Part shown: in pieces, positions 1-50,655 of the stretch | How positions within the stretch are numbered: position 1 is the stretch's first letter | How the letters are laid out: every line of letters starts with the position of its first letter | Assembly (NCBI GenBank): GCA_035873375.1 | Contig: JAYWMQ010000016.1 | Span: 1 to 50,655 of the forward strand | Length of the DNA: 50,655 nt | Reading direction: 5' to 3' | Source of the DNA: Nitrospirota bacterium | GTDB taxonomy: Bacteria; Nitrospirota; Thermodesulfovibrionia; Thermodesulfovibrionales; JdFR-85 | The notes under the pieces: model-generated | Databases searched by the model: none | Seen by the model: the letters and a program-made list of their open reading frames with translations, nothing else | What the model was told of the DNA's origin: nothing | Position numbers and translations under genes: made by a program

Positions 1-1
1 A

Positions 2-229
2 CTGGGGAAAGAGGATTTTGTGGAGGGACTGATAGACTATGTAAAAGGGTATCGGGATATAAAAGAAATACCCAGGGGCCAGAGATATGCAAGCAGACCG
101 GGGCTTGAGGTATTATTTGATGAAGAAATAAAAGGTGACAGGAAAAAGCGGAAAGAGAAAGTGCAGGAAGCAGTAGAAAGACATGGTTACAGCCAGAAAG
201 AGGTTGAGGTGATACGCATTGAACTTTAA
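2..229 (+). pseudogene. REP-associated tyrosine transposase (RAYT, Y1_Tnp), 3' remnant
   Basis: The reading frame is open from the left edge, so the 5' end lies outside the window. The visible part carries the C-terminal signature of Y1/REP-associated transposases: a basic region with EIPRGQRYASRP, then the start of a helix-turn-helix (ERHGYSQKEV). In the family this helix is followed by a second one ending in TVSKI or similar. Here the frame stops at 227-229, and the missing half (NTKTVSKIAG, about 225-254) continues in the next frame. The C-terminus is therefore frameshifted. RAYTs are single-copy domesticated transposases that act on REP hairpins. This copy looks decayed, unless the shift is a sequencing error. 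The family call rests on motif memory only. Confidence 0.6.
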
Positions 230-317
230 CACTAAGACTGTATCAAAAATCGCAGGGTTAAGTGAAAGACGGGTTGATTGCCGGGACAGGACTCATTTTC
301 ACAAGCGCAACCGGACA

Positions 318-1220
318 TCAACAAGAAACCTTGCTGCAATGATCGATCTCGAATTCCAGTGTAGAGTGACTGATGGAAAACCGCTTCTCAAGCTCTGCTT
401 TCAACGCCATTTTGATCTGTTCGGTGTCAATAAAATCGGCAATGACCACGTGGGCCTCCAGGGCATTTCTTTGTTCATCGAGTTGCCAGATGTGGAGATG
501 ATGAACATTTGAAACCCCTTCGACAGACTCCATAGCCTTGGCCACTTCCTCACTCGAGATACCTTCCGGAGTACCTTCCATGAGGATATGAATGGTTTTG
601 GGTAAGAGAGTTGCAGCCTGATAGAGCACATAACCGGCGATGAGCAGGGTCAGCAGCGTATCGCTCCAGTACCAGTTATAGAGCAGAATCAACGTTCCGG
701 CAACGATGACCCCCACCGAGGCCAGGGCATCCGAGACATTGTGCAGAAAGGCAGCCCGGATATTCATGCTGTGTTTTGACATGGTATAGGTCAGTATTGC
801 TGTGGCTATATCTATCACCAAGGCAACACCTGCGACAATGATAACCATGCCGCCTTCAATGGCCTGTGGTTCAAATACGCGCCATATCGCCTCATAGATC
901 AGATAGAGCCCCACCAGCACCAATGTGACAAGATTGATCAGCGCGGCAATTACCTCAGCCCGTTTATAGCCAAAAGTTTTGAAGTGGTCAGGGGGTTGTC
1001 TGCCGATCCTGCGTGCCACCCATGCGATCAGCAATGAGGCGGCATCACTGAAATTGTGCAGGGCATCGGCTATCAAGGCAAGACTGCCGGAAATGATGCC
1101 GCCGATCACCTGCGCCAGTGTCAACAGCATATTGACAGCAATGGCGACAATCAGCCGCCGGTCGCCCAGCATCTCTACGTCATGATGATGTTGTTTTGGC
1201 TGGGTTGAATGTTCTTCCAT
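318..1220 (-). CDS. Cation diffusion facilitator (CzcD/ZitB-type zinc exporter)
   Basis: A CDF antiporter of about 300 residues that exports Zn2+ (or Co2+/Cd2+) across the inner membrane in exchange for protons. A His-rich N-terminus (QPKQHHHD) precedes six predicted membrane segments. The metal-site motifs are HNFSD in TM2 and HNVSD in TM5, the H-x3-D form typical of zinc-selective CDFs. The C-terminal cytoplasmic domain keeps the HHLHIWQLD stretch seen in CzcD/ZitB. The ATG at 1220 is preferred over the one at 1226 because AGGA sits five bases upstream of it. It stands alone, downstream of a transposase remnant. Other metal systems in the window (ABC importer, CorA, RND pump) are distant. 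The family is certain; the metal is inferred. Confidence 0.92.
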   Translation of the reverse strand: MEEHSTQPKQHHHDVEMLGDRRLIVAIAVNMLLTLAQVIGGIISGSLALIADALHNFSDAASLLIAWVARRIGRQPPDHFKTFGYKRAEVIAALINLVTLVLVGLYLIYEAIWRVFEPQAIEGGMVIIVAGVALVIDIATAILTYTMSKHSMNIRAAFLHNVSDALASVGVIVAGTLILLYNWYWSDTLLTLLIAGYVLYQAATLLPKTIHILMEGTPEGISSEEVAKAMESVEGVSNVHHLHIWQLDEQRNALEAHVVIADFIDTEQIKMALKAELEKRFSISHSTLEFEIDHCSKVSC

Positions 1221-1282
1221 GTTCATCCTGGAGGCAATTTCTGCGGTGGATTAGCCGTCCACAGATAAGAAACTTATAAGTG

Positions 1283-1510
1283 TTAGGCAATCTTCTTTAA
1301 TAACCTTTTCTTGTCTATTTCCAATGTATAAGTCAAAATGGTTTTCGAATCCATCTTTTTAGAAGCATCAAGAATTTCTATCCCGACAATCTTGTCATCT
1401 ACGGTGGTGTCTAAATTTACTCCTTCAGATATCTCTACTACACCATCAGGCTTCTTATTACTTAATTTTATATAAAGTGCATCTACCTCATTGTCATAAA
1501 ATACTTTCAT
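1283..1510 (-). CDS. DUF2283 family small protein
   Basis: A 75-residue protein with the DUF2283 pattern: an N-terminal VFYDNEVDALYIKL, a central 'GVNLDTTVDDKIVGIEIL' stretch, and a short charged C-terminus. The function of the family is unknown; members are often found beside small toxin-like or DUF4258 genes. ATG at 1510 is chosen over the GTG at 1513 because a strong GGAGG lies five bases upstream. A 38-codon ORF (1531-1647) immediately upstream on the same strand could be a partner, but it shows no recognisable domain. Confidence 0.8.
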   Translation of the reverse strand: MKVFYDNEVDALYIKLSNKKPDGVVEISEGVNLDTTVDDKIVGIEILDASKKMDSKTILTYTLEIDKKRLLKKIA

Positions 1511-1530
1511 CACTCCCTCCTTAATATCCT

Positions 1531-1647
1531 CTATTGTACAATCATCCGGAGCTTCTTAACAGTAACAGTAATGACTGGACTTCCTGTTTTGCTGTGCTCA
1601 TACACCTTTCCTTTGAATTGCTTTATTTTCCTGATAGTTCCTGGCAT
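1531..1647 (-). CDS. Possible 38-residue small ORF upstream of the DUF2283 gene
   Basis: ATG at 1645-1647, stop at 1531-1533. The product is short and very basic, beginning MPGTIRKIKQFKGK and ending KKLRMIVQ. It lies 20 bases upstream of the DUF2283 start on the same strand. No convincing ribosome binding site precedes it and I do not recognise the sequence. It could be a real small partner protein, a decayed toxin-like gene, or chance. The rest of the 1514-1810 gap is AT-rich and holds the start region of the epimerase on the plus strand. Confidence 0.2.
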   Translation of the reverse strand: MPGTIRKIKQFKGKVYEHSKTGSPVITVTVKKLRMIVQ

Positions 1648-1810
1648 ATCAATATTCTATTTTACCATGCCTTTTACCAAACTTACTAAAACATATAAGG
1701 AAGGAACAGAAAAGGGATACTGTTATGTTATTATTTATTAGTTTTATCCCGATATTTCAGCTTCTGACATCCGGGGTTTTATCTCTGATAATCAGGTATA
1801 TGGAGGTGCC

Positions 1811-2761
1811 ATGAAGATACTTGTTACTGGGGGGGCAGGATTTATCGGCTCCAATGTGGTGGATGGCTATATCCGTGAAGGCCATGAAGTGGTTGTTGTT
1901 GATAATTTATATACTGGACGCATGGAGAATCTCAACCCACAAGCACGGTTTTATCTCCTCGATGTACGGTCTGCAGAGATAAGCAAGGTCTTTGAGATCG
2001 AAAGACCTGATATCGTAAATCATCATGCTGCGCAAATGTCGGTTCCTGCTTCTGTGGAAGACCCTGCGTTTGATGCTGATGTAAATATAATGGGCCTGAT
2101 AAACCTGCTTCAGAATTCCGTCAGATACCAGGCAAGGAAATTTATTTTCATTTCTTCCGGGGGTGCAATTTACGGTGAGAAGGAGAGCATTCCAATCTCC
2201 GAGACAGACCAGCCACTGCCGCTCTCTCCTTATGCCATAACAAAGCTGACCTCTGAGAACTATCTCGGGTTTTACAAACATCAACACAACCTTGATTACA
2301 CGGTTCTCCGTTATGCAAACGTCTACGGACCAAGGCAGGTACCCCATGCCGAGGCAGGAGTGGTTTCCATATTCATGAACAAACTCAGAAACGGAGAGCT
2401 TCCCGTGATTTACCATTATCCTGATGAACCCGATGGCATGACAAGGGACTACTGTTATGTCGGGGATATTGTCAGGGCCAATATACTTGCCTTAAAAAAA
2501 GGCTCCGGTGACGCCGTGAACATAGGCACTTCAAAGGAGACCACCACTGGTGAACTTTACAGGACGATACTGGAGATAATGAGGAGACACGGATACGCAA
2601 AGGATGCCGTATTTGACACCCCTCAAAAGGGTGCTGCAAGGTCCGGAGACCTCAGGAGGAGTGCCCTGAATATTGAGAGGGCAAAGGCAATACTGGGATG
2701 GCAGCCGGAGTATGACCTCAAGCGAGGGCTTGAAGAAACTATTCTTAATGAGTTAAGTTAA
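1811..2761 (+). CDS. NAD-dependent epimerase/dehydratase, UDP-glucose 4-epimerase-like
   Basis: An extended short-chain dehydrogenase of 316 residues, the usual size for GalE-like enzymes. The Rossmann motif GGAGFIGS occupies residues 7-14 and Asp31 closes the second strand (VVVVDNL), indicating NAD use. The active-site serine region SSGGAIYG lies near residues 115-122, and the catalytic YxxxK pair is Tyr141/Lys145. The RDYCYVGDI and NIGT motifs of sugar-nucleotide epimerases are present. GGAGG lies seven bases upstream of ATG. It most likely interconverts UDP-glucose/UDP-galactose or a related nucleotide sugar for cell-surface glycans. pyrE follows after 24 bases, probably in the same transcript. 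The exact substrate cannot be read from sequence. Confidence 0.88.
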   Translation: MKILVTGGAGFIGSNVVDGYIREGHEVVVVDNLYTGRMENLNPQARFYLLDVRSAEISKVFEIERPDIVNHHAAQMSVPASVEDPAFDADVNIMGLINLLQNSVRYQARKFIFISSGGAIYGEKESIPISETDQPLPLSPYAITKLTSENYLGFYKHQHNLDYTVLRYANVYGPRQVPHAEAGVVSIFMNKLRNGELPVIYHYPDEPDGMTRDYCYVGDIVRANILALKKGSGDAVNIGTSKETTTGELYRTILEIMRRHGYAKDAVFDTPQKGAARSGDLRRSALNIERAKAILGWQPEYDLKRGLEETILNELS

Positions 2762-2785
2762 AAAGTTAAAACGATTGGAGGTGCG

Positions 2786-3382
2786 ATGGGAGACAAAGAG
2801 CGGTTAATTAAACTTATACGTGAATATGCCTTTAAATATAGCGATAGTCCTGTGTTTCGTCTGTCCTCGGGTCTTATGAGCAACTATTACTTTAATCTCA
2901 AAAAGATTACCTATACACCCGAAGGACAATTCCTGATTGGCAAACTTTTTTATGAGAAGATAAAGGAGCTCAACCTTTCACCAAAGGCAATCGGAGGACT
3001 TACTCTGGGTGCCGACCCTATTGCAATAGCCGTAGCACGCTACTCCTATGATGCCAGGGACCCGATCGAGGCATTTGTAATAAGAAAAGAGCCTAAGGAA
3101 CATGGCATGGGTCTTCAGATAGAGGGCAATGTCGGTCCGGGAGATAAAGTAATTATAGTCGATGATGTTGTAACAAGCGGGGCTTCAACTATAAAGGCCA
3201 TAGAGATAGCCGAAGAGTATAAATTTAAAATAATTGCCGTTATGGCCCTCCTTGACAGGTGTGAACAGAGAGGCCGGGAGAATATAGAGGCAAAGGGGTA
3301 TCCTTTTTATTCAATAGTAACTGTAGAGGATATTAAAGAAGATGCAGCGGCTATAAAGGAACAGGCGATAGGTAATGGGTAA
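2786..3382 (+). CDS. pyrE: Orotate phosphoribosyltransferase
   Basis: Joins orotate to PRPP to give OMP in pyrimidine synthesis. The 198-residue length is typical. The PRPP-binding signature VIIVDDVVTSGAS is at residues 122-134, with the two adjacent aspartates that bind the ribose phosphate. The flexible catalytic loop appears as FVIRKEPKEHG (97-107), with the expected Lys and His. The N-terminal FRLSSGLMSNYYF segment is the orotate/phosphate-facing part. A good GGAGG site precedes the ATG. It lies between an epimerase and a PHP protein, in an apparent four-gene plus-strand transcript (1811-4845). Confidence 0.93.
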   Translation: MGDKERLIKLIREYAFKYSDSPVFRLSSGLMSNYYFNLKKITYTPEGQFLIGKLFYEKIKELNLSPKAIGGLTLGADPIAIAVARYSYDARDPIEAFVIRKEPKEHGMGLQIEGNVGPGDKVIIVDDVVTSGASTIKAIEIAEEYKFKIIAVMALLDRCEQRGRENIEAKGYPFYSIVTVEDIKEDAAAIKEQAIGNG

Positions 3383-3424
3383 CACGCAATACAGAACACC
3401 TGACATGCAAAAACTGATTTTTTA

Positions 3425-4087
3425 ATGATCGATCTCCACACACATAGCCTATTCAGTGATGGCGAGCTGATTCCGACTGAACTTGTAAGAAGGGCACGGA
3501 TGAAGGGTTACAGGGCCATAGCGATCACTGACCATATGGATTCATCAAATATGGATTTTATTATTCCAAGGCTTGTACGGATTGCCGATGAGCTTAATGC
3601 AATACAGCCCGTAAAGGTTATTCCGGGGGCAGAGCTCACCCACCTTCCACCTGAACTCATAGCAAAAGGCATCAGAGAGGCAAGGAAACTTGGGGCACGG
3701 ATTGTTGTTGTTCATGGTGAGACCCTGGTGGAGCCTGTTCAGGAGGGGACCAACTGGGCAGCCATTGCCGGAGGAGCCGATATCCTGAGCCATCCGGGTC
3801 TGATAGATGAGGAAGACGTAAAGTACGCCGCTGCACAGGGTGTAGTCCTTGAGTTGAGTGCAAGAAAAGGACATTGCCTGTCAAACGGACATGTTGCACG
3901 ACTTGCACAGCAGTACAGTGCCAGGCTCGTTATAAATACCGATGCACATTCTCCGGGGGACCTTATAGACCGCGGGTTTGCAGAAAAAGTTATACTCTCG
4001 GCCGGACTCGATACAACTGTCCTGAACAGGGTATTAGCCACATCTGAAGAAATAGTTAAATCAGTCTTTTTACAGGGAGGAGATTAA
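3425..4087 (+). CDS. PHP-domain metal-dependent phosphoesterase (histidinol-phosphatase type)
   Basis: A 220-residue single-domain PHP protein. The four PHP metal-binding motifs are complete: DLHTHS with His5 and His7 plus Asp12, TDH at 35-37, Glu70, His97 and His123, and the final NTDAHS with Asp173 and His175. Such proteins hydrolyse phosphate esters (histidinol phosphate, nucleotide 3',5' phosphates or small phosphomonoesters) using a two- or three-metal centre. There is no polymerase or other partner domain. The stop overlaps the next start by one base (TAATG), so translation is coupled to the TPR protein. The substrate is unknown. Confidence 0.88.
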   Translation: MIDLHTHSLFSDGELIPTELVRRARMKGYRAIAITDHMDSSNMDFIIPRLVRIADELNAIQPVKVIPGAELTHLPPELIAKGIREARKLGARIVVVHGETLVEPVQEGTNWAAIAGGADILSHPGLIDEEDVKYAAAQGVVLELSARKGHCLSNGHVARLAQQYSARLVINTDAHSPGDLIDRGFAEKVILSAGLDTTVLNRVLATSEEIVKSVFLQGGD

Positions 4088-4845
4088 TGCCTAAGCCAAT
4101 AAAGAAACGTGTACAGAAAAGAAGTGTTGGAGAGAGAGAGGTCATATCTCTCTATGAAAAAGCGCTGGATTACTATCTTGAGAACAAAAAGACCGTATAT
4201 CTCGGTGCGGCTTTGACGGTCCTGTTCATCACAATAGTGACAGGTCTGCTCTTTTATAACAAAAAGCTTACCGAACAGGCAGCAACCCTTCAGTATGAGG
4301 GGTATAAGCTTTACCATAACCTCTATCAGGAGGATGGCAAGAAAGCGGATGAGGCTGTCCTGAAAAAAGCCCTGGAAAAATTCCAGGAGGCATATGACAA
4401 GAAAAAATCACCCATTACCCTCCTTTACATTGCAAACACACAGTTTGCGCTCGCGCAGAATGAAGATGCACTGAAGACCCTGGAGCAATTTACAAAAAAG
4501 TATTCAGGCAACAAAGACCTCCTCCCTCTGGCATACTACAAGATTGCGGCAATCCAGATGAAAGAGGGCAGGAAAGAGGAGGCCCTCAAGACACTCGATA
4601 CCCTATATAATCTCAAGACAAGTCCGTTCCTGAAAGACGTTGCCCTGCATGATTCAGCAAGCATACTTGAGAAAATGGGCAGGAAAGAGGAGGCACTCAA
4701 GAAATATGAACAGCTTGCAAAGGACTATCCCCAGTCGCCTTATTATCATCTTGCCGTTTCAGAGGTAGAAAAGGAAGCAGAGAAAAAGATGAAGGATAAC
4801 GATAATAAGGACAACAAGAAAACAACTAAAGAAGAGAAACCTTAA
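4087..4845 (+). CDS. Membrane-anchored TPR-repeat protein
   Basis: 252 residues. A basic cytoplasmic N-terminus (about 35 residues) is followed by one membrane helix (about 36-57). The remainder is a periplasmic region of helical repeats with TPR spacing (for example ALEKFQEAYDKKK, EEALKTLDTLYNL, EEALKKYEQLAKDYP). The C-terminal 20 residues are an extremely charged Lys/Asp/Asn/Glu tail. The arrangement recalls YfgM-like ancillary proteins that bind periplasmic or secreted clients, but nothing in the sequence proves that role. It overlaps the PHP gene by one base and is the last gene of its transcript. It converges on the lytic transglycosylase gene with a gap of only 24 bases. Confidence 0.75.
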   Translation: MPKPIKKRVQKRSVGEREVISLYEKALDYYLENKKTVYLGAALTVLFITIVTGLLFYNKKLTEQAATLQYEGYKLYHNLYQEDGKKADEAVLKKALEKFQEAYDKKKSPITLLYIANTQFALAQNEDALKTLEQFTKKYSGNKDLLPLAYYKIAAIQMKEGRKEEALKTLDTLYNLKTSPFLKDVALHDSASILEKMGRKEEALKKYEQLAKDYPQSPYYHLAVSEVEKEAEKKMKDNDNKDNKKTTKEEKP

Positions 4846-4867
4846 AAACTTAACCCTGGGTTTTTAA
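4842..4867. terminator. Probable bidirectional terminator between convergent genes
   Basis: TTAAAAAC (4842-4849) and its exact complement GTTTTTAA (4860-4867) form an 8-bp stem enclosing a 10-base loop. The stem overlaps the TPR stop codon and ends two bases before the stop of the opposing gene. The A-rich left arm and T-rich right arm give U-rich 3' ends on both strands. The stem itself is AT-rich, so its strength is uncertain. Confidence 0.35.
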
Positions 4868-4869
4868 AT

Positions 4870-6348
4870 CTATCTTTTCAGGGGCAGATAAATAATCGAG
4901 CCCGGCCTCAGCCTTTCTGGGTTGATATCTTTGTTAAGGGCAAAGAGTTCCTTACGCGTGATGCGCAATCTCTTTGCAATCTCCCACAGTGTATCCCCTT
5001 TCTTTATGATATAGGGTGTCTTTGGTTTGGTCTCCGTTACATAGGCCCCGTTAGTTGGGGGGAGATAGATGATGGAGCCGGGTATTAACCTCTTGGGGTT
5101 AATACCCTTATTGAGGGCATAGAGTTCCCTGCGGGTAAAGTGAAAACTCTTTGCAAGGTCCCACAAAGTATCCCCCTTTTTAATTATGTAGGGTATCTTC
5201 GGCATTCTCTCTTCAGGGGTGGCATTATTGAAGCATTCGTTAAACCGCTCACCCGTTCCTTCAGGTACGCGAATCCTGTAGGTCTTGAGGTCAGGTGGTG
5301 TACACCATCTCTTCAACTCGGGATTTAGCCCGCGTATCGTCTTTATCGTCGAATCAGTACACCTGGCTATAAACGACAGTGATACAGGGCTGTTAATCTC
5401 AGCCTCCTCAAACTTCAACGGCTCATGATAATCAATATCGGTAAACCCGTATTTCTCCGGCTCGGATGCGATTATCCCTGCTGCTATAAACTTTGATACA
5501 TAGTTCCTCGTCTCCTGCTTCAGGTATCTTGTCCTGATGATGCTCCAGTAATTGTCAGACCTGCTCTTGCGGAGAGCCCTCCTTACCTTTCCCTCACCTG
5601 CATTATAGGCAGCAAGGGCAAGTGACCACGAGCCGAACTGGTTGTACAGGTCTTTCAGATAACGCGCTGCCGCAACAGTGGATTTTATCGGGTCCTGTCT
5701 TTCGTCTCTCCAGTAATCCGTCTTAAGTCCATAGCTCTCTCCGGTTGACTGCATGAACTGCCAAGGGCCCACTGCATGGGCACTTGAGCGTGCATCCGTA
5801 CTGTAACCACTCTCTATAAGGGGCAGATAAACAAGGTCTGCAGGCAGCTCGTTCTCCTTAAGGATGGCCTTGATCGTATCAAGGTATCTGCCCGACCGCT
5901 GAAGCCAGGTTGCAAAGGTCCTTCTTTTTTGGGTTGTATACAGATATATATGCCTGTCTACCCTGTCCCTTGCCGAATCATCATCTTTATACGAGGCAAG
6001 GAGGACAAACTCCTGCACCTGCGGGGCCGCTGTCTCCTGAATAAGGGTATCCTTATCCACCGAAGGGGAAAGCCCGGACTGCCTGCATAGATAGGGGGTA
6101 AGCTCTGTTGCAGTTATCGACAGCAGGTTATCGTCTATTAAAAAGCCTGACAACAGGTTGAATCTCCGGTCAAAGAAGGGGGGGAGATTCTCCATGACCT
6201 CGTCTATTACATCCTGATCAGTGCCTGAAAGCAGGGTCTCATTAACAGAAGACCCCCAGGCCTTACTTTTCTGGTCGAGTATCAGACTCAGAAGAAGAAG
6301 AGTAAGTAGCATTGCAATGTTGCGGCTTCTACTGGTTTTTAGTGTCAT
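4870..6348 (-). CDS. MltD-type lytic transglycosylase with two LysM repeats
   Basis: A periplasmic murein lytic transglycosylase. With the ATG at 6348 the protein starts MTLKTSRSRN followed by a hydrophobic Leu-rich signal segment; a longer frame from TTG 6411 or ATG 6375 would put about 10-20 extra residues before the signal. The SLT domain carries the catalytic glutamate in LPLIESGYS (Glu179 in this numbering), followed by AVGPWQFMQSTG and ALAAYNAGEG, the classical family-1 motifs. Two C-terminal LysM modules (each opening PYIIKKGDTLW) bind peptidoglycan. The layout matches MltD. It cleaves the MurNAc-GlcNAc bond to give 1,6-anhydro ends. The gene stands opposite the cda operon; no strong SD was found for any candidate start. 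Confidence 0.9.
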   Translation of the reverse strand: MTLKTSRSRNIAMLLTLLLLSLILDQKSKAWGSSVNETLLSGTDQDVIDEVMENLPPFFDRRFNLLSGFLIDDNLLSITATELTPYLCRQSGLSPSVDKDTLIQETAAPQVQEFVLLASYKDDDSARDRVDRHIYLYTTQKRRTFATWLQRSGRYLDTIKAILKENELPADLVYLPLIESGYSTDARSSAHAVGPWQFMQSTGESYGLKTDYWRDERQDPIKSTVAAARYLKDLYNQFGSWSLALAAYNAGEGKVRRALRKSRSDNYWSIIRTRYLKQETRNYVSKFIAAGIIASEPEKYGFTDIDYHEPLKFEEAEINSPVSLSFIARCTDSTIKTIRGLNPELKRWCTPPDLKTYRIRVPEGTGERFNECFNNATPEERMPKIPYIIKKGDTLWDLAKSFHFTRRELYALNKGINPKRLIPGSIIYLPPTNGAYVTETKPKTPYIIKKGDTLWEIAKRLRITRKELFALNKDINPERLRPGSIIYLPLKR

Positions 6349-6404
6349 CGAACCAGCCGGGTTATTAAAAATCATGATTTCTATATTAATTGAAGCCCGT
6401 TTTT

Positions 6405-6432
6405 TTGTCAAACACCGGTTTTATGTTAAAAT
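6405..6432 (+). promoter_or_regulatory. Candidate sigma-70 promoter of the cdaA-cdaR-glmM operon
   Basis: TTGTCA (6405-6410) and TAAAAT (6427-6432) are separated by 16 bases, each one mismatch from consensus. Transcription would start near 6439, leaving a leader of about 95 bases before cdaA. The position in the divergent gap supports it; no experimental signal is visible. Confidence 0.4.
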
Positions 6433-6535
6433 GTTATTATTTCCTTAACTTTCATATATGGTTGCCGTTTTCTCACGGCTTCAGACAATGCGGACCTGAA
6501 ATTAACAACAGGAAATACTGTTACCCTGGAGGGAT

Positions 6536-7306
6536 ATGGTAGAAGCCCTGAGACATCTGAGATGGCAGGATATACTGGACATTATCGTTGTAGCTCTTGT
6601 CCTGTACAGAGTGCTTCTGATCATAAACGGCACAAGGGCTGTCCAGATGCTCATCGGCCTTGGTGTTCTGCTGGGCGCCTTTTTTCTCTCCAGTTACCTC
6701 AAGCTTCATACAATGTACTGGATTATACAGAGCTTATGGGCACAGGTTGTCCTTGCCCTGATAATCCTTTTTCAGCCGGAGATAAGAAAGGCCCTCGCCC
6801 AGATGGGAGAGACCTCTTTTCTGCCTTCCCTTACCTCGGCCTCGGAACTGAAGTCACTGGAAGAGATAGTCAGGGCTACAGTGGCGCTGTCCAGCAGAAA
6901 GATAGGCGCCCTGATTGTAATTGAAAGGGATATATCACTCAAGGATTTTATAGAGATCGGGACGCCGCTTGATGCAAAGGTTTCAAAGGAGATTCTCCTC
7001 AGCATTTTTCATCCGAGCTCTCCCATGCATGACGGTGCAGTCATTATAAGGATTGACAGGATAGTGGCAGCAGGATGTTTTCTGCCCATAACCTTCAGGA
7101 CGGACATAAGCCGCGCCCTGGGCACAAGACACCGGGCTGCAATCGGTATAACCGAAGAGACTGATGCCGTTGCCATAACAACTTCAGAGGAGACAGGCAT
7201 GATCTCTTTTGCGGTTAACGGAGAGCTGGAGACTCACATGGATATGGGACACCTGCGCGATATACTTACGGAGATGTTCACAGAAAGAAAGAAGGGAAAG
7301 AAATGA
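6536..7306 (+). CDS. cdaA: Diadenylate cyclase CdaA
   Basis: Synthesises the second messenger c-di-AMP from two ATP molecules. Three hydrophobic N-terminal helices (about residues 12-80) anchor the protein. The DAC (DisA_N) domain follows with its two diagnostic motifs: DGA at 166-168 (in MHDGAVI) and RHR at 198-200 (in LGTRHRAA). The 256-residue length and topology match the CdaA/DacA class rather than DisA. GGAGGG lies upstream of the ATG. The stop overlaps the cdaR start by four bases, so the two are translationally coupled. This implies c-di-AMP control of potassium/osmolyte balance or wall synthesis in this organism, although no receptor is recognisable in the window. Confidence 0.95.
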   Translation: MVEALRHLRWQDILDIIVVALVLYRVLLIINGTRAVQMLIGLGVLLGAFFLSSYLKLHTMYWIIQSLWAQVVLALIILFQPEIRKALAQMGETSFLPSLTSASELKSLEEIVRATVALSSRKIGALIVIERDISLKDFIEIGTPLDAKVSKEILLSIFHPSSPMHDGAVIIRIDRIVAAGCFLPITFRTDISRALGTRHRAAIGITEETDAVAITTSEETGMISFAVNGELETHMDMGHLRDILTEMFTERKKGKK

Positions 7307-7953
7307 GGGATTTACTCTTTAAAAACCTCGGCCTCAAGATACTCGCTCTCTGCCTGGCTGTAATCCTCTGGTTCCTGATATCCGGCAGGGGAGTCTCCGA
7401 AATCACCCTTGAAGTACCCATAGAATATATAAACATCCCGCCGGGATTTGAGATAATAAAAAAGGACCGTGATACGGTCAGGGTGAGTCTCTTTGGCAGT
7501 GAAGTGGTACTCAGGTCGATCAAGCCCGAAGACCTGAGGGTTTATGTAGACCTGAAAGACGCACAGCCCGGGAAAGGGGCATACAGGATAAAAAAACGTA
7601 ATATAAAGGTGCCGCCGGCCCTTACAATCTCCAACGTAAACCCTTCAAAGGTAAATATCATCCTTGACAGGACAGTCAGGAAAAAAGTCCCTGTAAAGCC
7701 TGACATTTCCGGAGAGCCGGCGCCGGGGAAATATATAAGTCAGATAATCATAAAACCTGAGGAGGTGGAAGTAGAAGGACCAGAGAGTGTGCTGAAAAAT
7801 ATCTCCTTTGTCAGGACAGAGCCCATAGATATATCCGGACTGGATGAAAGCAGTATAAGCAAGGTCAATATAGTATCAGACATACCTGCTGCAAGATTAA
7901 TGACAGGAAAAGTAGATGTACACATCATTATCAAGGAAGGAACAGAAAAATGA
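7303..7953 (+). CDS. cdaR: YbbR-domain regulator of diadenylate cyclase (CdaR-like)
   Basis: 216 residues: one N-terminal membrane helix (LKILALCLAVILWFLISG) followed by tandem YbbR beta-rich repeats outside the membrane. Repeat boundaries show as the PP/IRP-type turns around residues 40-60, 95-115 and 145-165. In Firmicutes, CdaR binds CdaA and modulates c-di-AMP output. Here it overlaps cdaA by four bases and glmM by four bases, the same gene order as cdaA-ybbR-glmM elsewhere. The role follows from position and domain; repeat number is shorter than in Bacillus CdaR. Confidence 0.85.
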   Translation: MRDLLFKNLGLKILALCLAVILWFLISGRGVSEITLEVPIEYINIPPGFEIIKKDRDTVRVSLFGSEVVLRSIKPEDLRVYVDLKDAQPGKGAYRIKKRNIKVPPALTISNVNPSKVNIILDRTVRKKVPVKPDISGEPAPGKYISQIIIKPEEVEVEGPESVLKNISFVRTEPIDISGLDESSISKVNIVSDIPAARLMTGKVDVHIIIKEGTEK

Positions 7954-9299
7954 AACTTTTTGGAACTGATGGTATCCGCGGACGGGTTAACAGGAACCCC
8001 ATGACTCCGGAACTCGTACTGAAGGTGGGCATGGCTGCAGCAAAGGTATTGAGAAAAGAGGAGGGGAGGAACCTGGTCCTTATTGGCAAGGATACCCGTA
8101 TATCAGGCTATATGATAGAGAGCGCCCTGACATCCGGGATATGCTCCATGGGGATGAATGTCATCCTTGTAGGACCCATACCCACTCCGGGCATAGCCTT
8201 CCTGACACGAACGATGAGGCTTGATGCAGGAGTCGTTATCTCTGCATCACATAATCCCTTTGAGGATAACGGAATCAAGTTTTTCTCGTTTGACGGGTTC
8301 AAACTCCCTGACAAGGTGGAAAAAGAGATAGAAGCCCTGGTCAAGGATGACTCCTTTCTTGCAAAAAGACCTACCGGAGCATCCATAGGAAAGACCTACA
8401 GGCTTGAGGATGCAACCGGGAGGTACATAGAATTCATAAAATCCACGATCCCGAAGGGCATGAATCTTGAGGGCCTGAGGGTAGTGGTGGATTGTGCCAA
8501 CGGGGCGGCGTACAAAATTACCCCGGAGGTGCTGACCGAACTGGGCGCAGATGTTATTACAATAAACAACAATCCCGACGGCACGAATATCAATCACTGT
8601 TGCGGCTCCACTGACCTTGCACATCTTAAAGAAGAGGTATTGCGCAATGCCGCACATATCGGGGTTGCTCATGATGGTGATGCCGACAGGACCCTCTTTG
8701 TCGATGAGACAGGCAGGGAGGTGGACGGAGACAAGGTCCTGGCTATCTGGGGCGTGGCACTGAAAAAAGAGGGCAAACTGAAGAATGATGCCGTGGTTGC
8801 AACAGTTATGAGCAACCTTGGAATTGAACATTACCTTCAGAGAAAGGGGATAAAGCTCATAAGGACAGACGTGGGAGACAGGTTTGTGGTTGAGGAGATA
8901 CAGAGGGGAGGCTACAACCTTGGAGGGGAGCAGTCAGGGCATATAATATTTTTTGACTACAACACAACAGGAGACGGCCCTGTTACCGCACTTCAGATGC
9001 TTTATCTCATGAAGAAAACAGGAGCACCTCTTTCCGAGATGGTCTCCGACATATTCCTCTACCCCCAGATCCTCGAAAATGTAAAGGTGAAGAAAAAAGA
9101 TATTATTAAAAATACCGGGGTTGTAAGGAAGATAAAAGAGGCTGAAAAGATACTCGACGGAAAAGGCAGGGTGCTTGTGAGGCCCTCCGGCACTGAGCAG
9201 AAGGTAAGGGTCATGGTTGAGGGCAGTGACAGGGAGACAATACAGGCCGTTGCTGCCGGGATTGTCAAAACAATTTTATCGGCAAGCAGTCGGGATTAA
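7950..9299 (+). CDS. glmM: Phosphoglucosamine mutase GlmM
   Basis: Converts glucosamine-6-P to glucosamine-1-P for UDP-GlcNAc, peptidoglycan and LPS synthesis. 449 residues, the standard length. It opens with KLFGTDGIRG. The phosphoserine loop ISASHNP places the catalytic serine at residue 100, the Mg2+ loop HDGDADR has Asp242/244/246, the sugar-binding GGEQSGH motif is present, and RPSGTEQKVRVM forms the C-terminal phosphate-binding loop. The four-base ATGA overlap with cdaR shows coupling. GlmM is known to bind and inhibit CdaA in some Firmicutes, so co-transcription may link wall-precursor supply with c-di-AMP level. Confidence 0.96.
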   Translation: MKLFGTDGIRGRVNRNPMTPELVLKVGMAAAKVLRKEEGRNLVLIGKDTRISGYMIESALTSGICSMGMNVILVGPIPTPGIAFLTRTMRLDAGVVISASHNPFEDNGIKFFSFDGFKLPDKVEKEIEALVKDDSFLAKRPTGASIGKTYRLEDATGRYIEFIKSTIPKGMNLEGLRVVVDCANGAAYKITPEVLTELGADVITINNNPDGTNINHCCGSTDLAHLKEEVLRNAAHIGVAHDGDADRTLFVDETGREVDGDKVLAIWGVALKKEGKLKNDAVVATVMSNLGIEHYLQRKGIKLIRTDVGDRFVVEEIQRGGYNLGGEQSGHIIFFDYNTTGDGPVTALQMLYLMKKTGAPLSEMVSDIFLYPQILENVKVKKKDIIKNTGVVRKIKEAEKILDGKGRVLVRPSGTEQKVRVMVEGSDRETIQAVAAGIVKTILSASSRD

Positions 9300-9353
9300 T
9301 GGATTAGGGATTAGGGATTTAAGAACTATGGAATCAGGTAAGCGCCTACTGGA

Positions 9354-11684
9354 ATGACCCCGGCCCTGCCATATATATGGTTTATTTCAGGGGTCGGTGC
9401 CTTTTATCTCTATCAGTTTTTCCCTGTCGTAACCCTCTTTCTGTTTTCCCTCCTTCTGGCAGTCCTTTATAAAAACAGCGGCAGGCATGTCATTGTATAT
9501 GCAGCTATCGTGCTTCTTGCCTTCAGCTATGCGCAGTTCAGGGAAGAACCTGCTGAGACAAAAGAGTCCCGCATTACTCTCTCATTAAAGACAAGAGAAC
9601 TGCAGCCATTTTCAGGTGTTGTCTCAGGACTACCGATTACTACAGAACGCGGATACATTCAGGAGATTCAGCTCAGGTATCCGGAGGCAAGGCAAAAAAC
9701 CTTTCTGTCAGCAGACCGGCCCCTGATGCCGGGCTCACTTCTTGAGGGGTTTGCCTACATGAGCACCAAGGGGCCGCGCATAAATCCCGGAAGCCGGAAC
9801 CGGGAACCCGTCATGTTTCTGAAGACAGACGGCACCCTGCTCTTGAGCAGGGATGACTCCATCCAATGGCTTCCGCAGCGGATGAGGTGGAGGTTATATA
9901 ATTATTTCAGGTCAAACTTCAGCCCTGATGCGGCCTCCCTGCTGTCAGCCATAGTAATTGGTCACCGGGAAAGCAGCAACAATACGCTCTATGCCGCATA
10001 TGCCGGGACAGGACTTGCCCACCTCATGAGCATCTCGGGCACACACTTTGCCCTATTTACACTTCTGACCTTCTTTCTCATCAGATATTCGGCAAGGTGG
10101 CTGCCGTACAGATGGCTTGTATGGCTGACCGTCAGGCTGAGTCTTGACGAGATTGCCGCCCTTCTAACGTTCCCGCTTATACTGCTCTATCTCCTCCTGT
10201 CAGGCGGCCGTATCCCTGCAATGAGGTCATTCCTCATGATAAACATTTTCCTGCTGGGCCTCCTGATCGGCAGAAAGGGTCAGTGGCTTAACAGCCTTCT
10301 GCTTGCAGCGACTGTTATCCTTTTTTTAGACCCGGAATCCCTGAAAACCATCTCTTTTCAGCTCTCCTTCCTTGCCGTCTTCTTTATAGGCATTACCCTG
10401 GAGACTTTTGAGGGACATATTCGGCAGGAGAGGTTTAACCCGGCATTGCAGAAACTTTTTAGATTAATTTTAGTTACTGCAGGTGCATTGATTGGTACCT
10501 CCCCACTCGTTCTTTACTATTTCCATACCGTTTCAACTCTCAGTATGCCCGCAAATCTGATATTCACCCCTGTTATCTGTTTTTCGATCCTGCCTGCCGG
10601 TGTATTTGGAGGGATGATTTATCTTGTAACAGGATTTTTCCCCCTCAAGGGAATGCTTCAGGGTATGGTGGATATTGTGAATTCTTCAGTCAGCTATATC
10701 TCCGGGATTGGAAATACAGCCCTCTCCGTTGGGGCATTTCCGGCAATAACCCTCTTCTTCATCTATCCTGCAATATATTTTGCCCTGAGGAAGAGGTGGA
10801 GATGGTTCATTTTAAGCACAACAGCCCTTGCAGCCACCATTATTTTGACCTTTATCTCTTATGACAGAGCCCTTCCAAGGGTAACATTTCTTGATGTTGC
10901 CCAAGGTGACGCTGCGGTGATTGAGTCCTCAGACGGCAGAACGATTATTGTGGACACCGGTTACACGGGAAGGGAAGTCGTGGACTTTCTCAGGTACAAA
11001 GGCATCAAGGGAGTGGATGCCCTGGTCATAACTCATGCAGACAAAGACCATTCAGGTGGCCTGTGGAAGCTGCTCAGCTCCGTTCCGGTAAAGGAGGTAT
11101 GGGATAACGGGCTCCTCAGGTACAGCCCGCAGTTAGGGCAGGATATCATCCACAGAGAGATAGAGGCCGGAGATATTCTGACCTCCGGGGAAAGCGGATT
11201 CCTCGCCCTTCATCCCCGGAGGGGTTATTACACCATTTCCGAGGCTGATGATAATAATTACTCGCTGGTGTTGAGGTTTCAGGACAGAGACCTCAAGGTA
11301 CTCTTTACCGGAGATATCGAGGCAGATGCAGAAGAGTCCCTTGTTGAACTTAAAAAATATCTTCCAAGCGATGTGCTGAAGGTTGCACACCACGGCAGCA
11401 AGACATCAAGCACCAGGGCATTCCTTGATTCAGTCAATCCTGCGGCAGCAATCATAAGTGTGGGAACAGGAAACCCCTACGGCCATCCCCACAGGGCAGC
11501 CCTGCAGAGGCTCTCGGGCTTTAATCTCTTCAGAACAGATCTGGGCGGTGCAATCAGGGTGGAGACAGACCCCGTAAAAGGGCTTGTGGTAAAGCGGTTC
11601 AGGGATTACAGACTGAAGAGGACAGCTGGGCCGGGAGACCCGGAGGAGATAGATAATCTCAAAAGATTAATCCTTCTCTGGTAG
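9354..11684 (+). CDS. comEC: ComEC/Rec2 DNA-uptake channel protein
   Basis: 776 residues, full-length for the three-part ComEC. The N-terminal portion has membrane helices and a small soluble segment. The central Competence domain (about 190-480) is polytopic and begins at SAIVIGHRESS with the characteristic GLAHLMSISGTHFAL stretch. The C-terminal metallo-beta-lactamase-like domain (about 510-745) holds HADKDHSGG with His561/Asp563/Asp565/His566, plus FTGDIE and VAHHGSKTSS. This C-terminal domain is thought to act as the nuclease that degrades the non-transported strand. The start lies 54 bases after glmM. Its 3' end overlaps the opposing gene by 26 bases. Presence of comEC suggests competence but does not prove it. 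Confidence 0.93.
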   Translation: MTPALPYIWFISGVGAFYLYQFFPVVTLFLFSLLLAVLYKNSGRHVIVYAAIVLLAFSYAQFREEPAETKESRITLSLKTRELQPFSGVVSGLPITTERGYIQEIQLRYPEARQKTFLSADRPLMPGSLLEGFAYMSTKGPRINPGSRNREPVMFLKTDGTLLLSRDDSIQWLPQRMRWRLYNYFRSNFSPDAASLLSAIVIGHRESSNNTLYAAYAGTGLAHLMSISGTHFALFTLLTFFLIRYSARWLPYRWLVWLTVRLSLDEIAALLTFPLILLYLLLSGGRIPAMRSFLMINIFLLGLLIGRKGQWLNSLLLAATVILFLDPESLKTISFQLSFLAVFFIGITLETFEGHIRQERFNPALQKLFRLILVTAGALIGTSPLVLYYFHTVSTLSMPANLIFTPVICFSILPAGVFGGMIYLVTGFFPLKGMLQGMVDIVNSSVSYISGIGNTALSVGAFPAITLFFIYPAIYFALRKRWRWFILSTTALAATIILTFISYDRALPRVTFLDVAQGDAAVIESSDGRTIIVDTGYTGREVVDFLRYKGIKGVDALVITHADKDHSGGLWKLLSSVPVKEVWDNGLLRYSPQLGQDIIHREIEAGDILTSGESGFLALHPRRGYYTISEADDNNYSLVLRFQDRDLKVLFTGDIEADAEESLVELKKYLPSDVLKVAHHGSKTSSTRAFLDSVNPAAAIISVGTGNPYGHPHRAALQRLSGFNLFRTDLGGAIRVETDPVKGLVVKRFRDYRLKRTAGPGDPEEIDNLKRLILLW

Positions 11685-12126
11685 GCAGGTAGGTCTCGAC
11701 CACCCTCCACTTCATGCGCTCTTTTTTAAGTGTAAGAAAGACCGATTCATAGACCTCCTCGGTGCCGAGTATGTACTCCCTGTCGTTGTTTTTAATTCCA
11801 ACCGCCTTGAGCAGGAACTTTGCCGTGGCCTTTCCGTCTTCAGGGTCAACATCAACACGCAACCGCTTCAAATCAATCTCGATGGAATCATAATCCTTAA
11901 ATATCCGCTTCAGGGTTTCTTTAAGATAAAGGTACGAAAAGCCATACCTGTCCCTGTAATTATAAGAGACCAGGCTCATCACCCCTGAAAGGTCCTTTTG
12001 TACTGCTGCCTCCCTGCCCTCCCCGACAAGCTTCCTGATCCTTTTTGCATCAGAGGGCAGCAGGAGATATATGGCGAGCGGGATGGTGAGTAGCAAGAGT
12101 AATATTATGACAGTTTTTCTGCTCAT
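11659..12126 (-). CDS. Membrane-anchored hypothetical protein, NTF2-like fold suspected
   Basis: 155 residues with an N-terminal signal anchor (Ile/Leu-rich, about residues 5-23). The soluble part has mixed helix and strand: an opening helical segment (RIRKLVGEGREAAVQKDL), then alternating strands ending with MKWRVVETYLP. That pattern resembles SnoaL/NTF2-like domains, which often serve as periplasmic binding or accessory modules. I do not recognise a specific family. It converges on comEC with a 26-base tail overlap and is otherwise alone. The 400-base gap that follows contains the promoter and leader of the RRM gene. Confidence 0.6.
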   Translation of the reverse strand: MSRKTVIILLLLLTIPLAIYLLLPSDAKRIRKLVGEGREAAVQKDLSGVMSLVSYNYRDRYGFSYLYLKETLKRIFKDYDSIEIDLKRLRVDVDPEDGKATAKFLLKAVGIKNNDREYILGTEEVYESVFLTLKKERMKWRVVETYLPTREGLIF

Positions 12127-12362
12127 TATTTTCCTGAATTAATATGGGTCTTCAGACTTTTGTAGAAAATACGCCATGTTCCTTAATAGCTTACAATAGC
12201 ATATTGATATTGAAGATTCAAGATACTGCGAAATGCGCTCTATCCGGTATATTTTCAATAAAAGAAGAGGATATTCGTCATGTTTTCATCTCTTTCATCA
12301 AGATTTCTTTTATGAGGCAATGATACTGTTTCGCTTCGATTTTTTATGAGGCAATTCGGTGC

Positions 12363-12391
12363 TTGACAACTGAGGTGCCATCGGATATAAT
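12363..12391 (+). promoter_or_regulatory. Perfect-consensus sigma-70 promoter for the RRM protein
   Basis: TTGACA at 12363-12368 and TATAAT at 12386-12391 are both exact consensus hexamers with an optimal 17-base spacer. Transcription would start near 12398, so the message has an untranslated leader of about 137 bases. Two copies of TTTTATGAGGCAAT-like sequence (around 12307-12320 and 12343-12356) lie just upstream, the second ending seven bases before the -35 box, and could be an activator or repressor site. Confidence 0.75.
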
Positions 12392-12471
12392 GATGTCATT
12401 AAATGCGATCATGATAAATGATAGGTCTTTAATTGATTGGCCAATGGTTGGCTGAACGCTGTCGATTAATT

Positions 12472-12520
12472 TGTGCGTATAGTTGTTTGATGGCGTAATC
12501 TCTTTTAACGCACATTTTTT
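12472..12520 (+). promoter_or_regulatory. Possible structured leader / attenuator before the RRM gene
   Basis: TGTGCGT (12472-12478) can pair with ACGCACA (12508-12514), and six T residues follow at once (12515-12520), directly before the ribosome site GAGGGAAGG. A competing hairpin can form between GCGT (12493-12496) and the same ACGC arm. Mutually exclusive pairings of this kind are typical of attenuators or temperature-responsive leaders. The 29-base loop of the first stem makes it weak, so the call is tentative. Confidence 0.3.
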
Positions 12521-12534
12521 GAGGGAAGGATATC

Positions 12535-12795
12535 ATGAATATTTATGTCGGAAATCTGCCTTACGATGTAACCGAGGATGAGTTGAAAGCACTTTTTTCA
12601 GAGTTTGGAGAAGTAAGTACTGTTAACATTATAACGGACAAGTTTTCAGGGCAGTCGAAGGGGTTCGGATTTGTAGAAATGCCTAACGATTCAGAAGCAG
12701 ATGAAGCAATTAAAGCCCTGGATGGAAGAGAACTGAAGGGACGTAATATAAAGGTTAATCAGGCAAAACCTCGAGGAGAGCGCCCGCAACGCTGA
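12535..12795 (+). CDS. Bacterial RRM-type RNA-binding protein
   Basis: An 86-residue protein consisting of a single RNA-recognition motif and a short basic tail (KPRGERPQR). RNP2 is IYVGNL (residues 3-8) and RNP1 is KGFGFVEM (42-49), both with the aromatic residues that stack on RNA. The rest follows the beta-alpha-beta-beta-alpha-beta order. Such proteins (Rbp family) are best known from cyanobacteria and various Gram-negative bacteria, where several are cold-inducible RNA chaperones. The strong promoter and long leader agree with high or stress-regulated expression, as in cold-shock genes. It is monocistronic, followed by an imperfect hairpin. Confidence 0.92.
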   Translation: MNIYVGNLPYDVTEDELKALFSEFGEVSTVNIITDKFSGQSKGFGFVEMPNDSEADEAIKALDGRELKGRNIKVNQAKPRGERPQR

Positions 12796-12824
12796 CAAAG
12801 TTATTAACACCTGACAGTCTGATT

Positions 12825-12858
12825 CGGCAGGGACACGGTAGAAAGCGTGTGCCTGCTG
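12825..12858 (+). terminator. Imperfect hairpin after the RRM gene, possible terminator
   Basis: CGGCAGGGACACG (12825-12837) pairs with CGTGTGCCTGCTG (12846-12858) at 12 of 13 positions, counting one G-T pair, around an 8-base loop. The stem is GC-rich, but the nearest T run (12872-12876) is 13 bases beyond its end, so it is not a classical intrinsic terminator. It may instead protect the 3' end of the message. Confidence 0.35.
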
Positions 12859-12935
12859 TCCGCCGGTTATATTTTTATGGAAACAGGAGAGGAGGTCTGC
12901 GCTGGATTAGTGTAAACCCGTGACCGGCTGTATTA

Positions 12936-13433
12936 CTACCTGTAGTTTGTAAACTGCAGGTGTATTCCAAAGTCCTTTTCCTTAACCCTGGACATAATGG
13001 CCTGAAGGTCGTCTATCTTTTTCCCTTTAACCCGAACCTGTTCTTGCTGGATCTCCGAGGTCACCTTAAGCTTGGTGTTTTTTATGAACTTTACTATCTC
13101 CTTTGCCTTATCCTGAGGGATTCCCTGCTGAAGGGTTATTACCTGTTTGACTGTATCCCCTGCTGCCGGCTCCACTTTGCCATAGCTCAGGGCCTTGAGA
13201 GAAATCCCCCTCTTTACAAGCTTTGACTGCAGAATATCGATAACGCTCTTAATCTTCTGCTCATCATCGGAAATAACCGTAATAACGCCCTTATCCTTGT
13301 TAAGCTCAATATTGCTTTTACTCCCTTTAAAGTCAAACCTCTGACTTATTTCTTTCATTGCCTGATTTACGGCGTTGTCTACTTCCTGCATATCCACTAC
13401 GCATACAATGTCAAAAGAATGTGCTTCTGCCAT
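12936..13433 (-). CDS. yajQ: YajQ-family nucleotide-binding protein
   Basis: 165 residues, standard for the family, with the start [20 protein letters not shown] and the end [11 protein letters not shown], both family landmarks. YajQ folds as two RRM-like ferredoxin domains. A homologue in Xanthomonas binds c-di-GMP and controls virulence genes; in other bacteria it has been linked to nucleic acid binding. A RFDFKGS motif lies near residue 35. It faces the RRM gene convergently, so two RRM-fold proteins are neighbours, though they are unrelated in sequence. Function here is inferred from family only. Confidence 0.92.
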
Positions 13434-13563
13434 TTATACCCCCTTCTTTTCAAGGTTACTTTATTCCTCTATTTTCTGAGCCTTCGCGGACAAACCGGGA
13501 ATGATGTCTGTATGAACTGCGCAATTTATTAAATTATAATACCTGAATTGCGTATGTTTTATC

Positions 13564-13606
13564 CCCACCTGTTTGCGTGCCTGTACATTGCACGCAAACA
13601 GGTGGG
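13564..13606. repeat. Perfect 17-bp inverted repeat (long hairpin)
   Basis: CCCACCTGTTTGCGTGC (13564-13580) is matched by its exact complement at 13590-13606, with a 9-base loop (CTGTACATT). It lies between the yajQ start and the end of the selenoprotein gene, both on the minus strand. Neither strand shows a T tract after the stem, so it is not a standard terminator. It could still insulate the two transcripts, or be a REP-like or miniature mobile element. Confidence 0.8.
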
Positions 13607-13628
13607 AGTGGTCAGGGGTATGCCGGTT

Positions 13629-14183
13629 TTATTCCGGTTTGTATCTCATCCCGGGTTCGGGATCTATTCCAAGGCTATCCATAACACGGTTGGTGTAGTT
13701 AAAATAACCAATGAGTTGTGCTGCGTCAAGGATGTCTTCGTCGGCAAATCCGGTTGCACGTAAAACTTCAACATCTGTTCTGTTGATTTCTTTAGGGGTC
13801 AGCGTTAATTTGGCTGCAAAGTCGAGCAGTTTTCTGGTGGCTGGATCAAGGTTGGCCTGGCGGTAATCCTCCTGAATTCTCGATACCTCGGCATCGTCTC
13901 TGATCTCTTCACGGAGATCGGATTCATGGCTCTCCATTCAGTAATAGCAGCCATTGAGCTTTGACACTACTGTAGCGATCAGTACCCGCTGCAGTTTGCT
14001 TAGACCTCCCGGGCTATCCATCATGTGGCGGTAAAGCTTCCTCCCGATTGCCATGGTCTCCGGGCGGAGGCTCTGGACTTTTACCAGATTAAGTACGCGC
14101 CCTGCTTTTGCGCGAGTCTCCTCGTAGATCTCTGCCAATAAACCATCAGCATCTTCTTCTGCTATCGTACGGATCCAGCTCAT
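13629..14183 (-). CDS. AhpD/carboxymuconolactone-decarboxylase-type selenoprotein (peroxidase-related, CxxU)
   Basis: Two frames, 14183-13941 and 13937-13629, are in phase and separated by one TGA at 13940-13938. Read through, they give a 184-residue protein of normal length for the peroxidase-related AhpD-like family. The TGA falls exactly where the family has the second cysteine of its redox motif. The product reads NGC-Y-Y-U-MESH, with Cys79, Sec82 and His86, so CxxC has become CxxU. No ribosome site precedes the ATG after the TGA, so a separate second gene is unlikely. A SECIS-like hairpin follows the TGA. Selenocysteine versions of AhpD-like proteins are known. The enzyme should reduce peroxides or act as a thiol-disulfide oxidoreductase. 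SD AAGGAGG precedes the start. A nonsense mutation is the alternative. Confidence 0.82.
13902..13940 (-). promoter_or_regulatory. Bacterial SECIS-like element with its UGA codon
   Basis: Reading on the minus strand, the TGA is followed by an 18-base spacer and then a perfect 6-bp stem, GATCTC / GAGATC, closing a 6-base loop CGTGAA. The apical loop begins 25 bases after the TGA, and a G is in its second position. This agrees with the published bacterial SECIS pattern as I remember it (apical loop about 16-37 bases after UGA, G among the first two loop bases). A competing 7-bp stem (ATGGAGA with TCTCCGT) can form directly after the TGA. Confidence 0.6.
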
Positions 14184-14279
14184 TGCTTTTTCCTCCTTAA
14201 AGAGTGAATCTCTCCAGCCAAAAGCTGGAGATTTCCGTTTAGCGATTTAGGGGTTTTTGATATATAACAATATTCTTAT

Positions 14280-14308
14280 ATTATATTATAATAATGCTTT
14301 ACAGTAAA
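14280..14308 (-). promoter_or_regulatory. Candidate promoter of the selenoprotein gene
   Basis: On the minus strand TTTACT (14308-14303) and TATAAT (14285-14280) are separated by 17 bases. The predicted leader is about 90 bases and contains an 8-bp hairpin (TCTCCAGC 14211-14218 with GCTGGAGA 14224-14231) before the AAGGAGG site. The rest of the 14184-14500 gap is AT-rich. The plus-strand PfkB start lies at its end behind GAAGGAG, with a TATAAT at about 14470. Confidence 0.4.
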
Positions 14309-14500
14309 TAAACCCCTTAAACCTTGAAAAAAAGAACTTGGTGATATAAAATACCAGACATAATGAACCCATGAATCAATATATAGTACTGTAACGTATC
14401 TGTATTGAGTAAAACCCAAGACCAGCGCTGAAAGAAGGAAAGAGAAACAGAAGACGCATGGAGACGGGATATAATAAATCCGAAGGAGAAAAAAAGAGAT

Positions 14501-15433
14501 ATGAATATTTATGTTTCAGGTTCAATGGCATACGACAGGATAATGGATTTCCCCGGTAAATTTTCAGATCACATTTTACCGGACAAGATACATATTTTGA
14601 ATGTCTGTTTCACTGTTAACGGGTTAGTGGAAAAATTCGGAGGCACTGCCGGCAATGTGGCATATTCGTTGAGTCTGCTTGAAGAGAGTCCGGTTATACT
14701 TGCGACCATAGGGAAGGACTATGGAAGTTATTTCGATTGGCTGAAGAAGAACGGGATTTCCGTTGAGGGGATAAAGATAATCAATGATGAGTTTACTGCC
14801 GGTGCATATATAACAACCGACAAATCCGACAACCAGATAACAGGGTTTAATCCGGGTGCAATGAAGTATCCCTCCGGGTATAAGTTCAATAGTGACGGAA
14901 CAGGAGACTCCATTGCCCTGATAGCACCCGGCAACCTTCAGGACATGATAGAGTATGCAAAGACTTGCAGGGACAGTGGCATCGATTATATCTGCGACCC
15001 CGGACAGTCGCTTACTGCCTGGAAAGGGGATGCGCTCAGGGAGTGGATTAATGGTTCAGCGATACTTATCTCCAATGATTACGAACTCGAGATGATTATG
15101 AAGATGACCGGACTGGATAAAAAGGGGCTTTTAGGGCTTACACGTACCATAGTTACAACCCTCGGAGAAAAAGGAGCTCTTGTCAGTACTTCAGATGGTG
15201 ACACCACTATACCTCCGGCAAAGGTTTCCGGAGTTGTTGACCCTACAGGTGCAGGTGATGCATGCAGGGCGGGACTGATAAAAGGGCTTGTTACGGGCAA
15301 GGATATGGAGACTGCAGTCAAGATGGGCGCTGTTGCGGCAGTGTATGCGATAGAGAAATACGGCACTCAGGAACATCGGTATACATACGAGGATTTTGTT
15401 GAACGATACACAAGCAACTTTGGTCCGTTGTGA
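14501..15433 (+). CDS. PfkB-family kinase, adenosine/ribokinase-like
   Basis: 310 residues of the ribokinase fold. The N-terminal substrate region holds FGGTAGNVAYSLSLL (the first PfkB signature), and ITGFNPGAM is typical of the adenosine-kinase-like bacterial branch. The second signature DPTGAGDA spans 247-254, with Asp253 as catalytic base and the GAGD anion hole. It phosphorylates a nucleoside or sugar hydroxyl using ATP; adenosine or another nucleoside is the best guess. GAAGGAG lies 15 bases upstream of the ATG. Its stop overlaps the GTG start of the next gene by four bases, which is odd because a kinase and an outer-membrane efflux protein share no obvious pathway. Confidence 0.85.
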   Translation: MNIYVSGSMAYDRIMDFPGKFSDHILPDKIHILNVCFTVNGLVEKFGGTAGNVAYSLSLLEESPVILATIGKDYGSYFDWLKKNGISVEGIKIINDEFTAGAYITTDKSDNQITGFNPGAMKYPSGYKFNSDGTGDSIALIAPGNLQDMIEYAKTCRDSGIDYICDPGQSLTAWKGDALREWINGSAILISNDYELEMIMKMTGLDKKGLLGLTRTIVTTLGEKGALVSTSDGDTTIPPAKVSGVVDPTGAGDACRAGLIKGLVTGKDMETAVKMGAVAAVYAIEKYGTQEHRYTYEDFVERYTSNFGPL

Positions 15434-16779
15434 TCCCCTCCGGCGTCAATAACTGCAACCGGTTATCCGGCACACTCCTGAAGCTTTTGCTTCTCGTGCA
15501 TGCCGTTCTTCTGTTTGTGCTGCCATCAAATGCCTTATCCCTGACCCTTGAAGAGGGGCTTAAAATAGTTTCCGAGCGGGGCAGGGATATAAAGATATCC
15601 GAGGCAGAAGAGGATGTGGTAAGGGAGGGAGTGCAACTGGCAAGGTCTCCACTGCTGCCCCAGGTGGACCTCTATGCACATCAGACCTGGCTGAGGTACC
15701 GGCCGGAGGCGCTTTTGGGGGCTTTTGAGGCCATCCCTATCTCTGAGAAAGACTTCCTCACCTACGGCTTCAGGGTAAACCAGTTGGTATATGACTTTGG
15801 CAGTACCTATTCGATGCTGAGGGCCTCCAGGCTTGGATTAAAGGAAAAAAAGCTGGACACACTCAGGGTGAGAAACCTTGTTGCCCTTAATTTTACACTT
15901 GCCTACCTTGACCTCCTTGAGACAGGGAAGTTCCTGACAGTGGCTCAGAATGAGGTCAAACGATTTGAGGCGCATCTGAATGACACCAGGGCAATGTATG
16001 AGGAAGGACTTATTACAAAGAACGACCTGCTTCAGGCAGAGGTTATGCTCTCTGATGCAAGGCAGAGACTTTTAACCACAGAAAACCTCCGGGCAATGAG
16101 GGCTTCCAGGATAAACAGCCTGCTTGTAAAACCCCTGAACGAAGAGGTCAGTCCGGAGGAGATCAGTGTAAGACCCTATACAGAGATGAGCCTTGAGGCT
16201 GCATGGGAGTCTGCAGTGCGATTAAGGCCTGAACTTAAAGGGATACAGACAAGAATAAGGGCAAAGAAGGAAGAGTTGAAGGCAACAAAGGCAAGGTTTT
16301 ATCCGGATATATACCTCTCCGGCGGATACGAATATCAGGAGAACCGTTACATGGTCTATGAGGGTAACTGGTCTCTTCTGGCAGGGGTAAAAATAAACCT
16401 CTTTTCAGGCGGTGCAACCAGGGCAAGGATAAGGCGGGGCGGGGCGGAGCTCAAAACGCTCGGTCTGACGGAAGAAAAACTCCGTGACAACATAATGCTT
16501 GAGGTGAAGAAGGCGTATCTTCAACTCCGGAGTACCGGGAAAAAGGTGGAGGTGACCAGCGAGGCGGTGGCACAGGCAGAAGAGAACCAGAGGCTCCAGA
16601 GGCTTCGCTATCGTGAAGGCGTTGGAACGGCAACGGATGTCATAGACGCTGTAACGCTGATGAGCAGGGCAGAGACAAACTACTGGAGTGCTGTTTATGA
16701 TCTGAAGAGGGCTGAGGCAGGACTGCTGCATGCAATGGGAGAGGATATTAACGGGGTCTACGGGAAGAGCAGTCCCTGA
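15430..16779 (+). CDS. TolC-family outer-membrane efflux protein
   Basis: 449 residues. It starts at a GTG that overlaps the PfkB stop (GTGA). A signal peptide (hydrophobic stretch about 17-35, ending SNALS) is followed by two structural repeats of long helices and beta segments (OEP domains, roughly 40-220 and 240-435). Typical landmarks are the second-repeat GVKINLFSGGATRARIRR and the closing YDLKRAEAGLLHAMGE. Such trimers form the outer-membrane channel for RND, ABC or type I systems. No adaptor or pump is adjacent; the RND operon 4 kb downstream has its own TolC-type lipoprotein. This copy may serve another transporter elsewhere. Confidence 0.88.
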   Translation: MIPSGVNNCNRLSGTLLKLLLLVHAVLLFVLPSNALSLTLEEGLKIVSERGRDIKISEAEEDVVREGVQLARSPLLPQVDLYAHQTWLRYRPEALLGAFEAIPISEKDFLTYGFRVNQLVYDFGSTYSMLRASRLGLKEKKLDTLRVRNLVALNFTLAYLDLLETGKFLTVAQNEVKRFEAHLNDTRAMYEEGLITKNDLLQAEVMLSDARQRLLTTENLRAMRASRINSLLVKPLNEEVSPEEISVRPYTEMSLEAAWESAVRLRPELKGIQTRIRAKKEELKATKARFYPDIYLSGGYEYQENRYMVYEGNWSLLAGVKINLFSGGATRARIRRGGAELKTLGLTEEKLRDNIMLEVKKAYLQLRSTGKKVEVTSEAVAQAEENQRLQRLRYREGVGTATDVIDAVTLMSRAETNYWSAVYDLKRAEAGLLHAMGEDINGVYGKSSP

Positions 16780-16832
16780 ATTCAGTGATAAACGGTTGCT
16801 GAAAGCGATATGGTAAAGTCTGAAGGGATATT

Positions 16833-17216
16833 TTACCTCTCGTCCAGAATATCCCTTACGATTTCAGCCACCTGGGGCTCGGGGTCGTTTAACAGTGGTT
16901 TCAGTGCTTCAAGCTCTTCTTTCCCTCCAATGGTTGCAATCAGGTAGGCGGCATCTCCCCTTACAGTGGGATTATCATCGTTGAGCAAAGGCAGCAGTGG
17001 AGTGATTGCAAGCCTTGCCTCCTCTGGCCTCTCCTTTTGCAGCTCCTCAATGAGTGCGGTAACCCCTATCCTCACCCGTACCCTTTCATCCCGCAGCAGG
17101 TCTCCTGTAATTGAATAGAGGGATGTATCATGTTTGAACATATCTATTATGTTTTCCAGAAAACCCTTTTGCATGTAATCAGCAATCATTTCTTTCAAAT
17201 CGTCCTGCAATTTCAC
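16833..17216 (-). CDS. HEAT-repeat small protein
   Basis: A 127-residue all-helical protein without signal peptide. Two or three HEAT/PBS-like repeats are visible, for example LLPLLNDDNPTVRGDAAYLI and ALKPLLNDPEPQVAEIVRDI, each with the usual Pro and Val/Arg spacing. Such scaffolds mediate protein contacts or modify phycobilin-type partners. No catalytic residue is evident. It lies 37 bases downstream of the TauE/SafE permease on the same strand and could be co-transcribed with it. An AGGAG site precedes the start. The function is unknown. Confidence 0.7.
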   Translation of the reverse strand: MKLQDDLKEMIADYMQKGFLENIIDMFKHDTSLYSITGDLLRDERVRVRIGVTALIEELQKERPEEARLAITPLLPLLNDDNPTVRGDAAYLIATIGGKEELEALKPLLNDPEPQVAEIVRDILDER

Positions 17217-17253
17217 TCTCCTCCTTAATCTCTTTTATTGTCTTGAGGGGATT

Positions 17254-18180
17254 TTATCCCGCTATGAACTGCCATACATATTTTGCAGAGACTGAGACAA
17301 TGATCAACGCAAGTATCACTTTTATGACCTTCTCGGGTATATGCTTCTGAGTCTTTGCCCCTAAATACATGCCGAAAAATCCCCCTATTCCAAACAACAG
17401 GCCCAGAGGCCAGTCAGGAGGGGCTGTCAGGCCATTGTTTAACGGAATTAAACTGTAGATTGCCACCCCTGAGATTGACGTGACAAATGTTCCCATTAAT
17501 GCAGCGCCTGCCACCGTGTAAACAGGAAGTCTGAAAAATGTTATGCAGAAGGGGGCAATTATGGCACCTCCACCAATCCCGTATATGCCGCCAATAACCC
17601 CGACCACCAGTGACAATGCAAACATGGCAGGCACGCTGAAGGATATCCTCTCACCCATAAAGTCATACTCTATCCTGCTCAGGCTGTATGATACGTTAGA
17701 GATTCTGAGGGTGTTTTCAGGGAGATTCCGCTCCTGCAGGCGTTGAGCCATCCCCCCCTCGTTTGACCTTTTCTGCCTGACATCCCTGAAGAGCCGTACC
17801 CCGACGTATAAAAGGACAACCCCTACGAAAAACTTGAAAGTTTGCGGGTCAGGGAGATATTTCACCCTTATATAATACCCGGCCAGCACACCGGGTAATG
17901 TGCCTGCTATGATGCAGCCAGCCAGGGGCCACGACATCCTTCCTTCCCGGATGTATCTAAACACCCCTCCAGGTGTGCCCACGACATTATAGAGAAAATT
18001 GGTTGAACTGACAGATGGTGTGGTGAAGCCAAACATGCTCATCTGAAGGGGCAATATCAGAAAGGCCCCGGAGATGCCGGCCATGGAAGTAAAAAAGGAT
18101 ATCAGAAACGAGACAAGAGGTGGTATAAAGATATAGGTTTCAATTCCGGATATGGGGAAAACCACTTTTAAGAGATCCAA
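17254..18180 (-). CDS. TauE/SafE-family permease
   Basis: 308 residues with about eight membrane segments in two homologous halves, each opening with a glycine-rich motif: SMAGISGAFLILP in the first and GGIYGIGGGAIIAP in the second. The halves are joined by a cytoplasmic loop of about 60 residues. Family members export or import sulfite, sulfonates, thiosulfate or related organosulfur anions. No sulfur-metabolism gene is adjacent, so the substrate is unknown. It is divergent from the two-component system starting at 18299 and shares a gap of about 120 bases with it. Confidence 0.85.
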   Translation of the reverse strand: MDLLKVVFPISGIETYIFIPPLVSFLISFFTSMAGISGAFLILPLQMSMFGFTTPSVSSTNFLYNVVGTPGGVFRYIREGRMSWPLAGCIIAGTLPGVLAGYYIRVKYLPDPQTFKFFVGVVLLYVGVRLFRDVRQKRSNEGGMAQRLQERNLPENTLRISNVSYSLSRIEYDFMGERISFSVPAMFALSLVVGVIGGIYGIGGGAIIAPFCITFFRLPVYTVAGAALMGTFVTSISGVAIYSLIPLNNGLTAPPDWPLGLLFGIGGFFGMYLGAKTQKHIPEKVIKVILALIIVSVSAKYVWQFIAG

Positions 18181-18298
18181 AGCAACTCCTTGCTGGATAT
18201 TATAGCAAAAACTGCTTTTTGAAAAATGTTAAAATTGATTGGCTTCGTAATTATCAGCTGTTTTCACTGTATCAATAAACTTGAAAGGGGGCAAACCC

Positions 18299-18976
18299 TT
18301 GCGGCTACTGCTTGTAGAGGATGACATAAAGATCGCATCTTTTGTTTTAAAAGGACTCAGGGAGGCCGGGTTTGCCGTTGACCATGCCGCCAATGGTGAG
18401 GACGGACTTCATCTTGCCCTTACCATCTCCTACGATGCAGCCATTATTGATGTGATGCTGCCGGAGCGGGACGGTCTCAGCCTTATCAACGAACTTCGGG
18501 GCCAGGGGGTCGGGACTCCCATTATTATCCTTAGTGCCAGAGGCTCGGTGGACGATCGGGTTAAAGGGCTTCAGACAGGCAGTGACGATTACCTGACAAA
18601 GCCCTTTTCCTTTGCAGAGCTGCTGGCGCGTGTGCAGGCACTTATCCGAAGGTCAAGCGGCAGTGCCACCGACCCCTCACATCTTCAGGTTGGAGACCTG
18701 TCAATGGATCTGTTCAGGCGGGAGGTTGTTCGTGCAGGCAGGAAGATTGATTTACAGCCGCGTGAGTTTGCCTTGCTTGAATACATGATGTCCAGTGCAG
18801 GCAGGGTCATTACGAGGACCATGATTATGGAGCATGTCTGGAACTATGACTTCGACCCCCAGACCAATGTGGTGGATGTGCTGGTCTGCAGGGTGAGAAA
18901 CAAGGTGGACAGGGGGTTTAAAGATAAGATGATTCACACTATCAGGGGAGTTGGTTATGTCCTTAAGGTCTCTTGA
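18299..18976 (+). CDS. OmpR-family response regulator (CusR/CopR-like)
   Basis: The protein begins at TTG 18299, giving MRLLLVEDDIKIASF; AGGGGG lies seven bases before it, whereas the upstream TTG at 18281 has no ribosome site. The receiver domain has the acidic pair (Glu8/Asp9/Asp10 region), the phosphoacceptor Asp51 in AIIDVMLP, and Lys in DDYLTKPF. The winged-helix DNA-binding domain follows (about 125-225) with LQPREFALLEYMM and TIRGVGYVLK. It overlaps the kinase gene by 20 bases, and the pair stands directly before the RND operon. It most likely controls that operon in response to a periplasmic signal such as a metal or toxic compound. Confidence 0.9.
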   Translation: MRLLLVEDDIKIASFVLKGLREAGFAVDHAANGEDGLHLALTISYDAAIIDVMLPERDGLSLINELRGQGVGTPIIILSARGSVDDRVKGLQTGSDDYLTKPFSFAELLARVQALIRRSSGSATDPSHLQVGDLSMDLFRREVVRAGRKIDLQPREFALLEYMMSSAGRVITRTMIMEHVWNYDFDPQTNVVDVLVCRVRNKVDRGFKDKMIHTIRGVGYVLKVS

Positions 18977-20360
18977 CCGTATATGGAAGACCATCGGATT
19001 TCGACTCACCCTATGGTATTCAGCCCTCTTTATTCTTAGTTCTCTTATACTTTTCGTCATTGTTTATTTCCTCATTTCATCTTCTTTTAAACAGGAAGAG
19101 AGATATACGATTCAGTCAAAACTCAGGGAGTTTTCAGCACAGTACCAGAGGGGAGGCATAGAGGCACTGAAGAGCGAAGTCGGTTTTGAGGCACATTCCG
19201 GAAACCTCTTTTTTGTCAGGATGGCAGGGCCTCAGGGGCATACCCTTTTTGTAAATATTCCAGCCCTGATGGGAGATGGGTTTGATCTAAGGCAGATTGA
19301 GAACAGTGCCCCTACAGACAGCGGACAGTGGACACACCTGCCTGCAAAAGGTGATAAAGGGGGTGTGCTGGATATCGCCTCAACCAGACTGCCGGATGGA
19401 GGTATCCTTCAGGTCGGCATGAGCAGGGGTGAGAGGGAAGAGTTCCTGGAGAGGTTTCGCGAGACCTTTGCCGGTATCATCATTCCGGTGATACTGCTCG
19501 GTTTTACCGGGGGGGTGTTGTTTGCCTTCAGGGCACTTATGCCTATTCGTAACATAATAAAGACCGTCAGGTCCATAGACAAGGGCAGGCTGGATGCACG
19601 TGTCTCCGTCCGCCATACCGGGGATGAACTGGAGGAACTGACTATCCTGTTTAACGGGATGCTTCAGCGGATTGAGGTTCTTATTAACGGGATGAGAAGT
19701 GCACTGGACAATGTAGCCCACGACCTGCGTACTCCCATGACGAGACTGCGGGGTACGGCGGAGATGGCCCTCCGGTCAGGGCAGGACAGGGAGGTCTGCC
19801 GGGAGGCCCTGTCCGACTGTCTGGAGGAATCGGATCAGATCCTTACGATGCTGAACACGCTCATGGATATATCAGAGGCGGAGACAGGGGTGATGAGGCT
19901 AAGGCTGGAGAAAATAAATCTCTCTTCCCTGATAGAGGATGTGGTTGACCTTTACCGTTATGTTGCAGAGGAGAGGGATATCGCCATTTACATAAAGACA
20001 CCCGGGGAGCTTTTTCTGACTGCCGACCATAACCGGATGCGGCAGGTTATTGCAAACCTGCTGGACAATGCCGTTAAATACACTCCTGCGGGTGGCAGGG
20101 TGGAGGTTGAGGCCTCACGGAAAGGGGACCATGTGATTGTCCGGGTGGAGGATACCGGTATCGGTATCTCCGAGGAGGAACTGCCAAAGATCTGGGGCCG
20201 CCTCTACCGTGGAGAGCAGAGCCGTTCTGCAAGGGGGCTGGGTCTGGGGCTGAGCCTTGTGAAGGCAGTAGTCCATGCCCATAAGGGATATGTTGAGGTT
20301 TACAGTGAGCCTGACAGGGGTTCCGGATTTATAATATATCTGCCTGCAAAAGCTGCTTAG
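18957..20360 (+). CDS. Sensor histidine kinase (CusS-like)
   Basis: ATG 18957 is chosen because GGGGAG precedes it by six bases. Two membrane segments (about 17-40 and 166-187) enclose a periplasmic sensor of about 125 residues, followed by a HAMP domain. The HisKA box VAHDLRTPMTRLRG has the phosphorylated His255. The HATPase_c domain shows the N box NLLDNAVKYTP, the G1 box VEDTGIGI and the G2 box GLGLGLSLV. Pairing and gene order recall CusRS and CopRS upstream of an efflux operon. The periplasmic region lacks an obvious His/Met-rich metal cluster, so the ligand is open. Confidence 0.9.
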   Translation: MSLRSLDRIWKTIGFRLTLWYSALFILSSLILFVIVYFLISSSFKQEERYTIQSKLREFSAQYQRGGIEALKSEVGFEAHSGNLFFVRMAGPQGHTLFVNIPALMGDGFDLRQIENSAPTDSGQWTHLPAKGDKGGVLDIASTRLPDGGILQVGMSRGEREEFLERFRETFAGIIIPVILLGFTGGVLFAFRALMPIRNIIKTVRSIDKGRLDARVSVRHTGDELEELTILFNGMLQRIEVLINGMRSALDNVAHDLRTPMTRLRGTAEMALRSGQDREVCREALSDCLEESDQILTMLNTLMDISEAETGVMRLRLEKINLSSLIEDVVDLYRYVAEERDIAIYIKTPGELFLTADHNRMRQVIANLLDNAVKYTPAGGRVEVEASRKGDHVIVRVEDTGIGISEEELPKIWGRLYRGEQSRSARGLGLGLSLVKAVVHAHKGYVEVYSEPDRGSGFIIYLPAKAA

Positions 20361-20449
20361 CATATTAACCCGGACTCGTATTAAAACCTTTCATAAGTGT
20401 AATCTTCCGGAAATCTTCCCGCAATGTTGCTGTTATATAATCAGGTGTT

Positions 20450-21877
20450 ATGACAGGCAGGGCAAAAAACATATCTCTAATCCTTGCAGCTTTTTTAATC
20501 CTGCTACATGGTTGTGCGACCTATCATCCCGAGCCGATTGAGGGGCCTGCTGTGAAAAATGCCCTTATGCCACTGGCAACGGAAGTTATAAGGATCAAGG
20601 CAGGGGCAATCAGACATCCGATATTAAGACCTGTTGATTTTGATATTCGCGACGGTCTTTCTCCTGATGAGGCGGCTGTTATGGCTGTTATCGCCAATCC
20701 GGCCCTCCGTGCTGTTCGAGACCTGAGGGGGATTGCCGGGGCCCAGCTTATCCAGGCTGGAATCCTTCCCAACCCCCGGGTCTCTTATAATCTGGATATC
20801 CCCACAGGCGGAAATAAAGAGGGTGCGGTTAACGGGTATGGTTTCGGGATTGGCTGGGATATCCAGTCTCTTATTACCAGGGGTGCAAGAGTGGATGCAG
20901 CCCGGGCGCATGCCGCCTCGGTAGACCTTGATATAGCGTGGCAGGAGTGGCAGGTGGCGGAGTCTGCAAAGCTCCATCTCTTCCGTCTGTTTTATCTTGA
21001 CAGGCAACTGTTACTGACAAAAAAAGCAGAGCAGCAGTTCAGGGAAGTCCTTAAGGCTATTAAAAAGTCGGCTGCCTCAGGGGAGAGGACGGATACGGAC
21101 CTTGCTGTCGCAGAGGTGGCCCTGCAGCAGGCACATGCCTCTGTCTTAACCACGGAAAAGGCAAAGGAGCGGGAGAGGCTTGCCCTTAACAGAACACTTG
21201 GTATCCCTCCTGATCAGATTATTCCCATTCAAAGAGATATCTCACTTCCCTTATGGCGCTCACTGCCGTCAGGGGTAGTGATTACGGAAGGGATAGAGGG
21301 CCGCCGTCTTGACCTCCTTGCCTTAAAGATGGGATACCGGAGCCGGGAGGCAAGTGTGCGGGCAGCCATCCTGTCTCAGTTTCCGAAAATAAGTATCGGT
21401 CTGAACAATACACGTGATACAGGAGGCATTGTTACCACCGGGTTTGAGGTCGGTATCGACCTTCCGTTTTTTGACCGGAACCAGGGTAAAATCGCCGTTG
21501 AACGCGCAACCCGCAGACAGGTTTTTGATGAGTATATTACCCGCCTCTTTGAGGCACACTCAGATGTTGCGGGCATCCTGTCGGACATAAAATCCCTGAA
21601 AAAGGAGCTCAGCGCCACTGCCGGGTCTTTGACTGTACTGAAAAACCTGACACAGACCTACAGGAGGGCGTTGGAGCAGGGCAGTACCGATATTATGAGT
21701 TATAACAAGGTGCAAAACGAGCTGACGGCAAAACAGATAAGAATCATCAAATTAAGGCAGGCATTGAGTGATATGGGCATTGCCCTGGAGGTGGCGGCAG
21801 GAGAGTACCTTCCGGTTGTCAAAGGGGCTTCACCTGCCTCGCCTGCAAAGATGGACAATGCAAAGGAGCCGGAATGA
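20450..21877 (+). CDS. Outer-membrane efflux lipoprotein of the RND system (CusC/CzcC-like)
   Basis: 475 residues. A type II signal peptide ends in LLHGC, so Cys22 should be lipidated. Two OEP repeats of the TolC fold follow. The second carries SQFPKISIGLNNTRDTG and VGIDLPFFDRNQGKIAVE, typical of CzcC/CusC proteins. The protein forms the outer-membrane trimer of the tripartite pump. It overlaps the adaptor gene by four bases (ATGA). It starts 90 bases after the kinase; that gap may hold its own promoter or be read through. Confidence 0.9.
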   Translation: MTGRAKNISLILAAFLILLHGCATYHPEPIEGPAVKNALMPLATEVIRIKAGAIRHPILRPVDFDIRDGLSPDEAAVMAVIANPALRAVRDLRGIAGAQLIQAGILPNPRVSYNLDIPTGGNKEGAVNGYGFGIGWDIQSLITRGARVDAARAHAASVDLDIAWQEWQVAESAKLHLFRLFYLDRQLLLTKKAEQQFREVLKAIKKSAASGERTDTDLAVAEVALQQAHASVLTTEKAKERERLALNRTLGIPPDQIIPIQRDISLPLWRSLPSGVVITEGIEGRRLDLLALKMGYRSREASVRAAILSQFPKISIGLNNTRDTGGIVTTGFEVGIDLPFFDRNQGKIAVERATRRQVFDEYITRLFEAHSDVAGILSDIKSLKKELSATAGSLTVLKNLTQTYRRALEQGSTDIMSYNKVQNELTAKQIRIIKLRQALSDMGIALEVAAGEYLPVVKGASPASPAKMDNAKEPE

Positions 21878-22959
21878 AACGACCGATATCGGGAATCACT
21901 ATCATTTCAATTATTGCAATAGCGCTGGCAGCCGGATATTTTCTGATAGAACGTGGTAACAGAGAGATATCAGCCGGCAAGGGACCTCAGCCGGTATTGA
22001 TAGAGACCGGCAGGCCGTCACTTCGGGATTTTCGACTCTCTGCAGAGTGGATCGGCCGGGTTGAAAGCCGTTACCTCGTGAAGGTCGTGGCTCTGGAGGA
22101 GGGAAGGGTCATCTCTGTAGATACGGCGGATGAAACGGTTATCAAAAAGGGAGCCCTGTTGTTTACTATGGGCGGCCCCGGAATTAACAGCCGCCTGGCC
22201 TATCTGAAGGACAGGGTTGCCTCTTTAGAACAGAGATTATCCATATCAGAGGCACGGGTCAAACGGAAGAGACAGGCTGTAAAACAGAGGTTTTCCTCCC
22301 GGGACGAACTTGAGACGGCAGAGGATGCCCTTGCCCGGATTCAGTCAGACCTGAGCAAGACAGGGCATGACCTTCAACTCCTTGAAGACCTGATAAGGAT
22401 CAGGGCCCCTATTCGCGGTGTCTTTACCCGGAGGACTGTAACTGCAGGTCAGGATGTGGAAAAGGGGATGATACTCGGCTATATCACTGATCCCGCTCAC
22501 CTGCGGATTGTTGCAACACTGTTTCCCGGCCCGACCGTCTCACTTCAGGGTAAGACAGCAATTGTTCACACACCAGAGGGACAGACAATCACAGGCAAAA
22601 TAACCAGGGTGCTTCCGGAGCATACCCCTGCCGGTGGAACAGTTGTATGGATTGAGAGCAGCGAGGTCAATCGCAGGCTCAAACCAGGGGAGACAGTGAG
22701 TGGTGAGGTCATTCTTGAGACAAGGCATGCAGCCCTTGCCATCCCTCAAAGCGCCATTGTCTACGGCAGTAACCAGAGGCAGTATATCTTTGTAAAACAG
22801 GCTAAAGGCTATAAGAAAGAGGAGGTGCACACAGGGCTCAGATCCGGTAATTGGCTGGAGGTCATCTCCGGTATAACAGGCAATGATGAAGTAGTTACAA
22901 AAGGGGCATATGAATTGTTCTACCGGGATTTTAACAAGACGTACAGGGTACCGGACTGA
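21874..22959 (+). CDS. RND periplasmic adaptor (membrane fusion protein)
   Basis: 361 residues. The N-terminus has one hydrophobic segment (about 8-22), either a signal or an inner-membrane anchor. Halves of the lipoyl/barrel-sandwich domain flank a coiled-coil hairpin (about 105-170, rich in Arg/Lys/Glu with LKDRVASLEQRLS). A beta-barrel and membrane-proximal domain follow (HTPEGQTITGKITRV, SEVNRRLKPGETVSGEV). It links the inner-membrane RND pump to the lipoprotein channel. Overlaps of four bases upstream and one base downstream show strict translational coupling. No His/Met-rich metal-binding segment is present. Confidence 0.9.
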   Translation: MKRPISGITIISIIAIALAAGYFLIERGNREISAGKGPQPVLIETGRPSLRDFRLSAEWIGRVESRYLVKVVALEEGRVISVDTADETVIKKGALLFTMGGPGINSRLAYLKDRVASLEQRLSISEARVKRKRQAVKQRFSSRDELETAEDALARIQSDLSKTGHDLQLLEDLIRIRAPIRGVFTRRTVTAGQDVEKGMILGYITDPAHLRIVATLFPGPTVSLQGKTAIVHTPEGQTITGKITRVLPEHTPAGGTVVWIESSEVNRRLKPGETVSGEVILETRHAALAIPQSAIVYGSNQRQYIFVKQAKGYKKEEVHTGLRSGNWLEVISGITGNDEVVTKGAYELFYRDFNKTYRVPD

Positions 22960-25900
22960 TGAAGAGATTTCTCAGCTTTGTAATCGATAATCCCCTTGTC
23001 ATGGCATTTGCAGTTATACTGATTACCATTACAGGTCTCTATGCTGCCATCCATATGCCGGTTGACCTATTTCCGAACCTTGATATCCCCGTGGTAAACA
23101 TTATCACCCATTATCCCGGCGCTTCACCGGAGGACATGGAGCTTCTCATCACCCGTCCGCTTGAGGACGAGGTGCGGGGCATTCAGGGGGTTAAACGGGT
23201 TGCCTCCACATCCGTGCAGGGGATATCACAGGTCACGGTAGAGTTCACCTGGGGAACGGGCATCAGGTATGCCCGCCAGCTTATACAGGCACGGCTGGCA
23301 CGGGTTAAAAGCATCCTTCCTCCGGGCACTCTCCCACGTATTGAGAACATCGGGACGACCCTTCAGAATGTTGTCAGCTATGTCGTCTATGGTGGACAGG
23401 ACCTGATAGCCCTTAGAAACAATGTCCGCTATAACCTGGCCAACAGGCTCATGGCCATAGACGGTGTCTCCTATGTTGAGGTGCTCGGGGGTGACCAACG
23501 CGCCTTTATTGTAAGGATAAGACCGGAGAAGCTTATCCCCCTGCACCTGACAGTGGATGACATAGTGAAGACTATCAGGCAGAACAACATGACGGCTGTG
23601 GCAGGTTATCTTGACCGGTCTTCCCAGGAATACCTGATTCGCGGTGACGCCCGTCTGAGGACACTGAATGACATACGCGCACTCCCGGTTATTGCAAGGG
23701 CTGACCGTTCCGTGCTCCTTGGCTCTGTTGCCTCCGTGTCCTCAGGTGTGGTGCCGAGACACTATGTGGTGCATGGAGACGGTGTCCCGGCAGTTGCCTT
23801 TATAGTTCGTAAACAACCAGGGGCAAGCGCCATCCGTGTTGCCCACGAGGTCAATGCAGAGATTGCCGGACTGCACAGCCTCTTTCCCCCCGGGACCAGG
23901 ATAAAGAAATTCTATGACCAGTCGGAAATCATCACTGAGGCACGCAACAGCATTTTTTACGGTCTCCTGATCGGCGCACTGCTGGCCGTTCTGGTCCTCT
24001 ACTTTTTCCTTGGGGCGTTGAGGCCCACCCTCATTGTGGCGGCAACCATTCCGGTTACCCTGATTGCAACTCTTACGGTAATGAGTATCTTCGGCCTCGG
24101 CCTTAACGTGGTTACCATGTCTGCATTGACTCTCGCTGTGGGGATGATCGTGGATGATGCAATAGTGGTATCCGAAAATATCTTCAGACACCGCCAGATG
24201 GGGAAGAATGAACAGGATGCAGGTATAGACGGAACAATCGAGATCGCAGGAGCAGATGCATCAGGGACTTTTACGACCGTTGCCGCCTTTCTGCCCCTGA
24301 TCCTCATAACCGGCCTGGCGGCCATCTTTCTCAAGCCTTTTGGATTAACGATCAGCGCCGCCCTTGTAGTTTCGCTGCTGCTGTCAATCAGTTTTGTCCC
24401 AATGGCATTCAGCAGGAAAGGGATAACCCCGCCCGGTACCGACTTTGTGGGTGCCCGGCTGCTCAGAAGGCTGGATGAGGCATTACATGCCATCCTCCGG
24501 TTCTGTTTCCGGCACAGGGGGCTGACGATTTTCACAGCGTTTCTCTCTCTATCTTTAATCGGAATTGTCGCCTTCCTGGGCAGGACAAACCTGCTGCCTC
24601 CTATAGACGAGGGGGCAATCCTCAGCGAGTATGTCATGCCGCCCGGAACGGCGCTGTCGGAGAGCAACCGCATCGGGAATGCACTGGAGCGCATCGCCCT
24701 TTCCGACCCTGATGTAACATGTGTCTACCGGAGAACGGGCTCTCCGGAGCAGGGATACCAGATAGAGGGTGTGAATATGGGCGAGATTATGATCAAACTG
24801 AAGCCGAAAAACAAAAGAAAGAGGTCTGTTGTTGAGATTATGGATACACTAAAAAAGGAGTACGGAAGGTTCGGGGGGATGGTCTTCCTGTACCACCAGC
24901 CGACTCAGGAGAAGATAGACGAGAGCTTCTCCGGCCTCTCTGCACTGTTTGGTGTGACGATCTACGGAACGGATATGAACACGCTTGCCTCCCTGTCAAA
25001 CGATGTGGAAAGAATTATGGCGGAGGATCCCGTAGTCTCAAATATCATAAATAACACCAGGGTAAAGGCATCCGAGATAGTGGTTCAGATAAAGTACCCG
25101 CAACTTGCCCGGTATGGTGTCTCGTCTGCGGATGTCCTCAATACGCTTCGGGCGGCAGAGCTGGGGGTGGAGGCGACCAGGATTATACGGCAGAGGGAGA
25201 ATATCAGCGTTCTTGTAAGGATGGGCCTTGACAGGCCACACGATATCGACTCAATCAGGAAAGTTCCGGTATCTTCCGGCAACGGCAATATAATCCCCCT
25301 TGACCGGGTTGCGGATTACAGGATTATCCAGACCCCCTCATCCATTACACGGCTTAACGGACAGCGGGAGGTCACCCTTGTATCAGAGGTTGACGGCAGT
25401 ATTCCCGCACTTGTGTCCCGCCTGAAGGAGCGCTTTCGCTCCATCAGGCTGCCTGAGGGTTACAGTATCGACTTTACCGGCCAGTACAGGTCATTGATAC
25501 GGACAGCCAGGGATATGGTCTTTGTGGTGCTCGGAGCCATAGCCCTGATTTACCTTATCATGGTCATGCAATTCCGCTCCCTGCTGCAGCCGCTTGTCAT
25601 CCTCACTGCCATACCGCTGTCCATGGTTGGTGCTTTTACGGCCCTGTTTATAAGCGGACAGGGGCTTGATGTATCGGTGGGTATGGGGATTGTGACCCTT
25701 GTCGGTATCTCCGTTAACAATGCCATTGTTCTCCTTGACTACTCCAACAGGAGGGTTGCCAGTGGAGAGACGGTCAGGGAGGCGCTCCTGTCTGCTGCCT
25801 CCGTGCGCCTTCGTCCTATCCTGATGACAGCGCTGACTACCATCTTTGCACTGATCCCGACAGCGGTCGGTACGGCCGCGGGGTCAAATATTTTTCAACC

Positions 25901-26027
25901 GTTTGCCGTTACGGTAATCGGTGGCCTTGTTTCAGGTACAGTATCAACACTCATTGTAGTCCCGGTGCTGGCTACATTTGTATCAGGACGTATGGAGGGA
26001 ATAAAAGAGCAGGGTCAGCAGGAGTAG
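22959..26027 (+). CDS. RND-superfamily efflux pump, inner-membrane subunit
   Basis: 1022 residues with the full RND plan: TM1, a large periplasmic loop, TM2-7, a second loop and TM8-12. The opening PVDLFPNLDIPVVNIITHYPG and the GLGLNVVTMSALTLAVG stretch before TM4 are family signatures. TM4 carries VDDAIVVSENIFRH with Asp399/Asp400, the double-aspartate proton relay of HAE-type pumps; heavy-metal (CusA/CzcA) pumps usually have a different pattern here. The genes around it look CusRS-CBA-like in order. The pump more likely exports organic or amphipathic compounds, but a metal substrate is not excluded. It starts on the last base of the adaptor stop. Confidence 0.92.
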   Translation: MKRFLSFVIDNPLVMAFAVILITITGLYAAIHMPVDLFPNLDIPVVNIITHYPGASPEDMELLITRPLEDEVRGIQGVKRVASTSVQGISQVTVEFTWGTGIRYARQLIQARLARVKSILPPGTLPRIENIGTTLQNVVSYVVYGGQDLIALRNNVRYNLANRLMAIDGVSYVEVLGGDQRAFIVRIRPEKLIPLHLTVDDIVKTIRQNNMTAVAGYLDRSSQEYLIRGDARLRTLNDIRALPVIARADRSVLLGSVASVSSGVVPRHYVVHGDGVPAVAFIVRKQPGASAIRVAHEVNAEIAGLHSLFPPGTRIKKFYDQSEIITEARNSIFYGLLIGALLAVLVLYFFLGALRPTLIVAATIPVTLIATLTVMSIFGLGLNVVTMSALTLAVGMIVDDAIVVSENIFRHRQMGKNEQDAGIDGTIEIAGADASGTFTTVAAFLPLILITGLAAIFLKPFGLTISAALVVSLLLSISFVPMAFSRKGITPPGTDFVGARLLRRLDEALHAILRFCFRHRGLTIFTAFLSLSLIGIVAFLGRTNLLPPIDEGAILSEYVMPPGTALSESNRIGNALERIALSDPDVTCVYRRTGSPEQGYQIEGVNMGEIMIKLKPKNKRKRSVVEIMDTLKKEYGRFGGMVFLYHQPTQEKIDESFSGLSALFGVTIYGTDMNTLASLSNDVERIMAEDPVVSNIINNTRVKASEIVVQIKYPQLARYGVSSADVLNTLRAAELGVEATRIIRQRENISVLVRMGLDRPHDIDSIRKVPVSSGNGNIIPLDRVADYRIIQTPSSITRLNGQREVTLVSEVDGSIPALVSRLKERFRSIRLPEGYSIDFTGQYRSLIRTARDMVFVVLGAIALIYLIMVMQFRSLLQPLVILTAIPLSMVGAFTALFISGQGLDVSVGMGIVTLVGISVNNAIVLLDYSNRRVASGETVREALLSAASVRLRPILMTALTTIFALIPTAVGTAAGSNIFQPFAVTVIGGLVSGTVSTLIVVPVLATFVSGRMEGIKEQGQQE

Positions 26028-26119
26028 GGATGTTATATTTTAAAGAGATTTTCTCAATCCATTTTTTCTATATTATTATAAGTAGCACTTTTTCTTAAAA
26101 TACGGGGGAACTCCATTTA

Positions 26120-26671
26120 ATGAATAAAAAAAGAGGACAGCATATACTGTGTGTATTTCTGTTGATATCCTTGCTGGCTGCTGCCAATATGGTAAATGCC
26201 GGAGAAAATGATACTGAGAAGGCTGGCGATGTGTTGCTCGTGCTTATTCCTGCAACAGCGTATGGGACTGCATTTTTCCTGGACGACAAAAGCGGGAAGA
26301 CTCAATTCTACAAGTCGTTTCTGACGAACCTGGGAGTTACACTTGTCTTGAAGCTTTCAATAAACAAGGAGCGGCCGGATCAGAGTAACAATCACTCTTT
26401 TCCCTCCCTGCACACATCAGCAGCATTTCAGGGTGCTGCTTTCATCCAGAGACGCTATGGCTGGAAATATGCCATACCCGCGTACGCAGGGGCAACATTT
26501 ACGGGTTACAGCAGGGTTTATGCAGACAAGCATTACATAGAAGATGTTGTGGCCGGTGCAGTTATAGGAGTTTTGAGCAGTTACTATTTTACAACACCGT
26601 ATAAAAGCGTAACCGTAACTCCAATTGCGGGTAACGGGTTTTACGGTCTGACTGTTAACAGGATATGGTAA
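26120..26671 (+). CDS. PAP2-family membrane phosphatase
   Basis: 183 residues with a signal/anchor at the N-terminus and further hydrophobic segments. The three phosphatase motifs are complete: KLSINKERPD (K-x6-RP), FPSLHTSAAF (PSxHT; most members have PSGH) and SRVYADKHYIEDVVAG (SR-x5-H-x3-D). Such enzymes dephosphorylate undecaprenyl pyrophosphate, phosphatidic acid or lipid A. The next gene also carries a PAP2 domain, so two lipid phosphatases lie together. The gap before it (26028-26119) is AT-rich and may contain a promoter. Confidence 0.85.
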   Translation: MNKKRGQHILCVFLLISLLAAANMVNAGENDTEKAGDVLLVLIPATAYGTAFFLDDKSGKTQFYKSFLTNLGVTLVLKLSINKERPDQSNNHSFPSLHTSAAFQGAAFIQRRYGWKYAIPAYAGATFTGYSRVYADKHYIEDVVAGAVIGVLSSYYFTTPYKSVTVTPIAGNGFYGLTVNRIW

Positions 26672-26768
26672 GCCTGACACGCTGCATCAGGATGCTGTTC
26701 TGCTGCCAGAGGGTCGACACCCGCAATCCATTCCCGGGCAGATCGGTCCCGGGAAGATATGCTTGGGC

Positions 26769-28157
26769 ATGATTGAAAAACTCTTCGATACGATAGGCCT
26801 TCTCGGCAACTGGGGCTACCTGATAATCTTCCTTGCTGCCTTCCTTGAAAGCTCAGCCTTCCTGGGACTGCTTGTGCCTGGTGAGAGCGTGGTTATTCTG
26901 GCAGGGGTGCTTGCCTCGCAGGGATATTTTGACCTCTGGAACTGTCTGTGGGTAATCGCCCTCGGTGCCGTGCTTGGTGACAGTGTGGGGTACAGCCTGG
27001 GCAAGGCAGTTGGAAGGGGCTATTTTGAAAGGCACAAGAGGCTGCTCCTCCTCAAGGAAAAGCATATCCGGAAAGTGGACAGGTATTTTGAAAAACATGG
27101 CGGCAAGACAATCTTTTTCGGCAGGTTTGTAGGGTTTCTCCGTGCACTGGCACCCTTTGTAGCCGGTATGGCAAAGATGCCTTACAGAAGATTCCTCATT
27201 TATAATGTCTCAGGCGGTATTTTATGGTCAATCAGCTTTACACTGCTTGGGTATTTCTTTGGTCAGAGCTGGCAGTTAATCGAGAAGTGGTCAGGCAGGG
27301 CAGGTGTTTTTGTCCTCTTTATTCTGCTGGTAGCCGGTGGGTTTGGTTATCTGTATAAAACCGTGGTCAGAAGACACGCAGAGATTTGCGGATGGGTCAT
27401 GGATAAATACAGGGTTTTTATTTCAGACCCGCGGATCAGGGGATTTGTGGAGCGTCATCCTGAGCTCGTCTTGTTTGTCCGGGAGAGGCTCTCGCCGGAG
27501 AGTTATCTGGGGCTTCATCTTACCGTGGGACTTGTAATAAGTGCGGTCTTTGTATGGGTATTCGGAGGGATAACCGAGGATATACTCACCGGTGACCCTT
27601 TTGTGGCGGTTGACACCTGGGTCCTTACCCATGTGCTTTATTTCAGAACCCCTGGGGTAAGCCGTTTTATGATTTTATTTACACAGCTTGGCGGGGTTAT
27701 AGCAATAATGATCGGCAGTCTTGTTGTGGGAAGTTATCTGGTATTAAGAAGACGGTTTGATTATCTTGTCACCTATATCATGGCAATACTTGGCGGAGGG
27801 TTCCTTGTTACTGTATTGAAAAGGGCGATTCACAGGATAAGGCCAATCTCTGAAACCTCACTTATAAGTATAGGTGGGTGGAGCTTTCCGAGTGGTCATG
27901 CCATGATATCTGTGATATTATATGGAATGATTACATACTTTATAATCCGGGATATGAGGTCATGGAAGTTGCGTGTATTCATGGTGATGGCAGCAGGGTT
28001 TGTGATCTTTATGATAGGCCTCAGCAGGATATATCTCCAGGTTCATTACCTGAGCGATGTGCTTGCGGGTTATGCCGGGGGGATGTTCTGGCTAAGCATC
28101 TGTATAACGGGGCTTGAGGTGTACAGGAAAAAGGTTTCTGTCAGGAGGGGCGGGTGA
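26769..28157 (+). CDS. DedA–PAP2 fusion membrane protein
   Basis: About 462 residues from the ATG at 26769 (an upstream TTG at 26763 is less likely). The N-terminal half (1-200) is a DedA/VTT domain with FLESSAFLGLLVPGESVVILAG, GDSVGYSLGK and RFVGFLRALAPFVAGMA; DedA proteins translocate lipid carriers such as undecaprenyl phosphate. The C-terminal half (about 240-455) is PAP2 with KRAIHRIRPI, FPSGHAMIS and SRIYLQVHYLSDVLAG. One polypeptide thus joins a candidate lipid flippase with a lipid phosphatase, consistent with recycling of C55-PP. Fusions of this kind are known in several phyla. Function here is inferred. Confidence 0.88.
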   Translation: MIEKLFDTIGLLGNWGYLIIFLAAFLESSAFLGLLVPGESVVILAGVLASQGYFDLWNCLWVIALGAVLGDSVGYSLGKAVGRGYFERHKRLLLLKEKHIRKVDRYFEKHGGKTIFFGRFVGFLRALAPFVAGMAKMPYRRFLIYNVSGGILWSISFTLLGYFFGQSWQLIEKWSGRAGVFVLFILLVAGGFGYLYKTVVRRHAEICGWVMDKYRVFISDPRIRGFVERHPELVLFVRERLSPESYLGLHLTVGLVISAVFVWVFGGITEDILTGDPFVAVDTWVLTHVLYFRTPGVSRFMILFTQLGGVIAIMIGSLVVGSYLVLRRRFDYLVTYIMAILGGGFLVTVLKRAIHRIRPISETSLISIGGWSFPSGHAMISVILYGMITYFIIRDMRSWKLRVFMVMAAGFVIFMIGLSRIYLQVHYLSDVLAGYAGGMFWLSICITGLEVYRKKVSVRRGG

Positions 28158-28235
28158 AGCCTGATAACCTAATCCAGAAGTAAGAGGCTTTAAGGAGTGA
28201 CATGATAAACCCTTCACTCATTCTCGTCCCGGGAT

Positions 28236-29081
28236 ATGGATATGTATAAAAAAATCCTCTCAGCAGTCAATGAACACCTGAATTCGGAAGTCTCTGCAAG
28301 GTATGCATTGCACCTTGCCAGGGCCTGCAGGGCAAAGTTTTATATCTCTTTTATCGCAGACAGTGGTATGCCGCAATCAGGCATTGATAAGGCCGGGAAG
28401 GCTATGAAGAGATTGTTTGCAGAGGCAAGGAATCTGGGTGTTCAGGTGGAGAGTATCACAGGTGTTGGCGATCCGGTAAGAGAGATTGACAGGATTGTCA
28501 GGCATGAGGGAATCAACCTGGTTTTTGCATCTACGAGGCGGGAGGATGTTGAGAAGAGGTTTTATGCCGGTACCATTGCCCGGAGGCTCTCCTTGAGGCT
28601 TCCGTGTTCAGTAGCACTCGTAAGGGTGGTTCACATGGGAAAGATTCATCCGCACAAGATACTCGTCCCGCTTAAGGCAAGGATTAATCGTATGAAAGAG
28701 AGGGTCTTTTTTACTGCAAAGATGGCAGAGGCCTTCAATTCAAAAGTGTCTGTATTCCATTGCACGGAGCCGATAGTAAGGTTTTTTCATGGTGAGATTC
28801 CCCTCACCCCTGTCCAGAGAAAGGCAGGGTTGCCCGGGGATATATCGGATTTTATGGAGCATATCGGAAAATACAGGATAGAGCTTGAGGGGAGGCTTTC
28901 ATCCGGGGCTGCATTGAGAAGCATAACAATTGAGGCTGCTTCAAAGAGGCACGACCTTATAATAATGGGGGCCAGCGAGCGGAGTCTTCTGGCCTCCATT
29001 CTGAAAGGGAATCCCGTGGAAGACGTGCTCAGGGAGACCCCATGTAATCTCATAATCCTTAAACCGCGACATGAAGATTAA
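28236..29081 (+). CDS. Tandem universal stress protein (UspA-like)
   Basis: 281 residues made of two Usp folds (about 1-130 and 138-280), each starting with a strand of the type KKILSAVN and HKILVPLKA. The second ends with IIMGASERSLLASILKGNP, which resembles the Usp ATP-binding loop, but the final G-S is GN, so ATP binding is doubtful. It overlaps the following P-type ATPase by 11 bases, so the two are co-translated. In this context it may regulate or protect the transporter under ion or energy stress. It lies 78 bases downstream of the DedA-PAP2 gene. Confidence 0.85.
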   Translation: MDMYKKILSAVNEHLNSEVSARYALHLARACRAKFYISFIADSGMPQSGIDKAGKAMKRLFAEARNLGVQVESITGVGDPVREIDRIVRHEGINLVFASTRREDVEKRFYAGTIARRLSLRLPCSVALVRVVHMGKIHPHKILVPLKARINRMKERVFFTAKMAEAFNSKVSVFHCTEPIVRFFHGEIPLTPVQRKAGLPGDISDFMEHIGKYRIELEGRLSSGAALRSITIEAASKRHDLIIMGASERSLLASILKGNPVEDVLRETPCNLIILKPRHED

Positions 29082-31746
29082 TAATCTCGCAAGAGAGGAA
29101 GTCCTTCACACGCTTGTCACCTCGGAAGGGGGCCTTACCGAAGAAGAGGCAAAAAAACGATTTGAGGAGTTTGGACCAAACGAGATCCGGGAGGTAAAAA
29201 GGACTCCTTTACTGGTGAGGTTTCTCAGGCAGTTCACCCATTTCCTTGCCATCCTTCTGTGGATAGGGGCAGGGCTTGCCTTTTTATCAGAGTATCTGCA
29301 CCCGGGAGAAGGGATGCTGACACTCGGGCTTGCAATAGTTGGTGTCATATTTGTCAATGCAGTCTTTACATTCGTACAGGAGTACAGGGCTGAAAAATCC
29401 ATAGAAGTTTTAAAGCAGCTCCTTCCTTTTTATGTGAAGGTAATAAGGACGGGCATGGAGAAGGAGATACCCGCAAGAGATGTGGTAGTGGGAGACGTGA
29501 TAATCCTTTCAGAAGGGGACAGGGTTCCCGCAGATGCAAGGCTTATTGACAGTAATTACCTGATGGTGAACAATGCCCCCCTGACAGGTGAGTCCGAACC
29601 CGTGCCCCTTGATCACAACCCCTATGTGGGTGACCTGATCGAAAGCAGAAATATTGCCTTTGCCGGAACCACGGTGGTAAGCGGCACTGGAAAGGGTGTT
29701 GTCTTTGCAACGGGCATGAGGACGGAGTTCGGCCGTATAGCCCATCTGACAAGTGGTGTGGAGACAGGCTTGAGTCCGCTGCAGCAGGAGATTGTCAGGG
29801 TAACAAGGATTATTGCAGTCTTTGCAACAATAATGGGCATCTTCTTCTTTATGGTGGGACAGTTTATAGGCAGGAGTTTTTGGGAGAACTTCATCTTTGC
29901 CATAGGCATAATCGTGGCAAATGTGCCTGAGGGGCTGCTTCCCACGGTAACCCTCTCCCTTGCAATGGGAAGTCAAAGGATGGCAAGGAAGAAGGCATTG
30001 ATAAAGACCCTCACCTCTGTAGAAACACTCGGCTCCGTAACGGTCATATGCACTGACAAGACCGGCACACTTACCCGGAACTTGATGGAGGCAAAAAACT
30101 TCTGGTCTGACGGAGAGATTCACGGAATGGAGGACCTGAAGAAATCGGCTCTTCTCGCCACGATTGCAGGCCTCTGTAACAATGCAAGATTTATTGATGA
30201 TAAACACAGCGATGGCCAATACAGCGGAGACCCTACCGAGGTCGCCCTCTTAAAAGCTGTAAGGGAAAGGGTGGGTGACCTCAAAGGAGAGAGGATATTT
30301 GAGGTACCGTTTGATTCCGAGAGAAAGAGGATGACCACCGTGAATGTAATCGAGGGGAAAGAACTTGCCCTGACAAAGGGTGCCCTGGAAAGCGTGCTTC
30401 CCTTGTGCAGCCACATGCTGTTGAATGGTGAAGAGGTGGAGATGGATGAGCACCTGAGGAAGATGGCAGAGGATGCTTATCATTCACTGACCGGCAATGG
30501 CCTTCGGGTCCTCTCTTTTGCATACAGGGAGTTAAAAGACAGTGGGGCCTCGACTCTTAACCCTGCGGAGATAGAGAAAGACCTTGTCTTTGCAGGCCTG
30601 ATCGGTATTGAGGATCCTCCGAGACCAGAGGTCCCTGAAGCAATAAGAAGATGCCGTGAGGCAGGAATAAGGGTGATAATGATTACAGGTGACGGGAGCA
30701 GGACTGCTGTTGCCATCGCAAGGGAGATAGGACTTGTAAGGGAAAATCCTGTGGTGATAGAGGGACATGAATTTGAAAGGATGAAAGACAGGGAGCTCAG
30801 GGAGAGGCTTTCAGGCAGAGAGATAATATTTGCAAGAATGACGCCGAAATACAAGATGAGGGTCGTTTCCATACTTAAAGAAGGGGGTGAAAGGGTTGCA
30901 GTGACAGGGGACGGCGTTAATGATGCACCTGCCCTGAAAAAGGCTGATATCGGTATTGCAATGGGCATTGCAGGAACTGATGTGGCAAAGGAATCGGCAG
31001 ACATGATCCTGCTGGATGATAATTTTGCCTCCATAGTGAACGCCATAGAGGAAGGCAGGGCAGTGTATGAGAACATAAGAAAGTTTATGAGTTATATATT
31101 TTCGTCAAACATCCCCGAGATTGTACCGTATCTTGCCTATGTACTCTTCAGGATTCCGCTGCCCCTTACCATTATGCAGATACTTGCAGTTGATCTCGGA
31201 ACCGACATGCTTCCCGCCCTTGCCCTTGGGGCAGAGAAGCCCACAAAAGAGCTCATGAAACAACCTCCCAGGTCACCGCGTGAGAGGCTCCTGAATCTCA
31301 AGCTCTTGAGCCGGGCATACCTTTTTCTCGGACCCATAGAGGCAGCGGCAGCCATGTTCGGATTCTTCTATGTCCTGAATACGGGCGGGTGGACGTGGGG
31401 AGAGACGCTTGCAGCAGGCAATCCTCTATATATGCAGGCAACAACTGCATGCCTTACAGCCATAGTAGTCACTCAGGTTGCCAATGTCTTTGCATGCCGC
31501 TCTTTCAGAGAATCGGTATTCAGTATCGGTTTTTTCTCCAACAAATTGATATTTGTTGGCATAGCATTTGAGCTCCTGTTTCAGCTCTTTATTGTTTATC
31601 ATCCATTGGGGAACAGGATATTCTCAACATATCCCATCCCGCTAAAGGTCTGGCTTGTCCTGATACCTTTTGCATTTATTCTCTTTGCAGCAGAGGAGTT
31701 AAGGAAGTTTTTCCGGGCAGGCATACACAGAACTTCCTCTCCCTGA
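29071..31746 (+). CDS. P2-type cation ATPase resembling Na+/K+-ATPase alpha subunit (P2C-like)
   Basis: 891 residues. The cytoplasmic actuator (TGES), phosphorylation (DKTGTLT, Asp329) and hinge (GDGVNDAPAL) motifs are intact. Membrane motifs match animal Na,K-ATPase closely: TM4 ANVPEGLLPTVT (Glu287), TM5 SNIPEIVPYL (Asn680, Glu683) and TM6 VDLGTDMLPAL (Asp708, Asp712), followed by EKPTKELMKQPPR. In TM8 the residue corresponding to Asp926 of Na,K-ATPase appears to be Asn805 (QVANVF), so the third sodium site is probably absent. No beta subunit is visible. It likely moves Na+, K+, H+ or Ca2+; ion identity is open. It overlaps the stress-protein gene by 11 bases. Confidence 0.9.
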   Translation: MKINNLAREEVLHTLVTSEGGLTEEEAKKRFEEFGPNEIREVKRTPLLVRFLRQFTHFLAILLWIGAGLAFLSEYLHPGEGMLTLGLAIVGVIFVNAVFTFVQEYRAEKSIEVLKQLLPFYVKVIRTGMEKEIPARDVVVGDVIILSEGDRVPADARLIDSNYLMVNNAPLTGESEPVPLDHNPYVGDLIESRNIAFAGTTVVSGTGKGVVFATGMRTEFGRIAHLTSGVETGLSPLQQEIVRVTRIIAVFATIMGIFFFMVGQFIGRSFWENFIFAIGIIVANVPEGLLPTVTLSLAMGSQRMARKKALIKTLTSVETLGSVTVICTDKTGTLTRNLMEAKNFWSDGEIHGMEDLKKSALLATIAGLCNNARFIDDKHSDGQYSGDPTEVALLKAVRERVGDLKGERIFEVPFDSERKRMTTVNVIEGKELALTKGALESVLPLCSHMLLNGEEVEMDEHLRKMAEDAYHSLTGNGLRVLSFAYRELKDSGASTLNPAEIEKDLVFAGLIGIEDPPRPEVPEAIRRCREAGIRVIMITGDGSRTAVAIAREIGLVRENPVVIEGHEFERMKDRELRERLSGREIIFARMTPKYKMRVVSILKEGGERVAVTGDGVNDAPALKKADIGIAMGIAGTDVAKESADMILLDDNFASIVNAIEEGRAVYENIRKFMSYIFSSNIPEIVPYLAYVLFRIPLPLTIMQILAVDLGTDMLPALALGAEKPTKELMKQPPRSPRERLLNLKLLSRAYLFLGPIEAAAAMFGFFYVLNTGGWTWGETLAAGNPLYMQATTACLTAIVVTQVANVFACRSFRESVFSIGFFSNKLIFVGIAFELLFQLFIVYHPLGNRIFSTYPIPLKVWLVLIPFAFILFAAEELRKFFRAGIHRTSSP

Positions 31747-31759
31747 TAAATCCCCACTT

Positions 31760-32605
31760 TCACTCCTCACACCTGCAATGTCTCCTCTTTGGCGACCACC
31801 ACAGGGAGATAAAGAAGATCAGGGTCAGTAAAGAGACAATGGTGGCTCCGGACGGCACATCCCAGATATAGGAGAGGATCAGGCCAACAATGGAACCCCC
31901 TGTGCCGATTGCAGCAGAGATAAAGATCATGGGCGTCAATCTGTGAACAAGCTGATAGGCTGCCGCTGCCGGGGTAACAATCAGTGCAAATACAAGTATA
32001 ACCCCAACGGCCTTCAGTGAGACCACCACGGTCATGGCTATGAGAACCAATAGCATGTAGTACAGGAACGTAACCGGCAGTCCGCTGGCTTCTGCCATCT
32101 CCTGATCAAACGTGATAAACTGCAGCTCTTTATAAAGCAATGCAACGACTGTCAGGACAAAAACAGATATACCCAGGATCAACCACAGGTCAGCAGGGGT
32201 GACGGAAAGAATGTCCCCGAAGAGATATCCGTAGACGCCGGCCTGATACTGCTTCATCAGGCCTATAAATAGGATGGCCAGGGCCATGGTAAAAGCAAAG
32301 AAGATGCCAACGGATATATCGAGTTTCAGCTCACCGCGATCTGTTGCCCAGCCGACAAAGAATACCATCAGGAGACTGAAGAGGAGGGCGAGGAGCAATG
32401 GATGGATTCCAAGCAGAAAACCGAGTGTTACCCCGGCAAAAGATGCATGGGCAATCCCGGCACCTATAAAAGAGAACCCTTTTACCACTACAAACACACC
32501 TATTACAGAGCAGAGTATTCCGATCAGGATGGCAGCCAGGAGCGCCCTCTGCATAAATGCAAAGGCAAAGAAGTCGGATATCACCTGAGAGAAGGCATTA
32601 TCCAT
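31760..32605 (-). CDS. Metal ABC transporter permease (ZnuB/MntB-type)
   Basis: An ABC-3 family permease of about 281 residues with eight or so membrane segments; the central loop EMAEASGLPVTFLYY is the usual contact for the ATPase. Two ATG starts exist, at 32614 and 32605; the latter (MDNAFSQ) has AGGGG at suitable spacing. It overlaps the ATPase gene by 8 bases (17 from the other start). It completes an importer with the two genes upstream on the minus strand (33398-34303 and 32598-33401). Zinc or manganese is the likely substrate. Confidence 0.88.
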   Translation of the reverse strand: MDNAFSQVISDFFAFAFMQRALLAAILIGILCSVIGVFVVVKGFSFIGAGIAHASFAGVTLGFLLGIHPLLLALLFSLLMVFFVGWATDRGELKLDISVGIFFAFTMALAILFIGLMKQYQAGVYGYLFGDILSVTPADLWLILGISVFVLTVVALLYKELQFITFDQEMAEASGLPVTFLYYMLLVLIAMTVVVSLKAVGVILVFALIVTPAAAAYQLVHRLTPMIFISAAIGTGGSIVGLILSYIWDVPSGATIVSLLTLIFFISLWWSPKRRHCRCEE

Positions 32606-33401
32606 GGTGAACATCCCCTACAATAACGTATACCCGGCCGGCCGCTTCGGTTACAATTACATTGGCGTTATAGATACGCTGGAGTTTCTCCTGGGTCAGC
32701 ATCTCCTCCGGAGTTCCGATTAAGACCTCTCCGTCTGCCATGAATATTATCCGGTCTACCATGGAATAGACAAGATTTACATCGTGGGTTACCAGGAAAA
32801 TGGTCAGATTCCGCTCCTTGTGCAGTGTTTTTAAGAGGGCCACAATTTCCCGCTGCGCTCTTACATCAACAGCAGCCGTGGGCTCGTCAAGGAGCAGGAC
32901 CTCCGGGTCGGCAGACAGTGCCCGTGCAATCAAAACGCGTTGGCGTTGCCCGCCTGAGAGGTGGGCTATGGGGACATGCATAAGCTCTGTCAGCCCTACA
33001 TCGGCTATGGCCTGTTCAGTCCGTTTACGGTCCAGGTCTTTAGGCCGCCTGAAAAGTCCTATTTTGGCATACCTGCCCATGATGACCATATCAAAGACCG
33101 TGGCTGGATAGGATATGTCCAGTGTTTCCCTTTGGGGGACGTATCCTATCTGCCTGCGGGCCGTCATTACCGGCTGTCCAAATATTTTGATGCTCCCCCC
33201 AAGAGGTTTTATCAAGCCGACCAGTGATTTCAGAAGCGTGGTCTTGCCGCAGCCATTCGGGCCGATTATGCCTATGGATTCACCTCTGAATATATCCAGA
33301 CTGATATCGCGCAGCACAGGTTTTTCTATGTACCCCAACGTTACGTTGTCAAAAACAATGCGTTCATCTCTTTTTCCGTTGATTTGTCGGTTGTTTTTCA
33401 T
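32598..33401 (-). CDS. Metal ABC transporter ATP-binding protein (ZnuC/MntA-type)
   Basis: 267 residues. Walker A GPNGCGKT (47-54), the ABC signature LSGGQ (148-152) and Walker B VLLLDEP (168-174) are intact, followed by the His switch in LVTHDVNLVYSM. The sequence around GYVPQRETLD fits the Zn/Mn/Fe group of ATPases. It starts within the last four bases of the solute-binding protein gene (ATGA) and overlaps the permease. It drives metal uptake from the periplasm. Confidence 0.92.
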   Translation of the reverse strand: MKNNRQINGKRDERIVFDNVTLGYIEKPVLRDISLDIFRGESIGIIGPNGCGKTTLLKSLVGLIKPLGGSIKIFGQPVMTARRQIGYVPQRETLDISYPATVFDMVIMGRYAKIGLFRRPKDLDRKRTEQAIADVGLTELMHVPIAHLSGGQRQRVLIARALSADPEVLLLDEPTAAVDVRAQREIVALLKTLHKERNLTIFLVTHDVNLVYSMVDRIIFMADGEVLIGTPEEMLTQEKLQRIYNANVIVTEAAGRVYVIVGDVHHG

Positions 33402-34303
33402 TCCGGCTGCCCACTCCCCCCAATGGCTTTCAGTATTCTCCGGACATCCTCCTGCAGCATTTCAATATAGGTGTCAGTCCCCGGCAAGGAACCGGGAAGC
33501 TGTGTGGCTACCACTACCACAGCCCCTGTCTCTTCAGCCACCATATTCGGAATCCTTGGCGGGAACTGTGGTACCGTAAGGATTATCCTGATTCCCCTTT
33601 TACGCATCAAGGTTATAACCGTGCGAAGATGACGGCCGGATGGCTCCTTTCCCGGCACACTGATTATGGTTGCCGCCTCTTCAATGCCATAGCGTTTAAG
33701 GAAATATGTGAAAGCCGGAACCGCGGTTACCACTGCCTCACCTGAAAGCGTGGAGAGGGGTTTTTTTATTCTTTTATCCAGCGCTAATAACCGATCAATA
33801 TAAAGACCGGCATTTCTGCGATAGAGATCGGCATGGGAAGGATCGGCACGGACCATTCCCTCCATTATAGCAAGAACCATCTGTCTTGCATTCTCAATAT
33901 CCATCCAGACATGGGGATTGTTATTGATTACATTGCAACTGCGTGATGCACTCACCTGAATGAGCCGGGAGTTGCCGGCGTTTCTCACCAGTTTATCCGC
34001 CCAGGTCTCAAGCCCCAATCCCACCCGGACAAAGAGGTCCGCCCTGGCAATGGCCTTAACATCGCTGCCCCTGGGCTCATAGGTATGGGGATTTTCAAGG
34101 CCTGTGATAATGGATTTGACAGAGACGAGGTTTCCACCGATATTACGTGCAAAATCAGCAAGTACCGGGATTGTGACCACAACGTTTAATCTGTCTCTCC
34201 TCTCCTGCGCAAGGGAGATGTTGAAAATGAGCAGAAGAAACACGACAACAAGGGATATTGTCTTTAGCACTTTTTTATTCCTGCCAAAATTCAGGTGGTG
34301 CAA
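33398..34303 (-). CDS. Metal ABC transporter solute-binding protein (ZnuA/MntC-like)
   Basis: 301 residues with a signal peptide (hydrophobic stretch about 14-32, ending SLAQ). It belongs to cluster 9 (A-I) zinc/manganese binding proteins. The expected metal ligands are His73 (GLENPHTYEP), His131 (NNPHVWMD) and Asp277 (GTDTY). The third canonical ligand, His in ZnuA or Glu in MntC/PsaA, should lie just before AFTYFLKRYG; here the motif is AVPAFTYF, so position 195 is Val. Metal coordination may thus be three-residue or use another side chain. It is first in a three-gene operon with ATPase and permease. Confidence 0.85.
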   Translation of the reverse strand: MHHLNFGRNKKVLKTISLVVVFLLLIFNISLAQERRDRLNVVVTIPVLADFARNIGGNLVSVKSIITGLENPHTYEPRGSDVKAIARADLFVRVGLGLETWADKLVRNAGNSRLIQVSASRSCNVINNNPHVWMDIENARQMVLAIMEGMVRADPSHADLYRRNAGLYIDRLLALDKRIKKPLSTLSGEAVVTAVPAFTYFLKRYGIEEAATIISVPGKEPSGRHLRTVITLMRKRGIRIILTVPQFPPRIPNMVAEETGAVVVVATQLPGSLPGTDTYIEMLQEDVRRILKAIGGSGQPE

Positions 34304-34354
34304 GGTCAGGTCTGATGCTTAAGAATTGGTCAAACTTTATAAGTGCAGACCTGG

Positions 34355-34459
34355 TCATTGTTTAATTGTATTTAGAATTGCTTTCTTGTAGTGTTCGAAA
34401 TCCTTGAGAGGAGGTATTCGTTCCATTATATCTTCCGGCAGTTTCTCGAATCTGATCAT
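34355..34459 (-). CDS. Possible 34-residue small ORF
   Basis: ATG at 34457-34459, stop at 34355-34357. The product begins MIRFEKLPEDIMERIPPL and ends ILNTIKQ, an amphipathic and codon-like sequence, but there is no ribosome site and no recognised family. It lies between corA and the metal-binding protein gene on the same strand. It may be a decayed gene fragment or chance. Confidence 0.2.
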   Translation of the reverse strand: MIRFEKLPEDIMERIPPLKDFEHYKKAILNTIKQ

Positions 34460-34491
34460 GTCTGAAATATATCATAAATCAAGGGGTTAGA

Positions 34492-34530
34492 GCAAAAACT
34501 GACCTTCCTGCAATATTGCAGCAAAAACTA
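34492..34530. promoter_or_regulatory. Palindrome CTGCAATATTGCAG flanked by direct repeats
   Basis: A perfect 14-base palindrome, CTGCAATATTGCAG (34508-34521), lies in the corA/metal-transporter gap. The sequence GCAAAAACT occurs on both sides (about 34493-34501 and 34520-34528). It could be an operator for a metal-responsive repressor, although it is about 200 bases from the transporter start. I know no exact consensus match. Confidence 0.25.
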
Positions 34531-34568
34531 ATACAAACAGGCTTTCGGGAAGGCATTACTGTGTTGGC

Positions 34569-35528
34569 TCACCTGAACCATCCCCTGCGATGGAATATCC
34601 AGAGCAACCCTCCGGCTATGGCAAGCATAATTGCGAGCACAGCAGGGTAGCCGTAGTGCCATTTTAGTTCCGGCATGTACCGGAAGTTCATGCCGTAAAT
34701 GCCGGCTATTAGCGTCAGCGGCATAAAAACAGCAGAGATAAGGGTGAGGAGTCTGAGGCGCTTGTTCGTCCTGTCCTGCAGCGTAACTACATAGTGCTGG
34801 CGGAGTTCCGAGAGGTGTGCCTGTTGTCGATTGACAGAGCGGATGGCGTATTCCAGGTTGGCCAGGGAATCGCGGTAATATTCGCGGAAGTCTTTAATAT
34901 CAAAGAACTCAGATTCTATTGTTTGCAATGTTGTAACACAATGATGTTGCTCCTCAAAGGTAATTGATAGGCGGGAAACCCGCCGTTTTAATGTCAGTAC
35001 CTTGTCTATGTCGACTTCCTCATCCCTGTCAATGGCCTCTTCGAGTGAGTCAATTTCGCGGCGTGCCTCCAGTGCATATGCCATGTCCTCATCAATTAAC
35101 CGGTCAAGGATCTGATATATAATGGCGGATGTGCTTTGAGTATGAAATCGCACAGCAGTTGAGAATTCCTTTGCGATGCTCTTCAGGGCAGGAATGGGCA
35201 ACTTGTGAATGGTGACAATGGCGTGGGGCAGACAGATGATTGTGAGAAAAGACTGGTCAGGCCTGTCCCACCGGGGCTGTGTGGGCAGCTTGATGAAGAG
35301 TGCCTGATCATAGGGTGCGATTCGGGTACCGGCAGAGGAGTCAAGGCATGTCTCCAGGATTAGCGGATGCAATTGCAGTGGAGACAGGAAGTCCTTCAGG
35401 GCTGTCTCGTCGGATTCCGTTATGTCAATCCAGAAGGGCCTGCCTTCTGTACGGGAGGCAAAGAACTCCTCAACAGAGGAAGACTCCAGATACCGGTTTT
35501 TGTTTAACATGAAAGTATCAAGTTCCAT
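34569..35528 (-). CDS. corA: CorA-family magnesium/cobalt transporter
   Basis: 319 residues. A large cytoplasmic N-terminal domain with long helices (about 1-260) is followed by two membrane helices. The first ends in the family selectivity motif YGMNF (GMN at 279-281), and the C-terminus is HRRGWFR. Pentameric CorA channels import Mg2+ and, in some cases, Co2+ or Ni2+. The MPEL sequence after the GMN motif fits the usual loop. It is separated by 45 bases from the glucan phosphorylase gene upstream and may share its transcript. Confidence 0.9.
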   Translation of the reverse strand: MELDTFMLNKNRYLESSSVEEFFASRTEGRPFWIDITESDETALKDFLSPLQLHPLILETCLDSSAGTRIAPYDQALFIKLPTQPRWDRPDQSFLTIICLPHAIVTIHKLPIPALKSIAKEFSTAVRFHTQSTSAIIYQILDRLIDEDMAYALEARREIDSLEEAIDRDEEVDIDKVLTLKRRVSRLSITFEEQHHCVTTLQTIESEFFDIKDFREYYRDSLANLEYAIRSVNRQQAHLSELRQHYVVTLQDRTNKRLRLLTLISAVFMPLTLIAGIYGMNFRYMPELKWHYGYPAVLAIMLAIAGGLLWIFHRRGWFR

Positions 35529-35573
35529 CCGGATACCTCTTCAAAACGTCAGGCCAATCTCCTGACTCAACGT

Positions 35574-37724
35574 TCAAAAATCCCCTTTTACAGCTGATTT
35601 CAGAGCGTTCTGATAGAATTTCGTTACGTATTCCTTTGTCATTCTGCGGGCACTGAAGCGTGGAGCAGTGCTTATCATTGCCTCTTTCATAACCCTGACC
35701 CATTCATGAGGAATTCCGTCATCTCCCACATTATAATAAAGTGGAATCACCTGGTTTTCAAGAATGTTATATATGGCTTCGGAATCAGCCGTATCCTTGT
35801 CCGGTGTATCCTCATCACCAAAGGCCCAGCCGTTTTTGCCGTTAAACCCCTCTACCCACCAGCCGTCGAGTATGCTGAGATTTGGAACTCCGTTCAGTGA
35901 TGCCTTCATTCCGCTGGTTCCGCATGCCTCAAGTGGCGGCATGGGGTTGTTCAGCCATACGTCAACCCCGTGCACAAGATACTGGGCCAGTTGCTCATCA
36001 TAGTCCTCCACAAAGGCTATGCGGCCCCCAAAGGATGGGTCCTTTGCAGCGTTAAAAACCTGCTGCAGAAGCTGCTTTCCGGGGTCGTCATCAGGGTGGG
36101 CCTTTCCGGCAAAGATAATCTGTACAGGTCTCCAACGATCATTAAGCATTCTCTTAAGTCTTTCAAGGTTGTGTAAAATCAAGGTAGCCCTTTTATATGT
36201 TGCAAATCTGCGGGAAAACCCGAGGGTCAGGGCATTCGGGTCAAGCAGCACTCCTGATGCAAGTACAATTCGCGGATCCGCATTTTCGTAAAGCCACCGC
36301 TCTCTTACCCTCTCTCTCATCCTTATTATTAATTTCATTTTGACCCAGAAGTGTGTCTTCCATATCTCCTCATCGCTGATATCCTCTACCAACCTCCACG
36401 TCTCCGCAACATCGTGCTTGTTCAGCCAGTCCATATCCACAAATTTGTTCAGTAAAAGCTGAATCCTCGGCTCAATCCATGTGGGTATGTGAATACCGTT
36501 TGTTATGGACTCTATAGGTATGCTCTCTTCAGGCAGGTCAGGCCATAGCGGCTGCCACATCCTGCGTGTAACCTCCCCGTGTTTTTTGCTGACGGCATTA
36601 CGGTACCCCGACATTCTCATGGCAAATGCCGTCATGTTAAACCCGGCAGCCGGATCGGCAGGGTTTGTTCCGAGTTTCATGAAGGCCTCGCTATCCAGGC
36701 CAAGGGAGGGCCAGTAACTATGAAAGTATTTTTCCATCAGTGAAAACGGGAAGACGTCATGACCTGCCGGTACGGGCGTATGAGTAGTGAATACCGTGGT
36801 AGCCCTTACCTGCCCGGAGGCTTCATCAAAGGTCATTCCTGATGCCACCCTTTCCCTGATGCGTTCAAGAATGGCAAAGGCAGGGTGACCTTCGTTCAGA
36901 TGAAGAACTGAGTGTTTTATTCCGAGAACGCTCAGCACTTCTGCCCCGCCAATCCCAAGGACAACCTCCTGCTTCAGCCGCAGTTCCGGACTACCGATAT
37001 ACAGGCGGGCTGAAATCCCGCGGCTCCAGGGATCGTTCATCTCAATGTCCGTATCCATCAGATACAGTGAGACCCTTCCCACCTGAACCTTCCATACCTC
37101 CACATAGATTGGCGGTTCAATAAAAGGAACCTTTACTGTCAGATGTTCTCCTTTATCATCAAGAACACGCCGTATCGGTGCATTCTCCCTGTCGAGGGTC
37201 TCACTCTCGCTTTCCTGCCATCCGTCCGGCCTTATCCTCTGCCGTAAATACCCCTCGGGATACATAAATCCCATAGCTACTACAGGGACCCCAAGGTCAC
37301 TGCATTCCTTCAGAAAATCCCCTGCAAGGAAACCGAGTCCTCCGGCATAAAAGGGAAGCGAGTGGTGAAGTCCGTATTCAGCAGAAAAATATGCAACCGG
37401 GAACATCCCGGGGTCAGTGATATTAGAGTAGAACCAACCTGATGAGGTATTCATCTCGGCCTTGAACCTTGCCATTACGGCATCATAATGTCTCAGAAAC
37501 TTTGGGTCTTTTGAAGCAGCATCAAGGACTTCACCCTCCAGATCGTGAAGCATCTTTACCGGATTATGTATGCTCACCTTCCACGCAGCACGGTTAAGCA
37601 TCTTGAATAACATCCTGGCCTCAGGGTGCCAGCTCCACCAGAGGTTGTAAGCCAGCTCACCCAGCCCGCTGATTCTCTCCGGAATACCAGGGAATCTTTC
37701 TTTGCTTTCTGTAGTAGTAATCAT
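35574..37724 (-). CDS. glgP: Alpha-glucan phosphorylase (GlgP, short GT35 form)
   Basis: 716 residues, matching the shorter alpha-glucan phosphorylase class rather than the ~800-residue E. coli type. N-terminal glucan-binding segments include AYNLWWSWHPEA and AYFSAEYGLHHSLPFYAGGLG. The catalytic domain shows HLNEGHPAFAILERI, THTPVPAGHDVF, and the pyridoxal-phosphate lysine in CGTSGMKASLNG (Lys607), followed by LSILDGWW. It releases glucose-1-phosphate from glycogen or maltodextrins. Its neighbours are glpK and gpsA on the same strand and a GH13 fragment at the right edge, suggesting local grouping of carbon-storage and polyol genes. Confidence 0.92.
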   Translation of the reverse strand: MITTTESKERFPGIPERISGLGELAYNLWWSWHPEARMLFKMLNRAAWKVSIHNPVKMLHDLEGEVLDAASKDPKFLRHYDAVMARFKAEMNTSSGWFYSNITDPGMFPVAYFSAEYGLHHSLPFYAGGLGFLAGDFLKECSDLGVPVVAMGFMYPEGYLRQRIRPDGWQESESETLDRENAPIRRVLDDKGEHLTVKVPFIEPPIYVEVWKVQVGRVSLYLMDTDIEMNDPWSRGISARLYIGSPELRLKQEVVLGIGGAEVLSVLGIKHSVLHLNEGHPAFAILERIRERVASGMTFDEASGQVRATTVFTTHTPVPAGHDVFPFSLMEKYFHSYWPSLGLDSEAFMKLGTNPADPAAGFNMTAFAMRMSGYRNAVSKKHGEVTRRMWQPLWPDLPEESIPIESITNGIHIPTWIEPRIQLLLNKFVDMDWLNKHDVAETWRLVEDISDEEIWKTHFWVKMKLIIRMRERVRERWLYENADPRIVLASGVLLDPNALTLGFSRRFATYKRATLILHNLERLKRMLNDRWRPVQIIFAGKAHPDDDPGKQLLQQVFNAAKDPSFGGRIAFVEDYDEQLAQYLVHGVDVWLNNPMPPLEACGTSGMKASLNGVPNLSILDGWWVEGFNGKNGWAFGDEDTPDKDTADSEAIYNILENQVIPLYYNVGDDGIPHEWVRVMKEAMISTAPRFSARRMTKEYVTKFYQNALKSAVKGDF

Positions 37725-37771
37725 AAATGCTCCTATAGATTTTTTGGAGATTTTGCATTTTCAATTGAAGC

Positions 37772-39244
37772 TTAACCCTCAACCCAGTTCATTGCCCTTT
37801 TTACTGCCTCCTTCCATTGTGAGTAATAAATATCTCCCTTAACCTTATCCATCTTCGGGGTAAATATCCTGTCAACCTTTCTTGCATTAAGAAACTCTTC
37901 CCTGCTCCAGAATCCTGCTGCAATTCCCGAGATACCCGCGGCACCGAAGGCTGTTGTCTCGATCAGCCGAGGTCTCTCTATAACCGTATTAAGAATATCT
38001 GCCTGGAACTGCATGAGGAAGTTGTTTTGGGTAGCCCCACCGTCTACCCGTACTTTTTTAAAATTCATTCCTGTTGTCCTCTCCATCTCTTCAATTACAT
38101 CCCTTGTCTGGTAGGCAATTGCCTCCAGGGCTGCCCTGGCGAAATGTTCCCGTCCCGTCCCCCTTGTAATCCCGATTATCATTCCCCTGGCGGTTGGATC
38201 CCAGTATGGTGCGCCCAGGCCTGTCAGGGCCGGCACAAAATATACCCCCTCGTTGGACCCGAGTGATTCAGACATGGATTCCGTATCAGCGGATGATTTG
38301 ATGATCTTTAACCCGTCTCTTAACCACTGGATGCATGAGCCCCCTACAAAAATACTTCCCTCCATTGCATAGTTGACTTCACCGTCTATCCTCCAGGCTA
38401 TTGTGTTTAACAGCCTTCCGGAGCCAGGCAGATCCTTGCCGGTCGATGTCATCAAAAAGAGACCGGTCCCATAGGTGTTTTTTACCACCTTCTCTTCCCA
38501 GCCTCCCTGGGCAAAAAGGGAGGCCTGCTGATCCCCTAATATGCCGGTTATCGGGATCTCTTTGCCTGTAATTGTCCTGTCCGTATTTCCAAAATGCCCT
38601 CCGCTCTCCTTGACCTCAGGGAATATACTTCCCGGCAAGCTGAATATTCCGAGTAATTCGTCGTCATAACCCAGTGTGCGTATATTGTAGCAGAGTGTGC
38701 GGGAGGCATTACCCGGCTCGGTTGCATGAATTTTTCTACCCGTCAAGTTCCACAGAATCCAGCTGTCAACTGTCCCAAAAAGTATATTTCCTTCTTCGAT
38801 CTGCTCTTTAACCCCTCCGATATTTTCAATAATCCATTTAATCTTTGTTGCTGAGAAGTACGGGTCAAGGGGAAGTCCTGTCTTTTCCCTTATAATGTGT
38901 GAATGTTCAGCTAATTGGTCGCATATCTCTTTTGTCCTCCTGCACTGCCAGACAATTGCATTATAGACGGGCTTTCCGGTTTTCCTGTCCCACAAGATGG
39001 TTGTCTCTCTCTGGTTGGTTATCCCTATGGAGACCACACTGTCAATCCCTACCGACGATATAACGTCTTTCAGGGCCTTTTTTGTGGTGTTCAATATATC
39101 AAACGGATTATGCTCCACCCATCCCGGTTGCGGGAATATCTGGGGAAATTCGTAATAGGATTTTGCAACAATTGCTCCATCTTCAGAGAATGCGATAACC
39201 CTGTTTCCTGTGGTTCCAAGATCAATTGCCAAAACAACCTTCAT
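37772..39244 (-). CDS. glpK: Glycerol kinase
   Basis: 490 residues of the FGGY family, the normal length. It begins VVLAIDLGTTGNRVIAF. Landmarks are TNQRETTILWDRKTGKP and NAIVWQCRRT (glycerol and ATP site), GDQQASLFAQGGW, MEGSIFVGGSCIQWLRDGL, and the FGGY signature region VDGGATQNNFLMQFQADIL. It makes sn-glycerol-3-phosphate from glycerol and ATP. gpsA follows upstream on the same strand, so both routes to glycerol-3-phosphate (from glycerol and from dihydroxyacetone phosphate) are encoded together. No glycerol facilitator or GlpD is in view. A good AGGA-type site precedes the ATG. Confidence 0.95.
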   Translation of the reverse strand: MKVVLAIDLGTTGNRVIAFSEDGAIVAKSYYEFPQIFPQPGWVEHNPFDILNTTKKALKDVISSVGIDSVVSIGITNQRETTILWDRKTGKPVYNAIVWQCRRTKEICDQLAEHSHIIREKTGLPLDPYFSATKIKWIIENIGGVKEQIEEGNILFGTVDSWILWNLTGRKIHATEPGNASRTLCYNIRTLGYDDELLGIFSLPGSIFPEVKESGGHFGNTDRTITGKEIPITGILGDQQASLFAQGGWEEKVVKNTYGTGLFLMTSTGKDLPGSGRLLNTIAWRIDGEVNYAMEGSIFVGGSCIQWLRDGLKIIKSSADTESMSESLGSNEGVYFVPALTGLGAPYWDPTARGMIIGITRGTGREHFARAALEAIAYQTRDVIEEMERTTGMNFKKVRVDGGATQNNFLMQFQADILNTVIERPRLIETTAFGAAGISGIAAGFWSREEFLNARKVDRIFTPKMDKVKGDIYYSQWKEAVKRAMNWVEG

Positions 39245-39362
39245 CTTTCCTCCCGTATATTACCTCGGCATTAAATACGTAATCCCTTATATAACGATGG
39301 AGCAAATCCAGCACAACAAACCGCTATCCGGATACAGCAGTAAAAAACCTCAATTAAAGGAA

Positions 39363-39487
39363 GGAAGCGACATGACAGAGTCTGAACGGTTTTCAGGTTT
39401 ATCCGCATTTATTGCAGGATAAAACTGCCTCGGAGCCCCGAAGTATTTCGGGACGAGAATGAGTGAAGACTCTGTCATGTTGCTTCC
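39363..39487. repeat. 125-bp element with near-perfect 21-bp terminal inverted repeats
   Basis: The segment 39363-39383 and the complement of 39467-39487 match at 20 of 21 positions; the left arm reads GGAAGCGACATGACAGAG and onward. Inside are two smaller hairpins: TTTATCC (39400 region) with GGATAAA (39417 region), and CCCGAA with TTCGGG around a GTAT loop (about 39437-39452). It fills the gpsA-glpK gap on the minus strand. The layout suits a miniature inverted-repeat element or a structured RNA. No clear target-site duplication was seen. Confidence 0.7.
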
Positions 39488-39496
39488 AATAACCAT

Positions 39497-40531
39497 CTAT
39501 CCAGATTTCCGGGTTGTTGTTGTCGTATTATCTTCATCTACCGGTTCTTCCTCAAAGAAATCTTTTATGAATAAGTAAATAAACTTTTCAACTTCATATC
39601 TCCCGTTAATCACATCCCACAGACTCCTGGACAGCGGAGTGGAGACATGAAACTTCTCGGCAATATACAGGATGCTTTGCAGGGCATTATATCCCTCGGG
39701 CAGGATGCCCATCTGATTCTTTATTTCCTCGAGACTTAATCCCCTGGCCAGCAACTCGCCCATTCTTCTGTTATGACTGTGTTCGCTTAAAGAGGTTGCA
39801 AGCAGATCCCCCATCCCTGAAAGATAGAAGAATGTCTCCTTTCTTGCCCCGAGACGTCTTCCTGTTTTTGCCATTTCCTCTAATGCAATCGTCAGGTATG
39901 CTGACCTGAAGTTAACGCTGCGTATATTCTTTCCGTCAAACATCCCCAGACCAATGGCATAAATGTTTTTTAAAATTCCTCCCAGCTCCACGCCGATTCC
40001 GTCATCGGAGAACCGCGTTCTGAAGTATTTATTGTCCAGAATACGCGAGACAATGGATAAGTCTTCCCTGCTCTTCCCTGCAAGTACAACTACTGTCGGC
40101 ATCTTTCTTGAAAATTCATTGGCAATCGATGGGCCGGAGAGCATCATTATTCTATTGGCGGGGAATAACGAGGCAATAGTCTGAAATGATGTAAGGCCTG
40201 TATGCCTGTCAAGCCCTTTGGCCAGATTTACCAGTATGGTTTTTTCAGTAACCTTGTCTTTAACGGAAGTAAGGGTCTTTTTTATGAAGACAGACGGAAT
40301 GGCAATAAAGACAACTTCACATTCCTCAAATACATTATTCAATTCTCCTGTTGCCGTAAGATTGGGGTTGAGTTCTACCCCTGGCAGGAATTTGGAATTC
40401 AGATGTTTGCGGTTTATTTCATCTACAACGCCCCCGTCATGTTCCCACCCGGTTACTTTATGTCCATTAGAGGCAATAAGGTCTGCCATTGCAGTCCCCA
40501 TATTCCCTAATCCTACAAAGCCTGTTTTCAC
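39497..40531 (-). CDS. gpsA: NAD(P)-dependent glycerol-3-phosphate dehydrogenase
   Basis: 344 residues. The Rossmann motif GLGNMG (7-12) is followed by family motifs NLAKGLD (Lys105), SGPSIANEF, and the catalytic lysine in LKNIYAIGLGMFDG (Lys188). The C-terminal helical domain is complete, ending in a Glu/Asp/Thr-rich tail after the usual end. It reduces dihydroxyacetone phosphate to sn-glycerol-3-phosphate for phospholipid synthesis. The N-terminal GLGNMG is closer to hydroxyacid dehydrogenases than the common GAGSWG, but the rest is GpsA. It lies upstream of glpK across the inverted-repeat element. Confidence 0.9.
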   Translation of the reverse strand: MKTGFVGLGNMGTAMADLIASNGHKVTGWEHDGGVVDEINRKHLNSKFLPGVELNPNLTATGELNNVFEECEVVFIAIPSVFIKKTLTSVKDKVTEKTILVNLAKGLDRHTGLTSFQTIASLFPANRIMMLSGPSIANEFSRKMPTVVVLAGKSREDLSIVSRILDNKYFRTRFSDDGIGVELGGILKNIYAIGLGMFDGKNIRSVNFRSAYLTIALEEMAKTGRRLGARKETFFYLSGMGDLLATSLSEHSHNRRMGELLARGLSLEEIKNQMGILPEGYNALQSILYIAEKFHVSTPLSRSLWDVINGRYEVEKFIYLFIKDFFEEEPVDEDNTTTTTRKSG

Positions 40532-40594
40532 AATCCTGCCTCCCTGACGAATTATAGTTCATCTTGCCGATTCTCTGCTCAGGCAAGGTTTATA

Positions 40595-43201
40595 TTAAAC
40601 GATCCTTTCCTTTCTCAGGAATTTATAGACCCCCACCTTCACAAAGTCATTAAAAATAAACCATACAATGGCATAAATCCAGATATATATGGCGTATTTC
40701 CAGCCAATGGGTGTGATGAACCATCCGTAAGCGGCAAAGATTGTACCTATAACCTTTGTGGAAAAGCTTGCCCAGAGCAAAAGGGCGGATGGATACGGTT
40801 TCTGCCAGAAAAAGCCCCCGGGAGTCCTTGTAAGAAATATAGTCAGGTGTCCGGCAACAAGGAGTTTCAGGAATATCAGCGACTGTATAAGCTCACGGGA
40901 GAAGTGGAGGTATTTTTCAAGAATAAAGAATAGCAGGAAAGACGACAGGACACCTGCTATCCCGAGGACAGTAGAGACTGTGAGTATTTCCTGCAGATTC
41001 CATTTTGTGGGTTTTTTTTGCACACTTGCATTGTCATAGGCAAGTGTCAGTATCGGTATGTCGTTCAGCAGGGCAAGGAGGATAATCATTATTGCGGTCA
41101 CCGGATAAAAGTTAAACATCAGAATGGCCAGTGACATGAAGAGGATTACCCTTATGGTTTCAGCAATCCTGTATATTGTATAACTCTTCATCCTTCCAAA
41201 GATAACCCTGGAAAGCTCTATACCGTGCTCTATAACTGACAGGCCCGGTGCGGTCAGGATAACATCTGCGGCAGCCCTTGCCGCATCCGTGGCCCCTGAA
41301 ACTGCAATGCCGCAGTCAGCCTTTTTAAGGGCAGGCGCATCATTTACCCCGTCTCCTGTCATTGCAACCATATGTCCGCCCTTCTGCAGCTTTTCCACGA
41401 TTATGTATTTGTCTTCAGGATACACCTCTGCAAAACCATGTGAGTGCTCTATTAAATCAATAATTTCCGACTCATGCTTTTTGATATACCCTTCCGGGAT
41501 CTCTATATTCTTGAATTCTTTTTCAAGTTCCTGAATAACAGCCTTTGCAAACTTTTCGGCCTCGGTTTCCGTCATGTCAGGCTGAAGTTTTTTGTAAATC
41601 GCCCTCGCGAGCACCTCTCCTAAAAGGACCGTCTCCCTGTAACTTGCACTTCTCAATGCCACGGCACTGCATATCCTGTCTCCAATCCCGAGAAGCCTTG
41701 CTATCTGCCTGGCTATGGCGATGTTGTCTCCAGTGATCATCTTGACATCAACACCAAGCTTTCTCGTACTGTCAATCACTGATTTTGAGTCATCACGCGG
41801 TGGGTCAAAGAGGGGTATTATCCCTACAAGTCTGAAATACTTCTCATCTTCCTCTTTTATGGCAACTGCAATCGTCCTGAAACCTTCTTCTGCAAAGTCC
41901 TCAACGATCTCTTCCACTTTTTTCCTGTCAACGCCATTACCGCAGAGTTCAAGAATTACCTGAACCGCTCCTTTTACTACAGTAAAGGTCCTGATATCTG
42001 ACTTTATCGCTGCCTCTGTCCGTTTCCTTACCGGGTCAAAGGGGATAAATTTAATCTGCTGATAGTTTTCGGTTATATCTTTATACCCCATTTTCTGCCC
42101 GTAGCTGAAAATTGCCATATCAATGGGATCCTTATTTTCTTCCCTTGACGCAAGCTCGGCATACAGTACCAGATCCCGTTCCGTAAACCCGTCAAAAATT
42201 ACGGGGTTTTCCACCAGGAGCTCGTTTTTGGTTAGTGTCCCGGTCTTATCCGCACACAGGATATCGACCCCTGAGAGCTCTTCTATGGCAACGAGTCTGC
42301 TGACTATTGCCCGTTTTCTGGCAAGGCTTACTGCACCGACTGCCATTGTCACAGACAGCACCGCTGGAAGGGCAACAGGGATTGAGGCAACAGCGAGGAC
42401 AAGTGCGAACCTCAGGAGTTCAATCAGGGTCTCCCCTCTGTGTATCCCTGCGTACACTATCACTATAGTGAGGAGAAGTGTAATCGCAATGAGGTAATCA
42501 CCTATGCTTATGACGAGTTTTTGATAATGGCTTTTTTCTTCCCTCTCTGCCTTTGCAACGAGTGCCACGGTTTTACCGAAGTAAGTGTTAAGACCTGTGT
42601 TTACAACGAGTGCAAGCATCTCGCCCTGCTTGACTATGGAGTTTGAATAGACGACATCTTCTGCCTTTTTCTCAACAGGCAGGGATTCTCCTGTAAGGGC
42701 TGACTGGTCGACCAATAAATAATCGCCTTCCAGGAGTTTTGCATCCGATGGAATGATATCTCCAAGCTTAAGCTTTATGACGTCTCCGGGGACGAGATAC
42801 TTTGCGTCAGTCTCTTTAAACCTTCCGTCCCTGAGAACTATCGCCTTTTTGGCAAGTTTTTCCTTCAGGGTCTTTAATGCACTTATGGCTTTTGATTCCT
42901 GATAGAAGTCCAGTCCGGCATTGACAAAGAGCATGATCATTATTATTACAAAGTCTTCCCACTTCTGAACCAGTGCGGAAAGAATGGCTGCAACCTCTAT
43001 CATCCACGGAATGGGTCCCCAAAACCTCTTTAAAATCCTCCGGAGAGTGGATTCTTCCTTCTCGGGTATCTCGTTCAGTCCGTATCGGGCAAGTCTCTCC
43101 TGGGCCTCCCCTTCCGACAACCCCCTGTTCCTGTCGGTCTGCAGTTCCTTCAGCGTATTTTCGATAGAGAGCTTTTTGTAATCATCTGTGGTTTTTGGCA
43201 T
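40595..43201 (-). CDS. Plasma-membrane-type (P3A) proton-efflux P-type ATPase, copy 1
   Basis: 868 residues of the P3A group, akin to plant and fungal proton pumps. Motifs: DQSALTGESLPV (actuator), CADKTGTLTKNE with Asp318 phosphorylated, GDGVNDAPALKKAD, and TM4 IPVALPAVLSVTMAVGA. The Asn of TM2 (LFVNAGLDF) and Asp of TM6 (LLNDIPILT), which gate protons in plant AHA2, are kept. A helical insert of about 50 residues lies in the phosphorylation domain before GFAEVYPEDKY, compared with plant enzymes. It lacks the long C-terminal autoinhibitory tail. SD AAGGAGG precedes the ATG. It should pump protons out of the cytoplasm. A second copy lies 235 bases upstream. Confidence 0.93.
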   Translation of the reverse strand: MPKTTDDYKKLSIENTLKELQTDRNRGLSEGEAQERLARYGLNEIPEKEESTLRRILKRFWGPIPWMIEVAAILSALVQKWEDFVIIMIMLFVNAGLDFYQESKAISALKTLKEKLAKKAIVLRDGRFKETDAKYLVPGDVIKLKLGDIIPSDAKLLEGDYLLVDQSALTGESLPVEKKAEDVVYSNSIVKQGEMLALVVNTGLNTYFGKTVALVAKAEREEKSHYQKLVISIGDYLIAITLLLTIVIVYAGIHRGETLIELLRFALVLAVASIPVALPAVLSVTMAVGAVSLARKRAIVSRLVAIEELSGVDILCADKTGTLTKNELLVENPVIFDGFTERDLVLYAELASREENKDPIDMAIFSYGQKMGYKDITENYQQIKFIPFDPVRKRTEAAIKSDIRTFTVVKGAVQVILELCGNGVDRKKVEEIVEDFAEEGFRTIAVAIKEEDEKYFRLVGIIPLFDPPRDDSKSVIDSTRKLGVDVKMITGDNIAIARQIARLLGIGDRICSAVALRSASYRETVLLGEVLARAIYKKLQPDMTETEAEKFAKAVIQELEKEFKNIEIPEGYIKKHESEIIDLIEHSHGFAEVYPEDKYIIVEKLQKGGHMVAMTGDGVNDAPALKKADCGIAVSGATDAARAAADVILTAPGLSVIEHGIELSRVIFGRMKSYTIYRIAETIRVILFMSLAILMFNFYPVTAIMIILLALLNDIPILTLAYDNASVQKKPTKWNLQEILTVSTVLGIAGVLSSFLLFFILEKYLHFSRELIQSLIFLKLLVAGHLTIFLTRTPGGFFWQKPYPSALLLWASFSTKVIGTIFAAYGWFITPIGWKYAIYIWIYAIVWFIFNDFVKVGVYKFLRKERIV

Positions 43202-43436
43202 AACAACCTCCTTATAAGGACGTCGAGGAGCTCCTTTGTCTCCTGACGGTGGATAGGTGTATAACCCTTAAGCCACAATCCTTCTCCATCTTTCCTGTCA
43301 ACCCCGCTCTCTTTGTTTCCATCTCCCTTCCATTCCTCATCCCTCCTGTTAAGCTGTTTATCCGGAATCCGGAACCCTCATCAACCTTTGCTCTGCATAA
43401 TCTGAAAGGTGGATACCGGTTCATAACTCACTTGTT

Positions 43437-46040
43437 TCAGGCAATAATCTTGTCCTTTCGCAATAACTTATATGCCCAGACCTTGACAAAGTCGTTAATA
43501 ACAAACCAGGCAATGGCATACCCCCAAACTATCAAGGCATATTTCCAGCCTATAGGGGCAACAAACCATCCGTATACCACAAAGAGGGTTGCGAGAATTT
43601 TTGTCAGGATAGCTGCCCAGAGCAGTATGGGGGCAGGGTATGGTCTCCGCCAGAAACGGTCCTCTGTCCGTGTTATAAATATCGTCAGATGTCCGGCCAC
43701 TGCCAGTTTTAGAAATATAAAACTCTGTACAACAGGGGCAGAAAGGTGCATATACTCTTCGGCAATATAGAAGATTCCAAAGCTTGCAATGACACCCAGA
43801 ATGCCGAGCATGGTGGATATACTCATCACTTCCGCCATATTCCATTTGACGGGTTCAGCATCCACCTTGGTTCGGTCATATGCAATAGCCAGTATTGGCA
43901 GGTCATTCAGAAAGGCCAGGATAATAATCATGATTGCGGTAACCGGGTAGAAATTGAATATAACGATCGACGCCGTCATAAAGAGGATTACCCTGATTGT
44001 CTCGGCTATCCTGTAGAGACTGTAACTCTTCATCCTCTCAAATGTGACCCTTGCCCCCTTTATGGCATCAATGATTACGGACAATCCCGGTGCCAGCAAC
44101 ACAAGATCCGCTGCCGCCCGCGCGGCATCCGTTGCCCCTGAGACTGCGATACCGGCATCCGCCTTCTTTAATGCAGGTGCGTCATTGACGCCGTCACCCG
44201 TCATTCCAACGATATGCCCGGCCTTCTGAAGCTTGTCAACGATAAGGTATTTATCCTCAGGAAAGACCTGGGCAAAGCCATCGGCATCCTCTATCACCTC
44301 TATAATCTCCGACTCATGCCTCTTCACGTAGCCCTTTGGCAGCTCCATGGTTGCAAACTCTTTTTCCAGATCCTTTACAATCCCGGCTGCAACCCTCTGT
44401 GCATCCTCTTCCGTGGCGCCCGGAGACAACCTTTTATATACCGATTTTGCAATTATCTGCCCCAACACGATAAGTTCCTTATTGTTTGCTCCCTTAAGGT
44501 CTCTGGCATCCAGAATGTTTTCGCCAACCCCAAGGATATTTGCTATATGTTTTGCAATGGCTACATTATCTCCCGTAACCATCTTGATGTTTAACCCGAG
44601 TTTCTTTGCCTCTTCTATCGTCTCTTTTGAGTCTTCCCGTGGTGGATCAAAAAGCGGAAGCAGGCCTATAAATTCATAATGTTTGTCGTCCGGCTGCTTT
44701 ATTGCAATCCCCAGTGTTCTGAACCCCTTCTCTGCAAAATCCTCCACCTTTTCCAGTATATCCTGCTTGTCAACCTGATCTCCGCATAACTCAAGTATTA
44801 CCTGGGAAGCCCCCTTGGTAACTATAAACGTCTTGTCCCCTGACTTTACAGTCGCCTCTGTTCTTTTGCTTACAGGATCAAATGGTGTAAACTTCAGCTG
44901 CTGATACTGTTTTAACTCTTTCAGCTTTCCTGTTTTTTTCAGGTACTCAAAAATAGGCATCTCTATCGGGTCCTTATTCTCTTCACTTGAAGCAAGTGCT
45001 GCATAAAGCATTAATTCCTCAACGCTATGCCCGTAAAAGGTGACCGGATCAGAGACCGTCATCCTGTTCTGGGTTAATGTTCCCGTCTTGTCGGAACAGA
45101 GGACATCAACTCCGGCGAGTTCTTCTATGGAGACGAGGCGGCTTACAATAGCCTGTTTCTTTGCCAGGCTCATAGCCCCGACAGCCATTGTCACGGAGAG
45201 CACCGCAGGCAGTGCAACGGGAATTGCGGCGACCGTCAGGATAAGGGTAAACCTCAGTATCTCGATCATATTTTCATGTCTGAACAAGGCAGTGATCAGG
45301 ATAATTGCGGCGAGGAATATGGTGATGATAATCAGATAATTTCCTATATGGACAACGGCTTTCTGAAAATGACTTTTCTCTTCTCTCTGGGCCCTTGCCA
45401 CAAGTGCAACGGTTTTACCGAAAAAGGTATTCAGTGCCGTGTTGGTAACTACTGATAACATCTCTCCCTGTTTTATTATGGAATTGGAATATGCGACATC
45501 CCCGACTTTTTTGCTGACGGGTAATGACTCACCTGTCAGTGCCGACTGGTCGGCCTGCAGATAATCCCCCTCTACGAGTTTTACATCTGCCGGGACCAGG
45601 TCCCCGATTCTTACCTTTATGATGTCTCCGGGGACCAACTCCTTGGCCTCTATTGTCTGAAACTTTCCGTCCCGCAAAACAAGCGCCTGCTTTGCCAGTT
45701 TTTCCTTTAATACCTTTAAGGCATTTAATGCCTTTGACTCCTGCCATAAGTCTATGAATGCATTGGTTAGAAGCAGAATCATTATTATTGTGAAATCCTC
45801 CCACCTGCGGACTACTGCAGAGAGCAGGGCCGCAACTTCGATCATCGCGGGAATAGGTCCCCAGAAGCGCCTGAAGACCCTGTGAAATGTAGATTCCTCT
45901 TTTTCCGGGATTTCATTGTAGCCGTATTGCTCTAATCTCTTTCTGGCCTCCTCTGATGATAGTCCCCTCTCTTTGTCTGTCTGTAGTGCTTTAATCGTTT
46001 CATCTACTGATAACTTTTCGTAATCCTCGGTCTTTGCCAT
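43437..46040 (-). CDS. P3A proton-efflux P-type ATPase, copy 2
   Basis: 867 residues from ATG 46040 (AGGAGG five bases before; the longer frame from 46085 adds 15 unlikely residues). It has the same plan as copy 1 along its whole length: DQSALTGESLPV, CSDKTGTLTQNR with Asp317, GDGVNDAPALKKADAG, TM4 IPVALPAVLSVTMAVGA, TM2 LLTNAFIDLWQE and TM6 FLNDLPILA. The same helical insert precedes GFAQVFPEDKY. Conserved proton-path Asn and Asp suggest H+ transport. The start overlaps the 3' end of the APC permease by 41 bases, so translation is likely coupled. The 235-base gap to copy 1 contains no recognisable gene. Confidence 0.93.
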   Translation of the reverse strand: MAKTEDYEKLSVDETIKALQTDKERGLSSEEARKRLEQYGYNEIPEKEESTFHRVFRRFWGPIPAMIEVAALLSAVVRRWEDFTIIMILLLTNAFIDLWQESKALNALKVLKEKLAKQALVLRDGKFQTIEAKELVPGDIIKVRIGDLVPADVKLVEGDYLQADQSALTGESLPVSKKVGDVAYSNSIIKQGEMLSVVTNTALNTFFGKTVALVARAQREEKSHFQKAVVHIGNYLIIITIFLAAIILITALFRHENMIEILRFTLILTVAAIPVALPAVLSVTMAVGAMSLAKKQAIVSRLVSIEELAGVDVLCSDKTGTLTQNRMTVSDPVTFYGHSVEELMLYAALASSEENKDPIEMPIFEYLKKTGKLKELKQYQQLKFTPFDPVSKRTEATVKSGDKTFIVTKGASQVILELCGDQVDKQDILEKVEDFAEKGFRTLGIAIKQPDDKHYEFIGLLPLFDPPREDSKETIEEAKKLGLNIKMVTGDNVAIAKHIANILGVGENILDARDLKGANNKELIVLGQIIAKSVYKRLSPGATEEDAQRVAAGIVKDLEKEFATMELPKGYVKRHESEIIEVIEDADGFAQVFPEDKYLIVDKLQKAGHIVGMTGDGVNDAPALKKADAGIAVSGATDAARAAADLVLLAPGLSVIIDAIKGARVTFERMKSYSLYRIAETIRVILFMTASIVIFNFYPVTAIMIIILAFLNDLPILAIAYDRTKVDAEPVKWNMAEVMSISTMLGILGVIASFGIFYIAEEYMHLSAPVVQSFIFLKLAVAGHLTIFITRTEDRFWRRPYPAPILLWAAILTKILATLFVVYGWFVAPIGWKYALIVWGYAIAWFVINDFVKVWAYKLLRKDKIIA

Positions 46041-47358
46041 CCTTACCTCCTTCGAGCTTCTGTTTAAAGAACAATCTTCGTTCACTGAAGAACAATTCCG
46101 CCACTACTACACACAGATAAATTGTACCTATCCATACCAGGCCCTTCGAATATGACCTGTAAAGATAAACGCACAGGACCAGCCATGACAAGAGTGACAG
46201 GATAAGGCCTGAAAGGGGTGTAACCATGTTTATACCAATCCTCTTCCGGAGTCTGACGGCTGACAGGTTGATTGCCGCAAAGAGCAGCAGAAAGGTGGAG
46301 CTGGCAAATGATGATATGATTGTCAGGTCGGTTGTATTCACAAAGAGCAGTGTCAGCACAGTGAGAAATATAAGGCTCACATAGGGGATATTGTTTCTCC
46401 GTTCCCTGTGTGAGAAAACCCTCGGAAGGTCGGAGTCCTGTGCCATCACCATTGCAAGGCGTGCAGTCCCAAACATGGTGGCATTTATGGCGGATGCGGT
46501 GGAGAGCAGTGCCCCCAGCCCTATCAACATAAAGCCCGCTTTGCCCAGGAATGGTTTTGCCGCCACGGCAAGGGCATACTCCTTATATTTGCTGATCTCT
46601 GCGGGCAACAGGTTGCCCACTGCAACCAGGGAAACAAGGATATAAATGGCAATGGTAACGCCGATGGATATCAGAATCCCCCTGCCAAGGTCCCTGCCGG
46701 GGTCCTTCATTTCATTTACCGCATTCGGGATTAACTCGAACCCCTCATAGGCCACAAATACGAGGGCTGCACCCATCAGCACCCCTCTGCCGCCCATGTT
46801 GAAAACCGGCACAAGGTGATCCACCCTGATATAGAAGAGACCGGCAAATGCAAAGAGGGAGAGAATCAGCACCTTGACCATAACTATCAGGTCCTCGCTC
46901 TCTCCTGCGGCCTTGATACCGTAGAGATTGATTCCCATGAAGAGAAGAAGGATCAGGGATTGCAGCAGGTGGTGCATGGCTTGAAGATGCGCCTTTGCAC
47001 CGAACATTGCCGCTCCATAAACCCCGAATGTAAACGCGTAAAGGGCCATTGTCCCGATATAACCCGCCACAAGCATCCAGCCTCCGATTCCGGCAACGTT
47101 TCTTTGGCTGAACGCGCGTTCCAGATACGTAAAACTGCCGCCATCCGAACGAAACGTCAGACCGAGTTTAGTGTATGAATAACCGGTTAAAGAGGCGATT
47201 ATGCCACCAATGATGAAGGCGATAGGGGCTGCGTGACCGGCCAATGCCACAGAGAGGCCAAGGACGGAAAATATACCGCCCCCCACCATGCCCCCCACGC
47301 CCATGGCTATGAGCTCCTTGAGACCGAGTTTTTCTGTTTTTGCGGTTTTATTCATCAA
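46000..47358 (-). CDS. APC-superfamily amino-acid permease
   Basis: 452 residues with about twelve membrane segments. The N-terminal MGVGGMVGGGIFSVLG is the unwound TM1 substrate motif; FVAYEGFELIPNAVNEMKDPGRDLGRGI is the TM6 region with the usual Glu and Asn. The family takes up or exchanges amino acids or polyamines using proton or antiport coupling. The C-terminus is short and basic (GLRKVISR). Its end overlaps the proton-ATPase start by 41 bases, implying a two- or three-gene transcript. In acid-resistance systems, APC antiporters exchange amino acids for decarboxylation products, but no decarboxylase is present here, so that role is speculative. Confidence 0.88.
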   Translation of the reverse strand: MMNKTAKTEKLGLKELIAMGVGGMVGGGIFSVLGLSVALAGHAAPIAFIIGGIIASLTGYSYTKLGLTFRSDGGSFTYLERAFSQRNVAGIGGWMLVAGYIGTMALYAFTFGVYGAAMFGAKAHLQAMHHLLQSLILLLFMGINLYGIKAAGESEDLIVMVKVLILSLFAFAGLFYIRVDHLVPVFNMGGRGVLMGAALVFVAYEGFELIPNAVNEMKDPGRDLGRGILISIGVTIAIYILVSLVAVGNLLPAEISKYKEYALAVAAKPFLGKAGFMLIGLGALLSTASAINATMFGTARLAMVMAQDSDLPRVFSHRERRNNIPYVSLIFLTVLTLLFVNTTDLTIISSFASSTFLLLFAAINLSAVRLRKRIGINMVTPLSGLILSLLSWLVLCVYLYRSYSKGLVWIGTIYLCVVVAELFFSERRLFFKQKLEGGKDGKDRGLRKVISR

Positions 47359-47477
47359 GGGCTATTAAATGTGCAACCTTGGTATGTCGGAATCTCATGT
47401 CCCGGGGCTTTCACCATCAAAACAGCTACTGCAATACATAACCGGGAATCCTTTGCTTCAATCTTTACCCCCAAGCA

Positions 47478-47651
47478 GGAGATATGAATATTATATCTCC
47501 GGAGAGGCAACAATACAACACTTTAATTATCTCCCGGGATCTTCGGTAGAAAACCTGGCGACTGTTGGAAAAGGACAGGGAGGGAGACAGACAGGATGTC
47601 TGTCAAAAACGAGAGAAATTTCTGTATCCCTGTCCCTGTCCCTGTCCCTGT
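47478..47651. repeat. Repeat-rich intergenic stretch (hairpins and CCCTGT tandem repeat)
   Basis: The 318-base gap 47359-47676 holds no gene that I can support. Three structures are visible: GGAGATAT (47478-47485) with ATATCTCC (47493-47500) across a 7-base loop; GACAGACA (47586-47593) with TGTCTGTC (47597-47604) across GGA; and four exact CCCTGT units at 47628-47651. The CCCTGT run can also pair with GGACAGGG near 47575, forming a larger stem. On the minus strand this lies between the YfdX gene and the APC permease. No T tract makes it a standard terminator. Confidence 0.6.
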
Positions 47652-47676
47652 CCTCACCCATATAGCTGTCCTGGTA

Positions 47677-48639
47677 TCAGTGTGTTCCTCCAGCCTCAAA
47701 CAGGTTCATGGTCTCCAGTGTGAGGGCTTTAGCCCGCTCATAGAGACCTTTCAGGTCCTTGCCGACTGCCTTTGCACCCTTATCCGCCTCCTTCTCAATG
47801 GCCTCAACATCTTTCAGAAGTTTGCTTACTTTTACTTTGGTTTTTGCATCTGCATTTTTGGTTGCTTTCCCTAAAGATGCCTTTGCCTCTTGCAGATCTT
47901 TTTTGGTGGCAGACAGGTCTCCGGCCAGATAGTCCCTGCTGGCTTTCCATAGACTCTTCTTTGCCTTTGTTAACGGGGTGTTAATGTCAATAGCCACGAA
48001 CTGCACCCCATCCTCAGCTGCCTTTAATTCCTCGTCTGCCTTTTTGGGCTCATTTTTGGCCAGAAAGCCCTGGGCATCTATAATATGCGTTTCAGTATAA
48101 GAGACCGGCAGGTCAACCTCGCTATAGATTAAGGACTCATCAGCCAGTTCAAGCTCCTCTTTAGCACCTTTTTTGTTTCCCCTCTTCAGATGCGCCCTGA
48201 CCCTGTTTATATGTTCCCTGGCCTTACTCACCGGAACAATATCTGCGATTTCATCCAGAGAGGCATAGATCGGGACCAGGTCCGGGACAACGGCCTCCGT
48301 ATCTTCATAGGAGAGATGCTTTTTTGCCACCCAGATGTGGTCTTTTACCTTAGCTGTCGGTAGTGTTGCCCTTATGATATCAATCAGGGTCAGGGCCTGT
48401 TTCAGCTCTGCCCTGGCATGACTCAGGTCCTTTTCGTGGATATCCGCCCTGGCCTGGGCAATATGCCGCAAGACCTTGACCGCTGAGGATGAGATGATCG
48501 ATTCCTCACCGGCGGTAAGGGTTCTGGTCGGACTGACCGTGACCTTTTCATGGATAACCTGTGCGAATACAGTGCCTGAGGTTATCGGACCTAACATTAA
48601 GATGCCTGCTGCCAGAAATACCAGGATTCTCTTTTGCAT
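47677..48639 (-). CDS. YfdX-family periplasmic protein
   Basis: 320 residues. A signal peptide ends near TVFAQ (about residue 27). The mature part is mostly helical with YfdX signatures: AVKVLRHIAQARADIHEKDLSHA, PVYASLDE-like PIYASLDEIAD, and DLPVSYTETHI. A Lys/Ala-rich C-terminal region (about 225-300) follows, longer than in E. coli YfdX (about 210 residues). In E. coli, yfdX is part of an acid-response regulon controlled by EvgA. Here it lies upstream of the permease and proton pumps on the same strand, which supports an acid-stress reading. An AGGAGG site precedes the start. Confidence 0.85.
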   Translation of the reverse strand: MQKRILVFLAAGILMLGPITSGTVFAQVIHEKVTVSPTRTLTAGEESIISSSAVKVLRHIAQARADIHEKDLSHARAELKQALTLIDIIRATLPTAKVKDHIWVAKKHLSYEDTEAVVPDLVPIYASLDEIADIVPVSKAREHINRVRAHLKRGNKKGAKEELELADESLIYSEVDLPVSYTETHIIDAQGFLAKNEPKKADEELKAAEDGVQFVAIDINTPLTKAKKSLWKASRDYLAGDLSATKKDLQEAKASLGKATKNADAKTKVKVSKLLKDVEAIEKEADKGAKAVGKDLKGLYERAKALTLETMNLFEAGGTH

Positions 48640-48723
48640 GTTGAATTCCTCCTTTTATGTTCTCCGGCTTCAACCGGGTCTTCTAAATATCAGCTTTTTT
48701 CCTATCTGTCATTCCGGCAGTAG

Positions 48724-49242
48724 TCAGCCATGGTGAACCGCTGTCTCTATTGCGCCTGTTGCCTCTAAAATTTTGCGGGCATGTTCGACCTCTTCATTTG
48801 TACCGTGAGCTATCAGCAGGAACTTGTTGGCTTTGAGAGATTTCTCATATTTAAGGATACTGTCCTTCGGAATCCCGATGCTGAATAATGCTGCTCCAAG
48901 GGCGCTAAGCCCGCCCAGCATCACAGCACTTTCAAGGGCGCTTACAATCCATGCTACCAGGGGACCACCTGCAACGACAGGCCCGATACCTGGAATGAAG
49001 AAGAATGCAGATCCGAACAGGAGTCCCCATAATCCTCCCCAGAACGCCCCCAGTTTGCCCCAGTACTTAACACGGTCTCCCGTATTGTAATAACCTACCA
49101 CATGTTCTTCAGCGTGATAGTCCTTGCCGACAATGGACAGTTTCTTCATATCAAACCCGGACCTCTGTAATTCCCTTACCGCCTCTTCTGCCTCAGTGTG
49201 GGTGTTGAAAATAGATACCACTGAATTTTGTGTTTCAGACAT
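48724..49242 (-). CDS. General-stress-type membrane protein (YflT/DUF1269-like)
   Basis: 172 residues from ATG 49242, where AAGGAGG is at the right distance; an upstream ATG at 49284 is less likely. An N-terminal domain (VVSIFNTHTEAEEAVRELQRSG, then KKLSIVGKDYH) resembles the general stress protein 17M/YflT fold. A Gly/Ala-rich double membrane segment follows (GAFWGGLWGLLFGSAFFFIPGIGP and ALESAVMLGGLSALGAAL), then a C-terminal domain of ferredoxin-like pattern (LIAHGTNEEVEHARKIL). The order suggests a membrane-associated stress protein. An inverted repeat TGGTC-TTCT-GACCA (49270-49283) lies just upstream and could be an operator. Confidence 0.75.
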   Translation of the reverse strand: MSETQNSVVSIFNTHTEAEEAVRELQRSGFDMKKLSIVGKDYHAEEHVVGYYNTGDRVKYWGKLGAFWGGLWGLLFGSAFFFIPGIGPVVAGGPLVAWIVSALESAVMLGGLSALGAALFSIGIPKDSILKYEKSLKANKFLLIAHGTNEEVEHARKILEATGAIETAVHHG

Positions 49243-49410
49243 CTTTCGCCTCCTTGAATGTTCTATTACTGGTCTTCTGACCAACTGATTAAAATGATAC
49301 CCCCTTATGCCAGACTCTTTCTGCTACTTAAGTTACACAAAAGATATGCTTTACCCCGGGCTGGAGATAAAAAGGCTAAAACAGGGGAAGGGAAGCTGTA
49401 TAATGGAGTC

Positions 49411-50142
49411 TTATTTTTTTGCAGTCTTTAATCCCAGGCGGGATTCTGCTTTTTCCACCAGTGCGTGCAGGTCCTTTATCTCTAAACTGCCTCTTCGGGC
49501 GATAATGGTTCCTTCTTCCCGGAGTTTTTGCAGATACCTGTTGACAACTGCACGGACTGATCCAATCATGCTGGCCAGGTCTTCATTGGATAGATCGTGT
49601 ATCAGCCTCAACCGGGGATGAGGATTCCCCGGAACTGTATGCTGAAGGAAGAGTTTCACTAACCTGGTGCCTGTATCGTGGAGTGCCAGATCAGAGGCAA
49701 GATTTGTGAGTTGCCGGATCAGTTTACCGATGTAAGGAAGAAATTCCCTGTTAAAAGCAGGATGCCCTTCGATCCAGCTGTGGATGGTATCAAAGGGGGC
49801 AGTGAGGACCTCAATGTCATCCATGGCAATCACCGATACATTGTGCTTCTTTCCATCAAGAAGGGAGACCACGTCAAACCCATCTCCAGACCCGAGAAGA
49901 AATATGGTGAACTCTTTTCCCGTGTCAGGGTTGACCCTTGTCATTTTTACCCTGCCTGAAATAATGACATAGAATCTCCTGATGGTCTGCTCCGGGTGCA
50001 TTACAGTCGATTTTTTCGGCCAGGTCTCCCGCTGAAATGACAGCAGCATCTCCTGAACAACGGCTTGATCAAGCCTGCCGAATAACTCCGATTGTCTCAG
50101 CTCCTTCAGTGTATGGTCATAAAATGGTGAATCAGGCTTCAT
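49411..50142 (-). CDS. Crp/Fnr-family transcription regulator
   Basis: 243 residues. A cyclic-nucleotide-binding-type beta-roll (about 20-135) precedes a winged helix-turn-helix domain, whose recognition helix follows LSNEDLASMIGSVRAVVNRYLQKLREEG. There is no cysteine in the protein, so an Fnr-type iron-sulfur cluster is ruled out. The phosphate-binding motif GE-x-S-x-L and the Arg of cAMP-binding members are not present; the region reads GDGFDVVSLLDGKKHN. The ligand is therefore unknown. It is upstream of the stress-protein, YfdX and permease genes on the same strand and may regulate them. A short gap (49285-49410) follows it with no gene. Confidence 0.9.
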   Translation of the reverse strand: MKPDSPFYDHTLKELRQSELFGRLDQAVVQEMLLSFQRETWPKKSTVMHPEQTIRRFYVIISGRVKMTRVNPDTGKEFTIFLLGSGDGFDVVSLLDGKKHNVSVIAMDDIEVLTAPFDTIHSWIEGHPAFNREFLPYIGKLIRQLTNLASDLALHDTGTRLVKLFLQHTVPGNPHPRLRLIHDLSNEDLASMIGSVRAVVNRYLQKLREEGTIIARRGSLEIKDLHALVEKAESRLGLKTAKK

Positions 50143-50185
50143 GTGTGAATCTCCTTTTCTTCTAACAGGCCATTGACGGACCTGC

Positions 50186-50655
50186 TTAGATATCCTTATT
50201 GGTGGGGCCGGTTTCCGAGAAATCTTTTGTGTTTGTTGTTAAAAAAAATACGCCGTACGGTGATACTTTTCCATCAAATTCCCTGCAACTGATCAGGTCG
50301 AAACTTCCTTGATATTCAGGCAGAAAGATAATATCGTTACTCACATTTATTACCACCAGCACTGCCTTGCCCCTGTACTTTCTCACAATGGTCAATAACC
50401 TCTTGTCAATATAGAGTGCATCCCTTGTGCCGGCGGGGTGAAATGATGGCATTCTTTTTCGCACACTCAGCAGGTGCAAGTATCCTCTGAAGACCCGGGA
50501 TTGGATGGAACTAACCCTAAAACAAGCGAGGTTTTTCTATGAGTTGCATAGAGCCCCATCTTATCCATTGACGAATTACATTTTTGCCTGTTAATCTCTC
50601 GAAGCGCTGATTTAATAGTATGAATGCCTCGATCAGTCCCATCATAAAACCTAAA
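50186..50655 (-). pseudogene. GH13 (sucrose-phosphorylase-like) C-terminus, frameshifted, cut by the window edge
   Basis: The last frame (50186-50536) shows the C-terminal domain of GH13 subfamily 18 phosphorylases: SRVFRGYLHLLSVRKR, PSFHPAGTR, LVVINVSND and SPYGVFFL. Its upstream end runs into a stop at 50537-50539, not a start. In another frame, at about 50500-50655, the family segment IHTIKSALREINRQKC appears, the usual 'T-x-R-x-INR-x-K' stretch that precedes the C-terminal part. A single-base shift near 50510-50530 would join the two. The gene is therefore either a recent pseudogene or a sequence error. The active-site barrel lies outside the window. Glucosylglycerate or sucrose phosphorylase is a reasonable identity. 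Confidence 0.6.

Follow-up and report, generated by a model that had tools for sequence, protein, structure and literature searches.

A predicted AhpD-like selenoprotein of the TIGR01926 branch in a Nitrospirota genome

AhpD-like selenoproteins with a CxxU motif were described in 2005 from the Sargasso Sea, with 27 sequences (PMC1088965), and AhpD-like 1 and AhpD-like 2 selenoproteins were reported from the GOS data (PMC2398784). A 2026 review places the "AhpD-like protein, CxxU" in TIGR01926 and traces it back to the Sargasso Sea survey (PMC13188914). By description, this catalogued selenoprotein (example MCB9421940.1) shares the TIGR01926 assignment and the CxxU motif with the protein presented here, and both feature Sec at the position of the second Cys and a SECIS-like hairpin downstream of it. 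The two differ in host lineage, since the gene presented here occurs in Nitrospirota and in one Desulfobulbaceae MAG; a literature search for AhpD-like selenoproteins in the lineage of this genome yielded no report. The gene is a further member of a known selenoprotein family. The novelty implied by the preliminary description of this DNA does not hold, as Sec-containing AhpD-like CxxU proteins, including those of TIGR01926, are already catalogued (PMC1088965, PMC2398784, PMC13188914). The locus hence adds a well-supported Nitrospirota selenoprotein and leaves the known picture of selenoprotein families unchanged.

The AhpD protein of Mycobacterium tuberculosis features a proton relay of Glu118, Cys130, His132, Cys133, and His137 (PMC3141380). 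By motif spacing, Cys130, Cys133, and His137 correspond to C79, U82, and H86 of the protein presented here, whereas the counterpart of Glu118 is Val67. M. tuberculosis AhpD belongs to a different branch of the family, TIGR00777 (AhpD sensu stricto), against which the present protein reaches 26.8 bits compared with a cut-off of 191.95. The CxxC enzymes of TIGR01926, with solved structures 6k40, 2pfx, 2oyo, 3c1l, and 2prr, show near full-length homology to the present protein (E = 3.7e-30 for 6k40) and have the active-site spacing C-x-x-C/U-x3-H in common with it. These enzymes carry Cys where the present protein has Sec, and the three whose alignments were read, 6k40, 2pfx, and 2oyo, feature Glu instead of Val at position 67. 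Two further AhpD-related families, NF041238 (AhpD_rel_CFYUT) and NF053654 (YciW-related), are named (seleno)proteins by NCBIfam; the present protein scores far under both cut-offs, with 62.5 bits versus 175 and 30.1 bits versus 310, respectively, and hence belongs to neither family.

The window—the whole stretch of DNA analyzed, 50,655 nucleotides in length—is contig 16 of a 2.67-Mb assembly that is 99% complete. The gene is encoded on the minus strand, a point left unstated before, and reads from ATG to TAA with the TGA at codon 82 as the sole interruption (Table 1). A strong ribosome-binding site is located upstream of the ATG. The TGA is embedded in the motif C79-Y-Y-U82-M-E-S-H86 and occupies the position of the second Cys of AhpD. 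The read-through protein matches the Pfam family CMD (PF02627) at 6.9e-10, and its best match in NCBIfam is TIGR01926, "peroxidase-related enzyme" (3.8e-46; 157.1 bits compared with the curated cut-off of 81.8). This match covers residues 2–177 and thereby identifies the parts upstream and downstream of the TGA as one protein. The standard list of open reading frames contains only the downstream piece of 102 residues (13629–13937), starting from the ATG at codon 83; standard gene callers would hence truncate this selenoprotein gene to a fragment. In these respects the preliminary description is confirmed: it had placed an in-frame TGA at the second Cys of the AhpD motif, considered both flanking halves conserved-looking and in phase, and expected standard annotation to split or discard the gene. 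On the evidence as a whole, including the conservation and the selenocysteine machinery described below, the gene almost certainly encodes an AhpD-like protein that contains selenocysteine and belongs, within the carboxymuconolactone decarboxylase/AhpD superfamily, to the TIGR01926 branch.

Table 1. Positions of the AhpD-like selenoprotein gene and its elements in the window
Feature	Position	Strand	Remarks
AhpD-like (TIGR01926) selenoprotein gene	13629..14183	-	184 codons including the TAA stop; frame and profile matches
Ribosome-binding site AAGGAGG	14192..14198	-	similar sites 5' of the start codon in orthologues
TGA codon 82, read as selenocysteine (predicted)	13938..13940	-	invariant in 14/14 orthologues
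Cys79, partner residue in CxxU	13947..13949	-	sequence and alignment
His86, equivalent of AhpD His137	13926..13928	-	alignment and AhpD correspondence
SECIS-like hairpin	13902..13919	-	stem 13919-13914 with 13907-13902; loop CGUGAA 13913-13908

The TGA at codon 82 is present in all 14 assemblies (the window and 13 orthologues with 62–97% protein identity to its gene), and other stops do not occur in any of them; the scattered nonsense mutations in relatives that had been named as grounds against a selenoprotein are thus absent. In pairwise comparisons with five of the nearest orthologues, dN/dS stays below 0.1 both before and after the TGA, with dS being saturated for the more distant of the five. 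Both halves are, as judged by these substitution ratios, under strong purifying selection. Fragments as the sole output of gene callers would also be expected from a pseudogene or a sequencing error, with the TGA being an inactivating mutation or a miscalled TGC or TGT. The probability of such an origin is negligible: the same TGA recurs in 14 assemblies with protein identities as low as 62%, none of which has a further stop, selection acts on both sides of it, and its conservation in independent relatives excludes a decayed gene or a miscalled base. Position 82 is Cys in the three homologues of solved structure whose alignments were read (6k40, 2pfx, and 2oyo) and in nine of nine distant Cys paralogues from the phylum, as the selenoprotein reading had predicted.

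An ATG at codon 83 directly follows the TGA in the window and in most relatives—an arrangement that could also reflect two translationally coupled genes, one for an upstream peptide of 81 residues and one for a protein of 102 residues starting from ATG83. This is very unlikely, because codon 83 is GTC in the orthologue L025, which is no common start codon, and because the split would cut the catalytic CxxC motif that resides on a single chain in the Cys homologues. In addition, codon 83 is GTG in the orthologue L039, and no site resembling AAGGAGG is found 5' of ATG83, in agreement with the preliminary description.

Downstream of the TGA, the mRNA of the selenoprotein gene features a hairpin of 6 bp, GAUCUC-CGUGAA-GAGAUC, with the stem starting 18 nt and the loop 24 nt after the TGA, close to the 25 bases given earlier for the apical loop. 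The hairpin is intact in 14 of 14 orthologous sequences, and synonymous divergence along the gene has its deepest trough at the codons of the hairpin, with 0.10 in the stem versus 0.52 for the gene as a whole. With five more diverged representatives, equal conservation is reached by 36 of 200,000 randomly drawn seven-codon sets. All 66 stem cells in 11 sequences pair, and sliding the partner arm by one to three columns lowers the pairing from 100% to 18–52%. One double change from U-A to C-G is observed, with a U-G intermediate in another sequence; covariation alone is weak, as its level is reached in 83 of 500 shuffles. The folding energy is unremarkable for the composition (z = −1.14; an equally good fold arises in 28 of 200 shuffles). 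The hairpin hence stands out from chance by its conservation in all 14 sequences and its location in the synonymous-divergence trough, not by the energy of its fold. A search of Rfam at a permissive threshold gave no SECIS family at the hairpin, and Rfam may lack a fitting bacterial SECIS family. The position given beforehand for the hairpin is upheld; by position and conservation it qualifies as a putative SECIS element and a candidate SelB site.

The genome encodes selA (598 bits), selB in full length (378 bits, positions 1–579), a tRNA-Sec with the anticodon TCA (UCA; 73.5 bits), and selD, which scores 330 bits and carries a single in-frame TGA of its own. With all four components present, the organism has the complete selenocysteine trait, and the absence of selB or selC, which would have spoken against a selenoprotein, is not observed. 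The selD gene (L040:1501-2415 -; G000:C2:65053-65967) is itself a selenoprotein gene, with its TGA in a GUAGK motif. The locus features what is expected of a bacterial selenoprotein: an in-frame UGA where homologues have Cys, conservation of this UGA in orthologues whose sequence is under coding constraint before and after it, a SECIS-type hairpin shortly after the UGA as judged by conservation and position, and selA, selB, selC, and selD in the genome. Decoding of codon 82 as selenocysteine is strongly supported as a prediction from conservation and the presence of the machinery, and the probable AhpD-like CxxU selenoprotein proposed earlier is thereby backed by Cys homologues, conserved TGA, sel genes, and hairpin.

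A different decoding of the UGA is conceivable, as anaerobic bacteria including Nitrospirae carry selC*, a tRNA-Sec-shaped tRNA-Cys whose anticodon is UCA in some cases (PMC7609411). The genome does contain a tRNA-Sec-like tRNA-Cys with a long variable arm (L003), which scores 58 bits against RF01852; a diverged second copy is also present. Reading of the UGA as cysteine by such a tRNA is nevertheless very unlikely: the anticodon of L003 is GCA, likewise that of every copy in relatives called by ARAGORN, and the loop of the second copy also reads GCA, so neither tRNA should decode UGA 82. Furthermore, a proper UCA tRNA-Sec is present together with SelA and SelD. The first tRNA (L003:1501-1597; G000:C44:44398-44494 +) has a long variable arm and a GCA anticodon and matches the published selC* tRNA-Cys; of 61 related genomes, 33 give DNA matches to it, although the weaker matches extend over part of the tRNA only. 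The second copy (L097; G000:C44:3133-3230 +) is 78% identical and has an apparently diverged T arm.

In the proposed selenocysteine mechanism, SelB carrying Sec-tRNA(Sec) would decode UGA 82, with the hairpin that starts 18 nt after the codon as its guide. Cys79 and Sec82 would form the redox pair by analogy with AhpD, with His86 as its conserved neighbour. The selenolate of Sec82, which takes the place of Cys133, the catalytic second Cys in AhpD, would attack a peroxide or disulfide, Cys79 would act as the resolving thiol to give a selenenylsulfide, and a cellular reductant would reopen the latter. From the chemistry of the family, the protein is likely a selenium-boosted thiol peroxidase or disulfide reductase of the AhpD type; its physiological role is probably defence against peroxide or thiol stress.

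The Sec proteins lack the Glu of the proton relay, which AhpD sensu stricto carries 12 residues ahead of the first Cys: position 67 is Val in all 14 Sec sequences. It is Glu in 6k40, 2pfx, and 2oyo, and other Cys paralogues vary between Gln, Ala, Thr, Arg, and Glu. Val67 thus hints that the enzyme depends less on the relay when it contains Sec; the variation among the Cys paralogues keeps this alignment-based reading suggestive rather than conclusive. A bolder version is rather doubtful: the Sec proteins would form a separate clade of TIGR01926 that is committed to Sec, the latter having made the relay Glu dispensable (Val67 in 14/14 sequences), and would have lost the ability to work with Cys. 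The protein provides a compact natural test case for the idea that AhpD-type active sites depend less on an acid–base residue once they contain selenocysteine.

The distribution of the gene is patchy, with most of the 396 genomes of the phylum lacking a close match. The gene is present, again with this TGA as its one in-frame stop, in all five of the other genomes of the genus that were searched. Outside the genus, the TGA-bearing gene is found in the Nitrospirota genomes G048, G212, G321, G341, G357, G361, and G374, and in the Desulfobulbaceae MAG; the close relatives are, by name, Nitrospirota MAGs such as BMS3Bbin07 and SZUA-77. Plasmid homologues all stay below 60% identity, the best among the matches listed reaching ~35–37%, and the viral contigs searched gave no relatives. 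Among the matches listed from the genomes and plasmids searched, no Cys-containing orthologue exceeds ~37% identity. Neither selA nor a UCA tRNA is found in the MAGs G357 and G361, which carry the TGA gene and are ~91–92% complete; possible reasons are contigs missing from the assemblies or errors in binning.

A comparison of the flanks revealed no conserved operon partner. The neighbours of the gene in the window (YajQ family, sugar-kinase-like, and TolC-like) are conserved within the genus only, and none of the near neighbours is found in the available flanks of L038/L103, L039, L098, L099, and L104. On the G361 contig of the orthologue L098 (G361:C23:12000-31000), a neighbouring gene features a dockerin-like end; this gene may be of planctomycete character, and misbinning of the contig in G361 is possible. 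Elsewhere in the window, a Chlorobi-RRM RNA motif (RF01697, 50.1 bits) is located at 12431-12509 on the plus strand, here in a Nitrospirota rather than a Chlorobi genome. Directly 3' of it, at 12535-12795 on the same strand, lies a gene for a protein of 86 residues that reads as an RNA-recognition-motif protein.

Follow-up and report, generated by a model that had tools for sequence, protein, structure and literature searches.

The window, 50,655 nucleotides of contig JAYWMQ010000016.1 from a Nitrospirota bacterium, carries the gene for a P-type ATPase which, judged from its sequence, is P2C-like and retains six pocket carboxylates, one of them apparently shifted from TM8 to TM7, the usual acid being absent from TM8 and another one, Glu757, being present on TM7, so that the third ion may be bound differently from the animal pump. 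A large bacterial group shares the pocket but draws its third carboxylate from another helix, which bears on the origin of the Na+-exclusive third site of the animal pump. The pair Glu757 and Asn805 raises the question whether TM7 can provide for a third site.

From the sequence itself, the alignment, the conservation of residues, the phylogeny and the gene linkage, all of which were observed directly, we infer the substrate, the direction of transport, the occupancy of site III and the role of a neighbouring universal stress protein (Usp). The explanation tentatively favoured is a Usp-coupled Na+/K+ exchanger. Most likely, a single-subunit P2C-like ATPase would export Na+ in exchange for K+ via the usual E1-E2 cycle, and it would be made together with the Usp of the overlapping upstream gene, which probably regulates the pump. 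Sites I and II would be the same as in Na,K-ATPase (NKA), while the carboxylate of site III would come from Glu757 in TM7 rather than from Asn805 in TM8, with Gln802, Ser679, Tyr675 and Glu834 kept. With these residues, site III may still accommodate a third monovalent cation (Na+ or H+). Our search of the literature, which covered parts of open-licence papers, returned no transport measurements on any member of the prokaryotic group, no publication describing the TM7 Glu and none on the linkage of Usp with P2C-like pumps.

The ATPase gene and ion sites I and II

The open reading frame at 29071-31746 (+) is intact and its 891-aa product contains the P-type ATPase domains (Pfam); the positions of its features are collected in Table 1. 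The AF2 model of the protein (mean pLDDT 82, pTM 0.74) finds its best match by VIA-align in the Na,K-ATPase structure 8jfz (Z 42.0, rmsd 5.0, 887 aligned), and LMCA1 (9evc) is matched with Z 39.4 and rmsd 5.2 (831 aligned). Two P3A H+-ATPase genes lie in the same window.

Table 1. Features of the ATPase locus, with positions counted from the first nucleotide of the window.
Feature	Position	Strand	Basis or remark
Usp gene, encoding a universal stress protein of two domains and 281 aa; putative regulatory partner	28236..29081	+	Pfam PF00582, two stretches
P2C-like P-type ATPase gene	29071..31746	+	ATG start, 891 aa
TM4 VPEG motif (residues 285-288; E287 = NKA Glu327)	29923..29934	+	Motif and MAFFT alignment
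Phosphorylation site DKTGT (residues 329-333, D329)	30055..30069	+	Invariant in the alignment
TM5 YIFSSNIPE (residues 675-683; Y675, S679, N680, P682, E683 = NKA Y771, S775, N776, P778, E779)	31093..31119	+	Alignment
TM6 DLGTD (D708, T711, D712 = NKA D804, T807, D808)	31192..31206	+	Alignment
Glu757 codon, TM7, position of NKA Gln854 / ngHKA Gln873 (site III ligand)	31339..31341	+	Alignments
TM8 QVANVFAC (Q802, V803, N805, C809 = NKA Q923, W924, D926, C930)	31474..31497	+	phmmer and MAFFT alignments
Glu834 codon, TM9 (= NKA Glu954)	31570..31572	+	Alignment

The original prediction had placed the TM4, TM5 and TM6 motifs near those of animal Na,K-ATPase, and this is borne out by PEGL at residues 286-289, SSNIPE at 678-683 and DLGTD at 708-712. 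The Na,K-ATPase residues of sites I and II, namely E327, S775, N776, E779, D804 and D808, are all kept, as E287, S679, N680, E683, D708 and D712, respectively. Conservation was counted over aligned rows: 61 prokaryotic ones that carry an acid at residue 708 (Asp804 of Na,K-ATPase, TM6), which are related and not independent, were set against 36 with Asn at this residue (TM6-Asn pumps). L053, one of the 61, has Asp at 708 but is placed with the P2A pumps in the tree, and L094_2, with His at 708, stands outside the counts. Three loci were dropped, two having no usable ATPase ORF (L007, L064) and one from Sinorhizobium being split with too short a frame (L096); L001-L003 and L011 are repeats of the pump's own genome. 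Among the 61 acid-at-708 rows, Y675 and Q802 are present in every one, E683, E834 and D708 in 60, D712 and N680 in 58, and S679 in 57.

The third site

Asn805 is paired with the aspartate that Na,K-ATPase carries in TM8 in two alignments (phmmer against the PDB, and MAFFT with 95 sequences), D923 of the alpha-3 chain being D926 of pig alpha-1. The assignment of Asn805 to the Asp926 position in the original prediction therefore stands. The missing aspartate is a trait of the group, residue 805 being Asn in 57/61 and Asp in 0/61 of the acid-at-708 rows, and a peculiar loss in a single protein was rejected on these grounds.

The position of Glu757, a residue that the original prediction overlooked, is that of another site III ligand, as Gln873 of the non-gastric H,K-ATPase (ngHKA) is reported in PMC9463140 to coordinate site III from TM7 and corresponds to Gln854 of Na,K-ATPase by a constant offset of 19. 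Glu757 is the sole charged residue in the M7 core, and M8 as modelled (785-808) carries no charged residue. Owing to Glu757, the pocket appears to keep its number of carboxylates, and this weakens the further prediction of a changed stoichiometry or ion choice, which may hold nonetheless; a changed stoichiometry does not follow from Asn805 alone. Against the favoured reading, Trp924 is absent, with Val803 in its place here and Trp in 0/61 of the acid-at-708 rows, and Glu757 is not universal, as four rows from Pseudomonadota combine Gln757 with Asn805 and thus represent pumps with neither acid. A Lactiplantibacillus row has Ala at both positions. Covariation between 757 and 805 reaches a nominal Fisher p of 0.0017 over 62 related rows, and it was dropped as evidence of contact, one informative independent pair being left once phylogeny is counted.

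The loss of the TM8 acid could also mean that the pump is electroneutral and has two sites only, with Asn805 and Val803 abolishing site III, Glu757 being protonated or structural, and 2 Na+ being exchanged for 2 K+. This is how the original prediction read the sequence, and we regard it as fairly unlikely. It agrees with published passages on the human alpha-3 mutation Asp923Asn, which lowers Na+ affinity more than 100-fold, and on the Trp924 that is required for building site III in ngHKA (both PMC9463140), with the 2 Na+ per 2 K+ reported for Na,K-ATPase with a neutralised M8 Asp (PMC10812997), and with the four rows that have neither acid. By contrast, Glu occurs at 757 in 52/61 and at 834 in 60/61 of the acid-at-708 rows and in 0/36 of the TM6-Asn pumps at either position, a pattern that points to constraint on the site III region.

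Glu757 might instead be a proton carrier in a P2C-like pump that exchanges H+ (or Na+ and H+) for K+, which we consider quite improbable. The relocation of the carboxylate is compatible with proton transport, and in a second copy from one relative (L056) the gastric H,K-ATPase positions are occupied by Lys in TM5 and Glu in TM6. The H,K-ATPases have Ile rather than Trp at the 924 position, as given in PMC9463140, and Trp is likewise absent in all 61 rows. The bacterial pump shares this lack of Trp, the fold and the kind of family (P2C) with gastric and non-gastric H,K-ATPase, but it has Ser679 instead of the TM5 Lys (K791/K794) and Cys809 instead of the TM8 Arg (R949, 930 position), and the Asp926 equivalent is absent here. 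Ser679, Asp708 and Cys809 are all Na,K-ATPase-like and count against proton coupling, as do the two P3A genes, which imply that H+ export is already covered. Four residues are reported to convert ngHKA into a Na+/K+ pump (PMC9463140), three of which are present here (S679, P682, C809), with Trp absent.

Family placement and comparison with known pumps

The best PDB match by phmmer is Na,K-ATPase with 634 bits, followed by LMCA1 (491), SPCA1 (450) and SERCA (420). Among the type II models of NCBIfam, TIGR01106 (Na,H/K antiporter P-type ATPase alpha) is best with 713.2 bits, which is below its curated cut-off of 946.1, and the others score 661.8 (PMR1-type), 514.3, 472.4 and 429.9; the Ca2+-pump models TIGR01522 (661.8 vs 798.3) and TIGR01116 (514.3 vs 703.4) are also under their cut-offs. 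An ML tree built with columns 757 and 805 masked unites the ATPase and Na,K-ATPase in a clade of 25 rows (support 100/100) that excludes LMCA1 and both paralogues of P2A type in the pump's own genome. The kinship with Na,K-ATPase that had been proposed is upheld by this clade, the best PDB match and the best, though sub-threshold, type II model, and the grouping with Ca2+-specific P2A pumps that a phylogeny might have revealed did not appear. On these sequences, the larger clade with Na,K-ATPase is claimed without an order of nesting; a position of Na,K-ATPase inside the bacterial rows is not claimed, its p-AU of 0.0445 being marginal and its branch long.

A pump of P2A kind for Ca2+ (or another divalent ion) with a superficially Na,K-ATPase-like pocket would fit the fold, which is that of Ca2+ pumps (LMCA1 9evc, Z 39.4), and Asn911 of SERCA at the position of Asn805, but it is highly improbable and was rejected on the tree, which sets the ATPase apart from LMCA1 and both P2A-type paralogues (100/100), and on the residues, as TM6 Asp, TM9 Glu834 and TM7 Glu757 are missing from all 36 TM6-Asn rows, with both Ca2+-pump models under cut-off as well (662 of 798; 514 of 703).

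Compared with animal Na,K-ATPase alpha (P2C; PDB 8d3u, 3wgu, 8jfz), which is its best match in sequence and fold and belongs to the same clade, the bacterial pump has in common TM4 PEGL, TM5 Y/SNIPE, TM6 DLGTD, Gln923 and Cys930 of TM8 and Glu954 of TM9. It differs in the replacement of Asp926 by Asn805, Gln854 by Glu757 and Trp924 by Val803, in the lack of SYGQ, in its length of 891 aa against 1013 (alpha-3 chain) and in its partner gene, which encodes a Usp. The alpha/beta assembly motif SYGQ was sought in the 891-aa protein, which contains no SYG anywhere, and the beta subunit model PF00287 has no match in the pump's own genome, the control genomes being equally silent. Because the cut-off of TIGR01106 is missed and both Trp924 and SYGQ are missing, the protein is classed by sequence as P2C-like and not as a proven Na,K-ATPase. 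When genuine bacterial P2C pumps with Asp926 were sought, TIGR01106 exceeded its cut-off in 0/398 genomes from the phylum of G148 and in 0/398 from the phylum of G149, the 14 control genomes being equally silent at E <= 1e-150.

The prokaryotic "Na,K-ATPase alpha" group I, as far as described in PMC9609216, resembles the present protein in being prokaryotic and without the SYGQ motif. Methanogen P2C pumps are said in section 7 of PMC10654040 to keep all residues of the three Na+ and two K+ sites, and by that review's description they differ from the bacterial protein, which lacks the full set; the same section calls archaeal P2C-like pumps uncharacterised. LMCA1, a bacterial P2A Ca2+-ATPase (PDB 9euq, 6zhf), is alike in overall architecture, but it has Asn in TM6 where Asp708 is found here, Arg in TM8, and no acid at the 757 and 834 positions; SERCA also has a TM6 Asn (N796) in place of Asp708. 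The "cation-transporting P-type ATPases" of Nostoc, Picosynechococcus and Lactiplantibacillus plasmids share about 44% identity, TM6 DLGTD and the acid pocket, but no adjoining Usp was found at the loci examined.

The Usp neighbour and the link to potassium

The end of the Usp gene, which the original prediction did not mention, overlaps the start of the ATPase gene by 11 bases. At 28 of the 29 orthologue loci (L012-L040), a Usp homologue immediately precedes the ATPase gene in the same orientation; L031, whose upstream stretch is 370 bases, is the odd one out. The conserved Usp gene offers an initial regulator candidate for a pump that appears to lack a beta subunit. No Na+ riboswitch adjoins the ATPase in the window and 56 loci, some of which overlap within one genome (Rfam, gathering threshold).

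A wider proposal, which we hold to be speculative and unlikely, is that the ancestral third site of the Na,K-ATPase branch had a carboxylate on TM7 and Asn on TM8, an arrangement still seen in most of these bacterial pumps, and that in the animal lineage Glu gave way to Gln on TM7 and Asn to Asp on TM8. The pump studied here would then exchange Na+ for K+ with three sites and no beta subunit, and its partner Usp would be tied to K+ and c-di-AMP control.

The link to K+, which counts in favour of the Na+/K+ exchanger, comes from relatives alone, since the pump's own genome has neither a KimA homologue nor RF00379. In at least 5 of 21 relatives with wider flanks, a lower bound as some downstream flanks are short (280 bases in L103, 1239 bases in L104), the ATPase gene is followed by the c-di-AMP riboswitch RF00379 and then by the gene for KimA. 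KimA is a potassium importer, and the KimA of one relative matches PDB 6s3k at 555 bits.

Kinship and fold

The genome comprises 63 contigs and 2.67 Mb. Its nearest relatives with a name belong to Nitrospirota, and one of them ('Nitrospirota bacterium isolate M_MetaBat.13') encodes a 422-aa piece 94% identical to the window ATPase. Among the matches listed, about 65 of 148 Nitrospirota genomes have ATPase matches of at least 52% identity; with a paralogue as query, strong matches (E <= 1e-250) were found in 64/295. Together with two tandem P3A-type genes, the window holds three P-type ATPases inside about 17 kb.

The highest NCBIfam score of the protein was for the P2C model (713.2 bits, below its cut-off of 946.1), and the two Ca2+ models also stayed below their cut-offs (PMR1-type 661.8, SERCA-type 514.3). 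A maximum-likelihood tree of 36 aligned sequences, computed after masking columns 757 and 805, recovers a clade of Na,K-ATPase plus 24 prokaryotic rows with support 100/100; LMCA1 (a bacterial P2A Ca2+-ATPase) and the genome's two other PF00689 pumps, both P2A-type, fall outside it. Within the clade, Na,K-ATPase joins Pseudomonadota and related rows (100/98) on a long branch, and constraining the prokaryotic rows to a group that excludes it lowers the log-likelihood by just 16.6 units (p-AU 0.0445). An AF2 model from an 18-row alignment (pLDDT 82, pTM 0.74) gave its best match with Na,K-ATPase structures (Z 42.0 to 8jfz, rmsd 5.0 over 887 aligned residues). LMCA1 (Z 39.4 to 9evc, rmsd 5.2 over 831) and SERCA (Z 37.1 to 5ncq, rmsd 4.4 over 878) followed closely; the modelled fold alone does not decide ion choice. 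We file the protein as P2C-like rather than as Na,K-ATPase because it scores below the model cut-off and lacks the Asp926, Trp924 and SYGQ of Na,K-ATPase.

Features in the window and at loci of two relatives (L112, L056)
Feature	Coordinates	Strand	Remarks
c-di-AMP cyclase (DAC) gene	6536-7306	+	genome's only DAC match
DAC gene, then YbbR and phosphoglucomutase-family genes	6536-9299	+	
Chlorobi-RRM RNA match	12431-12509	+	50.1 bits (gathering score 45)
Two-domain universal stress protein (Usp) gene	28236-29081	+	overlaps ATPase start by 11 bases
P2C-like P-type ATPase ORF, 891 aa	29071-31746	+	full P2 ATPase domain set
P3A-type proton-efflux ATPase gene	40595-43201	-	TIGR01647, 948 bits (above cut-off 615.5)
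P3A-type proton-efflux ATPase gene	43437-46085	-	TIGR01647, 969 bits (above cut-off 615.5)
CPA2-type cation/proton antiporter gene with TrkA_N domain	L112:2722-4428		immediately upstream of ATPase orthologue; Usp-like ORF upstream of it
Second P2C-like copy, L056 (also L178)	G120:C1:68044-70683	-	58% identity to window protein

Ion-site residues

The TM4, TM5 and TM6 motifs are as originally described, and both phmmer against the PDB and a MAFFT alignment of Na,K-ATPase alpha-3, LMCA1, SERCA1 and fetched relatives place Asn805 opposite the TM8 aspartate (D923 in alpha-3, D926 in pig alpha-1). A 99-row alignment includes 61 prokaryotic rows that are acidic where Na,K-ATPase has Asp804 in TM6 (Asp in 60, Glu in one); these rows are related and non-independent. 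In the Asp926 column these carry Asn (57), Ala (2), Thr (1) or Met (1) and never Asp; absence of the TM8 aspartate is a group trait. On a quick tree built without methanogen or protist P2C sequences, the Asp at 805 is accounted for by a single change, along the branch leading to Na,K-ATPase. The rest of the pocket is near-fixed (Tyr771 and Gln923 61, Glu779 and Glu954 60, Asp808 and Asn776 58, Ser775 57, Cys930 53, Pro778 52).

The column of Gln854 in TM7 holds Glu in 52 of the 61 rows (Gln 4, Ser 2, Ile, Ala and Gly 1 each). Its numbering follows from the constant offset of 19 between non-gastric H,K-ATPase and Na,K-ATPase in excerpts of PMC9463140 (Gln942/Gln923, Asp945/Asp926, Tyr790/Tyr771, Lys794/Ser775), by which Gln873 equals Gln854. 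The same paper names Gln873 of the non-gastric pump among the TM7 residues that coordinate the ion at site III. In the window protein this residue is Glu757, the sole charged residue in the M7 core, aligned without gaps around conserved Gly754; modelled M8 (785-808) has none. The six acidic pocket residues that an excerpt of PMC5233988 gives for Na,K-ATPase (Glu327, Glu779, Asp804, Asp808, Asp926, Glu954) have the counterparts Glu287, Glu683, Asp708, Asp712, Glu757 and Glu834. We infer, as the main result, that the pocket acid count is unchanged and that one acid has shifted from TM8 to TM7. The original observation of a missing aspartate is confirmed; it did not include Glu757. Against relocation, four Pseudomonadota rows combine Gln757 with Asn805, neither being acidic, and 757/805 covariation is only nominal. 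It is further weakened because Trp924, necessary for building the third Na+ site (site III) according to part of PMC9463140, is Val803 here; none of the 61 rows has Trp.

The pump most likely runs the usual phosphorylation cycle, with D329 and the P2 motifs both preserved. It would, most likely, export Na+ and take up K+ via sites I and II, and use Glu757 for a third monovalent site. The original interpretation is partly supported. An electroneutral two-site exchanger, the reading behind the changed stoichiometry or ion choice originally proposed, seems unlikely to us. Excerpts report more than 100-fold lower Na+ affinity for alpha-3 Asp923Asn in Na,K-ATPase (PMC9463140) and 2 Na+ : 2 K+ exchange once the M8 Asp is neutralised (PMC10812997), so it would apply if Glu757 falls short of site III. 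A proton-coupled version of the pump is quite improbable. A Ca2+ pump is the least credible reading. In its favour, SERCA has Asn911 in the Asn805 column; against it, Glu is absent from both the Glu954 and the Gln854 column in all 36 TM6-Asn rows (P2A-/P2B-like, LMCA1 and SERCA1 among them).

A second copy in one relative (L056) has TKIIPE in TM5 and ELGTD in TM6, its Lys and Glu sitting where gastric H,K-ATPase has the Lys791-Glu820 pair. This pair is missing from all 11 of the nearest relatives fetched from other genomes (L180-L190), and no neighbouring Usp gene was detected for the copy.

The Usp neighbour

An HMM made from 15 such neighbours detected a same-strand Usp gene directly upstream at all but one of the 29 orthologue loci L012-L040 (28 loci); the one without it offers just 370 bases of upstream sequence. 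All 12 wider loci (L166-L177), from genomes already counted, have it as well, and Pfam gives Usp neighbours likewise at the Nitrospira-type loci L111, L117 and L118. Comparably flanked loci outside P2C (L061-L063, L073-L093) gave one match in 24, on the other strand (L077), and Pseudomonadota P2C-like loci (L065-L071) none in seven. The Usp protein would most likely regulate the pump. These sequences form a bacterial pump group whose third-site carboxylate apparently lies on TM7 and whose conserved partner gene encodes a Usp.

A haloarchaeal relative on a Natrinema caseinilyticum plasmid (L097) has TM7 Glu and TM8 Asn, and a Usp gene adjoins its ATPase on the opposite strand.

Potassium and c-di-AMP

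Among 21 relatives with wider flanks, five (G067, G104, G136, G113, G090; loci L102, L106, L108, L110, L166) have RF00379, a c-di-AMP riboswitch (82 to 92 bits), and then a gene for the potassium importer KimA shortly downstream of the ATPase, at a distance of about 1.9 kb in L108 (G113). KimA of L106 scores 555 bits against PDB 6s3k ('Potassium transporter KimA'). Neither a KimA homologue nor RF00379 was found in the window's own genome. These relatives, the genome's own DAC gene and the binding of c-di-AMP by Usp domains of KdpD in Firmicutes, as reported in excerpts of PMC8214093 and PMC4686210, make a K+/osmotic role of the pump plausible.
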